Shown: positions 1 to 55,758 of the stretch, piece after piece | How the letters are laid out: the number at the start of each line of letters is the position of its first letter | How positions within the stretch are numbered: position 1 is the stretch's first letter | Assembly (NCBI GenBank): GCA_000337115.1 | Contig: AOIR01000058.1 | Location: forward strand, 103,797-159,554 | Reading direction: 5' to 3' | Source: Natrinema thermotolerans DSM 11552 | GTDB lineage: Archaea > Halobacteriota > Halobacteria > Halobacteriales > Natrialbaceae | Length of the DNA: 55,758 nucleotides | Notes under the pieces: generated by a model | The model's input: only the letters and a program-made list of their open reading frames with translations | Told to the model about the DNA's origin: nothing | The model's database searches: none | Position numbers and translations under genes: made by a program

Positions 1-7
1 CCATCAG

Positions 8-26
8 AGATGTGTATAAGAGACAG
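8..26. other. Tn5/Nextera mosaic-end adapter sequence
   Basis: The bases read AGATGTGTATAAGAGACAG, the 19-base hyperactive Tn5 mosaic end used in Nextera libraries. It is a library adapter and not genomic sequence. Genuine sequence begins at about base 27. Translating through it adds a false tail (PVSYTHL) to the gene that runs off this end. Confidence 0.97.
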
Positions 27-885
27 GAACTGCGATCGAGGTGATGACGCCGGCGAAGACGCCGGCGACGAGCGTCGGGAGCGCGGGGAAGCCATAGAGC
101 GCGAGCCCGAAGGTGACCACGAGCGGCAGGAAGACGAGGACCGAGAGGTCGTACGCGCCCGCGATCGCGGTCTGGATCTCGACGACGCGGTCGGTCGGGA
201 TCTCGCCGGCGGCCTGGAGTCCGAGAACGGCGAACCCGGCCACGGAGAGGCCAAAGGCGACGGCCGTTCCCGTTCGCATGCGACGGATGTGGTCGTACAG
301 CGGCGTGTTCGTCACGCCGGCCGCGAGGTTGGTCGTATCGGAGAGCGGGGACTGCTTGTCGCCGGCGTAGGCACCCGAGATGACCGCGCCGACGGTCATC
401 GGTGCGGGGACGCCCAGCCCCGCGCCGATTCCCACGAACGCGACCCCGAGCGTCCCGACCGTGGTCCACGAGGAGCCGATCGAGAACGCCACGACGGCCG
501 CCAATATCGCCGCGACAGGCAGGAAGACCGATGGCGTGAGCAGTTCGAGGCCGTAGTACATCATCGCCGGGATCGTTCCCGCCTCGACCCAGGTGGCGAT
601 CAGCGCGTAGATGGTAAAGATGATCAAAAGCGCCTGGATCCCCATCAGGAGGCCGTTTGCGACGCCGTCGGAGAGTTCGGGCCAGTCGTAGCCGAGATAG
701 ATGCCGAACGCGCCGACGAAGACGATACTCCACAGCAGCGGGACGTGCGGATCGAGCCCGAGGACGGCCGATCCGACCCCGAGGAAGGCGACGACTGCGA
801 AGACCGGAACGAGCGCGAGCGCGAACGACGGCCGCCGTTCGGGCGCGATGTCGTCGATCGTCGTCGGTGTGAAGTCGAATGTCAT
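27..885 (-). CDS. nhaC: NhaC-family Na+/H+ antiporter, 3' end cut by contig edge
   Basis: Integral membrane antiporter that would exchange cytoplasmic Na+ for external H+. About 286 genuine residues remain, all from the N-terminal part. They contain many hydrophobic helices and the segment GAVISGAYAGDKQSPLSDT, which strongly resembles the conserved NhaC core motif. Full-length members are around 450-500 residues, so a large C-terminal part is missing. The last apparent residues before the edge come from adapter sequence. A TATA-like box about 26 bases upstream of the ATG suggests leaderless transcription. Malate/lactate-type NhaC antiporters cannot be excluded from sequence alone. Confidence 0.85.
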
Positions 886-907
886 CGGCCGAGTTATGCA
901 TTTGGGG

Positions 908-915
908 CATAAAAG
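908..915 (-). promoter_or_regulatory. TATA-like box of nhaC
   Basis: On the minus strand the sequence reads CTTTTATG, centred about 26 bases before the ATG at 885. This is the spacing expected for a leaderless haloarchaeal transcript. It lies in an AT-rich patch in otherwise GC-rich DNA. Confidence 0.5.
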
Positions 916-1101
916 CTGAACGATTCATTACTACAGAGCATGCACAATGCTACCAGCGACCACATTCAGCAGCTGCTATAAGTCACGTTCACAGTTATTT
1001 TCGGGACGGCAGATCGAACGATGGGATCGCGTGCGCTCGCTCACATCGATACGAGAACCGCCCCGTGACGATCGCCGGTCGAGAACCGCGCTGTTCGGCG
1101 C

Positions 1102-2403
1102 TCAGGTTCGACTGGAGAAGGCGCTCAGGTTCGCCTGCAGTCCTGCCGCGAGTTCGGACTTGCGGCGCAGTCGGGCGAGCGACACCGGCAACTGCGTCGC
1201 GACCTCCGAGACCGCGTCGTGGAAGGTTTCGGCCTCGCCGTACTGGCCCTCGAAGGCGTTGCGGACGCTCTCGCGGACCTGCCAGACGCCGACGGGAGCC
1301 CAGTAGTCGTCGCTTACCTCCCGCAGGACGAGACACTTCGCCTGCCGGCCGATCGACTCGAGGTACTCCAACACGCCCAGTCGGGCCGCGTAGTAGGCAC
1401 CGGCGGTCTCCTCGACGTAGCTCGAGCGGCCCTCGTACCCCTCCGAGGCGCTGGCCATCCAGAGGTCGTCTTCGGGGTTTGGGTTCCAGATGCTGCCCGG
1501 CGCTTTCATCTCGACGAGTTCGAACTCCCAGTTACCGGGCGCGAGGACGATCCAGTAGCGGTTACCGACGTATTCGTTGGCCCAGACCTGCACCTCGTCG
1601 ATGCTGGGCGCGTTGCGGATGCGCCCGCGGAGGAACTTCCCGACGGTGTCGTCGACGGCCGTGATCGACCACCGCGTCGGGACGAGTCGGCGCTGTTTCG
1701 TCTGCCCGAGCGCGCCCGCCGAGAGGATCGAGTTGATCTCGTAGACGTCGAACCCCCGGCGATAGAGGTAGGTCATCGCGCCCTCGGCCTGCCAGTCGTC
1801 GTCCTCTAAGGTCTTCTTGACCGGCCGCGGAACGTGGGGGTTCTCGGTGAGGTCCGCGTTCCGGGCGTTGGCTCGGGGACCGCGCGGCGTCGCCACGTCC
1901 GTTCCCGCGTCCAGTCCGAGGTCGGGCGTGTCGTCCAGTCCGATCTCTAAGTCGACCGGACGATCGGCGATGGCGACCTCGCGCTGGACGCCGACGAAGC
2001 CGTCCCACGTGTCGTGGACCGAGGGGGTCAGCCGGCTCGCGATCGACGGCGAGTCGACGTTGGCCCGCTTGTTGGAGTTCAGGAGGCCGGTCCGGCGCTG
2101 GAGGACGTCATCGATCGCGTACCCCTGTCGGTACCAGTCGCCGTCGGTGACGTACTCCTCGGCGTCGCCCTCGTTGCCGACCGGCGAGAGCAGCCCAACG
2201 GGGATATTGGGGTAGTTCGACCGCCCGACGAAGATCGAGGGCGCGGTCGACCCGACGAGCGTGTCGCCACTCAGCGCGTCGTCGAACTGCCGTTCGAACT
2301 CCTCCAAGTGGTCCGTGATCGCGTAGGATTTCTCCTTCGCGAGGCGGCGACGCTCGGCCTCCTCGTCGGGCTCTAACTCCTCGATGTAGTCGTCGAGGCG
2401 CAT
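1102..2403 (-). CDS. nreA: Nre-family DNA repair protein (NreA-like)
   Basis: A 433-residue archaeal Nre protein, a family implicated in DNA damage repair together with PCNA and characterised in Haloferax volcanii. Family-typical stretches are seen near residues 48-75 (STAPSIFVGRSNYPNIPVG) and in the C-terminal half (YVGNRYWIVLAPGNWEFEL). The extreme C-terminus carries QANLSAF at residues 423-429. This fits the start of a PCNA-interacting PIP box (Q, then a hydrophobic residue three on, then an aromatic), although the second aromatic is replaced by serine. No cysteine cluster is present at the N-terminus, unlike some Nre proteins of other archaea. It is transcribed divergently from the zinc-finger/aEF1-beta pair. 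Confidence 0.85.
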   Translation of the reverse strand: MRLDDYIEELEPDEEAERRRLAKEKSYAITDHLEEFERQFDDALSGDTLVGSTAPSIFVGRSNYPNIPVGLLSPVGNEGDAEEYVTDGDWYRQGYAIDDVLQRRTGLLNSNKRANVDSPSIASRLTPSVHDTWDGFVGVQREVAIADRPVDLEIGLDDTPDLGLDAGTDVATPRGPRANARNADLTENPHVPRPVKKTLEDDDWQAEGAMTYLYRRGFDVYEINSILSAGALGQTKQRRLVPTRWSITAVDDTVGKFLRGRIRNAPSIDEVQVWANEYVGNRYWIVLAPGNWEFELVEMKAPGSIWNPNPEDDLWMASASEGYEGRSSYVEETAGAYYAARLGVLEYLESIGRQAKCLVLREVSDDYWAPVGVWQVRESVRNAFEGQYGEAETFHDAVSEVATQLPVSLARLRRKSELAAGLQANLSAFSSRT

Positions 2404-2709
2404 TCAGTCGACGTAGGGCCGGCACCGGTTTGAATGTTCGTCGTTCGGGCCGGCGGTCGGCACGCTTTCGATGACGTGTCCGAACAGAATGTCAGAGGCA
2501 GAGGTTCGGTCGGGCGTCGAGTAACCGAACCTCATCCCAACCATCACACGGGGACATAAAATAGCCGCCAGCGTATTTTCAGGATCGGAAAACGCTACGG
2601 CGGGGTCGGACGCCGTTCCGAACCGATTTGTGGGACATGGTATCGCTTGCCAGTCAACGAGGAACGTGGAAAGACAACCGTTAAAAACGGCGGGCGGGAA
2701 AGGATGGAT
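2404..2709. other. Divergent intergenic promoter region
   Basis: About 306 bases separate nreA (minus) from the zinc-finger gene (plus). I see no convincing gene. An AT-rich island (ATAAAATA at 2556-2563) lies in the middle, and a clear TATA-like box serves the rightward operon. A long minus-strand reading frame through here has atypical composition and overlaps conserved genes, so I treat it as spurious. Confidence 0.5.
2681..2687 (+). promoter_or_regulatory. TATA-like box of the zinc-finger/aEF1-beta operon
   Basis: TTAAAAA is centred about 26 bases before the ATG at 2710. A transcript starting here would begin at or next to that ATG. This favours 2710 as the start over the alternative ATG six bases upstream (2704). 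Confidence 0.55.
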
Positions 2710-2889
2710 ATGAGTACGACCGACGACCGAGAGACGCGTTCCTGCGTCTCCTGTGGGCTCAACATCGCGGGCACGAACGCCGCCGCGTTCAAATGCCCCG
2801 ACTGCGGCGAGCAGATCTACCGCTGTGCCAAGTGTCGCAAGCAGAGCAACCTCTACGAGTGCCCCGACTGCGGGTTCATGGGTCCGTAA
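2710..2889 (+). CDS. Small double zinc-ribbon protein (HVO_2753 type)
   Basis: A 59-residue protein with four CxxC knuckles (CVSC, CPDC, CAKC, CPDC), enough to bind two zinc ions. It matches the haloarchaeal HVO_2753 family of small zinc-finger proteins, for which H. volcanii work reported roles in swarming and biofilm formation; the molecular target is unknown. It lies two bases upstream of the aEF1-beta gene, so the two are almost certainly cotranscribed. This pairing suggests a link to translation. The start at 2710 was chosen from the TATA spacing. Confidence 0.88.
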
Positions 2890-2891
2890 CA

Positions 2892-3158
2892 ATGGGTAAG
2901 GTAGCCGCCAAAATCAAGGTCATGCCGGACAGCCCCGAAATCGACCTCGACGCGCTCCAGGAGCGCCTCGAGAGCGCCCTCCCCGAGGGTGCGAAGATCA
3001 ACGGCGTCGAACGCGACGACGTCGCGTTCGGGCTCGTCGCGCTCTACCCCACCGTGATCGTCCCTGACGGTTCGGGCGGCACGGAGACCGTCGAGGAGAA
3101 CTTCGGCGACGTCGACGGCGTCGAGAGCGTCGAAGTCGAGAACGTCGGCCGGATATAA
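2892..3158 (+). CDS. ef1B: Archaeal elongation factor 1-beta
   Basis: An 88-residue aEF1-beta, the guanine nucleotide exchange factor that recycles elongation factor 1A (GDP to GTP) during translation. The N-terminal [19 protein letters not shown] and the C-terminal half with [14 protein letters not shown] are characteristic. The length matches the archaeal family, which corresponds to the C-terminal exchange domain of the eukaryotic protein. The start codon is two bases after the stop of the zinc-finger gene. A T-rich tract after the stop probably ends the transcript. Confidence 0.93.
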
Positions 3159-3170
3159 CCGGTCACTGGC

Positions 3171-3190
3171 CGATTTTCGGCTGTTTTTGT
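3171..3190 (+). terminator. T-rich terminator after aEF1-beta
   Basis: Two T tracts (TTTT at 3174-3177 and TTTTT at 3184-3188) follow the stop codon at 3158 within 30 bases. Oligo-T on the non-template strand is the usual archaeal intrinsic termination signal. Confidence 0.45.
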
Positions 3191-3320
3191 CAGTCGCGAG
3201 CCACGGCACTGTCGATTTCTCCGTCCGAGACGGGGGCCGGCAACGCTCGAGCCGACGCCGGCGAAAACGGTGTGAAAACGGACGACAGCGGAGCAGCGGC
3301 AGTGCCGGGTTCGACCGCTC

Positions 3321-3755
3321 TTACTGCTCCTGCTCGCGGTTCGCACCGAGATCGGCCTCCGAGACGATCTCCGCGCCGATCGGCGAGAGGTCGACGGTCA
3401 CGTCCTCGGTGACGGCCTTGCTGATCTCGTCTAGGTTCCCCGCGAGGACGGTCAACACGTCGTCGGGGTTCGCATAGAGCAGCATGTTCCCGTCCTGGCC
3501 CTCCGCGACGAGTTGCGTGTCGTTCAATACGACCTGATCGTTCTGGATCGTCGCCGAAACGACCGGCAGCGCCGCTGGTTTGCCCGGTTCGTCGTCTTTG
3601 ACCCTGCGGATGTGGACTTCGTCGAGGTCGATGACCTCCTTGTGTTTCTTGATCTGTTCGGCGCAGTTTACCATATCGTTGAGCAGGGCCGTCCGCTTCT
3701 CGTTGCCGTGATCGCCGTCGAGACAGTGCTGGCAGACGCGGAGTTCGAGTCGCAT
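3321..3755 (-). CDS. Conserved-looking haloarchaeal protein of unknown function
   Basis: A 144-residue acidic soluble protein whose family I do not recognise. Its start, MRLELRVCQHCLDGDHGN, contains a CxxC pair followed by a histidine, which could be half of a metal site. There are no membrane segments. The codon use and acidity match neighbouring genes, and the frame is clean, so I take it as real. It is convergent with aEF1-beta and lies about 90 bases downstream of the MBL gene's stop, in the same orientation. No operon partner gives a clue to its job. Confidence 0.6.
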   Translation of the reverse strand: MRLELRVCQHCLDGDHGNEKRTALLNDMVNCAEQIKKHKEVIDLDEVHIRRVKDDEPGKPAALPVVSATIQNDQVVLNDTQLVAEGQDGNMLLYANPDDVLTVLAGNLDEISKAVTEDVTVDLSPIGAEIVSEADLGANREQEQ

Positions 3756-3847
3756 TGGGCGTCCCTACGCGACCGACACCGATGAGAATTCCGCTTCGGT
3801 CCCTCGAGCCCCGTGTAACGACCCGATTCGGGTCCGACGCGGTCGCC

Positions 3848-4534
3848 TTACGCTCGCAACTCCTCGTGGATCTCCCGAATCCGCTCGGTCCCCCGATCCA
3901 CGTAACCGCCGTGAAAGCACACCACGTGGTCGATCTCGCGATCGGCCAGCTGCCCGACCGATTCGGTCGCCTGCTCCATCTCCGGCGTGAAGTGGGGTTT
4001 TGGCCCGGATAGCGGCTCGTCACCGTCCGCGACGAGCGCGTCGCCGGCGATCAGCAAGTTCCCCTCGGGGAGGTACAGCGAGACGTGGCCGGGGGCGTGG
4101 CCCGGTGTCGCCACGACCTCCATCGGCCCGGCCAGCGTCGGGAACCGAACGCCATCTGCTAGTTCGATGTCGACATCGGCCGGCGGATACCGGTCGCCGT
4201 CGCCCTTGATCGGTTCGCGCTCGCCGCACACGTACGGCGCTTCCGCCCGATGGGTCGCGACGACCGCATCGACGTCTTCGAGCAAGGCCGCGAGGCCGCC
4301 GGCATGATCGCCGTCGTGGTGCGTAACCAGAATCAGCCAGACGTCCGTCAGTTCGTAGCCGAGCGACCGCAGGTGCGTTCGAATCCCCTCGCGGGCCCCC
4401 TCCGGGCCGGCGTCGATCAGGATCGGACCGCGCTCGGTCTCGACGAGCGTCGGCGTGATGGTTATCTCCCGACCGCCGTACTCCACCGTCAGCGGCAGCA
4501 CGTGGACGCCCGCGTCGCGTTCATCAGTCGCCAT
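3848..4534 (-). CDS. MBL-fold metal-dependent hydrolase
   Basis: A 228-residue metallo-beta-lactamase fold protein. The metal-binding signature THHDGDHAGG (HxHxDH class with the first His shifted by sequence) and later ATPGHAPGHVSLY and AGDALV blocks are clear. It belongs to the broad hydrolase group that includes glyoxalase II-like and lactonase enzymes; the substrate cannot be inferred. An in-frame ATG eight codons upstream (4558) is possible. I prefer 4534 because the extra residues look non-conserved. It is divergent from the terpene-synthase-like gene across a 120-base AT-rich spacer. Confidence 0.78.
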   Translation of the reverse strand: MATDERDAGVHVLPLTVEYGGREITITPTLVETERGPILIDAGPEGAREGIRTHLRSLGYELTDVWLILVTHHDGDHAGGLAALLEDVDAVVATHRAEAPYVCGEREPIKGDGDRYPPADVDIELADGVRFPTLAGPMEVVATPGHAPGHVSLYLPEGNLLIAGDALVADGDEPLSGPKPHFTPEMEQATESVGQLADREIDHVVCFHGGYVDRGTERIREIHEELRA

Positions 4535-4600
4535 GCTCGAGTCGTCGACGGCGACCACGAAAGGGCTGTTCGTCTCTCTCCACTCGGTGCAGTAAATTCT

Positions 4601-4630
4601 AATTAGTAATAATTAGCAATAAAATATTTC
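4601..4630 (+). promoter_or_regulatory. AT-rich promoter with tandem 10-base repeats
   Basis: Two near-identical 10-mers lie head to tail: TAATTAGTAA at 4601 and TAATTAGCAA at 4611. A TATA-like TAAAATATTT follows at 4621-4630. The TATA centre is about 29 bases before the ATG at 4655. The exact one-turn spacing puts both repeats on the same DNA face, directly upstream of where TFB and TBP bind, as expected for a regulator site. The AT content contrasts sharply with the surroundings. Confidence 0.55.
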
Positions 4631-4654
4631 AGACCAGAGAGACGAGTATCGACG

Positions 4655-5656
4655 ATGTCACGAGAGACGATGGCGTCCGCTCTCGAGGTCGAGTCGGATC
4701 CGTTCGCTGACGCGCTTGAACACACCCTTTCACCGGGCGTTCGGCCGTGGGCCGACGCCTACGACGAGCGGATCGGCGACCGTGACCGGTCGACGTGGTT
4801 GTGGTTCGACGCGGTCGAACCGGCGTTCCGACTGTCCTGTGTCGACGACGGGGCCGGACAGCGCGTCCACGATGCGAAGGTCCTCGCGACGATGTTCATC
4901 ACGGTCATCGACGACGTCGCCGAACGCCACGGCGACCGCGCGACCCTCGAGGAACTCCGCCTCGTGCCGTTCGACGCCCGGGCTGCCGACCCGACGCGAG
5001 CGGATGTCGACGGCGACTACGTCCGGTTCCAGCGGGAGCTCTGGGACGCGCTCTGCAAGCAGTTTCGGGCGGGCCCGCGCGCCGCCGAGTTCGAGGCCCT
5101 GTTTCGGTTCGACGTTCGACAGGCGCTCCAGTCGGTCGACTACTCGGCGCTGCTGGCCCGCCAGCCCGGCCTCGCCAGCGAGCGCGAACTCCTGACCTAC
5201 GACGTCTACAACATGATGCTCTTTCCGTTCGCCGATATCGACATCGCGAACGCGAGCGCGTTCGATCCGCGCGATCTCTCGACGCTCCGGACCGTCGTCG
5301 CTCACGGCCAGCGAATGGCACGGATCGGTAACTGGCTCGCTACCTGGGAGCGGGAACTCGCCGAAGGAGATTACAGTTCCGGCGTCACCGTCCGGGCTCT
5401 CGAGTCCGGACTCGTCTCACCCGCGGAGCTTCGGGCGCTCCGGAACGAGCCGACCGACGCGGCCGTCGCGGACGTGATCGAGCGGATCCGCGAGTCCGGT
5501 ATCGAGACCGCCTTCGTCGAACAGTGGGACCGCGAGTTCGAGACCGCGCTCGACGCCTGCGGTGACGGCGAATCGTTCGACGTACGCGCCTACCTCGAGG
5601 GGTTCGAGCCGATCTTCCGCTCGCAACTCGCCCGGCGGGCCCGGTCCGGGGAGTAG
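4655..5656 (+). CDS. Class I terpene-synthase-like protein
   Basis: A 333-residue, probably all-helical protein that fits the class I terpenoid synthase fold. Two metal-binding signatures are visible at the right separation. One is an aspartate-rich motif D86-D87-V-A-E90 within FITVIDDVAE. The other is an NSE-type triad N226, T230, E234 within IGNWLATWERELAEGD (NxxxTxxxE). In this family these bind three Mg2+ ions and the diphosphate of a prenyl substrate. R177, about 49 residues before the NSE asparagine, is a candidate pyrophosphate sensor. No C-terminal RY pair is obvious. Substrate and product cannot be predicted. It stands alone, convergent with cystathionine gamma-synthase (4-base gap). 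A non-cyclising diphosphatase of the same fold is the main alternative. Confidence 0.7.
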   Translation: MSRETMASALEVESDPFADALEHTLSPGVRPWADAYDERIGDRDRSTWLWFDAVEPAFRLSCVDDGAGQRVHDAKVLATMFITVIDDVAERHGDRATLEELRLVPFDARAADPTRADVDGDYVRFQRELWDALCKQFRAGPRAAEFEALFRFDVRQALQSVDYSALLARQPGLASERELLTYDVYNMMLFPFADIDIANASAFDPRDLSTLRTVVAHGQRMARIGNWLATWERELAEGDYSSGVTVRALESGLVSPAELRALRNEPTDAAVADVIERIRESGIETAFVEQWDREFETALDACGDGESFDVRAYLEGFEPIFRSQLARRARSGE

Positions 5657-5660
5657 ATAC

Positions 5661-6827
5661 TCAAGCGAGTGCGGCGTCGATCGCCTGCTCGAGGTCGGCG
5701 ATCAGGTCGTCGACGTGTTCGATTCCTACGGAGACGCGGATCAGGCTGTCCGAGAGGCCGGCCGCGAGCCGTTCCTCCCGCGGAATGGCGGCGTGGGTCA
5801 TCGGCGCTGGCTGTTCGATCAGGCTCTCGACGCCGCCGAGACTCTCCGCGAGCGTGAAGATCTCGGTGTTCGAGACGACCTCGCTCGCTTGCTCGAGACT
5901 CGCGTCGAGTTCGAAGCTCAGCATGCCGCCGAAGTCGTCCATCTGCTCGGCGGCGATCTCGTGGCCGGGGTGGGACTCGAGGCCGGGATAGTAGACCCGC
6001 TCGACGTCGGGGTGGTCGGCGAGCCACTCGGCGATCGCGCGGGCGTTTTCGCAGTGCCGATCCATCCGGACGGGCAGGGTCTTGGTGCCCCGGAGGACGA
6101 GGAAGGACTCGAAGGGGCCAGGCGTCGCGCCGACGGAGTTCTGGTAGAAGCCGAGTCGCTCGTCGAGTGCCTCGTCGTTGGTCAGGAGGGCGCCGCCGAC
6201 GACGTCGGAGTGGCCGCCGAGGTACTTCGTCAGGGAGTGGGAGACGATGTCGGCACCGAGATCGAGGGGCCGCTGGAGGTACGGCGTCGCGAACGTGTTG
6301 TCGATCGCACACAGCGCGTCGTGATCGTGGGCGATCTCGGCCGCCCCCTCGATGTCGACGATCGACATGAGCGGGTTCGTCGGCGTCTCGAGCCAGAGCA
6401 GTGCCGTCTCCTCTCGGAACGCCGCCTCGATCTCGTCGAGGTCGGTCATATCGACGAAGGAAAACTCGAGGTCGTAGTCCTCGTAGACCTGCGTGAAGAT
6501 GCGGTGGGTCCCGCCGTAGACGTCGTTGCCGGTGACGACGTGGTCGCCGGCCTCGAGCAGGTTCAGGACGGTGTTGATCGCGGCCATCCCGCTGGCGAAG
6601 GCCCGGCCGTACTCGGCGTTCTCGAGGCTCGCGAGGTTTTCCTCGAGATCGGTACGCGTGGGGTTCCCGGTACGGGAGTACTCGTAGCCGCGGTGGTCTC
6701 CCGGGGCGTCCTGCTTGTACGTGGAGTTCGCGTGAATCGGCGACATCAGTGCGCCCGTCTCGGGATCGGGCTCCTGACCGGCGTGGATGGATCTAGTCTC
6801 GATCCGACTGTCGTGGTCGTCGTCCAT
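5661..6827 (-). CDS. metB: Cystathionine gamma-synthase / gamma-lyase type PLP enzyme
   Basis: A 388-residue enzyme of the Cys/Met-metabolism PLP family (fold type I). It forms or cleaves cystathionine in transsulfuration, or acts as an O-acyl-homoserine sulfhydrylase. The N-terminal TRSIHAGQEPDPETGA, the cofactor-binding YSRTGNPTR and ASGMAA blocks, and the Schiff-base lysine K201 in SHSLTKYLGGHSD are all intact. Synthase, lyase and sulfhydrylase are hard to separate by sequence. I chose the ATG at 6827 because upstream in-frame residues are arginine-rich and unlike the family, and a TATA-like CATAAC lies about 33 bases before it. The two MetE genes at 14.4-16.5 kb belong to the same pathway. 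Confidence 0.88.
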   Translation of the reverse strand: MDDDHDSRIETRSIHAGQEPDPETGALMSPIHANSTYKQDAPGDHRGYEYSRTGNPTRTDLEENLASLENAEYGRAFASGMAAINTVLNLLEAGDHVVTGNDVYGGTHRIFTQVYEDYDLEFSFVDMTDLDEIEAAFREETALLWLETPTNPLMSIVDIEGAAEIAHDHDALCAIDNTFATPYLQRPLDLGADIVSHSLTKYLGGHSDVVGGALLTNDEALDERLGFYQNSVGATPGPFESFLVLRGTKTLPVRMDRHCENARAIAEWLADHPDVERVYYPGLESHPGHEIAAEQMDDFGGMLSFELDASLEQASEVVSNTEIFTLAESLGGVESLIEQPAPMTHAAIPREERLAAGLSDSLIRVSVGIEHVDDLIADLEQAIDAALA

Positions 6828-6959
6828 ACTCCTACGAGTGCCCCGCGGTCGGATCACTGTTATGGACGCCGTTGCTCGCAGTCGGTTGCAGAAGCGAGGT
6901 CGCTTGTCCGCTCGCGGCTGCTCGAGGCGGTGACGCCCCACAGAACCAACGCTACCGGC

Positions 6960-7556
6960 TTACTGGTTTTGCTCCTGTTCGCGTCGTCCCACGAACGTCT
7001 GGTATTTGAGATCGTCGTCACGCAGTTCCTCGAGGATACGCTCGACGAGGATCTCGTCGGGATCGTGCAGCCCCGAGACGCGCTCGGACAGTTCCTCGAA
7101 GCTCTCGAAGGGCTTTCGCTTTCGCTCGTCCAAGATGCCGTTGCGGAGTTTCTTCCCGATCCCCGGCAGTAGGTTCAGCTGGTGGAGCCGCAGCGTGATC
7201 GGCTGGGCGTCGTTGTAGAAGTCGACGAACCGCTGTTCGTTCTCCTCGACCAGATCCTGGACGACGTACTCGAGTTCCGACTGCGCGCCCGAGGAGAGGT
7301 CCTCGTACTCGACGCGGTGACACTCGGTGACGATGTCGCGCTCGGCGGCCGGTTCGACGACGACCTCGCTGCCGATCGTGAGTCGTTCGTCCTCGTCGAA
7401 GGCGACCTGATAGAGCTGAAAGTCCTCGATTCCGACGGCGTACCCTGCCGGAGACTTGGCGTACTGCGGTCGGCCGTCGTCCGACAGCCCGTGTGCGAGG
7501 TAGTCCAACACGACCGCCCGACGAACGTCCATCTCATCGCGATCAGCTTCGCTCAT
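6960..7556 (-). CDS. DUF655 family protein with helix-hairpin-helix motif
   Basis: A 198-residue archaeal DUF655 protein, presumed to bind nucleic acid. An OB-like N-terminal part is followed by a helix-hairpin-helix segment (LLPGIGKKLRNGIL, residues 129-142). In many archaea this gene lies next to rpoF and ksgA, which suggests a role in ribosome biogenesis or RNA metabolism. Here it is separated from rpoF by a permease gene but keeps the same orientation. A TATA-like box about 27 bases upstream gives it its own leaderless promoter. Confidence 0.85.
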   Translation of the reverse strand: MSEADRDEMDVRRAVVLDYLAHGLSDDGRPQYAKSPAGYAVGIEDFQLYQVAFDEDERLTIGSEVVVEPAAERDIVTECHRVEYEDLSSGAQSELEYVVQDLVEENEQRFVDFYNDAQPITLRLHQLNLLPGIGKKLRNGILDERKRKPFESFEELSERVSGLHDPDEILVERILEELRDDDLKYQTFVGRREQEQNQ

Positions 7557-7581
7557 TGGTTTACGGTACGGCGAGGTCGTA

Positions 7582-7588
7582 CTTAAAG
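7582..7588 (-). promoter_or_regulatory. TATA-like box of the DUF655 gene
   Basis: CTTTAAG on the minus strand is centred about 29 bases before the ATG at 7556. It indicates that the gene is transcribed independently of the upstream permease and rpoF. Confidence 0.5.
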
Positions 7589-7672
7589 AGTCGGCCCACT
7601 TTCACGACGTTGCTCGGGGGAACGGAAGGCGCGTGACGTCGCGGTCGGGGTCGCGGTGCGACGCCGTCGCGG

Positions 7673-9136
7673 TCAGTCGATGACGCCGAACCAGAGGACG
7701 ATCCCGACGACGACGGCCAGCGTCCCCAGTGCCAAACTCGTCAGTTCGACGCTCGCCAGCAGCGCGAGGTTCGAGCCGATCGCGAGCAGCGGCACCCAGG
7801 GCACGCCCGGGACTCGGAACCGCCGCTCCCGGTCGGGTTCCTTCCGGCGGGACCGAATCAACGCGACGTTGACGAACACCAGCCCACCCAAGAGCATGAC
7901 GTCCGCGAAGTGAGCCAGCGACTCGAGGCCGAGCAGGGGGTCGTGGGCACCGCCGCCTCCGACCGGAGACGCGCCGAAGACGACGCCGAACAGCAGGAAG
8001 AAAACGAGGATGAGACAGCCGGTCAGCACCACCGCGACCGTCGGGACGCCGGACTGTGGGTTGATCCGCTGGACCCGCTCCGGAAGGTGATCGCGTCTGG
8101 CCATCGCCAACTTCACTCGAGAGCCGGCCAGCACGGTCGCGTTGGCGGCCGAGATCATCGACAGCAACGCGCCGACGATGAAGACGTAGAAGCCGGCGTC
8201 GCCGAGGTAATACTGGGCCGCCCGCGCCATCGCGACCTCGCCGCGTTCGGCGACGAACCCCGTGGCAGCGCCGGACGACGACAGCCCGGTTCGCTCGGCG
8301 AGAAACGAGAGGAAGCTGCCGTCGTTGATCGCAAGCACCACCACGACGATTACCAGGACATAGAGGACGGTGACGACGGCGATGCTCAGGAAAATCGCCC
8401 GGGGAACGGTCCGCTCGGGCGCTTCGATCTCGCCCTCGCTCGTGGCGATCGCTTCGAACCCGAAGAACGTGATGAACACGAGCGCCGAGGTCAGAGCGAT
8501 GTCGTCGAACTGCGTGGCGTTCGCCGCGAGCGACGACGCAACGACGTCCGCGTCGAACGCGCTGAGACCGCCGACCAGGAACAGCCCGATGAGCGCGATC
8601 TTCAGCCCGGTCACGACGATCTGGAATCGACCCGTCTCCTCGGCACCGGCGAGGTTGACTCCGACGAGAACCGCGAGGACGACGACCCCCGGGATCCAGT
8701 ACGGGAGCGCCTCGGGGAGCGCGATCTCGGGCCGTACGAATCGGGCGAACCAGTTGGCGAAACTCGCGAGGTAGAAGGCCGCGCTCGCGGGGTAGCCCAG
8801 AATCAGTAGCCAGCCGACCACGTACGACCAGTCGGAATCGAACACCTCGGCCACGTAGGCGTAGCCGCCGCCGTCGACCGTGTAGATGGTCGCGAATTCG
8901 GCGTAGGTCAGCGCGGTGAACGACGCCACGATCGCCGCCAGCCCGAACGAGACGATCGCCGCCGCGCCGACGTTTGCGACGGCGAGTCCCGAGAGGACGA
9001 AGATACCGCCGGCGATCATCGTTCCCGTTCCGATCGCCGTGGCTCCGAGAAGGCCGATGTCCCGTTCGAGCGAGTCGGTTTCGTGTGTCCCCATCGGTTC
9101 GGTCTCCGTCTCAGCGCTGTCCACGACCGACACCAC
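7673..9136 (-). CDS. APC-superfamily amino acid permease
   Basis: A 487-residue membrane transporter of the amino acid/polyamine/organocation superfamily with about 12 hydrophobic helices. The first helix carries the hallmark GATAIGTGTMIAGGIFVLSG, the substrate-carboxylate binding loop. Helix 6 includes ITFFGFEAIATSEGEIEAP, also typical. The transported amino acid cannot be deduced. It lies between rpoF (178 bases upstream) and the DUF655 gene (116 bases downstream), two genes that are normally neighbours, so it looks like a lineage-specific insertion. No transposon trace is seen. The first methionine is used; an internal start at residue 15 is possible. Confidence 0.88.
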   Translation of the reverse strand: MVSVVDSAETETEPMGTHETDSLERDIGLLGATAIGTGTMIAGGIFVLSGLAVANVGAAAIVSFGLAAIVASFTALTYAEFATIYTVDGGGYAYVAEVFDSDWSYVVGWLLILGYPASAAFYLASFANWFARFVRPEIALPEALPYWIPGVVVLAVLVGVNLAGAEETGRFQIVVTGLKIALIGLFLVGGLSAFDADVVASSLAANATQFDDIALTSALVFITFFGFEAIATSEGEIEAPERTVPRAIFLSIAVVTVLYVLVIVVVVLAINDGSFLSFLAERTGLSSSGAATGFVAERGEVAMARAAQYYLGDAGFYVFIVGALLSMISAANATVLAGSRVKLAMARRDHLPERVQRINPQSGVPTVAVVLTGCLILVFFLLFGVVFGASPVGGGGAHDPLLGLESLAHFADVMLLGGLVFVNVALIRSRRKEPDRERRFRVPGVPWVPLLAIGSNLALLASVELTSLALGTLAVVVGIVLWFGVID

Positions 9137-9314
9137 CTACCCGGATTCCTCGTCCCCCTTTCACCGAAAGGCGACGGGAAATACCAGTCGACGGTAGTTA
9201 CACGAGGATTGAAAACGACGCGGAAACGCGGCCTCGAGCGCTGACGCTAGTCGCGGTCGTCGAACGCCGGTCGTCGCTGGCGGGACCGCTCCGAACGGAA
9301 ACGGCGAACTGCGT

Positions 9315-9671
9315 TCAGGCGTACTGCGCGACGACGTTGAGAATCTCGTCGAGTTCGTCCCCCGACAGCGAGTAGCGCTGCTTTGCGTATACCGACCGGA
9401 GTTCGTCCCGGTCGCGCGGCAGGAGGTTGGCGATCTTGTACGCGGTCGGCTCGTCGACCTTCTCCAAGTCCTGCAGGTCATCGACCAGGGCCTGAGCCTC
9501 GTCGGGCTCCAGGACCGCGAACCGGTTTGCGTGTTCGATCGCTCGCGCGAGTTCGTACCGCAGCTCGCGGTCCTCGTCCATCGCGCGTTCGGCTTCGATG
9601 TCGGCGAGCAGCTCCTTCGTCTCCGAGACCGTCAGGAACTCCTCGTCGACGATCTCTTTGAAGATCGTCAT
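9315..9671 (-). CDS. rpo4: DNA-directed RNA polymerase subunit Rpo4 (F)
   Basis: A 118-residue Rpo4/RpoF, which pairs with Rpo7 to form the stalk of archaeal RNA polymerase and helps promoter opening and RNA binding. The N-terminal IVDEEFLTVSETKELLADIE and the HRDC-like C-terminal part (EPTAYKIANLLPRDRDELRS) are characteristic. Its ATG lies five bases after the L21e stop codon, so the two are cotranscribed. The usual downstream neighbour, the DUF655 gene, is displaced by a permease. Confidence 0.93.
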   Translation of the reverse strand: MTIFKEIVDEEFLTVSETKELLADIEAERAMDEDRELRYELARAIEHANRFAVLEPDEAQALVDDLQDLEKVDEPTAYKIANLLPRDRDELRSVYAKQRYSLSGDELDEILNVVAQYA

Positions 9672-9676
9672 CCTGC

Positions 9677-9985
9677 TTAGATCCGGCTCTTTTCCTGGTT
9701 CTGTGCGCGCATGTGGGCCGCGGCGACGAGCAGGGTCTTGTCCTTGCCGCCGTCGTTGATCGCGACCTTGAAGACGCTACCCTGTTTGCCGACGACTTCG
9801 CCGGTGCGACCGTCGAATCGTGGGTGGAAGCGACCGTCGGCGACGCTTGGGTCGATCTTCAGGTGGACTTTCTCACCCTCCTCGTACTCCTGAATCGCGC
9901 GCTGTGGCGGCGACGTGCCGCGGTCTCGAGGATCGTTCGCGAGCTTTTTCCGGGTTCCCTGACGGGGGCCATTAGATTTCGGCAT
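9677..9985 (-). CDS. rpl21e: Ribosomal protein L21e
   Basis: A 102-residue large-subunit protein eL21 with the typical start [18 protein letters not shown]. An SH3-like barrel core follows ([23 protein letters not shown]). The length matches archaeal L21e. The ATG at 9985 was chosen because the homologous region begins there and a TATA-like box lies about 33 bases upstream. It is the first gene of the short rpl21e-rpo4 operon and is transcribed away from rsmA. Confidence 0.95.
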
Positions 9986-10014
9986 AGTCGTACGCCCGCT
10001 TTGTCCGGTGACGG

Positions 10015-10022
10015 TTATAAAA
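10015..10022 (-). promoter_or_regulatory. TATA-like box of rpl21e-rpo4
   Basis: TTTATAAC on the minus strand is centred about 33 bases before the L21e start codon, predicting a leader of about 7 bases. It is one of the best TATA matches in the window, which fits a highly expressed ribosomal gene. Confidence 0.6.
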
Positions 10023-10194
10023 CACACGTATTCCACCCACAGGTTTTCTCGAGCCACGGTCGACGGCGCTGTCCGCGAACCCCGCCCGTTCACGGGCCGA
10101 CAGCCCGTTGCACGTCAAGTGGGGACCGTTTTCCGCACTGCCAATGGGCGTCCGAGACGGTGCGTTTACACCCGGCCCGACCGAAGCGCCGGCA

Positions 10195-11031
10195 ATGAGA
10201 GACCCAGACGGGCTGATCGCCCGAGCGGGCGTGCGGGGCGATCCGGACCGCGATCAACACTTCCTCGTCGACGATCGGGTGCTGGACCGGCTGCCGACCT
10301 ACCTGGAAGCGATCGATGCGGACACGAGTCAGTTACTCGAGATCGGCGGCGGGACGGGGGCGCTGACCGATCGACTGCTCGCGGCCGGCGACGAGGTGAC
10401 CGTCGTCGAGCGCGACCGCGACCTCGCCGAATTCCTGCGCGAGGAGTTCGCCGACGAGATCGCGGCCGGCGAACTGACCGTGATCGAGGGCGACGCCCTC
10501 GAGGTCGACCTCCCCGACTTTACCGCGTCGGTCTCGAACCTCCCCTACGGCGTCTCGAGCGAGATCGCGTTTCGGCTCTTTCCGGAGAAAAAGCCCCTCG
10601 TGTTGATGTTCCAGCAGGAGTTCGCCGAGCGGATGGTCGCCGAGCCCGGAACGTCGGAGTACGGCCGGCTCTCGGTCTCGAGCCAGCACTATGCCGATGT
10701 CGAACTCGTCGAGTCGATCCCCAAAGAGGCGTTCGACCCACAGCCCGCCGTCCAGAGCGCGGTGGTCCGGGCGGTCCCACGCGAGCCCGATTACACGGTC
10801 GCGGACGAGGACTTTTTCCTGCGGTTCGTCAAGGCCGTGTTCACCCAGCGCCGGAAGACGGTCCGCAACGCCATCCGGAACACGGCCCACATCTCCGGAC
10901 TCGGCGAGCCGGACGCGGTCGTCGAGGCGGCCGACGAGGAGCTGCTCCGCAAACGGCCCGACGCGATGGCACCGGCGGAGTTCGCCGCACTGGCCGGGCT
11001 CGCGTGGGACGTCGGCGAACCGGAGACGTAG
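10195..11031 (+). CDS. rsmA: 16S rRNA dimethyladenosine transferase RsmA/KsgA
   Basis: A 278-residue SAM-dependent enzyme that dimethylates two adjacent adenosines in the 3'-terminal helix of 16S rRNA (A1518/A1519 in E. coli numbering) late in small-subunit assembly. The start region contains the family signature DQHFLVDDRVLDRL. SAM-binding GGGTGALT is at residues 51-58, and the catalytic NLPY motif is at 115-118. I chose the ATG at 10195: the upstream in-frame extension is not family-like, and a TATA-like TTTACA is centred about 27 bases before it. It leads a rightward group with mscS and a HemK2-type methyltransferase. Confidence 0.93.
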   Translation: MRDPDGLIARAGVRGDPDRDQHFLVDDRVLDRLPTYLEAIDADTSQLLEIGGGTGALTDRLLAAGDEVTVVERDRDLAEFLREEFADEIAAGELTVIEGDALEVDLPDFTASVSNLPYGVSSEIAFRLFPEKKPLVLMFQQEFAERMVAEPGTSEYGRLSVSSQHYADVELVESIPKEAFDPQPAVQSAVVRAVPREPDYTVADEDFFLRFVKAVFTQRRKTVRNAIRNTAHISGLGEPDAVVEAADEELLRKRPDAMAPAEFAALAGLAWDVGEPET

Positions 11032-11168
11032 TCTGCGAGATCGAGACGTAACGTCGGACGAGGCGGCTCGAGTCGGCCGTTCGGTGGGCCTACAGCGGCC
11101 ACACAACCGGGGCGAAGTAACCAACGAATACTCAAAGCTGCACGGCCGAGAACTCGGGAGACGAACGC

Positions 11169-12308
11169 ATGTCTGTACTGACGCGGCTCGACTGGCTCTC
11201 GGAGGTGTTTCCGACGGTCCCGCTTCGGCTCGCGGTGTCCCTCGTCGCAGTCGGGCTCGTCTTCGCCGTCCTGCTCTCGTACCGGCGGCTACACGGGCAC
11301 GTGGCCGAGCGAACGCGACCGCTATATGCGGACGTCGTCTCGGTGGCAGTACTGATCGGGGCCTGTGCGGTCAGCGCCGGCGTTGTTCTGGGCGTCTGGG
11401 ACCGCACCGACGAGGTCCGCCAGCTCTTCGTGGGGCTCGACCCGGGTGGCGACACCGTTCCGCGGGCGGTCTTTTCGTTCATCCTGCTCGTACTGACCGT
11501 CATCGTCACGCGGTTCGTCCGACGGATCATCGAGGAGGTGATGGACTCGACGGCCGCGGTCACCGAACACCAGCGCCAGATCACCCATCGACTCTCGCAG
11601 GTGATCATCTGGACCGTCGCGCTGGTCGTGATCCTCGGTATCTGGATCGAGGATCTGGGCAGCCTGCTCGTCGGGGCCGGCTTCCTCGGGATCGTGCTGG
11701 GCATGGCGGCCCGCCAGACCCTCGGGACGATGCTGTCGGGGTTCGTCCTGATGTTCGCCCGACCGTTCGAGATCGGCGACTGGATCGAGGTCGAAGGCGA
11801 CGAGGGAATCGTTACCGACATCTCGATCGTCAACACTCGCGTCCGGTCGTTCGACGGCGAGTACATCATGATCCCCAACGACGTCATCGCCTCGAGCATG
11901 GTGACGAACCGCTCGAAGCGGGGCCGCCTGCGGATCGAGGTCGAGGTCGGCGTCGACTACGGGACCGACGTCGACCGGGCCGCGTCGCTCGCCGAGTCGG
12001 CGATCGGGGACGTCGACGAGGTGCTGACCGCGCCGTCGCCGCAGGTGGTCGGGAAGTCCTTCGGCGACTCGGCGGTGATCCTCGGCGTGCGCTTTTGGAT
12101 CGACAAGCCGAGCGCCAGACGCTACTGGGAGGCCCGGACCGCCGCGATCGACGCGGTCAAGCGAGCCTTCGAGGACGAGGGGATCAAGATCCCGTTCCCG
12201 CAGCGGGAACTCTCGGGCCGCGCCGAGACCGGCGGGTTCCGGATCGCCGACGACGCCGACCGTGAACGGAGCGAGGAACACCGTATGCAAACACCGGAGG
12301 AACGATAG
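11169..12308 (+). CDS. mscS: Small-conductance mechanosensitive channel (MscS family)
   Basis: A 379-residue membrane protein that would open under membrane tension during hypo-osmotic shock. Three to four N-terminal hydrophobic helices precede the glycine/alanine-rich pore helix (GAGFLGIVLGMAARQTLG) and the conserved MscS beta domain (FEIGDWIEVEGDEGIVTDIS, then MIPNDVI). The C-terminal tail is charged. The stop codon TAG is followed immediately by the ATG of the methyltransferase gene, with zero spacing, so the two are translationally coupled. Confidence 0.9.
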   Translation: MSVLTRLDWLSEVFPTVPLRLAVSLVAVGLVFAVLLSYRRLHGHVAERTRPLYADVVSVAVLIGACAVSAGVVLGVWDRTDEVRQLFVGLDPGGDTVPRAVFSFILLVLTVIVTRFVRRIIEEVMDSTAAVTEHQRQITHRLSQVIIWTVALVVILGIWIEDLGSLLVGAGFLGIVLGMAARQTLGTMLSGFVLMFARPFEIGDWIEVEGDEGIVTDISIVNTRVRSFDGEYIMIPNDVIASSMVTNRSKRGRLRIEVEVGVDYGTDVDRAASLAESAIGDVDEVLTAPSPQVVGKSFGDSAVILGVRFWIDKPSARRYWEARTAAIDAVKRAFEDEGIKIPFPQRELSGRAETGGFRIADDADRERSEEHRMQTPEER

Positions 12309-12881
12309 ATGGGACTCGAGGAGCAACGCGACGTCGAAACGGACGTCTACCAACCGGCCGAGGACTCGCAACTGCTCGCCGACGCAGTCTGTGAGCGACT
12401 CGAGGGGGCCGAGCGCGTCCTCGAGGTCGGCACCGGCTCGGGCTTCGTCGCCGGGCGGATCGCCGACGAAACCGACGCTCGCGTGATCGCGTCGGACCTG
12501 AACCCCCACGCCGTCCGGCAGGCCCGGGGCGAAGGCGTCGAGGCGGTGCGTGCGGATCTCGTCTCGCCGTTCCGCGACGGCAGTTTCGACGCGGTCGCGT
12601 TCAACCCGCCCTACCTGCCGACCGACCCGGAAAACGAGTGGGATGATTGGATGGAACACGCCCTCTCCGGCGGCGAGGACGGCCGGGCGGTCATCGATCC
12701 GTTCCTCGAGGCGGTCGGGCGGGTCCTCGCGCCCGACGGCAGCGTCTACCTGCTCGTGAGCAGCCTCACTGGGGTCGACGAGGTGGTCGAGGAGGCCGGC
12801 GAACAGGGTTTCAGCGCCGTCGCCGTCGCCGACGAGTCGTTCCCCTTCGAGACGCTGACGGTACTCGAGTTGCTCCGGTAG
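12309..12881 (+). CDS. HemK2/Mtq2-type protein methyltransferase
   Basis: A 190-residue class I SAM methyltransferase with VYQPAEDSQLLADAV at the N-terminus, SAM loop GTGSGFVA at residues 41-48, and the catalytic NPPY motif at 99-102. Archaeal and eukaryotic members methylate a glutamine of release factor 1 (GGQ motif), usually together with a Trm112-like partner. Small size and the lack of an N-terminal PrmC domain favour this over bacterial HemK. It follows mscS with no gap and forms a translation-linked group with rsmA. Confidence 0.85.
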   Translation: MGLEEQRDVETDVYQPAEDSQLLADAVCERLEGAERVLEVGTGSGFVAGRIADETDARVIASDLNPHAVRQARGEGVEAVRADLVSPFRDGSFDAVAFNPPYLPTDPENEWDDWMEHALSGGEDGRAVIDPFLEAVGRVLAPDGSVYLLVSSLTGVDEVVEEAGEQGFSAVAVADESFPFETLTVLELLR

Positions 12882-12933
12882 CGAGACCCGTCATCCGAAG
12901 ATACTTTTCGACAGCCTGTGAAGTCCTCGCTCG

Positions 12934-14145
12934 ATGGTCCCCACGAGACGAGCGTTCTTAGCGGGTGCCGGCGCCGCGAGCGCGGCGCTCGCCGGCTGCT
13001 CGATGCTCTCGAGCATTCGATCCCCCGCGCCCGACGAGCCGCCCCCGTCCGGGATCGACGAACCGATCGAGACGGATCGTCACGTCGCCGGCGCGACCGG
13101 CGACTGGTCGTCGTTCGGCTGTAACGCCGCCAATACCCGCGAAGTCGCCGACGGAAAGGCACCCGTCGACGGCGTCACCGAGCGCTGGCGGGTCGACGTC
13201 GCACAGCTCTCGTATCAGGCACCCGTCGTCGCGGGCGATCGAGTGTACCAGATCGACGGCGGAACGCTTCGGACCCTCGACGCCGCCGACGGCGCGGAGC
13301 TGTGGACGCACTCGGAGGCCGAGACGCCGCCGTTGGTCCGGGACGGCGTCGCCTACGTGTCGACGGGAACCGCGATTTACGCGCTCGAGGCCGGAACCGG
13401 CGATGAGTTGTGGAACCGTACGTTCGAATCGCGCGGGAGCGTGACGACGCCGGCGACCTACGCGGGACGGCAACTGATCTGTGGGGTCGGCGAGGAGGTC
13501 GTCGCGCTCGATCCCGAAGACGGGGCCGTCAGATGGCGTCGAGATGTTTTCGGGCAAGTGCTTAACCACGCGGCGTTTTTCATGGGATACGGAATCGTCG
13601 TCGCCACCGAGGCCGGACTGATCTATCTGCTCCGCGAGGACGGGATCGGCTGGCGGCGGTGGCAACTGCCGGCACGGCCGATGTGTCCGCCGAGCGCCGA
13701 TACGGACTCGATATACGTTAACTGCGAGAACGGGACGACGTACGCGCTGATGGATGACGGGGATTCCGAGCCACGGATCAACTGGACGGCCGACACCGGC
13801 TGGGCCGACCGCGGTCTCGCCGTCGTCGACGGACTCGTACTCGTCGCGAACGGACGGGAACTCTCCGCCATCGACGCCGAATCCGGTGATCGCCACTGGG
13901 AACACGACATCGGCGACTGGCGACACACCGCGCCGGCGTACGGTCGGGACACCGTCTTCGTCGGCGGCGACCGCCTCTACGCGCTGGACCCGACTCCCGG
14001 TGACAGTCCGGACGGCGGCCCCGCGGCCCGGTTCGAGCGCGAGTTCGCGGGCCGCGTAGGTCCGGGGCCGGTCCTCGACGACGGGACGATCTACGTGGTC
14101 GCGGAAGTCGAACCGGAGACGTACGCCCTGCTGGCACTGGAGTGA
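12934..14145 (+). CDS. Tat-exported lipoprotein with PQQ-like beta-propeller
   Basis: A 403-residue extracellular lipoprotein. The N-terminus has a twin-arginine signal (R5-R6, RRAFLAGAGAA) ending in the lipobox LAGC with lipidated C22. The body consists of repeated PQQ-like blades such as RTLDAADGAELWTH, YALEAGTGDELWN and VALDPEDGAVRW, spaced about 40 residues apart and typical of a propeller. Haloarchaea carry many such proteins. Some act as assembly or binding scaffolds, and the ligand is unknown. A TATA-like ATACTTTT lies about 30 bases before the ATG. No enzymatic residues of quinoprotein dehydrogenases are evident. Confidence 0.85.
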   Translation: MVPTRRAFLAGAGAASAALAGCSMLSSIRSPAPDEPPPSGIDEPIETDRHVAGATGDWSSFGCNAANTREVADGKAPVDGVTERWRVDVAQLSYQAPVVAGDRVYQIDGGTLRTLDAADGAELWTHSEAETPPLVRDGVAYVSTGTAIYALEAGTGDELWNRTFESRGSVTTPATYAGRQLICGVGEEVVALDPEDGAVRWRRDVFGQVLNHAAFFMGYGIVVATEAGLIYLLREDGIGWRRWQLPARPMCPPSADTDSIYVNCENGTTYALMDDGDSEPRINWTADTGWADRGLAVVDGLVLVANGRELSAIDAESGDRHWEHDIGDWRHTAPAYGRDTVFVGGDRLYALDPTPGDSPDGGPAARFEREFAGRVGPGPVLDDGTIYVVAEVEPETYALLALE

Positions 14146-14340
14146 CGCCGCGACAGTCCATCGCGGCTCTCGGACTCGAGTCGGCTCACCGATCGGTCGG
14201 GGGCCGTCTCGATCCCGTTTCCGACGGTTATTCCACCGGTAGCCACTGTGTGTCGGGTGTTCACGTCCACCTTGGAGTCCCTCGTGGGGAATCGGTCGAA
14301 ACTCGAAAAAATAACCCCAGTGCATTAGATTGGATGGAAA

Positions 14341-14347
14341 ATATTAA
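14341..14347 (+). promoter_or_regulatory. TATA-like box of the split metE operon
   Basis: ATATTAA in an AT-rich run is centred about 32 bases before the ATG at 14376, predicting a leader of about 6 bases. The 230-base region upstream of it shows no other feature I recognise. Confidence 0.55.
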
Positions 14348-14375
14348 GCGTCGGTATAGCCTAGTCGGGGCTACG

Positions 14376-15380
14376 ATGACTGAGTACGTTTCGACCACGC
14401 CGGGGCTGTATCCGCTCCCGGATTGGGCGAAAGACGATCTCTCGGATCTCAAGGGACACCAGAAACACGACCTCATCAGCGGCGACGAAGGTGAGGAAAT
14501 CACCGCGACCTACGAGGAGGCCCGCGAGGAGGTCGTCGGCGTCCAGACCGAGGCCGGTCTCGATCGGATCGTCGAGGGGCAACTGCGCTGGGACGACATG
14601 CTCGCCCATCCGCTGGCCGTCGCCGATGCCGTCGAGACCCGCGGAATCGTCCGCTACTACGACAACAACAACTTCTACCGGGAGCCGGTCGTCACCGACG
14701 ACCTCGAGCCCACCGGCGACGTCGCCGCGGAACTCGAGGCGGCGACCCAGCTGACGGGCGGCGAGGACCTGCAGGCCGTCCTCCCCGGCCCGTACTCGCT
14801 GTTCGATCTCGCGACCGACGAGCGCTACGGCGACGACGCCGAGTTCCTCGCCGCGATCGCCGACTTCCTCGCGGGCGAGGTCGAGGCCTTCCCCGATGTC
14901 GAGACGCTGTTCTTGCTCGAGCCTTCGCTGGTCGAGTCCGCTCCCGCGGACGGGCTGGACGAACGCGCCAGCGAGGCGATCGATCGAGTCGCGAGCGCGA
15001 CCGACGCCGACGTCGTCGTCCAGCCCTACTGGGGCGCCGTAGAGGAGAAGGTCTACGCGCACCTGCTCGACGCCGATATCGACGCGGTCGGCTTCGACTT
15101 CGTCGCGAACCAGGACGACAACGTCTACAACCTCCAGGAGTACGGCGCGACCGACGACGTCGCGCTCGGGCTCGCCGACGGCCAGAACACGCTCGTCGAG
15201 GACCCGGAAGCGATCCGTGACCGGGTCGAGTGGGTCGAGGGCCAGCTCGGGGTCACCGACTTCGAGACGGTCTACCTGACGACCAATACCGAGACGTTCT
15301 ACCTGCCCTACCGCAAGTACGTGGAGAAACTCGAGGTCCTTGCCGAAGCCGCGGACCTCGCGGAGGTGACCGCAGCATGA
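14376..15380 (+). CDS. MetE-like barrel protein without zinc ligands
   Basis: A 334-residue protein of the cobalamin-independent methionine synthase (UROD/MetE) fold, typical of the first member of the haloarchaeal metE pair. It resembles the (beta/alpha)8 barrel but lacks the zinc ligands. Where active MetE has HxC it reads QPYWG, and where SPDCG is expected it reads TTNTET. It may therefore act as a folate- or substrate-binding partner of the next gene product, like the N-terminal barrel of bacterial MetE (inference). Its TGA overlaps the ATG of that gene in ATGA, giving strong coupling. The ATG at 14376 fits the TATA spacing. Confidence 0.75.
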   Translation: MTEYVSTTPGLYPLPDWAKDDLSDLKGHQKHDLISGDEGEEITATYEEAREEVVGVQTEAGLDRIVEGQLRWDDMLAHPLAVADAVETRGIVRYYDNNNFYREPVVTDDLEPTGDVAAELEAATQLTGGEDLQAVLPGPYSLFDLATDERYGDDAEFLAAIADFLAGEVEAFPDVETLFLLEPSLVESAPADGLDERASEAIDRVASATDADVVVQPYWGAVEEKVYAHLLDADIDAVGFDFVANQDDNVYNLQEYGATDDVALGLADGQNTLVEDPEAIRDRVEWVEGQLGVTDFETVYLTTNTETFYLPYRKYVEKLEVLAEAADLAEVTAA

Positions 15381-16450
15381 CCAACGAGAACAAAGACCAG
15401 TTCCGACCGGCCGATCACGACAACGACCACTTCCTGCTGACGACCGTCGTCGGCTCCTACCCCAAGCCCAAGTGGCTCAACCGCGCGAAGGACCTGTACG
15501 AGGACGAGGACAGCGACTTCGACGAGGACAACTGGCAGGAAGCCAAAGACGACGCCGCCCGCCTGATTACGGCCGAACACGAACGCGCCGGCTTGGACGT
15601 CGTCGTCGACGGCGAAATGCGGCGCAACGAGATGGTCGAGTTCTTCGCCCACCGGATCGAGGGCTACGAGTTCAACGGGCCCGTCAAGGTCTGGGGCCAC
15701 AACTACTTCGACAAGCCAAGCGTCGTCAGCGAGGTCGAGTACGACGACTCCTGGCTCGTCGACGAGTACGAGTTCACCGCCGATGCCACCGATCGACCGG
15801 TCAAGGTCCCGATCACGGGCCCCTACACGCTCGCGAACTGGTCATTTAACGAGGCCTACGAGGACGACGACGAACTCACCCTCGAGCTGGCCGACCTCGT
15901 CAACGAGGAGATCGAGAAGCTCGTCGACGCCGGTGCGCGCTACATCCAGATCGACGAGCCCGCGCTCGCGACGACACCGGACGACCACGCCATCGTCGGC
16001 GAGGCGCTGGAACACATCGTCGCGGACATCCCCGAGGAGGTCCGTATCGGGCTTCACGTCTGTTACGGCGACTACTCCCGGATCTACCCCGAGATCCTCG
16101 AGTTCCCCGTCGACGAGTTCGACCTCGAGCTGGCAAACGGCGACTACGAACAGCTGGACGTCTTCAAGGACCCCGAGTTCTCGAAGGACCTCGCGCTCGG
16201 CGTCACCGACGCCCACGTCGCCGAGGTCGAGTCCGTCGAGCAGATCGAGGAAAACATCAAGAAAGGCCTCGAGGTCGTCCCGCCGGAACAGCTGGTCGTC
16301 TCGCCGGACTGCGGCGTGAAGCTGCTGCCGCGTGACGTCGCCTACGGCAAGATGGCGAACATGGTGCAGGCCGCCCGCAACGTCGAAGAAGACCTCGACG
16401 AGGGCAACATCGATATCGAGCGCGGCGCGCCGACGCCGGCCGACGACTGA
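15377..16450 (+). CDS. metE: Cobalamin-independent methionine synthase, catalytic barrel
   Basis: A 357-residue catalytic MetE protein that transfers a methyl group to homocysteine to make methionine. The N-terminal LLTTVVGSYPKPKWL is typical of the C-terminal barrel of bacterial MetE. Zinc ligands inferred by pattern are H227 and C229 (GLHVCYGD), probably E251, and C312 (SPDCGVKLLP). At this length it corresponds to the archaeal core form. It starts inside the stop codon of the upstream MetE-like gene. The methyl donor in archaea may be a folate or a corrinoid protein and is not shown by the sequence. Confidence 0.88.
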   Translation: MTNENKDQFRPADHDNDHFLLTTVVGSYPKPKWLNRAKDLYEDEDSDFDEDNWQEAKDDAARLITAEHERAGLDVVVDGEMRRNEMVEFFAHRIEGYEFNGPVKVWGHNYFDKPSVVSEVEYDDSWLVDEYEFTADATDRPVKVPITGPYTLANWSFNEAYEDDDELTLELADLVNEEIEKLVDAGARYIQIDEPALATTPDDHAIVGEALEHIVADIPEEVRIGLHVCYGDYSRIYPEILEFPVDEFDLELANGDYEQLDVFKDPEFSKDLALGVTDAHVAEVESVEQIEENIKKGLEVVPPEQLVVSPDCGVKLLPRDVAYGKMANMVQAARNVEEDLDEGNIDIERGAPTPADD

Positions 16451-16533
16451 CAACTCGGCCGAACCGCGCCCCTTCTGTTTCCGCCGTCTCTCGTCCAGTC
16501 GAGGCCACCGGCACGAATCTCCGAGCCCTCCGA

Positions 16534-17127
16534 TCAGGGGAGATCGATACCGGTGAGCCCCTCACTGCTCCCGACGACGATCCTCCCGTCGCGGCGCACG
16601 ACGATCCCGTAGCCGAACAGGGTCAGCTCGAAGACCACGTCATCGGCCCCTCCCCCGTCGCTCCTGAACGGTTCCTCGACGGCGAAGGTGACCGACTCGA
16701 TCCTCGGCGCGTCGCCAGCGACCGCTGCGAGCGTCGCGGGCGAGACGTCTCGGATCGCGCCCTCGACGGTAAACGCGAGGACGTCGGGTCGCACGTCGGT
16801 CGCGTCGGGACCGTCGTCTGCCGACGGCTGGAGCGTCGCGATCCCGTCCGTGATATCGTCCGGGTCCGGCGTCGTGACGCCGACGTCGACGTCCTCGAGG
16901 CGAAGCGCCGCCGACGCCGTCAGATCGATCTCGACGGGATCACCCTCGGCCGACACGGCGACGCGAACGGGGTTCAACGTCGCGCCCTCGAACTGGGCGA
17001 GCAACGCCTCGGTCATCGTCAGTCTGCCCTGCAAGGTAAACTCGAGTCGGTCCGGCGGCTCCGTTTCGACGGTGTTCTCGGTCAATCGAACGCTTTCGTT
17101 GTCGGCGACCCGAACTGTGACACTCAT
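16534..17127 (-). CDS. Haloarchaeal protein of unknown function
   Basis: A 197-residue acidic protein I cannot assign. It begins MSVTVRVADNESVRLTENTV. It appears to contain repeated beta-rich stretches with the pattern RLEFTLQGRLTMTEALL and LAFTVEGAIRDVSPATL, which suggests a duplicated domain. No signal peptide, membrane helix or metal motif is visible. The ATG at 17127 was chosen because the upstream in-frame residues are low in acidity and not gene-like. It is convergent with metE and divergent from the oxidoreductase gene. Confidence 0.6.
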   Translation of the reverse strand: MSVTVRVADNESVRLTENTVETEPPDRLEFTLQGRLTMTEALLAQFEGATLNPVRVAVSAEGDPVEIDLTASAALRLEDVDVGVTTPDPDDITDGIATLQPSADDGPDATDVRPDVLAFTVEGAIRDVSPATLAAVAGDAPRIESVTFAVEEPFRSDGGGADDVVFELTLFGYGIVVRRDGRIVVGSSEGLTGIDLP

Positions 17128-17255
17128 TGGCCCCTCCTGACGGCCGGATACGTCCCCGACCGGGGAAACCGTATCGTGCGGTGCGGAAGTAATCCGGCCT
17201 CGCGACTGCCGACCCACGGCAAAGCGCTAACTATCGGGCCGATGAACGGCCGTCC

Positions 17256-18395
17256 ATGACCCTCGAGGTCGGCGTCCTCGGCTATCGGTTCATGGGGAAA
17301 GCACACGCGAACGCGATGGCGCGGCTTCCGATGTTCTTCCCCGACGCACCGGCGATCGAACGCAGCGTGCTGGTCGGCCGCGACGAGGCGGCGCTGGAAG
17401 ACGCCGCCGAACGGCTCGGCTTCGCCTCGATCGCGACCGACTGGCGCGACGTCGTCGCCGATGTCGACGTCTTCTACAACCTCGGCCCGAACCACGTTCA
17501 CGCCGAGCCGTCGATCGCCGCCCTCGAGGCCGGGACGCCGGTCTTCTGCGAGAAACCGCTCGCGCCGACGCTGGACGACGCCGAGGCGATGGCCGCGGCG
17601 GCCCGCGAAGCCGGCGACGACGTGCCCGCCGGCTGTGCCTTCAACTACCGGTTCGTGCCCGCAATCCGGTACGCCAAGACGTTGCTCGAGGCGGGCGACC
17701 TCGGCGAGATCCATCACGTTCGCGGGCGGTACTTACAGGACTGGCTGGTCGATCCCGACGCGCCGTGGTCGTGGCGCAACGACGAAGAAATGGCTGGGTC
17801 GGGCGCGCTGGGCGATCTCGGCGCACACACGGTCGATCTCCTGCGATACCTGGTCGGCGACGACGATCTCGCGGGCGCGATCGAACGGGTCAGCGGCCAC
17901 TTGGAGACGTTCGTGGAGGAACGACCGGTCGAAGACGCCGGCGAGGGCGGGGATCCGGAGACCCGCCCCGTCACCGTCGACGACGCCTACACCGCCCAAC
18001 TCGCGTTCGCGAACGGCGCGATGGGCACCCTCGAGGGGTCGCGCTTCGCGACGGGACACAAGAACGACCACACCATCGAGATCCACGGCTCGAGGGGAAG
18101 TCTGCGGTTCTCGCTCGAGCGGCTGAACGAACTCGAGGTCCTCCGGGCGGGCGACCGGGGCTACGAGACGATCCTCGTGACCGACGCGGACGACCCCTAC
18201 GTCGACCACTGGTGGCCGCCGGGCCACGTGCTGGGCTGGGAACACACGTTCGTCCACGAGAACTACGAGTTCCTGAGCGCGGTCGCGGACGGCGAGTCGT
18301 TCGCGCCGAGTTTCGCGGACGGGCTGGCGGCCCAGCGGGTCCTCGACGCGATCGAACGCAGCGACCAGCGGGGGGAATGGGTCGCACTCGAGTGA
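17256..18395 (+). CDS. Gfo/Idh/MocA-family NAD(P)-dependent oxidoreductase
   Basis: A 379-residue dehydrogenase with an N-terminal Rossmann fold. The nucleotide loop reads VGVLGYRFMGKAH (residues 5-17), a variant of GxGxxG. C98-E-K-P-L is the catalytic-lysine motif of the family, and GDLGAHTVDLLRY is the conserved C-terminal domain block. Members oxidise or reduce sugars, inositols and related polyols; the substrate is not determinable. A TATA-like CTAACTATC lies about 25 bases upstream of the ATG. It stands alone, followed by a long gene-free region. Confidence 0.85.
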   Translation: MTLEVGVLGYRFMGKAHANAMARLPMFFPDAPAIERSVLVGRDEAALEDAAERLGFASIATDWRDVVADVDVFYNLGPNHVHAEPSIAALEAGTPVFCEKPLAPTLDDAEAMAAAAREAGDDVPAGCAFNYRFVPAIRYAKTLLEAGDLGEIHHVRGRYLQDWLVDPDAPWSWRNDEEMAGSGALGDLGAHTVDLLRYLVGDDDLAGAIERVSGHLETFVEERPVEDAGEGGDPETRPVTVDDAYTAQLAFANGAMGTLEGSRFATGHKNDHTIEIHGSRGSLRFSLERLNELEVLRAGDRGYETILVTDADDPYVDHWWPPGHVLGWEHTFVHENYEFLSAVADGESFAPSFADGLAAQRVLDAIERSDQRGEWVALE

Positions 18396-18503
18396 GTTCG
18401 GCCGTGGTCATTTCCTCGAGCGGTTCGGTAGGCGGTCGGCCTCGAGATAGGCAAGTTGTGTTTTGGGTCGGACCGCCACAGCCGACGTGCGGTGGCGCAC
18501 GCT

Positions 18504-18537
18504 GTCGACTGCTCGAGTGAGAACGAGAGCAGTCGAC
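18504..18537. repeat. Perfect 11-base inverted repeat with outer stem
   Basis: GTCGACTGCTC at 18504-18514 pairs with GAGCAGTCGAC at 18527-18537 across a 12-base loop. An outer GCACG/CGTGC pair at 18497 and 18543 can extend the stem. It could be a MITE-like or intergenic palindromic repeat, or part of a structured RNA. Confidence 0.6.
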
Positions 18538-18615
18538 GACACCGTGCGAGGGATGAGTGAACGCCGCCAGGCGTGAACGAATCGGTTGGGGAGGGTGTGG
18601 AGACTCCGTGCAGCT

Positions 18616-18678
18616 ACGATAGCAGAACGACTCTCTTCTTCCCAACATCGCAGTCGATACGGACTTCCCTGCTATCGT
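18616..18678. repeat. Perfect 10-base inverted repeat, 43-base loop
   Basis: ACGATAGCAG at 18616-18625 and CTGCTATCGT at 18669-18678 are exact reverse complements. The wide spacing would suit the base of a larger folded RNA or the ends of a small mobile repeat. Confidence 0.5.
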
Positions 18679-18757
18679 GGCAACGGGGAATGACCACGTC
18701 CTCCCTAGCCGATTCGCTCTCACCTTTCAGTCGGTCGCTTATCCCTCACACAGAGTC

Positions 18758-18790
18758 GTGTCGCGGTTCGTTACTCACTCACCGCGACAC
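18758..18790. repeat. Perfect 10-base inverted repeat, 13-base loop
   Basis: GTGTCGCGGT at 18758-18767 and ACCGCGACAC at 18781-18790 are exact reverse complements and would form a stable hairpin on either strand. Confidence 0.55.
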
Positions 18791-18947
18791 AGCGCGCGTC
18801 ACCGCACACCGTGTGGTCGGTTCGGCACGAGACGTCGCTCGCGGGCTTCGAAAACGGCAGTTCGAATCGTACGCCGACGAACTGCGTAACTCGAGCGGCC
18901 GACCGAGTTCGCAACCTATTCGCCGTGGCACCGCTTCTCACTGATCG

Positions 18948-19340
18948 ATGGCGGCCTACGAGACGACGGTCGACGTCAGGACCGACGACCTCGGGCGCAG
19001 CGGCCACGTCAACAACTCGAAGTTCGTCGCTTACACCGACCTCGCGCGGGACCGCTACCTCGCGAGCCACGGCTACGGCCCCGACGACCTCGATCATCTG
19101 GTCGTCCGCCTCGAGGTCGAGTACGAGCGGGCGCTCGCGTCGCTGGACCCGGTTACCGTCGGAATCGACGTGACCGACGTCGGCGAGACGAGTGTCACCC
19201 TCGAGTACGAACTCCGGGACGCGGAGGGGGTCGTCGCGAGGGTCACCACGGTGGCCGTCACGGTCGACGGGGAGGGCTCGATTCCGATTCCGGACCCGCT
19301 GCGCCGGGGGCTCGAGGCCGACCTCGAGGGAACGACCTAA
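18948..19340 (+). CDS. Hotdog-fold acyl-CoA thioesterase
   Basis: A 130-residue protein of the YbgC/FadM-like thioesterase family, which hydrolyses acyl-CoA thioesters. The N-terminal RTDDLGRSGHVNNSKFVAYTD follows the family pattern (RxxDxDxxGHVNN), with the catalytic aspartate region and HVNN loop visible. The remainder is beta-rich. Length matches the family. A TATA-like CCTATTCG about 29 bases before the ATG supports the start. The gene is monocistronic. The acyl chain specificity is unknown. Confidence 0.82.
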   Translation: MAAYETTVDVRTDDLGRSGHVNNSKFVAYTDLARDRYLASHGYGPDDLDHLVVRLEVEYERALASLDPVTVGIDVTDVGETSVTLEYELRDAEGVVARVTTVAVTVDGEGSIPIPDPLRRGLEADLEGTT

Positions 19341-19379
19341 TACCGGCCACTGCGGGGCTCGATTGGTTTGTGGCCCGTC

Positions 19380-19637
19380 TCAGCGGTGACTATCGCTCTC
19401 GATCGTCCCGACCGTGTGGATCTCGTCGTAGCGGACACTGCCCGCGTCGAGCGACTGGCCGTCGATTTCGAGATAGCCCGGTTCGAACCCCGTCACGTCG
19501 CCGACGACGTCGGTCCCGTGGTCCTCGGTCCGTTCCTCGCTCCGGACCTCGACGGTGTCACCGATCTCGAAGTGGTCCTGCACGAGGGCTTTGATGCGAT
19601 CCGTGTCGGCGTCCGGGGGAATCGTCAGGTCGGTCAT
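19380..19637 (-). CDS. Small acidic protein, possible small beta-barrel
   Basis: An 85-residue acidic protein I do not recognise. After a short helix (RIKALVQDHFEIG) the pattern DTVEVRS, DVVGDVTGFEPGYLEIDGQ and DEIHTVGTIE suggests five short beta strands, as in SH3-like or Sm-like barrels. That is inference from hydrophobic alternation only. Codon use and acidity fit a real haloarchaeal gene. It is convergent with the thioesterase and divergent from the HD gene. Confidence 0.6.
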   Translation of the reverse strand: MTDLTIPPDADTDRIKALVQDHFEIGDTVEVRSEERTEDHGTDVVGDVTGFEPGYLEIDGQSLDAGSVRYDEIHTVGTIESDSHR

Positions 19638-19735
19638 CGTCCGTCGAGACGCCGACGGCCACGCGGGTAGTCGTTACACCGGTATTCGCAACCCCGCCTG
19701 CGGCGTCCGGACGGCTGTCGTGGGCCGGACGACCG

Positions 19736-19743
19736 TTTTTGTA
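19736..19743 (+). promoter_or_regulatory. TATA-like box of the HD-domain gene
   Basis: TTTTTGTA is centred about 28 bases before the ATG at 19768 and supports that start codon over longer in-frame extensions. Confidence 0.5.
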
Positions 19744-19767
19744 CGTTCAGGCCGAACTCTCGCGCCA

Positions 19768-21000
19768 ATGAAGACGATCAAGGACAGCGTCCACGACCAC
19801 ATCCGGATCGACGGCGTCGCCCGCGACCTGCTTGACACGCCGGCACTCCAACGGCTGCGACGTATCAGCCAACTGGGTACCGTCTCGCTGGTCTACCCCT
19901 CGGCCAACCACACCCGCTTCGAACACAGCCTCGGCGTCTATCACCTCGCCTGCGAGGCCCTCGAGCAACTCGGCGTCGAGGGCCGGGAGGCCCAGCGGGT
20001 TCACGCCGCCGCCATGCTCCACGACGTCGGTCACGGGCCATTTAGCCACAACCTCGAGTCGCTGACCCACCGTCGGACGGGCCGGTATCACGACGACGTC
20101 CACGACCTGCTGGCCAACGGGCGGGTCGGGGCGGTGTTGCGATCACACGGCTTAGCGCCCGATCGGGTCGCGGATCTGGTCGCCGGCGAGGGGCGATTCG
20201 GGCAACTCGTTTCCGGGGAACTCGACGTCGACCGGATGGACTATCTGGTACGGGACGCCCACCACACGGGGGTGCCCTACGGGACGATCGACCACGGCCG
20301 GCTGGTCCGGGAGCTGACTTTCGTCGACGGCGAACTCGTCCTCGCGGAAGGCAACGTCCAGACCGCCGAGAGCCTGTTGGTCGCCCGGGCGCTGATGAAC
20401 CCGACGGTCTACAGCCACAGCGTCGCCCGCATCGGCAAGGCGATGCTTCGCCGGGCGGCCGAACGGTTGCTCGAGTCGCCCGAAACCGATGTCGATGCGA
20501 CGACACTCCAGCGGATGGACGATCCGGATCTGCTCGTCGCGTTGCGCTCGTGTCCGGCGACGAGCGAGTTCTCCCGCCGTCTCGATCAGCGCGATTTGTT
20601 CAAGCGGGCGGTGTGGGCGGAGATGGACGACGTGCCCGGCGGGATCATCGAGGCCGATCACGGGACGATCCGAGAGTTCGAACGCGAGATCAGCGACCGG
20701 GCCGGCGTCGATCCGGAGCAGGTCATCCTCGACGTGCCGAGTCGCCCCTCGATGACCGAGTCCACCTCGCGGGTGATGGTCAACGGCGAGATCAGGCGAT
20801 TGGACGAGCAGTCGCCGCTGGTCGCGGCCCTGCGGGCGTCTCAGTACTCCCAGTGGCGGCTCGGAGTGTACTCGCCGGCCGACCTGCGCGACCGGGTCGG
20901 CCGGGCCGCCGTCGACGTCCTCGGACTCGACATCGACGGGGCCTTGGTCAGCGAGGTTCGAAACGGCGTGGACGCGACGCTGGACCAGTTCGTCGACTAG
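19768..21000 (+). CDS. HD-domain phosphohydrolase (SAMHD1/YdhJ-like)
   Basis: A 410-residue metal-dependent phosphohydrolase. The N-terminus MKTIKDSVHDHIRIDG and LQRLRRISQLGTVSLVYP are family hallmarks. Metal ligands are H53 (RFEHSLGV), the HD doublet H85-D86 (MLHDVGHGPFSH) and a distal aspartate in ELDVDRMDYLVRD. Related proteins include dNTP triphosphohydrolases, so hydrolysis of nucleotides is likely but not proven. I use the ATG at 19768; an in-frame extension upstream is arginine-rich and precedes the promoter. Confidence 0.88.
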   Translation: MKTIKDSVHDHIRIDGVARDLLDTPALQRLRRISQLGTVSLVYPSANHTRFEHSLGVYHLACEALEQLGVEGREAQRVHAAAMLHDVGHGPFSHNLESLTHRRTGRYHDDVHDLLANGRVGAVLRSHGLAPDRVADLVAGEGRFGQLVSGELDVDRMDYLVRDAHHTGVPYGTIDHGRLVRELTFVDGELVLAEGNVQTAESLLVARALMNPTVYSHSVARIGKAMLRRAAERLLESPETDVDATTLQRMDDPDLLVALRSCPATSEFSRRLDQRDLFKRAVWAEMDDVPGGIIEADHGTIREFEREISDRAGVDPEQVILDVPSRPSMTESTSRVMVNGEIRRLDEQSPLVAALRASQYSQWRLGVYSPADLRDRVGRAAVDVLGLDIDGALVSEVRNGVDATLDQFVD

Positions 21001-21082
21001 GGTCCCGCGGTCCGTACAGGATGTGTACGTACCGCTTATTTCGGTATAGCGTGGCAGCTCCTCGGCAATGTGCGTACCCCAC

Positions 21083-22741
21083 TCATGTGGAGGTGACCGT
21101 CCGCTCGAACTCCTGAATTGCATCATCGCTCCCCGCGACGATCACTTCGTCGTCGGCTCCAACGGTGGTCCGTTCGTCGGTACGGATAGTGCCGCCCCGT
21201 GAGACGCCGATCACGGTCCATCCACGCTCTGGATTACGACGGGTGTCCCCCAGTGACTCGCCGGCAAACGGGGCTGCGTCGGCCCGAATCAGGCGGATTT
21301 GGCTTGTTGGAGACATGACCCGTTCACCGTGAACCTCCGCTGCGACCAGTCGGGCAGACACTTGTTGGATGGACAGAACGTAATCAGCGCCCGCTCTAAA
21401 TGCCGCCCTCGTCTTCTCGCTATCTGTCACACGGGCGAGAATCTCGATCTCGCTCGAGAGCGAGCGGGCGATGGCGATGGTCATCAGTGCGGTCGAATCG
21501 TTCCCGACGGTCACGACCAGGGCCGAAGCGTCGTCGATGCCGGCGTCGCGGAGCGTTTCCGGTTCGGTGACATCGCCGACGATATCGGGTCCCCGATCCT
21601 TCGATTCATCGACGGTCGTCACCGAGACGTCCGTCGGGAGCGCGTCGACGGCTGCGGTTCCGCCCTCACCGAAGCCGGCGACGATGAGCTTCGAGGGGGT
21701 TCGGATGCGCCGCGACCGAGCGCCCGCGATCTCGTCCGTGATTTCGTCGATCTCGCTCCTCGGTCCGGCGACGACTAACACGGTGTTGGGCGTGAGTTCG
21801 TCGTCGGGCGACGGCGGCAGGTGCAACTCGCCGTCGAACCACCCGGCGACCAGCGTCAGGTTCGGATGGTTCACGATCGGCGAGTCGCGCACTTTGACGC
21901 CGTGGAGCGGGCTATTTCGTCGGACGAGGATCTCGCGGACGTCGACCTCGTCGCCGTCGGCTCGGTCGGGCACCGTGACCGGCGTCGTCGCTTTCTCCGC
22001 CAGTCGCTGGCCGATCAGCGCGTGCGGGGCGATACTGCGGTCGACACCGACCTCCGCGAGTGCCGCCTTGCGGCGCGTTGACTCCGTGAAACTGATCACC
22101 CGCAGGTCCTCGTTGGCTTCCAGCGCCGTCAGGACGATGCTCGCGGTCTCGTCGCCGGCGTCGGTGATGAGCAGCGACGCCCGCTCGATCGTCGCACGGT
22201 CGAGATCAGCGCGTTCCTCCGGATCACCCTGAATAGCCTGATAGCCGTCGTCCGAGAGCCGCTTCGCTTCCTCCTCGTCGGACTCGATGAGGACGTAGTC
22301 GATATCCAGTTGCTCGAGTTCGTCGAGGAGCAACTCGGTATCGTGCTGGTACTCCGCGATGACGACGTGGTCGTTCTTGGTCGTGAGGCGGTCGGAAAGG
22401 TCCAGCGGCGTCCGCTCGAAGAGCGGGATGACCAAGACCCGCAGCGTGACGAACCCAATGATGACGCCAGTCAACTGGATCGACACCATCAGGACGTTCA
22501 TCACTGGCGTCTCCCAGGGCGAATCCGCACCGTACCCGGTCGTCGTCATCGTCTCGACGACCGTCTGGAACGACCGGAAGATCGACTGGGGGCGATCCTC
22601 GAGCGCCTGCATTCCCCAGTTGTAGACGACCGTGTAGAAGAGGACGACCGAAGCGAGACCGACCACGAAGAGTACTAACAGCCGTTGCCGTTGCGTCAGA
22701 TCCCGCGGATGCAGTCCGTCTATATCCCGAAGCTCGCGCAT
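21083..22741 (-). CDS. Two-helix potassium channel with RCK (TrkA) domains
   Basis: A 552-residue ligand-gated K+ channel of the MthK/Kch type. Two N-terminal transmembrane helices flank the selectivity filter TTTGYG (residues 66-71). They are followed by two tandem TrkA-N/RCK NAD-binding modules (HVVIAEYQHDTELLLDEL, then KLIVAGFGEGGTAAVDAL), each with a TrkA-C-type lobe. The first glycine-rich loop is altered (AEYQHD instead of GxGxxG), so the first module may not bind NAD. It is transcribed divergently from a KhtTU-like antiporter, grouping K+ conductance and cation/proton exchange around one 215-base promoter region. Confidence 0.88.
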   Translation of the reverse strand: MRELRDIDGLHPRDLTQRQRLLVLFVVGLASVVLFYTVVYNWGMQALEDRPQSIFRSFQTVVETMTTTGYGADSPWETPVMNVLMVSIQLTGVIIGFVTLRVLVIPLFERTPLDLSDRLTTKNDHVVIAEYQHDTELLLDELEQLDIDYVLIESDEEEAKRLSDDGYQAIQGDPEERADLDRATIERASLLITDAGDETASIVLTALEANEDLRVISFTESTRRKAALAEVGVDRSIAPHALIGQRLAEKATTPVTVPDRADGDEVDVREILVRRNSPLHGVKVRDSPIVNHPNLTLVAGWFDGELHLPPSPDDELTPNTVLVVAGPRSEIDEITDEIAGARSRRIRTPSKLIVAGFGEGGTAAVDALPTDVSVTTVDESKDRGPDIVGDVTEPETLRDAGIDDASALVVTVGNDSTALMTIAIARSLSSEIEILARVTDSEKTRAAFRAGADYVLSIQQVSARLVAAEVHGERVMSPTSQIRLIRADAAPFAGESLGDTRRNPERGWTVIGVSRGGTIRTDERTTVGADDEVIVAGSDDAIQEFERTVTST

Positions 22742-22926
22742 GTGCTGTACCAGTCACTGTCGATAGCGTCTCCGATCGATTAAGTGACCGGTTTTGCTGG
22801 AACCGCCTGTTGGCACCGCGTATCGGCCCTCGAGCGCGAGCGCTGCGATGCCTGCAAATCGCTCCCTGACAGCGTCGATAAAACCACCGGCAGCGACGAC
22901 TGTGATCGGTCGATCGGGACACGCCA

Positions 22927-22933
22927 TTTATTA
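22927..22933 (+). promoter_or_regulatory. TATA-like box of the antiporter operon
   Basis: TTTATTA lies about 27 bases before the ATG at 22957, predicting a leaderless transcript for the regulator-antiporter pair. Confidence 0.55.
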
Positions 22934-22956
22934 TCACGCCCTCGCTTTGGTGACGT

Positions 22957-23451
22957 ATGACCGTCTACGAGAGCGACCTCCCCGGCGTCGGGAAGAAGTT
23001 CGAGATCGAACTCGATGACGGGGAGCGCCTCGTCATCGTGACCCACAACACGGGGAAACGAGAGGTGTACCTGAAAGCGGACGCGGATGCAGACAGCGAG
23101 AAGGTGTTCGAGGCGTCGGATCGACTGGCCCGGAAAATCGGTACGATTCTGGAGGGAGCGTACTTCCAGCCGGTGCAGGCCGACAACGTCGAGACGATGC
23201 TCGCCGACGACACCTACCTCGAGTGGTACGGCGTCTCCGAGACCGCCGAGGTCGCCGGCCGGACCCTCGCTGAGGCGAACATCCGCGACGAAACCGGAGT
23301 CTCCGTCGTCGCCATTCAGCGCGGCGAGGAGTTGATTTCGCCGCCGACGCCGGAGACGGTCCTCGAGGTCGGTGACACGCTGGTCGTCATCGGCGACCGC
23401 GAGGACTGCGCCGAGTTCGAGGAACTGCTCGGAGCCGGACTCGACGAGTGA
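22957..23451 (+). CDS. RCK-C regulatory subunit of a cation/proton antiporter (KhtT-like)
   Basis: A 164-residue soluble protein that resembles KhtT/YhaT, the regulatory subunit of K+/H+ antiporters. An N-terminal region starting VYESDLPGVGKKFEIELDDG matches the KhtT N-terminal domain. The C-terminal part (GRTLAEANIRDETGVSVVAI and VLEVGDTLVVIGDRED) is an RCK-C/TrkA-C ligand-sensing domain. The next gene, 34 bases on, encodes the membrane antiporter, as in the bacterial khtTU pair. In Bacillus the subunit senses cyclic di-AMP and pH; the ligand here is unknown. Confidence 0.88.
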   Translation: MTVYESDLPGVGKKFEIELDDGERLVIVTHNTGKREVYLKADADADSEKVFEASDRLARKIGTILEGAYFQPVQADNVETMLADDTYLEWYGVSETAEVAGRTLAEANIRDETGVSVVAIQRGEELISPPTPETVLEVGDTLVVIGDREDCAEFEELLGAGLDE

Positions 23452-23485
23452 TCGCAACGACCCTTCCTGCACGAGGTGAGCGCTA

Positions 23486-24817
23486 GTGGCGACTGAAACG
23501 GCGCTCGTCGATGTCGGTATTCTCTTTACTGCGGTCGCCATCGCTGGCGTCCTCTCGAGTCGGATCAAGCAATCGGTGATCCCGTTTTATATTATCATCG
23601 GGGTGGTGCTGGGATCGAACGTACTGGGAGAACTCCCTGCGCTCGCCGGCAACGAGGTCGGTGTCGGTGGCATCGCCGTCACCGTCCCCGAGGTGACGAT
23701 CGGTGGCGTCGATCTTCTGGCCGCAGTCGGCGGACTCGCGCTCGGCGAGACCGACTTCATCGTCGTCGGTGCGGAGATCGGGATCGTCCTCCTCCTGTTC
23801 TTTCTCGGCCTCGAGTTCAACCTGAGCCGATTGATCGCGAGCAAAGACCGGATCGGCAAAGCGGGATCCGTCGATCTGGTCATCAACTTCGGTATCGGAC
23901 TGCTCTTCGGCTATCTCGTCTTCGGAAGCTTCCTCGCAGCCTTCCTGACGGCGGGCATCGTCTACATCTCCTCGAGCGCGATCATCACCAAATCACTGAT
24001 CGATCTGGGCTGGATCGCCAACGACGAGTCCGAACCGATGCTCGGCACGCTCGTCTACGAGGACCTGTTCATCGCGGTCTACCTGGCGATCGCGTCCGCA
24101 CTGGTCTTGGGCGGCGGTGATATCGAGGAAGCCGTCGGACAGATCGGGATCGCGGTCGGGTTCATCCTCGCGTTGCTCGGGCTCGTCACCTTCGGGACCG
24201 GCTTCTTTCAGCGCTTTCTCGACGCCGACACGAACGAGTTCATCGTCGTCCGGGCACTCGGCGTCACGATCCTCGTCGCCGGGATCGCGCTCGCGCTGGG
24301 CGTCAGCGAGGCGGTCGCCGCCTTCTTCGTCGGCATGGCCTTCTCGTCGACCGATCACGTCCATGACTTAGAGCGACTGCTCGAGCCGTTGCGAGACGCG
24401 TTCGCAGCGATCTTCTTCTTCTGGATCGGCCTCGTCACCGATCCGGGACTGTTCACGCTTTCGATCCTCGGGATGATCGTCGCTGCGGTGTTCGTGACGA
24501 CGCCGACGAAGATTATCAGTGGCTACCTCGGTGGGCGGATCTACGGCCTCGACGACCGTCGGTCACTTCGGGTCGGCTTCGGGATGGCCACTCGCGGCGA
24601 GTTCTCACTGATCATCGCGAGTCTCGCTCTCTCTGGGGCCGGCAGCGGCATGGCGGCGGAAACCGCACAGACGATCTACGCTTTCACGGTGGGTTACGTT
24701 CTGGTTATGAGCATTCTCGGCACCTCGCTCATGCAGTATTCGAACCGGATCGAACCCGCCGCTGTCTCGCTATTCGAACGGGCCCGCAGCGGAACGACAC
24801 GGCTGACCGATACTTGA
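23486..24817 (+). CDS. CPA2-family cation/proton antiporter (KhtU/KefB-like)
   Basis: A 443-residue membrane antiporter with about 12 hydrophobic helices, beginning at GTG. Family blocks are visible: LLLFFLGLEFNLSRL in helix 4-5, SSSAIITKSLIDL, VSEAVAAFFVGMAFSSTDH and FGMATRGEFSLIIASLALS. It would exchange K+ (or Na+) for H+ and lies just after its RCK-C regulatory subunit. No C-terminal TrkA-N domain is fused, in contrast to E. coli KefB/KefC, so regulation presumably depends on the partner. The GTG start gives the expected first helix. Confidence 0.87.
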   Translation: MATETALVDVGILFTAVAIAGVLSSRIKQSVIPFYIIIGVVLGSNVLGELPALAGNEVGVGGIAVTVPEVTIGGVDLLAAVGGLALGETDFIVVGAEIGIVLLLFFLGLEFNLSRLIASKDRIGKAGSVDLVINFGIGLLFGYLVFGSFLAAFLTAGIVYISSSAIITKSLIDLGWIANDESEPMLGTLVYEDLFIAVYLAIASALVLGGGDIEEAVGQIGIAVGFILALLGLVTFGTGFFQRFLDADTNEFIVVRALGVTILVAGIALALGVSEAVAAFFVGMAFSSTDHVHDLERLLEPLRDAFAAIFFFWIGLVTDPGLFTLSILGMIVAAVFVTTPTKIISGYLGGRIYGLDDRRSLRVGFGMATRGEFSLIIASLALSGAGSGMAAETAQTIYAFTVGYVLVMSILGTSLMQYSNRIEPAAVSLFERARSGTTRLTDT

Positions 24818-24904
24818 ACGTGATAAACGAGCGCCTCGAGCCATACCGTCTACTGTCGCCCGTCGGTCGCAACGATTGAAAAGACGGCCCACGAACGGCT
24901 CGGT

Positions 24905-25957
24905 ATGGAACGAACGGGAACGATCCTCCGCGGCCGCGAGTTCGAGCCCGTCGAGGGGCGGGTCGTGATCGGCGATGACGGCCGCATCGAGGCCGTCGAG
25001 GAGACGGCAGTCGAGAGCGACGATATCATTCTGCCGGCCTTTGTCAACGCTCACACCCACATCGGCGACTCGATCGCCAAGGAGGCCGGTGGCGGCCTCT
25101 CGCTCGAGGAACTGGTCGCGCCGCCGGACGGGCTGAAACACCGACTCCTGCGGGCGGCCTCGCAGGACGAACTCGCCGCCGCGATGCGACGCTCGCTGGG
25201 GTTCATGCAGCGGGGCGGCACGGCGGCCTGTCTGGAGTTTCGCGAGGGCGGCGTCGAGGGGGTTCGGACGCTCGAGCGGGCGGTCGAGGGCCTTTCGATC
25301 GACGCGCTGTCGTTCGCGCGGGGGTCGATCGACGCGATGCATGCGGGCGATGGCTTCGGGGCCAGCGGGGCCAACGACGACAGCTTCGATCGGGAACGGA
25401 CGGCGACCCGCAAGGCGGGCAAGCCCTTCGGCATCCACGCCGGCGAGGTCGATTCGAGCGATATCAATCCGGCCCTGGATCTCGATCCCGACTTTCTGGT
25501 CCATATGGTCCATCCCGAACCGGTCCACCTCGACCGGCTCGCGGACAGTGAGATTCCAGTGGTCGTCTGCCCGCGGTCGAACCTCGTCACCGACGTGGGG
25601 CTGTCGCCCTACGCGGAACTCAACGAACGGACGACACTCGCGCTGGGGACGGACAACGTGATGCTGAACTCGCCGTCGATGTTCCGCGAGATGGAGTTCC
25701 TCGCGAAGCTGTCGGAGCTGCCTGCCGCCGAGATCCTCCGGATGGCGACGGTCAACGGGGCCGAGATCGCGGATCTGGAGTACGGTTTGGTCGAGCCCGG
25801 GCGGGAGGCCCGCCTGCTGGTGCTGGATGGCGACTCCGATAACCTCGCGGGCGCTCGCGATCCGGTTCGAGCCGTGGTCCGGCGGGCCGGCGTCGACGAC
25901 GTGCGGGAGGTTCTCTACGGTACGGGCGCGACCGCGGCCGGCGACGGCGACCGCTGA
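24905..25957 (+). CDS. Amidohydrolase-superfamily enzyme
   Basis: A 350-residue metal-dependent hydrolase of the cytosine-deaminase/chlorohydrolase type. After an N-terminal beta sandwich come the metal ligands H50 and H52 in FVNAHTHIGD, a later HAGE segment (GIHAGEVDSSDI), CPRSNL, and the LGTDNVM block with the catalytic aspartate. These are typical of aminohydrolases that deaminate bases or related ring compounds. The substrate cannot be named. A TATA-like GATTGAAAA is about 27 bases upstream. It ends seven bases before the convergent gamma-carbonic anhydrase gene. Confidence 0.84.
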   Translation: MERTGTILRGREFEPVEGRVVIGDDGRIEAVEETAVESDDIILPAFVNAHTHIGDSIAKEAGGGLSLEELVAPPDGLKHRLLRAASQDELAAAMRRSLGFMQRGGTAACLEFREGGVEGVRTLERAVEGLSIDALSFARGSIDAMHAGDGFGASGANDDSFDRERTATRKAGKPFGIHAGEVDSSDINPALDLDPDFLVHMVHPEPVHLDRLADSEIPVVVCPRSNLVTDVGLSPYAELNERTTLALGTDNVMLNSPSMFREMEFLAKLSELPAAEILRMATVNGAEIADLEYGLVEPGREARLLVLDGDSDNLAGARDPVRAVVRRAGVDDVREVLYGTGATAAGDGDR

Positions 25958-25964
25958 GGGACGG

Positions 25965-26465
25965 TCAGTCCAGCCGTTCCGACGTCTCGGCGTGTTCCGA
26001 CGAGAGTTCGACGTACCGGTCGGCCGTCGCCTGCAGGTGGGCGTCCTCGATCTCGGTCTTCGGCTCCGCGGGGGTGCCGGCGACCAGCGTGGACTCGGGG
26101 ATCTCGGTGCCCTCGGTGACGACGCTGCCGGCGGCGACGACCGATCCCTCGCCGACGTGGGCACCGTCCAAGACGACCGCGTTCATGCCGACCAGCGCGC
26201 GCTCGGCGACGGTCGCGGCGTGGACGATGGCGCTGTGGCCGACCGTCGAGTACGGCGCGAGTTCGGCGTCCTCGTGGAGGACGGCGTTGTCCTGGACGTT
26301 CGCGCCCTCGCCGACGACGATCCGGCCGTGATCCCCGCGGATCGTAACGTTCGGCCAGACGCTCGCCTCTTCCTCGATGACGACGTCGCCGATGACGACC
26401 GCTGCGTCGTCGACGTACGCGGAGTCGGCGACCTGTGGTTCGGTCCCGTCGAACGATCGTAACAT
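25965..26465 (-). CDS. Gamma-class carbonic anhydrase-like hexapeptide protein
   Basis: A 166-residue left-handed beta-helix protein with repeated hexapeptides (for example VVIGDVVIEEEASVWPNVTI and GEGANVQDNAVLHED). Three histidines are placed as metal ligands: H64, H77 and H82 (VLHED, VGHSAIVH), as in gamma-carbonic anhydrases of the YrdA/CaiE group. The canonical proton-shuttle glutamates of Cam are not evident, so activity is uncertain. The ATG at 26465 starts at the natural beginning of the fold; the upstream in-frame residues look non-coding. Confidence 0.87.
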   Translation of the reverse strand: MLRSFDGTEPQVADSAYVDDAAVVIGDVVIEEEASVWPNVTIRGDHGRIVVGEGANVQDNAVLHEDAELAPYSTVGHSAIVHAATVAERALVGMNAVVLDGAHVGEGSVVAAGSVVTEGTEIPESTLVAGTPAEPKTEIEDAHLQATADRYVELSSEHAETSERLD

Positions 26466-26805
26466 GGCCGTTCCTGTCTCGAGGACGGTCTTCAACCTGC
26501 CCATCCCGACTCGCATGTACGCCGTCGACTCGAGCGGTCTCGACGCGAGGGAAATCGGCTCGACCGACCGGCCCCGAGCGCGCAGCGCCGTAAGGGGGAC
26601 GATGCTGCCGACTCGCTGGATTCGTTCGTCGCGAGGCCCAATACGTTTTGGCAGTAGGGCTAATGCCGAGACTTCCCAACGTGGGGATGGCGACACGCCA
26701 TCGTCGCACCGACGGCCGCGTGTCGCCTGTCATCCCCCCGAACCCACCCGCGGTTCGGTACTTCCCCTTTCCGTTTCGTCCCCTCCACTCACCCGTCCGC
26801 TGGCG
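26466..26805. other. Intergenic region, nothing recognised
   Basis: About 340 bases between the start of the gamma-carbonic anhydrase gene and the stop of the DUF3006 gene. I see a plausible weak TATA (minus strand, about 26490) for the carbonic anhydrase gene and a short imperfect palindrome near 26685. There is no gene, tRNA or repeat. Confidence 0.4.
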
Positions 26806-27150
26806 CTACTCGTCGGGCAACCGCTCGGAGAGTCGGTCGAACCGCTCCCGGGCGGACTCCCGACGCGCCCCTTCCGCGTCCGCTCGGTAGGTCGCCTCGA
26901 GCAGCGTTCCGTCCGTCTCGACTCGAACGTCGAAGACGGCCCCCTCGTGGCGGCCCTCGGCCGGCAGGGCGTCGACGCCGACGACGAGTTCGTCGACGAC
27001 TGTCGGCCGTCTGGCCTCCGTTCTGTCCCTGGGTTCCTCGCCAGGTACGTTCTCGGCCGCCCCGTCGTCGTCACCATCGTCCTCGAGCAACAGCACCGCT
27101 TGCTCCCCGTCGACGATGCGGTCGAGGACCCCGGTGTAGGGTTCGCTCAT
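26806..27150 (-). CDS. DUF3006 domain protein coupled to ComEC-like MBL
   Basis: A 114-residue acidic protein with the DUF3006 pattern: GVLDRIVDGEQAVLLLEDDG at the start, VVDELVVGVDALPAEG, and a C-terminal charged helix with RFDRLSERLPDE. DUF3006 proteins are typically encoded next to ComEC/Rec2-like beta-lactamase proteins in bacteria and archaea. Here the start overlaps the stop of such a gene (ATGA at 27147-27150). The biochemical role is unknown; a binding partner or regulator of the MBL protein is inferred. It carries a low-complexity acidic stretch near residues 24-36. Confidence 0.72.
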   Translation of the reverse strand: MSEPYTGVLDRIVDGEQAVLLLEDDGDDDGAAENVPGEEPRDRTEARRPTVVDELVVGVDALPAEGRHEGAVFDVRVETDGTLLEATYRADAEGARRESARERFDRLSERLPDE

Positions 27151-28193
27151 CGGGGGAGCGTACGGGCGGGAGTGCTATCAAACGAGGGCCGGACCCCGTC
27201 GGCGCGCGGGCGCTCGCCCCTGTTCGGTTCTGTCGCGAGCGACGACTGCGCATCGGCTTTCCGCTCGAGCAGCGCTTCGGGATCGGTCGGCCCCTCGCGT
27301 TCGGTCGCAACGTCGATCTCACTGCCGTCGGTCGCGAGAACGACGGTCCCGTGGACGCCGGTCCAGTAGGTCTCGACGCCACGGTCGGCAAAGGCCGCCA
27401 GCACCTCGTCGTGGGGGTGGCCGTACCGCGAGTCGAGCGGACTCGAGACGACGGCCACCTCGGGGGCGACCGCGTCGAGGAACGGATCGGTCGAAGCGGT
27501 CGAGGAGCCGTGGTGGCCCGCCTGGTAGGCATCGGCGGCGAGGTCGTCGCCGCGTGTTTCGACCAGTCGGCGTTCGGCCCGCTCGGCGATGTCACCGGTT
27601 GTCAGGTAGGAAAAATCACCGTACTCGAGCGCGAGGACGACGCTGTTGGCGTCGATGTCGTCATCGGTCCCGTCTTCGGGCGGGTTCAGGACGGTCGCCT
27701 CGAGGCCGTCGCTCTCGAGCGGGAGGGTATCGCCCGCCGCGACCTCGTACAGCGTCACGTTGTAGGCCCCGATCGCGTCGAGATACGCGTCGTAGGTGGC
27801 GGTCGTGTGCGGGACGCCGGAGTCGTAGACCGCGCCGACGCCCTCGCCCGCCGTCTCGAGGTACTCGATGACGGCGGGGTGGCCGCCGATGTGGTCGGCG
27901 TGGCCGTGGGTCGAGACCAGGTGGTCGATCCGGTCGATGTCGTGGGCTTCGAGGTAGTCGACGACCGTCGCACCGTCGTCGCGGTAGTCACCGGTGTCGA
28001 TCAGAATCGTCTCGTTCGACGGCGTGATCACGAGCGTCGAATCGGCCTGCCCGACGTCGATGTGGTGGATCTCGAGGTCGCCGCCGGTACCGGCCGTGGC
28101 GGTCCCGTCGCCGTCCACGCCGCCGAACCCGCCGCTACACCCGGCGAGAACGAGCAGTCCCGCGACCACGACGACCGTGCTGGTTCGACCCAT
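27147..28193 (-). CDS. Secreted ComEC/Rec2-like MBL lipoprotein
   Basis: A 348-residue exported lipoprotein with a hydrophobic signal and lipobox LAGC (C19). The rest is a metallo-beta-lactamase domain like that of ComEC: IHHIDVGQADSTLV, the metal site [19 protein letters not shown] and AGHHGSS. In ComEC this domain is thought to degrade the non-transported DNA strand, so an extracellular nuclease or phosphoesterase activity is plausible (inference). No ComEC membrane channel is present in this gene. It overlaps the downstream DUF3006 gene by four bases. Confidence 0.85.
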   Translation of the reverse strand: MGRTSTVVVVAGLLVLAGCSGGFGGVDGDGTATAGTGGDLEIHHIDVGQADSTLVITPSNETILIDTGDYRDDGATVVDYLEAHDIDRIDHLVSTHGHADHIGGHPAVIEYLETAGEGVGAVYDSGVPHTTATYDAYLDAIGAYNVTLYEVAAGDTLPLESDGLEATVLNPPEDGTDDDIDANSVVLALEYGDFSYLTTGDIAERAERRLVETRGDDLAADAYQAGHHGSSTASTDPFLDAVAPEVAVVSSPLDSRYGHPHDEVLAAFADRGVETYWTGVHGTVVLATDGSEIDVATEREGPTDPEALLERKADAQSSLATEPNRGERPRADGVRPSFDSTPARTLPR

Positions 28194-28330
28194 TCGTATC
28201 GTGACGGACGGCCGCGGGGACAATGTGCGTTCGGACCCCTCCGATCACGGAACTGCTTGGACGGCTGACCGGAACGGGCAAGCGCCTACGGGGGCAAAAC
28301 GGGAGTGACGGCTGTGGAGCCGGACTGTCC

Positions 28331-28726
28331 TCAGAACGCGTCGCCCTCGAAGCTCGTCTCCGCGTGCAGCCCGTCTTTGAGCGCGTCGTGGACCTTGCAG
28401 AGTTCGAAGGCCCGCTCGAGGATCTCCTCGCCGGTGTCGTCGTCGACGTCGGCCGCGACGCGGATATCGAAGCTGATCGACTCGAGTTTGTCGTCGTCGT
28501 TGAGTTCGCCGTCGATGTCGATTTCGATCCGGCCGAGATCGTCGGCCCCGCGCTGCTGGCCGCCGACCCGCAACGCCGGTACGTAACAGGAGCCGTAGGC
28601 CGCAAGCAGCGTCTCGAGCGTTCCCGGGGCGTCCTCGCCGTTGGCGTCGATGGTCGTCTCGAAGTCGCGGATCTCGTTGGTCGCGCTGTACCCCTCGTCG
28701 GAAACGGTGGTGACCTGCTTCGCCAT
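28331..28726 (-). CDS. OsmC/Ohr-family peroxide-detoxifying protein
   Basis: A 131-residue OsmC-like protein. The two redox cysteines of the family are C47 (AAYGSCYVPAL) and C110 (AFELCKVHDALK), at a spacing suited to organic hydroperoxide reduction. A TATA-like GTTTACACC is centred about 31 bases before the ATG at 28726, giving a leader of about 5 bases and supporting that start. It is monocistronic. Confidence 0.85.
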   Translation of the reverse strand: MAKQVTTVSDEGYSATNEIRDFETTIDANGEDAPGTLETLLAAYGSCYVPALRVGGQQRGADDLGRIEIDIDGELNDDDKLESISFDIRVAADVDDDTGEEILERAFELCKVHDALKDGLHAETSFEGDAF

Positions 28727-28859
28727 AGCACTCGAGTCGTCTACGAGCGATGGTGTAAACGTTTGGTCGTTGGCTCCGTGAGTCGGGATCGCGGCGTCTG
28801 GCCTGCACCTGCAGCGTGGATCGACTTGCCGGTCGCGGGCCAACGTCCGCGGACGAACG

Positions 28860-29054
28860 ATGGTGTCTCTCGACAGACGGTCGATCAACAGGCTCAGCGT
28901 CCTCTCGACGCTGATCGACAGCGCGCTGGAGTTTCGACGGGGGCGGCCGAAGAGCGGACTCCTGCTTCTCGGCGCCGCCGCGCTCTCCGCACGGCTCCCG
29001 GGCATCGGAACGGGCGCGTCGCTGGCCCTTCGAGCAATACGGCGGCTCCGCTAG
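28860..29054 (+). CDS. Small hydrophobic-cationic protein
   Basis: A 64-residue basic protein, MVSLDRRSINRLSVLSTLID onward, with one moderately hydrophobic segment (SGLLLLGAAALSARLPGIG) between arginine-rich ends. I do not recognise the family. Its stop lies 11 bases before the membrane hydrolase gene, so they could be cotranscribed. No clear TATA box precedes it. Support is modest: ordered composition and operon-like position only. Confidence 0.45.
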   Translation: MVSLDRRSINRLSVLSTLIDSALEFRRGRPKSGLLLLGAAALSARLPGIGTGASLALRAIRRLR

Positions 29055-29065
29055 CGGGTGATTCG

Positions 29066-29650
29066 ATGGTCGATGTCACCGGTCACCTCGCGATGGCGCT
29101 GTTGTTCGCTGCCCCAGCGTGGCTCGTCTGGGGTCGCCGAGCGGCGCTTTCGTTCGCCGGCTTCACGCTGGTGACGGCCATGCTCCCGGACACCGATCTC
29201 GTCTTGCAGGGCGTTCTTCCGATCAGCCATCACGGCGTGACCCATACCGTGCTGTTCGTGGCGCTGAGTAGCGTCCTCGTCGGCGCGGTCGCGGCCCGCT
29301 ATCTCACCGACTGGTTCAACGCTACCCGCTGGATCCGAAGCACCGACATCGGGAGCGAGGCGGTCTTCGTGTTCGCGACAGCGGGGCTGCTTACCGGCGG
29401 TATCAGCCATCTGTTTGCCGATGTCCTCTCCGCGCCGGACATCGCGCCTCCGCTCTCGCCGTTCTGGCCGGTCTATTCCGACCCGGTGATCGTCGACGTC
29501 ATCTACTACGACTCGCCAGTGTGGAACTTCGGCCTGTTCGGCGTCGCCGTTGCCCTCCACTTGCTGCTCGTCCGGGACGATCGGTATCCGCTCGAGACGC
29601 GCTACCGAATCGGAAGCACCGAGCCGTCCGCTACCGGTACTGACGACTGA
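29066..29650 (+). CDS. Membrane-bound metal-dependent hydrolase (YdjM/DUF457-like)
   Basis: A 194-residue integral membrane protein with about five hydrophobic helices. The pattern DVTGHLAMALLFAAP, ATAMLPDTDLVLQ-like PDTD, ISHHGVTHT and GGISHLFADVLSA contains histidines and aspartates arranged as in the YdjM/LexA-regulated hydrolase family. The substrate is unknown. The ATG at 29066 begins right before the first conserved block. Confidence 0.78.
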   Translation: MVDVTGHLAMALLFAAPAWLVWGRRAALSFAGFTLVTAMLPDTDLVLQGVLPISHHGVTHTVLFVALSSVLVGAVAARYLTDWFNATRWIRSTDIGSEAVFVFATAGLLTGGISHLFADVLSAPDIAPPLSPFWPVYSDPVIVDVIYYDSPVWNFGLFGVAVALHLLLVRDDRYPLETRYRIGSTEPSATGTDD

Positions 29651-29719
29651 TTGCTCGGTCGGGCCAAGAAAAGGCGATCGCGGGTCGCATCGACCGACTC
29701 GCTCGTCGCGGCCCTCCGC

Positions 29720-30448
29720 TCAGCCCTCGAGTTCGAACGGCTCGTCGGCCTCGATCGTGTGGACCTCGGCGTCGCTACCGGTGCCCGTGACTTCGCTGGC
29801 GAAGTCGTCGGGGTCCTGTTCGATCGGCGGGAAGGTGTCGTAGTGCTGCGGGAAGGCGTGGTCGACGTCGAGCCAGTCGACGGCGACGGCGGCCTGCATC
29901 GGCCCCATCGTGAAGTGGTCGCCGATCGGGACGATCGCCGCGTCGGGCTCGAGATAGGGGCCGATGACGTCTTTCATCTCGCTCATCAGGCTGGTGTCGC
30001 CGGCGTTGTAGATCGTCGTCGACTCCCCGTCTTCGACCTGCGTGGGCTTCGTGTCCGAGATGACGAACCCGGCGGGCATGCCGCCGCTCGCGTCGTTCTC
30101 GGTCATGATCCCGTTCGTGTGGTCGGCGCGAGTCATGGTGACGTAGGCGTCGCCACACTCGACGGTGCCGCCGAGGTTCATCCCCATCCCGCCGACGGCG
30201 TCCTCGAAGCCGAACTCGTCCTCGCAGTAGGAGACGAGTTCCGGCGTCGCGACCAGCGTCGCGTCCGAGAACTCGCCCGCGTGAGCGATGTGGTCGGCAT
30301 GGCCGTGTGTCAACAGCACGTAGTCAGGCTGATCGACGTCTGCCGGCTCCAAATCCGTCTTCGGGTTGTCGAAGAACGGATCGATCAGCAGCTCCGTCTC
30401 CCCCACGGTGACGTGCCACGTCGAGTGGCCGTGCCAGGTAAGTTCCAT
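29720..30448 (-). CDS. UPF0173 metal-dependent MBL hydrolase
   Basis: A 242-residue protein of the UPF0173 (UlaG-like) metallo-beta-lactamase family. It starts [13 protein letters not shown], followed by [12 protein letters not shown], the metal site LTHGHADHI and [11 protein letters not shown]. The length is as expected. Its substrate is not established; relatives hydrolyse lactones or phosphodiesters. The ATG at 30448 is the natural start, and a strong TATA-like box lies about 32 bases upstream. Confidence 0.87.
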
Positions 30449-30476
30449 AGCATCCGCCCGATTCGGGCGAATGTAA

Positions 30477-30484
30477 CTTAAAAG
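30477..30484 (-). promoter_or_regulatory. TATA-like box of the UPF0173 gene
   Basis: The 10 bases at 30476-30485 read ACTTTTAAGT on the minus strand. They are centred about 32 bases before the ATG at 30448. Confidence 0.55.
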
Positions 30485-30663
30485 TGGGCGAGGCGGACGA
30501 CTCCTCGAGCTGACGGCGTCGGCGATGTCGCGGTCAACGGGTGCCTGACCCGCCGCCACAGACCATCGGCCCGCCGTCCCCGAGGTGGACGATCACCACC
30601 ATTTATGCCTTCGCTCTCGCTACGCCAGCAAGCCGCAGGCGAACTGACACACCACGCATGCGG

Positions 30664-30710
30664 CAGTGGTCCTCGCGGCCGACCCTGCCCGGTCGCTGCG
30701 GGGGTCACTG
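30664..30710 (+). ncRNA. Candidate structured RNA element (hairpin)
   Basis: Bases 30664-30676 can pair along 13 positions (three of them G-U) with 30698-30710. An inner 5-base stem (30680-30684 with 30691-30695) closes a six-base loop. A TATA-like TTTATG about 60 bases upstream could drive it. In GC-rich DNA hairpins are common, so this is only a candidate. Confidence 0.25.
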
Positions 30711-30749
30711 GCTTTCGGCAGCCGCCGATCGACCGGCGATGCCGTGGCG

Positions 30750-30757
30750 TTTTTTAG
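30750..30757 (+). promoter_or_regulatory. TATA-like box before the 87-residue protein gene
   Basis: TTTTTTAG is centred about 25 bases before the ATG at 30778, fitting a leaderless transcript and supporting that start codon. Confidence 0.55.
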
Positions 30758-30777
30758 CTCCGGTCCGTACGGCGACT

Positions 30778-31041
30778 ATGCTCGCGCTCACGCTCGAGGA
30801 GTTCATGGTAGAGTTGAACGACGGTGCGATCAAGAACGTCGGGCCGAACAACAAGGCGGCGACGGCCAAGCTGTTCGACGTCGAGTCGGCCGAAGCGCGG
30901 GAGTTCGGCGACAAGCGCGTCAAGTTCGTCTTCGAGGACGAGGACGACAACGAGATCCAGATCTCGCTGTTCCCGGAGGACGTCCGTAAGCTGGTCGACG
31001 ACGTCGAGGCCCTCGAGGAGGAGTCGCCGGTCTTCGACTGA
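30778..31041 (+). CDS. Small conserved haloarchaeal protein
   Basis: An 87-residue acidic protein of unknown function, starting MLALTLEEFMVELNDGAIKN. Alternating hydrophobic patterns (KRVKFVFEDEDDNEIQISLF) suggest a beta-rich core with a C-terminal helix (PEDVRKLVDDVEALEEES). There are no cysteines, signal or membrane segment. A strong TATA-like box at leaderless spacing makes it a real gene. A second in-frame ATG at residue 10 is possible but fits the promoter less well. It precedes the RecJ-like gene by 160 bases, each with its own promoter. Confidence 0.7.
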   Translation: MLALTLEEFMVELNDGAIKNVGPNNKAATAKLFDVESAEAREFGDKRVKFVFEDEDDNEIQISLFPEDVRKLVDDVEALEEESPVFD

Positions 31042-31170
31042 GACGCTTTGCTGTCCCGATTTCCCGGTGGGACCACAGGGTGGTCGCGGTCCCACTGGCA
31101 ATGACGGACAGCAGACCGTATGACGCCGGCCCGCGGACCGGGTTCGGCTGGCGAACGCATTCCGACAACC

Positions 31171-31178
31171 GTTTTAGG
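31171..31178 (+). promoter_or_regulatory. TATA-like box of the RecJ-like gene
   Basis: GTTTTAGG is centred about 27 bases before the ATG at 31202, so the transcript is probably leaderless. Confidence 0.5.
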
Positions 31179-31201
31179 GCGAAACTGCTTGGTCCGAGTA
31201 G

Positions 31202-33421
31202 ATGGGTAACTGTATCATCTGCGGCACACCCGTTGATGGCGAGATCTGCGAGAGCCACGAGGAGGACGCCGTATTCGAATTCCGCGGCACCGCCGCCTCA
31301 CAGCTCACCCCCGGTCGGTACTACCGGGGTACCGTCGACGGCTACGCCGACTTCGGTGTCTTCGTCGACATCGGAGATCACGTCACCGGACTGTTGCATA
31401 GAAGCGAACTCGACCAGCGACTCGAGAGTCTCGACTGGGAACCGGGCGACGACGTCTTCGTTCAGGTCCTCGACGTTCGGGACAACGGCAACGTCGACCT
31501 CGGCTGGTCGATCCGCCAGCGCGAACGCGAGTTCCGTGGCAAACTGATCGAAACCGAGGACGACGAGTTCCAGCCCGACGACCTCGAGGACGATGCCGAC
31601 GCCGAGAACGGCGACGACGGCGCGACCGAGTCGTCGACCGACGACTCCGACGCCGCCGAGGAGACAGAAACGACGACGACCGACGACCGCGCCGCGAAGG
31701 CCGGCGAGTTGCAAGCCGCCGCCGAGGAGACCGAAACCGAAGCCGAAACGGTCGACGAGCAGCCCGCGGCCGCCGAGGCCGCCGGCGCTGTCACGAGCAG
31801 CGGCTCGGTCGCGACCGAGTCCGCCGCCGCCTCGACCCCGGCCACCGACGACGCGGCCGACGCCGAATCCGAGGCCGAGGACGAACCCGCGCTCAAGCGG
31901 ACGACCGTCGAGGCCATCGAGAACCAGGTCGGTAGCGTCGTCCGCCTCGAGGGCGAAATCACCGGCGTTCGACAGACGAGCGGTCCGACGGTGTTCGAAC
32001 TGACGGACGAAACCGGCAGCGTCGAGTGTGCGGCCTTCGAGGAGGCCGGCGTTCGCGCGTACCCCAACGTCGAGATCGACGACGTCGTCGCCCTCGAGGG
32101 CGAGGTCGAACACCACCACGGCGATCTGCAGGTCGAGACCGAATCCCTCGACGTTCTCGAAGACGACGACCGCGAGCGCGTCGTCGACCGCCTCGAGACG
32201 GCGATCGAACGCGAGGCCCGTCCGGCCGACGTCGCGCCGCTTGCCGACCACGAGGCCGTCGCGGCCGTCGAGGACGGCGTTGCCGACGCGGCGACTGCGA
32301 TCCGACGTGCCGTCATGGAGGCGCGGCCGATCGTCGTCCGCCACGGTGCGACCGCCGACGGCTACGTCGCCGGTGCAGCGATCGAACGCGCCGTCCTCCC
32401 GCTGATCCGGGAGAAACACACCCGCGACGACGCCCAGTATCACTACTTCGAGCGCCGCCCGCTCGACGGCCGCGTCTACGACATGGACGCCGCCACGGGC
32501 GATGTCACCTCGATGCTCGAGGCCCGCGACCGCCACGGCGAGCAGTTGCCCTTAGTCGTACTGGTCGACGCCGGCTCGACCGTCGAGTCCGTCGACGGCT
32601 ACGACCTGCTCTCGCTGTACGACGCCGACTCGCTCGTGATCGACGACAGCCGAGCCGACCAAGAGGTCACCGACGCCGTCGACCTCGCCGTCGCGCCCTC
32701 GCTTGCCGGCGTCGACGTCTCGGACGTGACCTCGACTGCACTGGCGGCCAACGTCGCCGCCCACGTCAACGACGACGTCCGGGCCGATCTCGAACACCTC
32801 CCCGCGGTCAGCTACTGGGAGGATGCCCCCGAGGCCTACCTCGAACTCGCCCGCGAGGCCGGCTACGACGAAACCGGCATCTCCGAGCGCCGCGAGGCCG
32901 TCGCCTTGCAGGCCTACTACCAGTCCTACAAGGACAAGCGCGAACTCATCATCGACCTGCTGTTCGGCGACGGGGACACCGAGCGCCCCCGCGACGGCGA
33001 CCTCGCCGCCCACGTCTCCGAACAGTTCCGCGACAAACTCGAGACCGAACTCGAGACGGCCCGCGAGAACCTCTCCGTGCGGGGCGTCGACGGGGTCACC
33101 GTCTCCGTCCTCGACACCGACGCCTTCACGCATCGGTACAACTTCCCGACCACGATCCTGCTGCTGGACGCGCTCCACCGCAGCGAACGCGACCGTGCCG
33201 ACCCGCCGGTCGTCACGCTCGGCGTCGGCGACGACGAACTCCACGTCCGCGCGACCGAATCGGTCGACGTTCGCGAACTCGGCGATGCCATCGCCGAGGC
33301 AGTTCCCAACGGCGGCGTCACCGTCGTCGGCGGTCAGGACGGCCATGTCGAGTTCCTGCCCGGTGAACGCGATGCGGTTCGTGAGGCCGCGCTCGAGGCG
33401 CTCGGCGAGACGCTCGCGTAA
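31202..33421 (+). CDS. RecJ-like DHH protein with S1 and OB domains (COG1107 type)
   Basis: A 739-residue nucleic-acid protein. In order: a putative zinc knuckle (C4, C7, C16, H19), an S1 RNA-binding domain (about 37-105, with GTVDGYADFGVFVDIGDHV), an acidic Ala/Thr/Glu linker (about 115-228), an OB-fold (about 240-315), and a DHH/DHHA1 phosphoesterase region. The architecture matches archaeal RecJ-like exonucleases. The catalytic motifs look altered: the expected HxDxDG region reads HGATADG (381-387) and the expected DHH reads DDSRAD (481-486). It may therefore be a non-catalytic binding protein, as Cdc45 is, or use other residues. Whether haloarchaeal orthologues share this is unknown to me. 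Confidence 0.8.
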   Translation: MGNCIICGTPVDGEICESHEEDAVFEFRGTAASQLTPGRYYRGTVDGYADFGVFVDIGDHVTGLLHRSELDQRLESLDWEPGDDVFVQVLDVRDNGNVDLGWSIRQREREFRGKLIETEDDEFQPDDLEDDADAENGDDGATESSTDDSDAAEETETTTTDDRAAKAGELQAAAEETETEAETVDEQPAAAEAAGAVTSSGSVATESAAASTPATDDAADAESEAEDEPALKRTTVEAIENQVGSVVRLEGEITGVRQTSGPTVFELTDETGSVECAAFEEAGVRAYPNVEIDDVVALEGEVEHHHGDLQVETESLDVLEDDDRERVVDRLETAIEREARPADVAPLADHEAVAAVEDGVADAATAIRRAVMEARPIVVRHGATADGYVAGAAIERAVLPLIREKHTRDDAQYHYFERRPLDGRVYDMDAATGDVTSMLEARDRHGEQLPLVVLVDAGSTVESVDGYDLLSLYDADSLVIDDSRADQEVTDAVDLAVAPSLAGVDVSDVTSTALAANVAAHVNDDVRADLEHLPAVSYWEDAPEAYLELAREAGYDETGISERREAVALQAYYQSYKDKRELIIDLLFGDGDTERPRDGDLAAHVSEQFRDKLETELETARENLSVRGVDGVTVSVLDTDAFTHRYNFPTTILLLDALHRSERDRADPPVVTLGVGDDELHVRATESVDVRELGDAIAEAVPNGGVTVVGGQDGHVEFLPGERDAVREAALEALGETLA

Positions 33422-33567
33422 GCCCCGTTCTTCCTCCGTCGTCCGCTTTCACCACGAGCGACAGCGACGCCGTTCCGTGAACGATCGATCGGGAGTCCGT
33501 TCGGCTCGCCGATCGGCGATCCCCTCGGACCACCAACGTATTTCCGCTCCACATCGAATGTATCCGT

Positions 33568-34044
33568 ATGAGCGGACTCGAGGGGAGCAGCCACAAACCG
33601 GGCGACGACGATCCGTGGACCCGACTCCGTGAGAACGCCACCGGGATCGTCTCGTTGCTCGTGACGGCGATCTGGATGGGAGCGATGTTCACCGGTCAGG
33701 ACTGGTGGCTCGCGGCGTTGCTCGTCGGTTATATCGCCGTCGTCCCGGTCGTCGCGATCCTGTTCGGCGACGAGGATGACATCGAGGAGTGGGCCGACGA
33801 GTTTCGTTCGTCGGCGGAGACCGAACGACCCGAGGCGACGACCGACACCGCGACGGACTCGCGTGACGCCCTCGAGACGCTGCGCGAGCGCTACGCCGCG
33901 GGTGAGTTGAGCGACGAGCAGTTCGAGCGCAAACTCGAGCGCCTGCTGGATACGGAGTCGCTCGAGGACGCCCGGGAGTGGACACGAGAGCGCGATCAGA
34001 CCGGCGACGGGGTTCCTGAACGGGACCTCGAGTACGACCGGTGA
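33568..34044 (+). CDS. SHOCT-domain membrane protein
   Basis: A 158-residue protein with two N-terminal transmembrane helices (about residues 27-44 and 48-66). A charged linker follows, then a C-terminal SHOCT motif: LETLRERYAAGELSDEQFER and KLERLLDTE. SHOCT is a short helical oligomerisation module common in haloarchaeal membrane proteins; function is unknown. It is convergent with the mrp operon. Confidence 0.85.
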   Translation: MSGLEGSSHKPGDDDPWTRLRENATGIVSLLVTAIWMGAMFTGQDWWLAALLVGYIAVVPVVAILFGDEDDIEEWADEFRSSAETERPEATTDTATDSRDALETLRERYAAGELSDEQFERKLERLLDTESLEDAREWTRERDQTGDGVPERDLEYDR

Positions 34045-34129
34045 CGGGGGAGACGGACGGCTGACAGTCGCTTTCGGTCCGTCCGCGACGTCCTGCGATC
34101 GTACTGGGGACCCGTTCTAACGGTCCGGC

Positions 34130-34504
34130 TCAGTCGTCGGTCGGTTCGGCTTCGTCCGTTCGCTCGACGCGGTCGGGGCGTTCGACGGCGTCGGGATCGG
34201 GCCAGGTGACGCTTCCGAGGAACGGCACGCCGATCTGTTCGGCGGCCCGGGCGATCATGTGGGTGCCCGTCGGCACCGTCAGGAACAGAAAGCCGATCCC
34301 GATGAGGGCGGTCAGCCCCTCCGAGCCGGGGCCGAACTCGACGAAGCCGGCCAGGAAGATCGCGGCGGTGCCAAGCGTCGTGGGCTTGCTCGTGGCGTGC
34401 ATCCGGTTGTAGACGTTGGGCAGGCGAAGCAGCCCGATCGTCCCGACGGTCAGGAAGAAGACCCCGATGGCGATCAGGCCGACGACGACGGCGGTGTGGA
34501 TCAT
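34130..34504 (-). CDS. mrpG: Mrp antiporter subunit G
   Basis: A 124-residue MnhG/PhaG-type subunit with three hydrophobic helices; the block IGLLRLPNVYNRMHATSKPT is diagnostic. It is the last gene of a seven-gene Mrp operon for Na+/H+ exchange and overlaps mrpF by four bases. The last 30 residues are an acidic cytoplasmic tail typical of halophiles. Confidence 0.92.
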   Translation of the reverse strand: MIHTAVVVGLIAIGVFFLTVGTIGLLRLPNVYNRMHATSKPTTLGTAAIFLAGFVEFGPGSEGLTALIGIGFLFLTVPTGTHMIARAAEQIGVPFLGSVTWPDPDAVERPDRVERTDEAEPTDD

Positions 34505-34791
34505 TCGATCACCTCCCCGTCGGTGACGAACTTGGCGACGGCGACGGTCGCGATAAAGCCGATGATCGCCAGCACGAGGCTCACCGTGATGAAGAGGCCC
34601 CGACCGGTCAGCAGCGCGAAGAGGACGGCAATCGCGATGACGTTGGTCGCGATGGCATCGAGCGCGACCACTCGATCCGGGTTCGTCGGCCCGCGGATCA
34701 CCCGGTAGCCACAGGCGACACAGAGGCCACTGACGACCACGAGCGCGGCCCGGATCGCCGTCTCGAGGACGGCGGGATCGCTTTCAGTCAT
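34501..34791 (-). CDS. mrpF: Mrp antiporter subunit F
   Basis: A 96-residue MnhF subunit with three transmembrane helices; the conserved loop YRVIRGPTNPDRVVALDAI is plain. An upstream in-frame ATG (34800) would add three residues; both overlap the end of mrpE, whose stop is at 34784. Subunits of this operon act only as a complex. Confidence 0.9.
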   Translation of the reverse strand: MTESDPAVLETAIRAALVVVSGLCVACGYRVIRGPTNPDRVVALDAIATNVIAIAVLFALLTGRGLFITVSLVLAIIGFIATVAVAKFVTDGEVIE

Positions 34792-35389
34792 CGCCGACAC
34801 CTCCCCGTTGGCGGTCCGCCGTACTGTCTCTTTCCCCGCCGGAGACGACGATCGGCCGCGGCTCGTCGTCGGGCGAGGCGTCTTCGGCGAATATCTCGAG
34901 CGCGTAGTCCTCCCAGGTACGGATCGGTTCGGCGATGGCCTCGGGGTTCCGGCCGTTGACGCCGTGGACGTACAGGGCGTTGGTCTCGTCGTCGTAGTCC
35001 AGGGTTACCGTGCCGGGCGTGATCGTGATACTGTTGGCGATGACCGTGACCGCGACGTCGGACTCGACACGCAGCGGTACCAAGATCACCTCGGGCTCGA
35101 TCGGCATGCCCGGCGAGAGGACGCGGTAGGCGACATCGACGTTCGCCCACAGGAGTTCCCGCGTGAACGCCCCCAGATAGAGCCCGGCGTAGGGGAGCGC
35201 ACGAACCCCGCGGCCGAGATCGAGTCGCCGACCGTAGAGCCGGCGGAACACGTACGCGATCGGCAATCCGACGATCAGTCCCGAGAGGAAGCCCCGAAGC
35301 AGCGAGATCGGCGTCAGCGGCTGGCCGACGACGAACACCCACAGGACGGCGAAGACGACGCCGACGACCGGCCAGGTGCGAACCCGCAT
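34784..35389 (-). CDS. mrpE: Mrp antiporter subunit E
   Basis: A 201-residue MnhE subunit. N-terminal hydrophobic helices (WPVVGVVFAVLWVFVVG) are followed by the family block containing ANSITITPGTVTLDYDDETN. The C-terminal acidic tail is longer than in bacterial MrpE. The start codon overlaps the last base of mrpD. Confidence 0.92.
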   Translation of the reverse strand: MRVRTWPVVGVVFAVLWVFVVGQPLTPISLLRGFLSGLIVGLPIAYVFRRLYGRRLDLGRGVRALPYAGLYLGAFTRELLWANVDVAYRVLSPGMPIEPEVILVPLRVESDVAVTVIANSITITPGTVTLDYDDETNALYVHGVNGRNPEAIAEPIRTWEDYALEIFAEDASPDDEPRPIVVSGGERDSTADRQRGGVGDD

Positions 35390-37053
35390 TAGTGATCACC
35401 CCCGCTCGAGCCGCCGAGGTCGCTCGCTTTCTGCGGGTCGACGGCGTCGACGTAGGTATCCGTGTCGAGGGCGGCCTCCGCGGCCGTTTCCGCGAACTCG
35501 TAGACGGGATCGAAGCCGACCCCGACCACGACGATCGTGGCCGCAAGGACCACGAGGACGCCCACTTCGACGGGATCGATCGTCGCCGCGTCGACGGCGT
35601 CGGTTCGAGCGCCCCAGAAGCTCCGGTTCCACATGCGAGTCGCGTACGCGATCGTCAACAGTGAGCCGACGAGCAGGAGGACGAGAACGGGGCCGGCCCC
35701 CGCCCGCGCCGCGGCATCGAAGACGAGGAACTTACCGAAAAAGCCCGACAGCGGCGGAATGCCGACGAGCGCGAGCGAGGCGATAAAGACCGCGATGGCA
35801 AGCGGCGGCGACCGGCCCGCCAACCCGCCCAGATCGGCGAACCGGCTCGTCCCCGTCGCCGAGCGAACCGTTCCGACTGCGAGGAAGAGCAGTCCCTTCG
35901 CCAGCGTGTGATTCAAAGCAAACACCAACGCGGCGATGATCGCGAACTCGCGAAGCGTCGGGTCGACCGTCGACGCCGCGATCGCGACCGGAACGGCGAT
36001 GAACCCGACCTGGCCGATGCTCGAGTAGGCGAACACGCCCTCCATGGTGTCGCGGCCGACGGCCCCGATGCCGCCCACGAGGATGCTGCCGGCACCCATG
36101 ACGAGCAGCGCCGCACCGACGAACGGCAGCGGCGAGTCGCCGGCGATCGTGGCGTCGACGACCGGCAGCGGGAGGTCGACGGCGACCTCGGCACCGGCGA
36201 AGACGGTAAAGGAAAGCCGGATGATCGCGTAGATGCCGACCTTCTTGGTCGCGCCGGCAAGCAGGGCGGTGATCTGGGGCGGTGCGGCCCGGTAGGCCGT
36301 CGGGATCCAGAACTGGAAGGGGACCAGCCCGGCCTTGATCGCGAACACCGACAGGAGCATGCCGAGCAGGCCGACGACGGGAACGGGCTCGAGGCCGTAG
36401 GCTGCCGGCTCGGCGAGCCGTTGGGCGAGATCCGCCATGTTGAGCGTGCCGGTCGTCGCGTAGATCCCGCCGACGCCGAGCAGGAAGACGGCGCTTGCAA
36501 GCAGATTGAGCGCGACGTACCAGAACGCGGCGCGGGTGTGTTGGGGGCCGCCGCTGTAGGCAACGAAGACGTAGCTGGCCATCAGCATGACCTCGAACCA
36601 GACGAAGAGGTTGAAGAGGTCGCCGGTGAGGAACGCTCCCGTCACGCCCAGCGCGAGGAAATGAAAGAGCGGGAAGTAGTAACTACGGCCCTCCCCGCCG
36701 GGGAGGTGTCTGGTCGAGTAGACTAGCGATCCGATGCCGAGGACGGCGACCATCGTCAGCATGAACGCCGAGAGGCCGTCCGCGACCAGCGTGATCCCGA
36801 AGGGGGCCGGCCAGTCGCCGACCTGGTAGGTCGCGATCCCCGGCGCCGACGGCGCGAGGACGATATACCAGTCGATCGCCGCCACCGCGAGCCCGTAGCC
36901 CGCGCCGGCTGCGAGGCTCACGGCCGCTCGAGCCCGGGGGTGGCGGCCGAGAAACAGCGTCGCGGCGGCCGCGACCAGTACGATCAGCATCGGCGCGATC
37001 ACGAGCTGTGACTCGGTTCCGACCGGCGTCGCGGTCATCGTCGTCATCGTCAT
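35389..37053 (-). CDS. mrpD: Mrp antiporter subunit D (NuoN-like)
   Basis: A 554-residue subunit homologous to the proton-pumping antiporter subunits of complex I, with about 14 helices. Typical blocks are GLSAFMLTMVAVLGIGSLVYS, FNLFVWFEVMLMASYVFVAY (glutamate in helix 5) and LVPFQFWIPTAYRAAPPQI (lysine/proline in helix 7 region). The start could also be a later Met (MTMTTMTATPVG has several). It is coupled to mrpC by a four-base overlap. Confidence 0.92.
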   Translation of the reverse strand: MTMTTMTATPVGTESQLVIAPMLIVLVAAAATLFLGRHPRARAAVSLAAGAGYGLAVAAIDWYIVLAPSAPGIATYQVGDWPAPFGITLVADGLSAFMLTMVAVLGIGSLVYSTRHLPGGEGRSYYFPLFHFLALGVTGAFLTGDLFNLFVWFEVMLMASYVFVAYSGGPQHTRAAFWYVALNLLASAVFLLGVGGIYATTGTLNMADLAQRLAEPAAYGLEPVPVVGLLGMLLSVFAIKAGLVPFQFWIPTAYRAAPPQITALLAGATKKVGIYAIIRLSFTVFAGAEVAVDLPLPVVDATIAGDSPLPFVGAALLVMGAGSILVGGIGAVGRDTMEGVFAYSSIGQVGFIAVPVAIAASTVDPTLREFAIIAALVFALNHTLAKGLLFLAVGTVRSATGTSRFADLGGLAGRSPPLAIAVFIASLALVGIPPLSGFFGKFLVFDAAARAGAGPVLVLLLVGSLLTIAYATRMWNRSFWGARTDAVDAATIDPVEVGVLVVLAATIVVVGVGFDPVYEFAETAAEAALDTDTYVDAVDPQKASDLGGSSGGDH

Positions 37054-37403
37054 TTCCGATCACCCAGTTCCGTTACGTCCAACGTGTCGTGTTCCTCGTA
37101 GACCCGATACGACAGCACGAGCGCGAAGGCCGTCATGCCGAAGCCGATGACGATCGCGGTCAACACCAGTGCCTGGACCAGCGGATCGGCCGTCTCCGGG
37201 ACATGGTCCCCATGACCGGCGAGTACTGGCACCGAGTCGGCGGTCGCCGGCGCGATCCCGCCCATCGCCAGCAGGTAGACGTTCGCGGCCTGACTGATGA
37301 TCGCCAGCCCCCAGACGACCCGGATCAGGTCCCGCCGCAGGAGCAGGAAGGTCCCGAGGGCAAACAGCGCACCGACCGCGGCCGCCAGAACGATCGCCGT
37401 CAT
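37050..37403 (-). CDS. mrpC: Mrp antiporter subunit C (NuoK-like)
   Basis: A 117-residue NuoK-type subunit with three helices. The conserved glutamine-rich segment reads LVQALVLTAIVIGFGMTAF. It overlaps mrpB and mrpD by four bases each. Confidence 0.92.
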   Translation of the reverse strand: MTAIVLAAAVGALFALGTFLLLRRDLIRVVWGLAIISQAANVYLLAMGGIAPATADSVPVLAGHGDHVPETADPLVQALVLTAIVIGFGMTAFALVLSYRVYEEHDTLDVTELGDRK

Positions 37404-37864
37404 TCGGCTCCCACCACCGAGAGGATCGTGAGCAGTCCGCCGACGACCACGCAGTAGACCCCGAAGTCGAAAGCCATCGCGCTCGCGACCTCGAGGTGGT
37501 CGTAGATCGGCACCCCCTCGAGCATGACGAACGTCTGGGTCAGGAAGGGCCGATCGAAGACCAGCGGGACGAGTCCGCTGAGGACCGCGATCGCGAACCC
37601 GTAGGCGAACAGGCGGCGATACGCCAACACGACGCGGTCCCGGGAGGGTTCCTTGCCGGGATCGACCTCGCGGCCGAGGACGCCCCGCTCCAGGAAGTCG
37701 AGTCCGAACGCCATGTAAACGATCCCGAAGGCCGTCACCGTGAGGACGCCGCCGATGAACCCGCCGCCGGGCAGGTTATGGCCCTCGAAGAACAGCGAGA
37801 TCGCGACGACGAGGACGATCGGGACGATCGCCCGCGCGGTCGTCCGCATGATGACCGTCGTCAC
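37400..37864 (-). CDS. mrpB: Mrp antiporter subunit B (MnhB domain)
   Basis: A 154-residue MnhB-domain protein with four helices; FFEGHNLPGGGFIGGVLTVT is the diagnostic block. It overlaps mrpA and mrpC by four bases. The complex drives Na+ extrusion at the cost of the proton gradient and supports cytoplasmic pH control in salt. Confidence 0.92.
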   Translation of the reverse strand: MTTVIMRTTARAIVPIVLVVAISLFFEGHNLPGGGFIGGVLTVTAFGIVYMAFGLDFLERGVLGREVDPGKEPSRDRVVLAYRRLFAYGFAIAVLSGLVPLVFDRPFLTQTFVMLEGVPIYDHLEVASAMAFDFGVYCVVVGGLLTILSVVGAE

Positions 37865-40317
37865 GCGTCCTCACCTCCGCTGGGGCCGCCGTCGGTGCTG
37901 GCGTCGGCGGCGGTCGGTCCGTCGCCGCTCGAGTCGGCGGGCGATCCGTCGTCGCCGGCGGGACTCGCGTCGCCGCGACCGCGCATGACGATCAGCGTCA
38001 GGATCGAGATCGAGGCGAGCGCGATCACGGCGAGTTCGCCGAGCGTATCGAAGCCGCGGAAGTCGACGAGGGTCACGTTGACGATGTTGGTCCCGCCGCC
38101 GCCCGGAACCGCCCGCTCGGCGTAGGCGCGGGCGATCTCGGTCGGCCCGTCGGGCCGAGCGTCGGTCGTGACGAGGATCGTCACGAACACGGTCACGCCG
38201 ACGGCGACCGAGAGGACGGCATCGCGGGCGACCCGCCCGACCTCGATCTCGTAGCGTTCGGGTATCTCCTCGACGACCAGCAGGAAAATCACCAGCACGA
38301 GCGTCTCGACGACCAGTTGGGTCAACGCGAGATCGGGCGCGCTCGCGAGGATGTAGAAGATCGCGATCATAAAGCCGAGGATCGAGAGGGTGAGGATCCC
38401 GGCGATGTGGCTGTCGGCGCGTGCGACCGCGACCGCACCGACCACCGCCACGAGCAATACGAGGGCGATGGGGATCGTGACCTCGAGTCCGATCGTCGCC
38501 GGGACGATGGCACCGGCGGCCACGAACCCGGTGAGCGCGAGCGCACAGGTCGCCGCCAGCGTCCACGTCGCGTACGTCCGGAGATGGCCGTTGTGGACCC
38601 ACTCGGCGAACAGCCGTCCCTCGTCGGTGAGTCCCTCGACGATGCGGTCGTACCACCAGTTCGCGCGGATCGGCGGGACCGCTGCCAGCCCCGCACGGAT
38701 GCCGTCGTGAATCCGTCCGTAGGCCGGATACGCGAGGACGCCGGCCCCGATCGTGACCGCGCTCATGCCGACCGGCGTCGAGTACGAGGTCGGAAGGCCG
38801 ACGTGCATCGCGTGGGGGTCGACCGCCGTCGCCTCGAGCCCCGACTGAACGATGAGGTCGACCGCTCGCTGCGGGTCGACGCTGACGGCCGCGGCCAGCA
38901 ACGCGAGGACGGCCGGCGGGACGAGCAGGCTCACGTTCGGCCGGTGGACGTGGCCGAGCGCCTCGGGTCGCTCGCCGAAAAACAGCGAGAGGAACTTCAG
39001 CGAGTAGAGGACGGTGAAGATACTGCCGAAGACGGCGACGGCGGGGTAGAGCCATCCCAGGAGTCCGATCTCGTGGTGATGGCTCGCCTCGACGGCGGCC
39101 TCGAAGAGCAGTTCCTTGGAGTAAAAGCCGTTGAAGGGCGGAATACCGGCCATGCTGAGCGCGACGACGCCGGTGATCGCCGCCGTGACGGGGAGATCGT
39201 GACGGAGGCCACCCAACTCCCGGATCTCGCGGGTCCCCGCTTCGTGGGCGATGATACCGGCGACGAGAAAGAGCGCGGCCTTGAACAGTGCGTGGTTGAG
39301 GAGGTGGAACACACCGGTTTCAGCGCCGTAGACGGAGGTAAAGCCGAAGCCGGCGACCATCAGCCCGAGGTGACTCGCAGTCGAGTAGGCAAGCAGTTCC
39401 TTGATATCGGTCGCGGCGACGGCCATGATCGCACAGACGGTCATCGTCGTCAGCCCGAGCGTCGCAAAGAGGAAGAGCCATTCCTCGCCGACGAGCATGG
39501 GTCGGACGCGACCGATGAAGTAGACGCCGACCTTGACCATCGTCGCCGAGTGGAGAAACGCCGAGACGGGCGTCGGGGCCGCCATCGCGTTGGGCAGCCA
39601 GAAGTGGACCGGCACCTGTGCGGACTTGGTGCCCGCACCGATCGCCAGCAGGCCGAGAACTGGGAGGAACAGGCCCCGCTCTCGCAAGGCATTGCTCATG
39701 GTCTCGGGGTTTTCGAGCATCGTGGCGAGGTCGAACGCGGCCCCCGGGCCGAGGACGTCGCCGGCGACGATCGAGAGCAAGAGGAGGCCGACGAGCAGGA
39801 ACAGGCCGCCACCGACGGTGATGAACATGGCCATTCGGGCGGCGTACTGCGAGGAGTCGTCGGCGGTGTAGTAGCCGATCAGGACGAACGAACAGAGACT
39901 CGTGAGTTCCCAGAAGAGGAAGACCGCAACCAGATCGGCGGCCAGCGCGACGCCGACGATCGAGCCCATAAACGCGAGCAGGGCGGCGTAATACCTCGGG
40001 AGACCGGCCTGACCGTGCATGTATGCGGGGGAGTACGTGAACACGAGCGCGCCGATACCGGTGGCAAGCATCGCGAACAGCAGTGCCCAGCCGTCCACGT
40101 AGAACTGGAGTGCGATATTCAGCGACGAGATCCACTCGAGGGAGACGCTGCCTTCGGTGCCGTACTGTGTGGCGAGCAGGCCGAACGACGCCAGCGAGAC
40201 GACGGTTCCGACGAACCCGGTCGTTTCGCCGAAGAGACGGAAGACGAGCGGCGTCAGTGCTGCCGCGACGAACGGCAACGCGACCGCGGCGACGACGACC
40301 GCCAGGTCGGGAGACAT
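37861..40317 (-). CDS. mrpA: Mrp antiporter subunit A (NuoL-like with MrpB-N extension)
   Basis: An 818-residue large subunit, first gene of the operon. The N-terminal two thirds are NuoL-like (FYVDGWALLFAMLATGIGAL, LVAVFLFWELTSLCSFVLIGYY, VPVHFWLPNAMAAPTPVSA). The C-terminal third carries the DUF4040/MbhE-like extra helices (FYILASAPDLALTQLVVETL) that match the MrpA family. The order mrpABCDEFG with ATGA-type overlaps is canonical. A TATA-like CTTAAGG at 40347-40354 precedes the start. Its promoter region is shared with elp3. Confidence 0.92.
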   Translation of the reverse strand: MSPDLAVVVAAVALPFVAAALTPLVFRLFGETTGFVGTVVSLASFGLLATQYGTEGSVSLEWISSLNIALQFYVDGWALLFAMLATGIGALVFTYSPAYMHGQAGLPRYYAALLAFMGSIVGVALAADLVAVFLFWELTSLCSFVLIGYYTADDSSQYAARMAMFITVGGGLFLLVGLLLLSIVAGDVLGPGAAFDLATMLENPETMSNALRERGLFLPVLGLLAIGAGTKSAQVPVHFWLPNAMAAPTPVSAFLHSATMVKVGVYFIGRVRPMLVGEEWLFLFATLGLTTMTVCAIMAVAATDIKELLAYSTASHLGLMVAGFGFTSVYGAETGVFHLLNHALFKAALFLVAGIIAHEAGTREIRELGGLRHDLPVTAAITGVVALSMAGIPPFNGFYSKELLFEAAVEASHHHEIGLLGWLYPAVAVFGSIFTVLYSLKFLSLFFGERPEALGHVHRPNVSLLVPPAVLALLAAAVSVDPQRAVDLIVQSGLEATAVDPHAMHVGLPTSYSTPVGMSAVTIGAGVLAYPAYGRIHDGIRAGLAAVPPIRANWWYDRIVEGLTDEGRLFAEWVHNGHLRTYATWTLAATCALALTGFVAAGAIVPATIGLEVTIPIALVLLVAVVGAVAVARADSHIAGILTLSILGFMIAIFYILASAPDLALTQLVVETLVLVIFLLVVEEIPERYEIEVGRVARDAVLSVAVGVTVFVTILVTTDARPDGPTEIARAYAERAVPGGGGTNIVNVTLVDFRGFDTLGELAVIALASISILTLIVMRGRGDASPAGDDGSPADSSGDGPTAADASTDGGPSGGEDA

Positions 40318-40346
40318 TCGGTACGCCGAGGATAGGGTGAGACGTC

Positions 40347-40354
40347 CCTTAAGC
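40347..40354 (-). promoter_or_regulatory. TATA-like box of the mrp operon
   Basis: GCTTAAGG on the minus strand lies about 30-37 bases before the mrpA ATG at 40317 in the 160-base divergent spacer with elp3. Confidence 0.45.
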
Positions 40355-40445
40355 GATTACCTTTCGGAAGCCCGACTGATAGACGGAACCGTTACACACG
40401 GACTGGACGTCGCGGTAGTAGCGGCCGGATCGAAGAGTCCGACAC

Positions 40446-40453
40446 GCTTATTC
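40446..40453 (+). promoter_or_regulatory. TATA-like box of elp3
   Basis: GCTTATTC is centred about 28 bases before the GTG at 40478, which supports that start over upstream in-frame codons lying in the mrp promoter. Confidence 0.45.
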
Positions 40454-40477
40454 GCGAACGGCGACCATTCGTACGTA

Positions 40478-42139
40478 GTGAGTACCGAGACGCCCGAACC
40501 GACCGAAACCGAAGCGTTCGAGCGGGTCTGTGAGACGCTCGTCGAGCGGATCCTCGCCGGCGAGATCGAGCGCGACGAGGTCGAGAAAGCGAAGCTCGAG
40601 GCCTGCTCGGAACACTCGGCACCCAAGGTGCCGAAGAACTCCGAGCTACTGGACTACGCGCCCGAAGAACACCGCGAGGACCTGGAAGCGGTGTTACAGC
40701 GCAAACCGGTCCGAACGGCCTCCGGCGTCTCGCCGGTCGCGATCATGACCTCGCCCGAGCGCTGTCCCCACGGGAAGTGTCTCTACTGTCCCGGCGGCCC
40801 CGACTCGGAGTTCTCGAGTTCCCAGAGCTATACGGGCGAGGAGCCCGCCGCCGCCCGCGGCGTCCAGAACGACTACGATCCCTACGGGCAGGTCACGCTC
40901 CGACTCGAGCAGCTGCGCCAGATCGGCCATCCCGTCGACAAGGTCGAACTCATCCTGATGGGCGGGACGATGACCGCTCGCAGCCACGACTACCAGGAGT
41001 GGTTCGTCAAGCGCGCCCTCGAGGCGATGAACGACTACGACGTCGACAAGGAGCCGGAGCCGGCTCAGGGCGTCAGCTTCGCCGAGGACCCCGAGGAGTA
41101 CGAGTGGCAGTACCTCGAGGACGTCATCGCCGAGAACGAGACGGCCGACGTTCGCAACATCGGGACGACCTTCGAGACCAAGCCCGACTGGTGCGATCCG
41201 GAACAGATCGACCGAATGCTCGATCTGGGCGGGACGAAAGTCGAGGTCGGCGTCCAGACGACCTTCGAGCGGATCAACCGGGAGATGCACCGGGGCCACG
41301 GCGCGCAGGCGTCGATCGACGCCAACCGGCGGCTCCGGGACTCGGCGTTCAAGGTCGGCTTCCACATGATGCCCGGCCAGCCCGGAATGAGCAAGGAGAT
41401 GTGTCTCGAGGACTTCCGGCGGCTCTTCGAGGAGGAGCAGTGGAAGCCGGACTACCTGAAGATCTATCCGACGCTGATCGTCCGGGGAACGGCGACCTAC
41501 GACTGGTGGCACAACGGCGAGTTCGAACCGCTGGGCAACGACGAGGCCGCGGAGCTGATCGCCGAGATCAAGGACATGATTCCCCGGTACACGCGACTCC
41601 AGCGCGTCCAGCGGGACATCCCCGCGGACTTCATCGACGCCGGCGTCTGGAAGTCCAATCTCCGCCAGCTCGCCCGCAAGCGCATGGACGAACACGGCTG
41701 GTCTTGCGACTGTATCCGTTGTCGCGAAGCGGGGATGAACGACGAGGACGCCGAGAACGTCGACCTCGACGTGTTGACCTACGAGGCCTGCGGCGGCACC
41801 GAGCATTTCATCTCCTTCGAGGACTTCCAGAAGGACCTGCTGGTCGGCTTCTGCAGGCTCCGGTTCCCCAACGACCCTGTCCGCCCGGAACTCGAGAACG
41901 CCGCGCTGATCCGGGAACTGCACGTCTACGGCTCCGAGGTCGCCATGGGCGACGAGAGCGAGACGGATCAACATCAGCATCAGGGCTACGGCCGCCGGCT
42001 GATGAATCGCGCCGAGGACCTCGCGGCCGACGCCGGCTACGACAAACTGAGCGTTATCTCCGGCATCGGCGCACGGGAGTACTACCGGAACAAACTCGGC
42101 TACCATCAGGACGGCCCGTACGTGAGCAAACGTCTCTAG
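40478..42139 (+). CDS. elp3: Archaeal Elp3 tRNA uridine-34 modifying enzyme
   Basis: A 553-residue radical SAM plus acetyltransferase enzyme that adds the carboxymethyl group at C5 of uridine 34 in tRNA anticodons using acetyl-CoA. The radical SAM cluster ligands are C96, C101 and C104 (CPHGKCLYC, i.e. Cx4Cx2C). Residues VELILMGGTMTARSHDYQEW follow in the barrel. The C-terminal GNAT domain has HQHQGYGRRLMNRAED and AREYYRNKLGY. I chose the GTG at 40478 because the protein then begins STETPEPTETEAFERV, the family start, and the TATA spacing agrees. A longer in-frame reading into the mrpA gene is not credible. Confidence 0.93.
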   Translation: MSTETPEPTETEAFERVCETLVERILAGEIERDEVEKAKLEACSEHSAPKVPKNSELLDYAPEEHREDLEAVLQRKPVRTASGVSPVAIMTSPERCPHGKCLYCPGGPDSEFSSSQSYTGEEPAAARGVQNDYDPYGQVTLRLEQLRQIGHPVDKVELILMGGTMTARSHDYQEWFVKRALEAMNDYDVDKEPEPAQGVSFAEDPEEYEWQYLEDVIAENETADVRNIGTTFETKPDWCDPEQIDRMLDLGGTKVEVGVQTTFERINREMHRGHGAQASIDANRRLRDSAFKVGFHMMPGQPGMSKEMCLEDFRRLFEEEQWKPDYLKIYPTLIVRGTATYDWWHNGEFEPLGNDEAAELIAEIKDMIPRYTRLQRVQRDIPADFIDAGVWKSNLRQLARKRMDEHGWSCDCIRCREAGMNDEDAENVDLDVLTYEACGGTEHFISFEDFQKDLLVGFCRLRFPNDPVRPELENAALIRELHVYGSEVAMGDESETDQHQHQGYGRRLMNRAEDLAADAGYDKLSVISGIGAREYYRNKLGYHQDGPYVSKRL

Positions 42140-42286
42140 GCCGTTCGTGTGTGGCCGGACCCGCTCGAGGGCCGATCGGGACCGCTGCCGGCCGCTCCGA
42201 CTCCCGACTGCGACGAATCGAGACACGAAATCGCGTCGCGCTTCGCATTTTTCTGCGGAAATGATTCGTCTTCTGAACGCGAAAAA

Positions 42287-42293
42287 TTTATTA
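42287..42293 (+). promoter_or_regulatory. Orphan TATA-like box
   Basis: TTTATTA inside GAAAAATTTATTACC. The predicted transcription start would be near 42316, with no protein gene following in this orientation. A minus-strand reading of the same AT-rich run is also possible. Confidence 0.5.
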
Positions 42294-42314
42294 CCCTATA
42301 TGGTGTATGCTCGC

Positions 42315-42334
42315 GTGCCGACAATCGTCGGCAC
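42315..42334 (+). ncRNA. Candidate small RNA 5' hairpin
   Basis: GTGCCGAC at 42315-42322 pairs perfectly with GTCGGCAC at 42327-42334 across the loop AATC. It begins at the site where a transcript from the TATA-like box at 42287 should start. The 3' end of the presumed RNA is not visible. Confidence 0.35.
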
Positions 42335-42515
42335 CGTTGTCATCCCCTCCACCCCCCATCCCACTCCGACAGCGGCACACCGCACTGTCCCGCGAGCGCG
42401 CCGGCATCCATCCCGTCGCTCGACTCCCCCTAGGGCGACACCGGCACGCTCGGTTTCCGTTCTCGCAGCTCGTTCAAGGCGACGCCACGCTGCCGTGATC
42501 AGTACGGCCGCTCCG

Positions 42516-42869
42516 TCAGCGGCTCGCAATTTCGCGCAGGTATCCCGTCCGAACCTCGTAGACGAGAGCCGTCAGGAGGAGTCCGGTCCCGATCCCCCAG
42601 AACAGCCGCCGCTCCGCGTCGGTACCGGCGGTCCCGAACAGCAGACAGAGACCGCCGCCCAGCAGCAGGGCCGTCCGGATCCGAGTCGGCGCCGGCACCG
42701 CCTCGTCGCCGGTGGCCGCCAGGTACAGTTGCGGCCCGACGATCGGGATCGCGATCACCACCACGAACGCGTAGATCGGTCCCTCGAGCCCGAGGGCCGC
42801 ACCGAGCAGGAAGGCGGCCAGACAGAGGGCGAACGCGACGGCGAGGACGCTATTTTCGCGGGAGAGCAT
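42516..42869 (-). CDS. Small membrane protein of unknown function
   Basis: A 117-residue protein with four predicted transmembrane helices (for example VLAVAFALCLAAFLLGAALG and IYAFVVVIAIPIVGPQLYL). Short loops contain acidic and basic residues (TGDEAVPAPTRIRT). I do not recognise a family. The composition fits a haloarchaeal membrane protein. It is convergent with elp3, and it lies downstream of the ZIP gene in the same direction, 66 bases apart, so cotranscription is possible. Confidence 0.6.
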   Translation of the reverse strand: MLSRENSVLAVAFALCLAAFLLGAALGLEGPIYAFVVVIAIPIVGPQLYLAATGDEAVPAPTRIRTALLLGGGLCLLFGTAGTDAERRLFWGIGTGLLLTALVYEVRTGYLREIASR

Positions 42870-42935
42870 ACGTTCGTGTGGCTCCGGTGACGTATGTTTC
42901 CTTTGACCCGTAGGCCGGTGGACGAGACACTCCGT

Positions 42936-43769
42936 TCAGACCGCGAGGACGGTGTCGACGAGCAGCATGACCGCGAAGCCGAGGACGAACGTCGCCGTCG
43001 CAGTGTCGGCGTAGCCGTGGCCGTGGCTCGAGGGGACCAGTTCCCGGAAGACGACGGCGATCATCGCCCCCGCGGCGAAGCCGGCGGAGAGGGGGAAGAG
43101 CCCGGAGACGACCGCGACGAGCGAGAAGCCGATTGCGGCGGCGATCGGTTCGGGGACGCCGCCCGAGAGCGTGGTGTAGAGGAGCGTTCGGGGGGCGGAG
43201 ACGCCGGCCCGGACGGCCGGCACCGCCATCGCGAACCCGTCGGGGACGTTCTGGACCGCGATCGCCGTCGCGATGGCGAGGCCGAGCGCCGTCTCGCCGC
43301 TCGCGAAGGCGATCCCCACCGCCAGCCCCTCTGGGACGTTGTGAATGGTGACGGCACCGCCGACCAGTGCGGCGCGACGCAGGTCGTCGGCGTCGTCGCC
43401 GAGCGGTTCGAGGTCGCCGTCAGCCTCGTCCGACGGTAGCTCGCCGGCGGGGTCGAATTTCGGTCCCGTCCCTTCGACCCGTTCCCCGCGAAAGAGGAGA
43501 TGCAAGTGCGGAAGAACGGCGTTGACGACCAGCAGGAAGCCGCCGCCGGCGAGGAGACCGGCGGTGACCTCGAGCGGCGACCCCATCTCGAGGCCGGGCA
43601 ACACGAGGGCGAAGACCGCGGCTCCGACCATGATGCCGGCTGCGAGGCCGAGCGACCCGTCGTAGACGCGGTGGCTGATTCGGTCGGTAAGCAGGAGTGG
43701 TAACGCCCCGAGCCCGGTGGTACAGCCGGCGATGGTCGCGACGACGACGACTTCCTCGAGCGACGACAT
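42936..43769 (-). CDS. ZIP-family metal transporter (GufA/ZupT-like)
   Basis: A 277-residue divalent metal importer (Zn2+, Fe2+ or Mn2+) with about eight helices. The two metal-binding helices contain HNVPEG (143-148) and QNVPDG (173-178), the ZIP signature, although the first histidine of the second motif is Gln. A histidine/acidic loop (PHLHLLFRGE and ELPSDEADGDLE) lies in the middle, typical of the variable metal-binding loop. The ATG at 43769 gives the first helix directly; upstream in-frame residues are not gene-like. Confidence 0.87.
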   Translation of the reverse strand: MSSLEEVVVVATIAGCTTGLGALPLLLTDRISHRVYDGSLGLAAGIMVGAAVFALVLPGLEMGSPLEVTAGLLAGGGFLLVVNAVLPHLHLLFRGERVEGTGPKFDPAGELPSDEADGDLEPLGDDADDLRRAALVGGAVTIHNVPEGLAVGIAFASGETALGLAIATAIAVQNVPDGFAMAVPAVRAGVSAPRTLLYTTLSGGVPEPIAAAIGFSLVAVVSGLFPLSAGFAAGAMIAVVFRELVPSSHGHGYADTATATFVLGFAVMLLVDTVLAV

Positions 43770-43830
43770 ACGGGTTCTCTCCGAGGCCGGCTCGAAAACG
43801 GTTGCGGTCGGATACCGCGGCCGACCGTCC

Positions 43831-44475
43831 TCAGTCGATCGAAACCTCGAGTTCGAGCAGTCCCAGATGTGGCGGCGCACCGCCGCCGTTGGTCCGGAAC
43901 TCCTGGGGCGTCGAGTTGACGACGCTGTAGAAATCGTCCTGACTGGTCGGCACGAGCGTGCTGCCGTCGTCGCGCTGGAGGAAGGCGGGCGTATCGGTTC
44001 CCTCGATGAGTTCCAGCTGTTCCTGCCAGTCCTCGTCGGCATAGATGAACGTGCCAAAGGAGAACCGGCCGGCGGCGAGGGCGTCGTGTTTCGAGAGGAA
44101 CATCCCGGACTCCTCGGCGTTGTACTCCTCGTCGCTCACCCAGGCGATCGCCGCGATCCCCTCGGCCTGAAGGAGATAGAAGTCCCACGAGAGCGTCGCG
44201 TCGAAGACCGCCCAGACGCTTCGGGGGCCGACGGTGTGGAGTTCGACGCTGAACGCGGGCCGAAGTCGCTCACCTTCGGGCTCGGGGACGAACGTCGCGT
44301 CGTAGCCCGGCGAGCGAATGCCCCGATCGTGATAGACGACGCCGTCCATGTCGACGTCGGCATCGATCCGGTCGACGATCCCGCGGACCGTCGCGCCGCC
44401 CTCTTGCTCGAGATGATCGAGAAAGTCCGGGAACCGGGAGACGTCGGTCCAGGGCGGTTCCTCGCCCGCGCTCAT
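43831..44475 (-). CDS. Haloarchaeal protein of unknown function
   Basis: A 214-residue acidic soluble protein that I cannot assign. It begins MSAGEEPPWTDVSRFPDFLD and contains stretches such as YDATFVPEPEGERLRPAFSV, WDFYLLQAEGIAAIAWVSDE and PHLGLLELEVSID. There is no signal, membrane segment or metal motif. The frame and codon pattern are gene-like. It shares orientation with the ZIP gene (61-base gap). Confidence 0.6.
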   Translation of the reverse strand: MSAGEEPPWTDVSRFPDFLDHLEQEGGATVRGIVDRIDADVDMDGVVYHDRGIRSPGYDATFVPEPEGERLRPAFSVELHTVGPRSVWAVFDATLSWDFYLLQAEGIAAIAWVSDEEYNAEESGMFLSKHDALAAGRFSFGTFIYADEDWQEQLELIEGTDTPAFLQRDDGSTLVPTSQDDFYSVVNSTPQEFRTNGGGAPPHLGLLELEVSID

Positions 44476-44689
44476 CGGGTCGCCCCCCCGTTCGTGACCG
44501 TCCGCGTTCGGTCAGTGCCCCCTCGCAGTCGCGCGTTCGACTCACGGGTGACGCCACCCACGGCCTCGTACATGCCCCGTACTGAGTGCCCGCGGGGATT
44601 AGATGTTCCGACAGCGACCGACGGGTGGAACTGTCGACCGTCCTCGCGGACGCTCGCCGACGCGATCGACCGTCTCCGGAGCGACATCC

Positions 44690-44697
44690 CTTTTTGA
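44690..44697 (+). promoter_or_regulatory. TATA-like box of rqcH
   Basis: CTTTTTGA is centred about 26 bases before the ATG at 44719. It supports that ATG over a GTG nine bases earlier. Confidence 0.5.
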
Positions 44698-44718
44698 CCG
44701 GGCCGGGCAGTGTGTAGT

Positions 44719-46878
44719 ATGGATTCGAAGCGGGAGCTGACAAGCGTCGACCTCGCGGCCCTCGTCGGGGAACTCGGCACCTACGAGGGAGCGAAAGTCG
44801 ACAAGGCCTACCTCTACGGCGACGATCTCGTCCGCCTCAAGATGCGGGACTTCGACCGGGGCCGACTGGAACTGATCCTCGAGGTCGGTGAGGTCAAGCG
44901 GGCCCACACGGTCGCCCCCGAACGGGTGCCCGACGCCCCCGGCCGGCCGCCCCAGTTCGCGATGATGCTCCGAAACCGACTGTCGGGAGCGGACTTCGCG
45001 GGCGTCGAACAGTACGAGTTCGACCGCATCCTCGAGTTCGTCTTCGAGCGCGACGACGGCACGACCCGGATCATCGTCGAACTGTTCGGGCAGGGCAACG
45101 TCGCGGTCACCGACGGCGAGTACGAGGTGATCGACTGCCTCGAGACCGTCCGACTCAAGTCCCGAACGGTCGTCCCGGGCTCGCGCTATGAGTTCCCGGA
45201 TACCCGGACGAACCCACTGACGGTCTCCCGCGAGGCGTTCGACCACGAGATGGACGACTCCGACACCGACGTGGTCCGGACGCTGGCGACCCAACTCAAC
45301 TTCGGCGGCCTCTACGCCGAGGAGGTCTGTACCCGCGCCGGCGTCGAGAAGGGGCTGGACATCGACGACGCCGACGAGGACGTCTACGACCGGATCTACG
45401 CGGCCATCGAACGGCTCGCACTCGACATTCGCAACGGTAACTTCGACCCGCGGCTCTACTTCGCGGGCGACGACGAGGCCGACGGGGACGACGAAAGCGA
45501 GGAAACCGACGCAGGCGACGGTCCCGTCGTCGACGTCACGCCGTTCCCGCTCGAGGAACACGCGGACCTGCCCGCCGAGGGCTACGACTCGTTCCTGTCG
45601 GCGCTGGACGACTACTTCTTCCGGCTCGAACTCGCCGAAGAGGAAGAGCCCGATCCGACCGACCAGCGCCCGGACTTCGAGTCCGAGATCGCCAAACACG
45701 AGCGGATCATCGAGCAACAGCAGGGGGCGATCGAGGGGTTCGAGCAGGAGGCCGAGCAGCTTCGCGAGCGGGCGGAGTTGCTCTATGCCGAGTACGGACT
45801 CGTCGACGAGATCCTCTCGACGGTCCAGCAGGCCCGCGAGCAGGACCGCGCCTGGGACGAGATCAGGGAACGGTTCGAGGAGGGGGCCGACCGCGGTATC
45901 GCGGCCGCCGAGGCGGTCATCGACGTCGACGGCAGCGAGGGGACCGTGACCGTCGACCTCGACGGCGAGCGGATCGAACTGGTCGCCGATCGGGGCGTCG
46001 AACAGAACGCCGACCGGCTCTACACCGAGGCCAAACGCGTCGAGGACAAAAAGGAGGGCGCGCTGGCGGCCATCGAAAACACCCGCGAGGACTTAGAAGA
46101 CGCCAAGCGACGCCGCGACGAGTGGGAAGCCCAGGACGCCGCGAGCGACGACGAGGACGAGGCGGACGACGAAGGGCCGAAACGGGACTGGCTCGCCGAC
46201 CCCTCGATTCCGATCCGCGAAAACGAGCCCTGGTTCGATCGCTTCCGCTGGTTCCACACCAGCGACGACTACCTCGTGATCGGCGGCCGCAACGCCGACC
46301 AGAACGAGGAGATCGTCAAGAAGTACCTCGAGCCGGGCGACAAGGTCCTCCACACGCAGGCCCACGGCGGTCCCGTCACCGTGCTGAAGGCGACCGACCC
46401 GAGCGAGGCCTCCTCGAGCGACATCGAACTCCCCGAGTCGAGCATCGAGGAGGCGGCCCAGTTTGCCGTCTCGTACGCCTCGGTCTGGAAGGACGGCCGC
46501 TACGCGGGCGACGTCTACGCGGTCGACGCCGATCAGGTCTCGAAGACCCCCGAGAGCGGCGAGTACTTGGAGAAGGGTGGGTTCGCGATCCGCGGCGATC
46601 GGACCTACTACCGCGATACCCCCGTCGGCGCGGCGGTCGGGATCCAGTGTGAGCCCTACACGCGAGTGATCGGCGGCCCGCCGTCGGCCATCGAAGACCG
46701 GACGGAGACGACGATCGAACTCGAGCCCGGGCAGTACGCCCAGGCGGACACGGCAAAGCGACTCTACCGGCGGTTCCGCGAGCGCTTCGAGGACGAGTCG
46801 TTCGTCCGCAAGATCGCCAGCCCGGACCGGATCCAGCACTTCATGCCGCCGGGCGGTAGCCGGATCAAAGAGGAGTAG
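44719..46878 (+). CDS. rqcH: RqcH/NEMF (Rqc2, NFACT) ribosome quality-control protein
   Basis: A 719-residue NFACT protein that binds stalled large ribosomal subunits carrying peptidyl-tRNA and, in other lineages, adds C-terminal tails to the blocked peptide. NFACT-N begins TSVDLAALVGELGTYEGAKV. The tRNA-binding DR motif is present (D102-R103 in YEFDRILEF). The middle is coiled coil (about 330-490), and the NFACT-R end contains FHTSDDYLVIGGRNADQNE. Acidic insertions near 252-270 and 475-490 are halophile adaptations. The start codon was chosen by TATA spacing. Confidence 0.9.
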   Translation: MDSKRELTSVDLAALVGELGTYEGAKVDKAYLYGDDLVRLKMRDFDRGRLELILEVGEVKRAHTVAPERVPDAPGRPPQFAMMLRNRLSGADFAGVEQYEFDRILEFVFERDDGTTRIIVELFGQGNVAVTDGEYEVIDCLETVRLKSRTVVPGSRYEFPDTRTNPLTVSREAFDHEMDDSDTDVVRTLATQLNFGGLYAEEVCTRAGVEKGLDIDDADEDVYDRIYAAIERLALDIRNGNFDPRLYFAGDDEADGDDESEETDAGDGPVVDVTPFPLEEHADLPAEGYDSFLSALDDYFFRLELAEEEEPDPTDQRPDFESEIAKHERIIEQQQGAIEGFEQEAEQLRERAELLYAEYGLVDEILSTVQQAREQDRAWDEIRERFEEGADRGIAAAEAVIDVDGSEGTVTVDLDGERIELVADRGVEQNADRLYTEAKRVEDKKEGALAAIENTREDLEDAKRRRDEWEAQDAASDDEDEADDEGPKRDWLADPSIPIRENEPWFDRFRWFHTSDDYLVIGGRNADQNEEIVKKYLEPGDKVLHTQAHGGPVTVLKATDPSEASSSDIELPESSIEEAAQFAVSYASVWKDGRYAGDVYAVDADQVSKTPESGEYLEKGGFAIRGDRTYYRDTPVGAAVGIQCEPYTRVIGGPPSAIEDRTETTIELEPGQYAQADTAKRLYRRFRERFEDESFVRKIASPDRIQHFMPPGGSRIKEE

Positions 46879-47025
46879 TCGCGCCGATCCGCACGCGATG
46901 GCCGCGGATCACCGTGTCGAGTCGGTGTCGGACCGGACCCCATCCTCGAGGGCGTCGAAATAGAGAGTCAGGGTCGAATGCGCGTGCCAACCCGCGCGAG
47001 GGAACTCTACCAGTGACGCGGACGA

Positions 47026-48069
47026 CTACTGCGAGACTTCGAGTGCGGGTTCCGTCGGCCGCTCGAGCGCCTCGAGGTACGCTTCGGCGTCGAGGGCCGC
47101 CATACTGCCGGTTCCGGCGGCGGTGATCGCCTGTTGGTAGTTCGGATCGGCGACGTCGCCGGCGGCGAAGACGCCTTCGACTGCGGTCTCGGTCGTCGCG
47201 CGGCCGGCGTCGTCGGTTCGCGTGTGGAGGTAGCCGCTCTCGTCGCGGTCGACCGCGGTTCCCGCGAGGAAGTCGGTGTTGGGCGTGTGGCCGATCGCGT
47301 AGAATACGCCGCCGACGTCGACCGTCTCGCGCGTCACGTCGGCGCCGTTCGCGGCTTGCTCGAGGGGATAGCCCTCGGGGTGCGAGACGAGCGTCGCGCC
47401 GGTGACACCGTCTTCTTGGGAGCCCCGCAGCGCCTCGAGTTCCGTGTTCCAGCGGAACTCGATGGTCTCGTTGTCGCGGGCACGGTCGGCCATGATCTCG
47501 GACGCGCGCAGTTCCTCTCGGCGGTGAACGACGGTCACGCTGTCGGCGAACTTCGCGAGGAAGAGCGCTTCTTCCATCGCCGAATCGCCGCCGCCGATCA
47601 CGAGGACGTCGTCGCCGCGGTGGAACGCGCCGTCGCAGGTCGCACACGTCGAGAGGCCATACCCCATCAGTTCGGCCTCGTTTTCGGCACCGACCCAGCG
47701 AGCGCTCGCGCCGCTCGCGACGATCAGCGCACGCGTTCGCAGCCGATCGCCGTTCGAGAGGTCGAGTTCGAACGGCCGGTCTCCGAGCGTCGCGTCCTCG
47801 ACGGTCCCGTGTTCGAATTCGGCACCGAAGCGCTCGGCCTGGTCCTTGCCGTTCCCGATCAGCTCCATCCCGCCAACGCCCTCGGGGAAGCCGAGGTAAT
47901 TCTCGACGTCCGTCGTCAGCGTCAGCTGACCGCCCGGTTCGGGTCCCTCGAGTACCAGCGGCTCGAGGTCGGCCCGCGCGGCATAGACGGCCGCCGAGAG
48001 ACCGGCGATGCCGGAGCCGACGATCACGACGTTACGAACGTCCGCGGTCGCATCGGTTGCCTCGTTCAT
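47026..48069 (-). CDS. trxB: Thioredoxin reductase
   Basis: A 347-residue flavoprotein that reduces thioredoxin with NAD(P)H. FAD loop GSGIAG is at residues 18-23. The redox disulfide is C142-A-T-C145 in STCATCDGAFH, and the second nucleotide loop GGGDSAMEEA is at 159-168. A C-terminal GVFAAGDVADPNYQQAITAA is the FAD-binding signature. It is longer than bacterial TrxB by a short acidic stretch. The stop of trxA overlaps its start by four bases (ATGA), so it is the second gene of a trxA-trxB operon. Confidence 0.92.
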   Translation of the reverse strand: MNEATDATADVRNVVIVGSGIAGLSAAVYAARADLEPLVLEGPEPGGQLTLTTDVENYLGFPEGVGGMELIGNGKDQAERFGAEFEHGTVEDATLGDRPFELDLSNGDRLRTRALIVASGASARWVGAENEAELMGYGLSTCATCDGAFHRGDDVLVIGGGDSAMEEALFLAKFADSVTVVHRREELRASEIMADRARDNETIEFRWNTELEALRGSQEDGVTGATLVSHPEGYPLEQAANGADVTRETVDVGGVFYAIGHTPNTDFLAGTAVDRDESGYLHTRTDDAGRATTETAVEGVFAAGDVADPNYQQAITAAGTGSMAALDAEAYLEALERPTEPALEVSQ

Positions 48070-48425
48070 TCGGTGTATCTCTCGATCAGGGCTCGGAGTC
48101 GGTTTTCCGGTAACACGCCGGACTGCTGTTCGACCTGCTCACCGTCCGCGAAGAGGACGAGCGTCGGCACGCCGCGAACGCCGAACGACCCCGCGAGCTG
48201 CTGGTGTTCGTCGACGTCGACCTTGGCGATCACGGCGTCGGTCGTGTCGGCCAGCTTCTCGAGGACGGGATTGAGCATCTGACAGGGGCCACACCAGTCG
48301 GCGTAGAAGTCCACGAGAACGACCTCGTGTTCCGCCGTGACGTCCTCGAGGTGACTTCCGCCGTCGATGTAGAGCGGTTCGTCCAGCGATCGTGCCGAAA
48401 CGTCGTCGCGTGCATCAGTTGCCAT
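48066..48425 (-). CDS. trxA: Thioredoxin
   Basis: A 119-residue thioredoxin with the active site W44-C45-G46-P47-C48 and the cis-proline block GVRGVPTLVLFADGE. It carries an N-terminal acidic extension of about 25 residues absent from E. coli TrxA. An ATG two codons upstream (48431) exists, but the TATA-like box at 48451 predicts transcription starting near 48428, so 48425 is the better start. It heads the trxA-trxB operon, whose promoter overlaps a perfect palindrome. Confidence 0.93.
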   Translation of the reverse strand: MATDARDDVSARSLDEPLYIDGGSHLEDVTAEHEVVLVDFYADWCGPCQMLNPVLEKLADTTDAVIAKVDVDEHQQLAGSFGVRGVPTLVLFADGEQVEQQSGVLPENRLRALIERYTE

Positions 48426-48450
48426 CACCACTACGTATGGACCGACACCG

Positions 48451-48457
48451 CTTAAAG
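48451..48457 (-). promoter_or_regulatory. TATA-like box of trxA-trxB
   Basis: CTTTAAG on the minus strand, centred about 29 bases before the trxA ATG. Confidence 0.55.
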
Positions 48458-48460
48458 GTT

Positions 48461-48477
48461 TTGTACATAGTGTACAA
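48461..48477. promoter_or_regulatory. Palindrome next to the trx promoter (operator candidate)
   Basis: TTGTACATAGTGTACAA: TTGTACA and TGTACAA are exact inverted 7-base repeats separated by TAG. It lies directly upstream of the trxA TATA-like box, on the BRE/TFB face, where a dimeric regulator could block or recruit the general factors. Confidence 0.55.
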
Positions 48478-48649
48478 TATAGTGGTGGCTATTCTCGGGC
48501 AATCGCTCCCGTTACACGGAGTACCTGGTTCGACGGCTGTGAGAAGTACATGCGTGGCCGTCTTTGGGATTGGCGGTGGGGTGAAAACCGGTTCCACCCC
48601 GTTCGGTTCGGTACGAGTAGTTTTGTGCATATGCATAACAACCGTTCGT

Positions 48650-49303
48650 TCAACGAGGCGGCCGCTCCGCGGCACTCGCGTCGAAGCGGGCGAAATACCC
48701 CGCTCGCGTCCCGACGCGACCGTCGAACGTCAATCCGCGTCGTTCGGCGCGGCGTCGTAGCCGTTCGAACCCGACGAAGTGCGGGTCGGGGAGCGATTCG
48801 CCGACGACGAGTCGGCCGCCGGGCTTGAGGACCCGCTCGAGTTCGTCGAGCGCCCGCTCCTGGTCGGGAACCTCGCCGAGGACCAGGACCAGATACGCGG
48901 CATCGAACGTGTCGTCCGGATACGGAAGCGCTCGTGCGTCGCCGCGGACCGGTTCGACGGGCAGGTTACCCGCCGCTCGCGTCCGCGTCCGGAGGTGTTC
49001 GACCATCTCCGATTGGACATCTACGGCGTGTACCGTCCCCGACGGCTCGACCGCCCGCGCGACCGTCCCCGTGTAGTAGCCCGTTCCCGGCCCGACCTCG
49101 AGAAGACGTTCTCCGGGCCGGGGCTCGAGTATGCCACACAGCCTCGAGCGAGTGATGACCGGACGCGGCAGATCGATCGCGTGGCGCTGGGCGTACGGAC
49201 ACGGTGACGGGTTCGACCGCCACCGGAGGGCGTATCCGAGTCCGGCGAGCAACACGAGCCCGAGCAGGGCGGCGACCGCTCGCGGGAGACGACGAGAACT
49301 CAT
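48650..49303 (-). CDS. Membrane-anchored SAM methyltransferase
   Basis: A 217-residue class I methyltransferase of the UbiE/Methyltransf_11 type, with motif LLEVGPGTGYY (G71-G75), VHAVDVQSEMVEHL, and LVLGEVPDQERALDELERVL as the later motif. Unusually it begins with a hydrophobic helix (residues 8-26), so it is probably tethered to the membrane. There are two cysteines (C35, C56) of unknown role. The substrate could be a lipid-type molecule (inference). Confidence 0.78.
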   Translation of the reverse strand: MSSRRLPRAVAALLGLVLLAGLGYALRWRSNPSPCPYAQRHAIDLPRPVITRSRLCGILEPRPGERLLEVGPGTGYYTGTVARAVEPSGTVHAVDVQSEMVEHLRTRTRAAGNLPVEPVRGDARALPYPDDTFDAAYLVLVLGEVPDQERALDELERVLKPGGRLVVGESLPDPHFVGFERLRRRAERRGLTFDGRVGTRAGYFARFDASAAERPPR

Positions 49304-49414
49304 AGGAGTACAGTCTCCACGGACGGACTACTGTCTTCCCCCGAACCGACGCGAGCCCTGCGGGCTTGCCGTTGCTACCCCAACGACGATCACGATCGAA
49401 ATCGACCGTCTACT

Positions 49415-49798
49415 ATGTCCGACACGCTTCGCACGCGAACGGACGGCGAGTTCGACGACGTCGTCGCGGAAACGATCGGCGCCCTCGAGGACGAAGGATT
49501 CGGCGTCCTCTGCGACATCGACGTTCGGGAGACGCTGCAGCAGAAACTCGACGAAGACTTCCGACGGTACCGGATCTTGGGCGCGTGCAATCCGGGGTTG
49601 GCCCATCGGGGACTCGAGGACGACCTCGACCTCGGGACCGTACTCCCCTGCAACGTCGTCGTCTACGACGATGACGGCGGCGTCGTCGTCAGCGCCGTCG
49701 ACCCGCGACGGCTGATCGGCGTCACCGAGAACGACGACCTCGACCCGATCGGTGACGACGCGTACGAGCGCTTCGAGCGGGTTCTCGAGTCCCTGTAA
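49415..49798 (+). CDS. DUF302 domain protein
   Basis: A 127-residue protein of the DUF302 family: LEDEGFGVLCDIDVRETLQQ, then YRILGACNPGLAHRGLEDD, and a C-terminal ERFERVLESL helix. The family has a TATA-binding-protein-like fold and occurs beside redox and thiol-related genes; its function is unknown. The conserved cysteines C33 and C58 could be redox-active. Confidence 0.85.
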   Translation: MSDTLRTRTDGEFDDVVAETIGALEDEGFGVLCDIDVRETLQQKLDEDFRRYRILGACNPGLAHRGLEDDLDLGTVLPCNVVVYDDDGGVVVSAVDPRRLIGVTENDDLDPIGDDAYERFERVLESL

Positions 49799-49862
49799 CA
49801 CCGCGGTTCTAAGCGTACGGCACCACGATCTCCGCTCGTGTCGTGGCGCGTTCCGGTCGCCA

Positions 49863-50288
49863 CTACCGGACCACGAGAACGGGAACCGGTGATCGTCGAA
49901 CGACGGTTTCCGCGACGCTCCCGAGCAGGACGCGGGAGACCCCCTCCTTGCTGTGGCTGCCGATGACGATCAGATCGACCGATTCCTCCGCCGCCTGCGC
50001 GACGATGCGGTCATCCGGTTCGCCCGTGACTATGTTCGTTTCGAGACTGCGACCGTACTCGGTTGCGAGGTCCGTCGCCGTCTCGAGGACATCGGCTGCG
50101 TGTTCCTCCGCTTTTTCGGAAACGGGTACTTGCAGTTCCGGTCCCAGGAGTTGTGCCCAACGCCCGTCCGGCACCTCGATGACGTACAGCGCGATGACGG
50201 TCGCATCCGGGAATTCGTCGAAGGTCAATTCGAGGGCTTCCGTCGCCTGCGGCGTCCCGTCGTAGGGAACGAGAATTCGGTCGGCCAT
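49863..50288 (-). CDS. Universal stress protein (UspA), ATP motif altered
   Basis: A 141-residue UspA-fold protein. The typical start ILVPYDGTPQATEALELT and end EGVSRVLLGSVAETVVRRSP are present. In the ATP-binding motif G-2x-G-9x-G(S/T), the second glycine is serine (GSHSKEG, G110 to S113), so nucleotide binding may be impaired. A TATA-like CTTTATACC on the minus strand lies about 25 bases upstream of the ATG, at 50309-50317. A longer in-frame extension is not credible. Confidence 0.87.
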   Translation of the reverse strand: MADRILVPYDGTPQATEALELTFDEFPDATVIALYVIEVPDGRWAQLLGPELQVPVSEKAEEHAADVLETATDLATEYGRSLETNIVTGEPDDRIVAQAAEESVDLIVIGSHSKEGVSRVLLGSVAETVVRRSPVPVLVVR

Positions 50289-50629
50289 GACGAATGGTTC
50301 GACAACCCGGTATAAAGTCGTCACGCCGATCTCATGGCTGAAAAATAGATCTGAAGGGCGCTGTCGGACGTTCGCCGTGTCCTCCGTTCCGTGAACTTCG
50401 GTCAGTTTCGGCTCAGTCGCTGACGCGTCGAGGGGGACCTCTATAGTCAATGGCACCGAATCGCACGACAACGCTGTGATCTGTGTATCCGATCCAGCGG
50501 CTCCGACAGCAATGAGTGTCCGCTATCCACTGTGGCAGTACCCACACTGAACGGAACGGGTGAAACCGGCACGGAGTCGCCTGCTGACACCGTCTGGCAG
50601 TGATCCCGTGTCCGACGATCGCCGGCGAA
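50289..50629. other. Intergenic region with promoter of the UspA gene
   Basis: About 341 bases. The right-hand part shows the TATA-like box (50309-50317) for the UspA gene. The rest, 50340-50629, has no gene, repeat or RNA that I can identify. Confidence 0.4.
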
Positions 50630-51778
50630 TCAGGCCGCGCAGTTGTTGGGGCCGAGTTCGAGTTCCGTCGCCTCGGACTCGTCATCGGGGGGCTCCGTCC
50701 CCGTGTTGATCTCGATCACGCGCTCGTAGTTCGGCGGCTTTTCCGGGTCGTTCTCGACTATCCGATCTACGAACTCGTCTTCGTCCAATCCGAGCAATTC
50801 GAGATCGTCGCGGAGATCGCCCAGACGAGCGCCGATCAGTTCGCCCGGCGAGCCGACCTCGTATCGGTTGTCCGCCGTGACGGATACGTGTCCCGGGAGG
50901 ATTCGCGTCTCGTCCGGTAACTCGAGAACGGTGTCGTGGAGCGATTCGTACAGTAGTTCGGCGCCGTTGGCCGCGTCCTCGTCACCGAACTGAAGCTCCG
51001 TCCGGCCGACGGACTCGACGAACAGCGTGTCACCCGTCAGCAGCGCCTCACCGTCGACGAGATAGTTGACCATCTCGGTCGTGTGTCCCGGCGTCTGTAG
51101 CGTCTCGATTTCGACGTCGCCGAGGGCGATCGTCTCGCCGTCGACGAGGGGTTCGTAGTCGTATTCGACGCCCCGCTCGCTCGCACGTTCGCCGAGATGG
51201 TAGGGAACGTCCAGCTCGCTCGCCAGTTTTCGCCCGCCCGAGATGTGGTCGGCGTGGACGTGGGTATCGAGGACGCGCTCGATCGCGAGTCCGGCCTCCT
51301 CGGCGGCGATCTTGAACTGATCCGTCTGTCGGGTCGGGTCGACCACGACCGCCGACTCGGCGGCCGTCGAGCCGACGACGTAGCCGAGACAGCCCTTTGC
51401 CCGGCGCTGTAGCTGCAGGACGACGAGATCCTCGTTTGCCGTCTCGACGGGAACGACCTCGTACACCTTGCTCCAGTCTTCCATCCCGCCTTTCACGACG
51501 GCCACGTCGTCGTAGCCGCGTTGCTCGAGTTCGAACCCGAACGGCGTCGACGTGAGCCCCTTCCCACAGATCGCGACGATCGAGTCGCCGTTGCTCGCTG
51601 CCTCGATGCGTTCGGTTTTCTCGTCACCGAACTCGTCGTGCGGGTCGAACGGAACGTTTTCGGCACCGTGAATCCGCCACCCCTCGTAACTGTCTTCGGG
51701 GCGCGTATCGACGAGCGTGAACGACTCGTCCGAGTCGATCATCTCCGCGAGCCGTTCGGGAGATAGTTGGGTCACCAT
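50630..51778 (-). CDS. Rhodanese-MBL fusion (persulfide dioxygenase-like)
   Basis: A 382-residue two-domain sulfur-metabolism protein. The N-terminal rhodanese domain (about 3-108) has its active-site cysteine C71 in AICGKGLTSTPFG. The C-terminal glyoxalase II/ETHE1-like metallo-beta-lactamase domain has THVHADHISGG (H173, H175, D177, H178), TPGHTTEMVNYL and LLTGDTLF. The combination would oxidise glutathione-type or small-thiol persulfides to sulfite and transfer sulfane sulfur, although haloarchaea use gamma-glutamylcysteine instead of glutathione. Domain order is rhodanese first, the reverse of many bacterial fusions. The ATG at 51778 begins the rhodanese domain. Confidence 0.86.
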   Translation of the reverse strand: MVTQLSPERLAEMIDSDESFTLVDTRPEDSYEGWRIHGAENVPFDPHDEFGDEKTERIEAASNGDSIVAICGKGLTSTPFGFELEQRGYDDVAVVKGGMEDWSKVYEVVPVETANEDLVVLQLQRRAKGCLGYVVGSTAAESAVVVDPTRQTDQFKIAAEEAGLAIERVLDTHVHADHISGGRKLASELDVPYHLGERASERGVEYDYEPLVDGETIALGDVEIETLQTPGHTTEMVNYLVDGEALLTGDTLFVESVGRTELQFGDEDAANGAELLYESLHDTVLELPDETRILPGHVSVTADNRYEVGSPGELIGARLGDLRDDLELLGLDEDEFVDRIVENDPEKPPNYERVIEINTGTEPPDDESEATELELGPNNCAA

Positions 51779-52094
51779 TGGAATCACCTTGCAAGACTCA
51801 TACTGCGAGCCCGTTGATAGGTATCGTCCCTGCACAGGCACCCTCGACGACCGGGACGGGGTTCGACCGACTCGAGGACGTATATCGCGGTCGATCGGCT
51901 CGCTTCGGGACACGCTTGGCCGCCGCTATCGGAGCCACTGAAACGAATGACAACGCTGTCGTGCGGTCGGGTGTGCAACGATTGTCAGTGGCTACGAGAC
52001 GATCCCGGCAGGTCGGTGGCGACGTTCCCGTTCCAGTGATAGTACGGCCTCCAATAATAGGGGGACTTTTAGCCAGCGCATCGTCGGGGACCGT
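51779..52094. other. Divergent intergenic region
   Basis: About 316 bases between the rhodanese-MBL gene and the PNPOx-like gene. A TATA-like CTTTTAG at 52066-52072 serves the rightward gene. A weak AT-containing stretch near 51797 may serve the leftward one. Nothing else is recognised. Confidence 0.45.
52066..52072 (+). promoter_or_regulatory. TATA-like box of the PNPOx-like gene
   Basis: CTTTTAG is centred about 26 bases before the ATG at 52095, as for leaderless transcripts. Confidence 0.5.
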
Positions 52095-52544
52095 ATGCAG
52101 GACCCTCGATGGCTGCAACTGAGCGAAGACGAAATAAACGAATTCCTCGGTCGCGGCGGGACCGGCGTCATCTCCTTCGCCACGGATCCCGACGAACCAC
52201 CGGTTTCGATCCCCGTCTCGTACGGGTACAGCGCGGACGTGAAGCGGTTTTACTATCGACTCTCGATCCCACAGGACAGCAGAAAGGAGGACCTCGTGGA
52301 CAACCCCGTCTCCTTCGTGACACACGACGAGACCGACACCGGCTGGCGAAGCGTCGTCGCTACGGGACGGCTTTCGGATACGGCCGATGCGCCGTACGAG
52401 TCGACGGAAATTCAGGGGATGTGGGGGATCCAGATCCCGATCGTCGACGTGTTCGAGCGACCGCCGAGGGAGATGACGTTCCGCTATTTCAGCCTCGATC
52501 CGGACGAGATAACGGGGCGGAAAGAGGTCCGGACCGATGCGTAG
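52095..52544 (+). CDS. Pyridoxamine-phosphate-oxidase-like flavin-binding protein
   Basis: A 149-residue split-barrel flavoprotein-type protein. The order LSEDEINEFLGRGGTGVISF, PVSIPVSYGYSADVKRFYYR and VSFVTHDETDTGWRSVVATG matches the PNPOx-like family that binds FMN or a related cofactor. The enzymatic role is not known; many haloarchaeal members are stress-related. Confidence 0.83.
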   Translation: MQDPRWLQLSEDEINEFLGRGGTGVISFATDPDEPPVSIPVSYGYSADVKRFYYRLSIPQDSRKEDLVDNPVSFVTHDETDTGWRSVVATGRLSDTADAPYESTEIQGMWGIQIPIVDVFERPPREMTFRYFSLDPDEITGRKEVRTDA

Positions 52545-52780
52545 CGAGCGGATGTCCATCAACGGCTCATACGGGCAACTGTCCCGATTCCCCGTGCAAT
52601 CGCGGGACGGTCGGGTCTCGTCGGAACTGACGGACGGCAGCCCGTGTGATACGGCAACACCGTTGGACAGAACGACGTGAAGATCGGGCGCTCTGCTGTG
52701 GCCGTCGCCGGTAGGCCGCGAATTGGCGACCGACTTCGTAGAGACTTCTGTCCGACAGTGTAAGCGACGGGCGTGTTCCG

Positions 52781-53221
52781 TTATCGAACGATCGTCACCG
52801 GGACTGGGGAGCGCCGCGTGACGGTTTCGGCCACGCTTCCGAGCAGGACACGAGTGACGCCGGACCGACCGTGACTTCCCATGACGATGTGATCGACGTC
52901 GTTTTCGTCGGCGTACTGGACGATCGTTCGAGCGGGCGGTCCAGTTTCGACCGCGGTGTCGATCGTAGTCGTCTCGAGAACTCCCGCTTCCTCCGCTCGG
53001 TCGCGCGCGTCTTCGCCGAGTTCGTTGCCCCGTTCGACGGCCTGATCGTGGATCTGTGAATCGTAGTAGCCGCCGCCCCCGTAGTCGCTGTAGACGCCAG
53101 CCATCGGATCGACGACGTGTAACGTCGTGATTCGCCCGCCGTCGTGATTCGAGACCGCGTGATCGAACGCGGCCCACGCTTGCGATGAGCCGTCCAACGG
53201 GACGAGTACGTGCGTTCCCAT
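52781..53221 (-). CDS. Universal stress protein (UspA)
   Basis: A 146-residue UspA-fold protein with an intact ATP-binding motif, G115-SH-G118, then GVTRVLLGSVAETV with G128-S129. The N-terminal HVLVPLDGSSQAWAAFDHA is typical. It closely resembles the other UspA gene at 49863 in the C-terminal signature, but that copy has lost a glycine. A glycine/tyrosine-rich loop at residues 45-53 (SDYGGGGYY) is unusual. It lies between the PNPOx and CBS genes in the stress group. Confidence 0.9.
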   Translation of the reverse strand: MGTHVLVPLDGSSQAWAAFDHAVSNHDGGRITTLHVVDPMAGVYSDYGGGGYYDSQIHDQAVERGNELGEDARDRAEEAGVLETTTIDTAVETGPPARTIVQYADENDVDHIVMGSHGRSGVTRVLLGSVAETVTRRSPVPVTIVR

Positions 53222-53407
53222 ACGGGAGACACGTCAGCAACGCACAAGAAACCCGCCGGAAACGGCCCGCTCGCGATCGGTTCGAGCGCGACCGTCGAGG
53301 ACTCGAGTACGGTCGCGTGACGGTCGTACCGACGAGAGAGTCCGCCGTCGTCACACTTGGGCCCCGAGACTAAGACGTCTCGCGTGGTCGGCCTATCCGG
53401 TGTCCTC

Positions 53408-53824
53408 ATGCCGATCGATGACTTAGCCCGCAGCGATGTCGTAACGGCCGCACCCGACGCGTCGGTCGCCGAACTCGCGGCGATGATGGACGAGGAGAAC
53501 GTCGGGAGTATCGTGATCATCGACGACGATGCGCCGGTGGGTATCGTAACCGACCGCGACCTGACTGTGCGCGTCCTCGCCGACGGGGCCGACGCCGAGC
53601 GGACGGCAACGGACGTAATGACCGAGGATCCCTGTACGATCGAACGGGACGGCGGGTTCTACGAGGCGACGGATCTGATGGCCGAACACGGCGTGCGCCG
53701 CCTCCCCGTCAGCGACGGCGACCAGCTCGTCGGCATCATCACGGCCGACGATCTGACGGAACTCCTCTCCGACGAGGAACAACAGCTCGCGGACGTCATT
53801 CGGGCTCAGCGACCCGAATACTGA
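53408..53824 (+). CDS. CBS-domain pair protein
   Basis: A 138-residue protein made of two CBS domains: ARSDVVTAAPDASVAELAAM with GIVTDRDLTVRVL, and MTEDPCTIERDGGFYEATDL with GIITADDLTELLS. Such Bateman modules bind adenosine nucleotides and sense energy or redox status. No effector domain is attached. The ATG at 53408 starts exactly at the first CBS repeat. Confidence 0.9.
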   Translation: MPIDDLARSDVVTAAPDASVAELAAMMDEENVGSIVIIDDDAPVGIVTDRDLTVRVLADGADAERTATDVMTEDPCTIERDGGFYEATDLMAEHGVRRLPVSDGDQLVGIITADDLTELLSDEEQQLADVIRAQRPEY

Positions 53825-54341
53825 GTCCCAGCGATCTGTGGCCCGTCACCGTTCGCCGTCGCGAGGCAACTCCGTTGGCGTGCGGCCGGCCTCGGTGACG
53901 ACCGTGACACACCGACTCGTCCGCCGGTCGCTTGACGGTCGCCGGTGACGGCGTGTTCGACTGCCGATCGTCCGGCAGTTCCGAACGCTCGAGCGCCTCG
54001 GACGGCCTCCTTTTTCGGAGCGTTTGTGTGTACTTGGGACAGGTCTGCTATCCGATTCCGTGGCCGGTGACGGCGCGCCCGCTTGCGACCGGTGCATGGT
54101 GAGGCCGCCGCAGACGACGGCCCGCTGACGAGCAGTGCTGCACCGAGTGCGATCGCCGGGTTCGCCGTCTCGCGGTTCCAGCGTTCCCGGTACGCCCCCG
54201 GTCTCGCGAACGGCAACCGCGATCGAGCCGAGCAACAGCGCGGTGCCGGCGTCGATCTCGTGGTGGTTCCGTGCGGACGGCTGCACACTGTTTCGTCGAT
54301 TGGACCAGACTCCACTTATCGGTCGCTACCCAAGGACGCAC
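53825..54341. other. Gene-free region before nosL, possible gene remnant
   Basis: About 517 bases without an intact gene. On the minus strand, two adjacent frames each contain a hydrophobic stretch that could belong to one frameshifted small membrane protein (see the pseudogene entry). A TATA-like ACTTATC at 54314-54320 lies about 25 bases before nosL. Confidence 0.45.
54076..54286 (-). pseudogene. Possible frameshifted small membrane protein remnant
   Basis: One frame reads DAGTALLLGSIAVAVRE (ending about 54203). Shifting frame just afterwards gives GAYRERWNRETANPAIALGA and then ALLVSGPSSAAAS. Joined, they would form a two-helix protein. Neither frame alone makes a normal haloarchaeal protein. 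It could equally be chance in GC-rich DNA, or an assembly indel. Confidence 0.2.
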
Positions 54342-54932
54342 ATGGACGAATACCACGGGAGTGACGGCGAACGAAGCGTGCCGCGTCGAACGATCCTCGC
54401 CGGATCGGCCCTCACCGGGCTGACCGCCCTAGCCGGTTGCCTCGGCGGTGACGAGGCGAGCAGTCCCGACCCGGTCACGATCGAGGACGGGACGAGCTGT
54501 GACAACTGCACGATGGCGATCGTCGACTACCCCGGACCGGTCGGCGAATCGTTCTACGACGACGCCGAGGAGTTACTCGACGAGGACCGTCCGGCACAGT
54601 TCTGCAGTTCCCTCTGTACGTACGCGTTCACGTTCGAACACGAGGACGAGCAAGAGCCGAGCGTGACGTACGTGACCGACTACTCGACCGTCGACTACGA
54701 GGTCGATACCGGCGGCGACGCGCCCGAAATTACCAGTCACGTCGAAGCGGACGCCTTCGCACCGATAACCGATCTCACGCTGGTCGTCGACAGCGAAGTC
54801 GAGGGCTCGATGGGGCCGTCGATGATCGGCTTTTCCGACACCGACGACGCGGACGCGTTCCAAGCGGACTACGGCGGCGACCTCTACGAACACGGCGACG
54901 TGAGTCGCGACCTCGTGATGTCGATGATGTAA
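54342..54932 (+). CDS. nosL: NosL-like copper-binding lipoprotein
   Basis: A 196-residue Tat-exported lipoprotein, with R15-R16 in RSVPRRTILAGSALTG and lipobox cysteine C33. The copper-site segment is C53-DN-C56-T-M58 (SCDNCTMAIVDYPGP), typical of NosL, the Cu(I) chaperone of nitrous oxide reductase. Other family features are FCSSLCTYAF and the C-terminal MSMM. The divalent-metal or Cu+ role is by homology. The next gene encodes an ABC-2-type permease in convergent orientation. No nosZ is visible in the window. The ATG at 54342 matches a TATA-like box at 54314. Confidence 0.85.
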   Translation: MDEYHGSDGERSVPRRTILAGSALTGLTALAGCLGGDEASSPDPVTIEDGTSCDNCTMAIVDYPGPVGESFYDDAEELLDEDRPAQFCSSLCTYAFTFEHEDEQEPSVTYVTDYSTVDYEVDTGGDAPEITSHVEADAFAPITDLTLVVDSEVEGSMGPSMIGFSDTDDADAFQADYGGDLYEHGDVSRDLVMSMM

Positions 54933-54965
54933 CGACCGACCCCGCGATCGCGTCCGAAACGACGG

Positions 54966-55736
54966 TTACCGATTCATCGCCGCGGTTGCGACGGCGAGGG
55001 AGCCGATCGTCCACACCGTGAGTCCGACCAGACTGGCCACTGGCGAGGCCGTCTGTGGCCCGGTTCCCGCCGCCGTTATCACGACGGTTTCGAAGACGAG
55101 TCCGCGGTACGCGCTGAGCGGACTCGCCGCGAGCGCGTAGACGAGCGACGACTCGCCCAGATAGCCGCTTGCGAGGCCGTAGACGAGCGCGAGATCCAGC
55201 CCGACCAACACGACGACCAGCGCGACGACGGACAGCGCGAGGGCGCTTCGCGTTCCGCTTACGAGCGCCGAGATCGCGATCGCGACGGCGAGGATCGATA
55301 GCGCGAACAGCGCGGTCAACACGACGAACCGCGCGAACAGGAGCGGGGAGTCGGCACCGGCGTGCGACGCGTACCGGCTGAACGGTTCCTCGCGACCGAC
55401 GACGACCGCGCCGCCGACGAGCAGAAGCGACGCGACGACCGTCCCGAGGAGCCCGACGGCCCTGCCGACGAAGACGCCGACGACGTGTTCGCGCGGTGCG
55501 ATCGGATACGTCTCGAGGACGTCGAGTTCGCCCCGTCGGCGGTCGCCGAGGATCGCCCGGTAGCCGAACGCGACGGCCACGATCGGGACGAGCAACTCGA
55601 GCGGGGTCAGGAGATCGACGATCGTCGGGACGTAGCCGGCCCCGACGCCGCCACCCACCCACGCGATTCCCAGCAGGACGGCTGCGAACGCCGCTCCGAG
55701 GAGGACGAACGTCCGGGTCCGGGAGAGGGTTCTGAG
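54966..55736 (-). CDS. nosY: NosY-like ABC-2 transporter permease, N-terminus cut by contig edge
   Basis: About 256 residues of a six-helix ABC-2 permease, lacking the first residues because the contig ends inside the gene. The remaining part begins LRTLSRTRTFVLLGAAFA and includes AILGDRRRGELDVLETYPIA, a typical NosY/ABC-2 cytoplasmic loop. Adjacent NosL suggests a NosDFY-type copper or maturation transporter, but other ABC-2 exporters are possible. The apparent MYKRQ start at the edge is adapter-derived. Confidence 0.75.
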   Translation of the reverse strand, partial: LRTLSRTRTFVLLGAAFAAVLLGIAWVGGGVGAGYVPTIVDLLTPLELLVPIVAVAFGYRAILGDRRRGELDVLETYPIAPREHVVGVFVGRAVGLLGTVVASLLLVGGAVVVGREEPFSRYASHAGADSPLLFARFVVLTALFALSILAVAIAISALVSGTRSALALSVVALVVVLVGLDLALVYGLASGYLGESSLVYALAASPLSAYRGLVFETVVITAAGTGPQTASPVASLVGLTVWTIGSLAVATAAMNR

Positions 55737-55755
55737 CTGTCTCTTATACACATCT
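55737..55755. other. Tn5/Nextera mosaic-end adapter sequence (reverse orientation)
   Basis: CTGTCTCTTATACACATCT is the reverse complement of the mosaic end at the left edge. It is library adapter, not genomic DNA. Genuine sequence ends at about 55736. Confidence 0.97.
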
Positions 55756-55758
55756 CTG

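Follow-up and report, generated by a model that had tools for sequence, protein, structure and literature searches.

A terpene-synthase-like gene in a haloarchaeal genome

The window, a stretch of 55,758 nucleotides from Natrinema thermotolerans DSM 11552, carries a terpene-synthase-like protein gene at positions 4655–5656 of the forward strand, which starts with ATG and encodes 333 amino acids followed by a stop codon. The assignment as a gene draws on the open reading frame listing, a match to the Pfam family PF19086 and the dN/dS ratios. A genome search found one copy in the source genome, and the nearest named copies are those of Natrinema thermotolerans (94%) and N. mahii (91%). dN/dS was ~0.24 against the 91% identical N. 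mahii copy and 0.23–0.29 against copies that are 74–75% identical; the codon-position differences, together with the ratio of ~0.24, show that the protein is under purifying selection. An earlier note, made from the letters of this stretch, had correctly located both the reading frame and its two motifs, DDVAE at residues 86–90 and NWLATWERE at residues 226–234.

Upstream lies an AT-rich region (4594–4635, forward strand) with a TATA-like element ~25–30 bp before the ATG, and an A/T-rich element stands at the same distance from the start codon in relatives, suggesting that the region is probably a leaderless promoter. The tract falls inside a 96-bp intergenic gap that also serves a divergent gene for a metallo-beta-lactamase-fold hydrolase (3848–4558, reverse strand; Pfam PF00753, 2.4e-26). 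The earlier description of a stand-alone gene with its own AT-rich promoter thus holds for the AT-rich tract, but not for the word “own”, since the promoter region is common to both genes. On the other side, a convergent gene encodes a PLP enzyme of Cys/Met metabolism (5661–6827, reverse strand; Pfam PF01053, 4.4e-157).

The metallo-beta-lactamase-fold gene adjoins the synthase-like gene in 28 loci from 5 genera, all of the same taxonomic family, and the order of the three genes is kept in many genomes of that family and hardly outside it. We considered both neighbours as pathway partners and set them aside: because the order is hardly kept beyond one family, we read the neighbourhood as synteny. 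Adjacency to the metallo-beta-lactamase-fold gene is probably no more than that, and the PLP enzyme probably belongs to primary metabolism, unrelated to the synthase-like gene. A search for a terpene gene cluster around the window gene found no adjacent prenyl synthase or tailoring genes.

An exact Nextera transposase adapter, AGATGTGTATAAGAGACAG, is present at both ends of the window (8–26 and 55737–55755). The right-hand copy marks the contig end; the left-hand copy lies inside contig C58 (at ~103804) and truncates a transporter-like open reading frame (4–885, reverse strand), so the assembly may be misjoined at the left end of the window.

Conservation of the putative metal-binding motifs

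The two candidate metal-binding elements of the protein are the aspartate-rich motif DDVAE (4910–4924, forward strand) and the NSE motif NWLATWERE (5330–5356, forward strand). They are separated by 140 residues, a distance that matches bacterial class I enzymes and agrees with the earlier remark that the spacing is typical of class I terpene synthases. Across 112 aligned haloarchaeal sequences, D86 is found in 107 and D87 in 111, and residue 90 is glutamate in 100 and aspartate in 11. The second motif is stricter still: N226 and E234 are present in all 112, as are the tryptophans W227 and W231, while residue 230 is threonine in 108 and serine in 4, and R233 is kept in 110; the family motif reads NWxxTWxRE. 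Loss of the DDxxE and NSE residues across orthologues, the outcome that the earlier note had named as speaking against its proposal, is not seen in this alignment, where both are kept.

The aligned family members are 26–76% identical to the query and keep the metal motifs throughout. DDxxE or DDxxD occurs in 72 of 75 members, the remaining 3 having NDxxD, and the family is further marked by the invariant residues R43, W50, D196, R212, W227, W231 and D239. A DDxx[DE] motif followed 130–150 residues on by NxxxS/TxxxE was found in 99 of 106 family proteins. Only 2 of 1,231 proteins encoded nearby have this pairing, and shuffling the query 20,000 times produced it 10 times, so it is not due to chance. 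In the Methanosarcina-type members L157 and L160, the DDxxE motif has neither glutamate nor aspartate at residue 90.

Profile and structure comparisons

Comparison with bacterial terpene synthases by hidden Markov models, the check that the earlier note had proposed, gave a marginal result for the window protein and a clear one for the family. Pfam PF19086 (Terpene_syn_C_2) matches residues 80–253 with 23.8 bits against a cut-off of 23.7, a clearance of only 0.1 bit, whereas 47 of the 75 family members are matched at E ≤ 0.01, the best at 5.5e-8. No NCBIfam model matches the window protein or the family. When the family was aligned by hhalign with 14 bacterial synthases, blind to the motifs, the alignment spanned 243 columns at E 0.0016, with a probability of only 16%; it nonetheless placed DDxxE over DDxxD and NWxxTWxRE over NDxxSxxKE, both in register. 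Canonical bacterial class I synthases such as pentalenene synthase (1ps1, PF19086) therefore share with the archaeal family both metal motifs in register and their spacing.

Two AlphaFold runs, each with six close sequences, returned all-helical models of low confidence (mean pLDDT 53 and 51). Foldseek searches with these low-confidence models retrieved isoprenoid or terpene synthases as the first 33 matches for one and as 49 of the first 50 for the other, at E values of at least 0.004. The Foldseek scores alone prove nothing, but the pattern is replicated and the two models agree in it. Both models were too poor to pass the fold comparison that the earlier note had named, although their matches point in the direction of its proposal. 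That this haloarchaeal gene encodes a class I terpene-synthase-like enzyme is supported by Pfam, by motif conservation and by the profile–profile alignment.

A candidate diphosphate sensor on helix H

The earlier note had also mentioned a candidate pyrophosphate-sensor arginine. At the usual bacterial site, 46 residues before the NSE motif, the window protein has Leu180 instead, but an invariant arginine does exist: Arg223 (5321–5323, forward strand), three residues before the motif, is found in 112 of 112 haloarchaeal sequences. The two groups show opposite arrangements. Among the bacterial enzymes compared, those with a recognised NSE motif have arginine at −46 in 12 of 12 cases and at −3 in none of the 12, whereas the archaeal family has it at −3 in 75 of 75 members and at −46 in 11. 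The C-terminal RY pair is likewise not conserved; the window protein has RS, and RY occurs in 11 of the 75 members in the best-matching columns.

A precedent is offered by Sat1646 and Stt4548, two actinomycete class I diterpene synthases (PDB 7e4n and 7e4m), whose diphosphate sensors, Arg220 and Arg236, respectively, lie in helix H and not in helix G (PMC9814573). Both arginines fall at −3 relative to the NSE motif, and both enzymes resemble the window protein in being single-domain and in combining a DDxxD-type motif with an NSE motif. They are also its best PDB profile match (residues 127–246, E 0.096), and the alignment with Sat1646 runs ungapped over these residues, with R223 over Arg220. 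On the strength of its invariance and of this helix-H precedent, we propose R223 as the diphosphate sensor, with R233 as a further putative diphosphate ligand. At the helix-G break, Y185-N186 (5207–5212, forward strand) align ungapped with N182-Y183 of Sat1646, and 59 of the 75 family members have HN or YN here; these two positions are proposed to act as linker and effector. The motif ND/SE of the actinomycete enzymes differs from the archaeal NWxxTWxRE, and identity to them is far too low for the substrate to be deduced from theirs.

Substrate supply and associated genes

Sat1646 and Stt4548 act on copalyl diphosphate, whereas the source genome has no match to SQHop_cyclase_N, the squalene-hopene-type N-terminal (class II cyclase) domain, and copalyl diphosphate was dropped as a candidate substrate for this reason. 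Three polyprenyl synthases score above the cut-off in the genome and could supply substrate; together with the missing squalene-hopene-type domain, they make a linear substrate likelier than copalyl diphosphate.

Cytochromes P450 are usual tailoring partners of terpene synthases. None was found in the source genome; in a divergent haloarchaeal branch (loci L097, L099 and L106, and also L084 and L056) a cytochrome P450 is encoded within ~1.2 kb of the synthase-like gene. The same P450-linked loci carry an unnamed family of ~180–200 amino acids that has no Pfam match (for example L097, 7150–7689), and they possibly represent a terpene cluster. Duplicate synthase-like copies, in tandem or nearby, occur within single genomes (L039, 5826–8208; L097, 5933–12225), a pattern often seen in specialised metabolism.

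Distribution and descent of the family

With the window protein as query, 118 of the 392 Halobacteriales genomes searched, representing 42 of 95 genera, proved to contain relatives. Profile A1, built from 75 family sequences, additionally finds members in three other Halobacteriota families, one of them Methanosarcina-type. By comparison, a PF19086 search of 61 genomes of the Methanosarcina-type family gave no match; since profile A1 finds members where PF19086 finds none, the Pfam model is too insensitive for this set. In the tree, the Methanosarcina-type sequences form a distant branch, and the haloarchaeal sequences group together with moderate support (90/92), apart from other methanogens. 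The window protein is placed with full support among sequences of its own taxonomic family, so a recent transfer is not indicated.

Viral contigs scanned with the family profile contained no relatives. A scan of genome contigs returned five close haloarchaeal relatives; a 31-residue match in a gammaproteobacterial MAG from the same scan was taken as chance. In the plasmid records checked, haloarchaeal copies are annotated “hypothetical protein”.

A separate set of synthases is found on plasmids of Actinarchaeum halophilum (L168, 5494–7841) and Halocatena marina (L169, 5467–7851), the former belonging to the hyphae-forming haloarchaea (PMC10067837). Here, bacterial-type terpene synthase sequences lie in longer open reading frames, one of them annotated as SRPBCC family, and are detected by tblastn with pentalenene synthase (E 4e-20 and 7e-16, respectively); a polyprenyl synthetase gene follows 3′ of each. 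Their hosts are haloarchaea too, but the search with the window protein does not match them. These synthases were probably acquired from bacteria, separately from the family of the window gene.

The earlier statement that terpene cyclases are poorly known in archaea needs qualifying: with 118 of 392 genomes positive the gene is no rarity, and a preprint by Samusevich et al. (bioRxiv 10.1101/2024.01.29.577750), which PMC12797696 cites by title, already reports terpene synthases and terpenoid biosynthesis in Archaea. PMC13235557 mentions archaeal synthases that were characterised in yeast. Among searchable papers we found no description of a helix-H sensor together with NWxxTWxRE in an archaeal family, the Samusevich preprint entering this comparison by its citation only. 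The class I mechanism itself is already known; the new aspect, not found described, is the combination of this sensor arrangement with NWxxTWxRE.

Proposed function

We interpret the window protein as a class I terpenoid synthase that consists of one domain and belongs to a divergent family specific to archaea, a reading that we put at a probability of roughly 0.8; though diverged from the enzymes that make terpenes, it is very probably functional. In the envisioned reaction, Mg2+ held by DDVAE and by N226, T230 and E234 would bind a linear prenyl diphosphate by its diphosphate group, while Arg223 on helix H, in place of the usual helix-G arginine, would sense and grip the diphosphate together with Arg233. 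Departure of the diphosphate would leave an allylic cation, which would then be cyclised or quenched to give a hydrocarbon or an alcohol. The likeliest substrates would be the C20 (GGPP) or C15 (FPP) diphosphates made by the genome’s own polyprenyl synthases.

The motifs and the fold class would fit equally well with a non-cyclising class I isoprenoid enzyme. It could be a prenyl diphosphate lyase or hydrolase that releases a linear olefin or alcohol, or it could transfer the prenyl group to another acceptor. Both the RY pair and the helix-G sensor are missing, and the invariant R43, R212, D196, W227, W231 and D239 could mark a different acceptor or chemistry. The second metal motif, however, being an NSE triad, is of the kind found in terpene synthases, and Sat1646 and Stt4548 cyclise their substrate despite a helix-H sensor (PMC9814573); we regard a non-cyclising enzyme as unlikely.

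The Foldseek and VIA-align matches of the poor models are mostly FPPS and GGPPS, which would suggest an isoprenyl diphosphate synthase that elongates chains, or a relative of squalene/phytoene synthases. We rejected chain elongation as highly improbable, because the protein matches neither polyprenyl_synt (PF00348) nor the squalene/phytoene synthase Pfam family, and because it lacks a second DDxxD (its only DD pairs are at residues 64 and 86), the invariant NSE triad standing in its place; the genome, moreover, already has three polyprenyl synthases.

Regulatory genes recur as immediate neighbours elsewhere, namely Bat-like (PAS-GAF-HTH; 13 loci, 8 genera), PAS kinase (10 loci, 7 genera) and FilR1-like (12 loci, 8 genera) genes, and in the Methanosarcina-type loci L157 and L160 the synthase-like gene lies 3′ of, and on the same strand as, a gene encoding a PAS-domain-like protein. 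Such surroundings could point to a catalytically retired terpene-synthase fold that serves as a sensor or regulator, but there is very little chance of this, given that a retired enzyme would not need the near-invariant metal-binding residues of the haloarchaeal sequences, that regulator genes abound in these genomes and that the window gene has no regulator neighbour; regulators beside the gene are as expected for one that is switched.

Implications for archaeal terpenoid metabolism

The isoprenoid chemistry known from archaea consists mainly of lipids, quinones and carotenoids; terpenes comprise scents, resins and similar compounds. Extending the class I terpenoid synthase reading to the whole family, we tentatively propose, at somewhat less than even odds, that the Halobacteriota have a class I terpene synthase family of their own, which is old, has been passed on mostly by vertical inheritance and is defined by the helix-H sensor and NWxxTWxRE. 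About a third of haloarchaea and some methanogens would use it to make a terpenoid that has yet to be described and that might be a membrane component, a signal or a volatile. Because the sequence signature is conserved, members of the family are readily recognised, and genetically tractable haloarchaea are available for testing the gene: CRISPR editing has been published for Natrinema gari J7-2 (PMC10433800), and N. gari JCM 14663 has an orthologue (locus L002). The family is also relevant to the question of whether archaeal class I terpene synthases are ancient or came from bacteria. A conserved synthase family in ~30% of haloarchaeal genomes would mean a widespread metabolite that has so far gone unseen.
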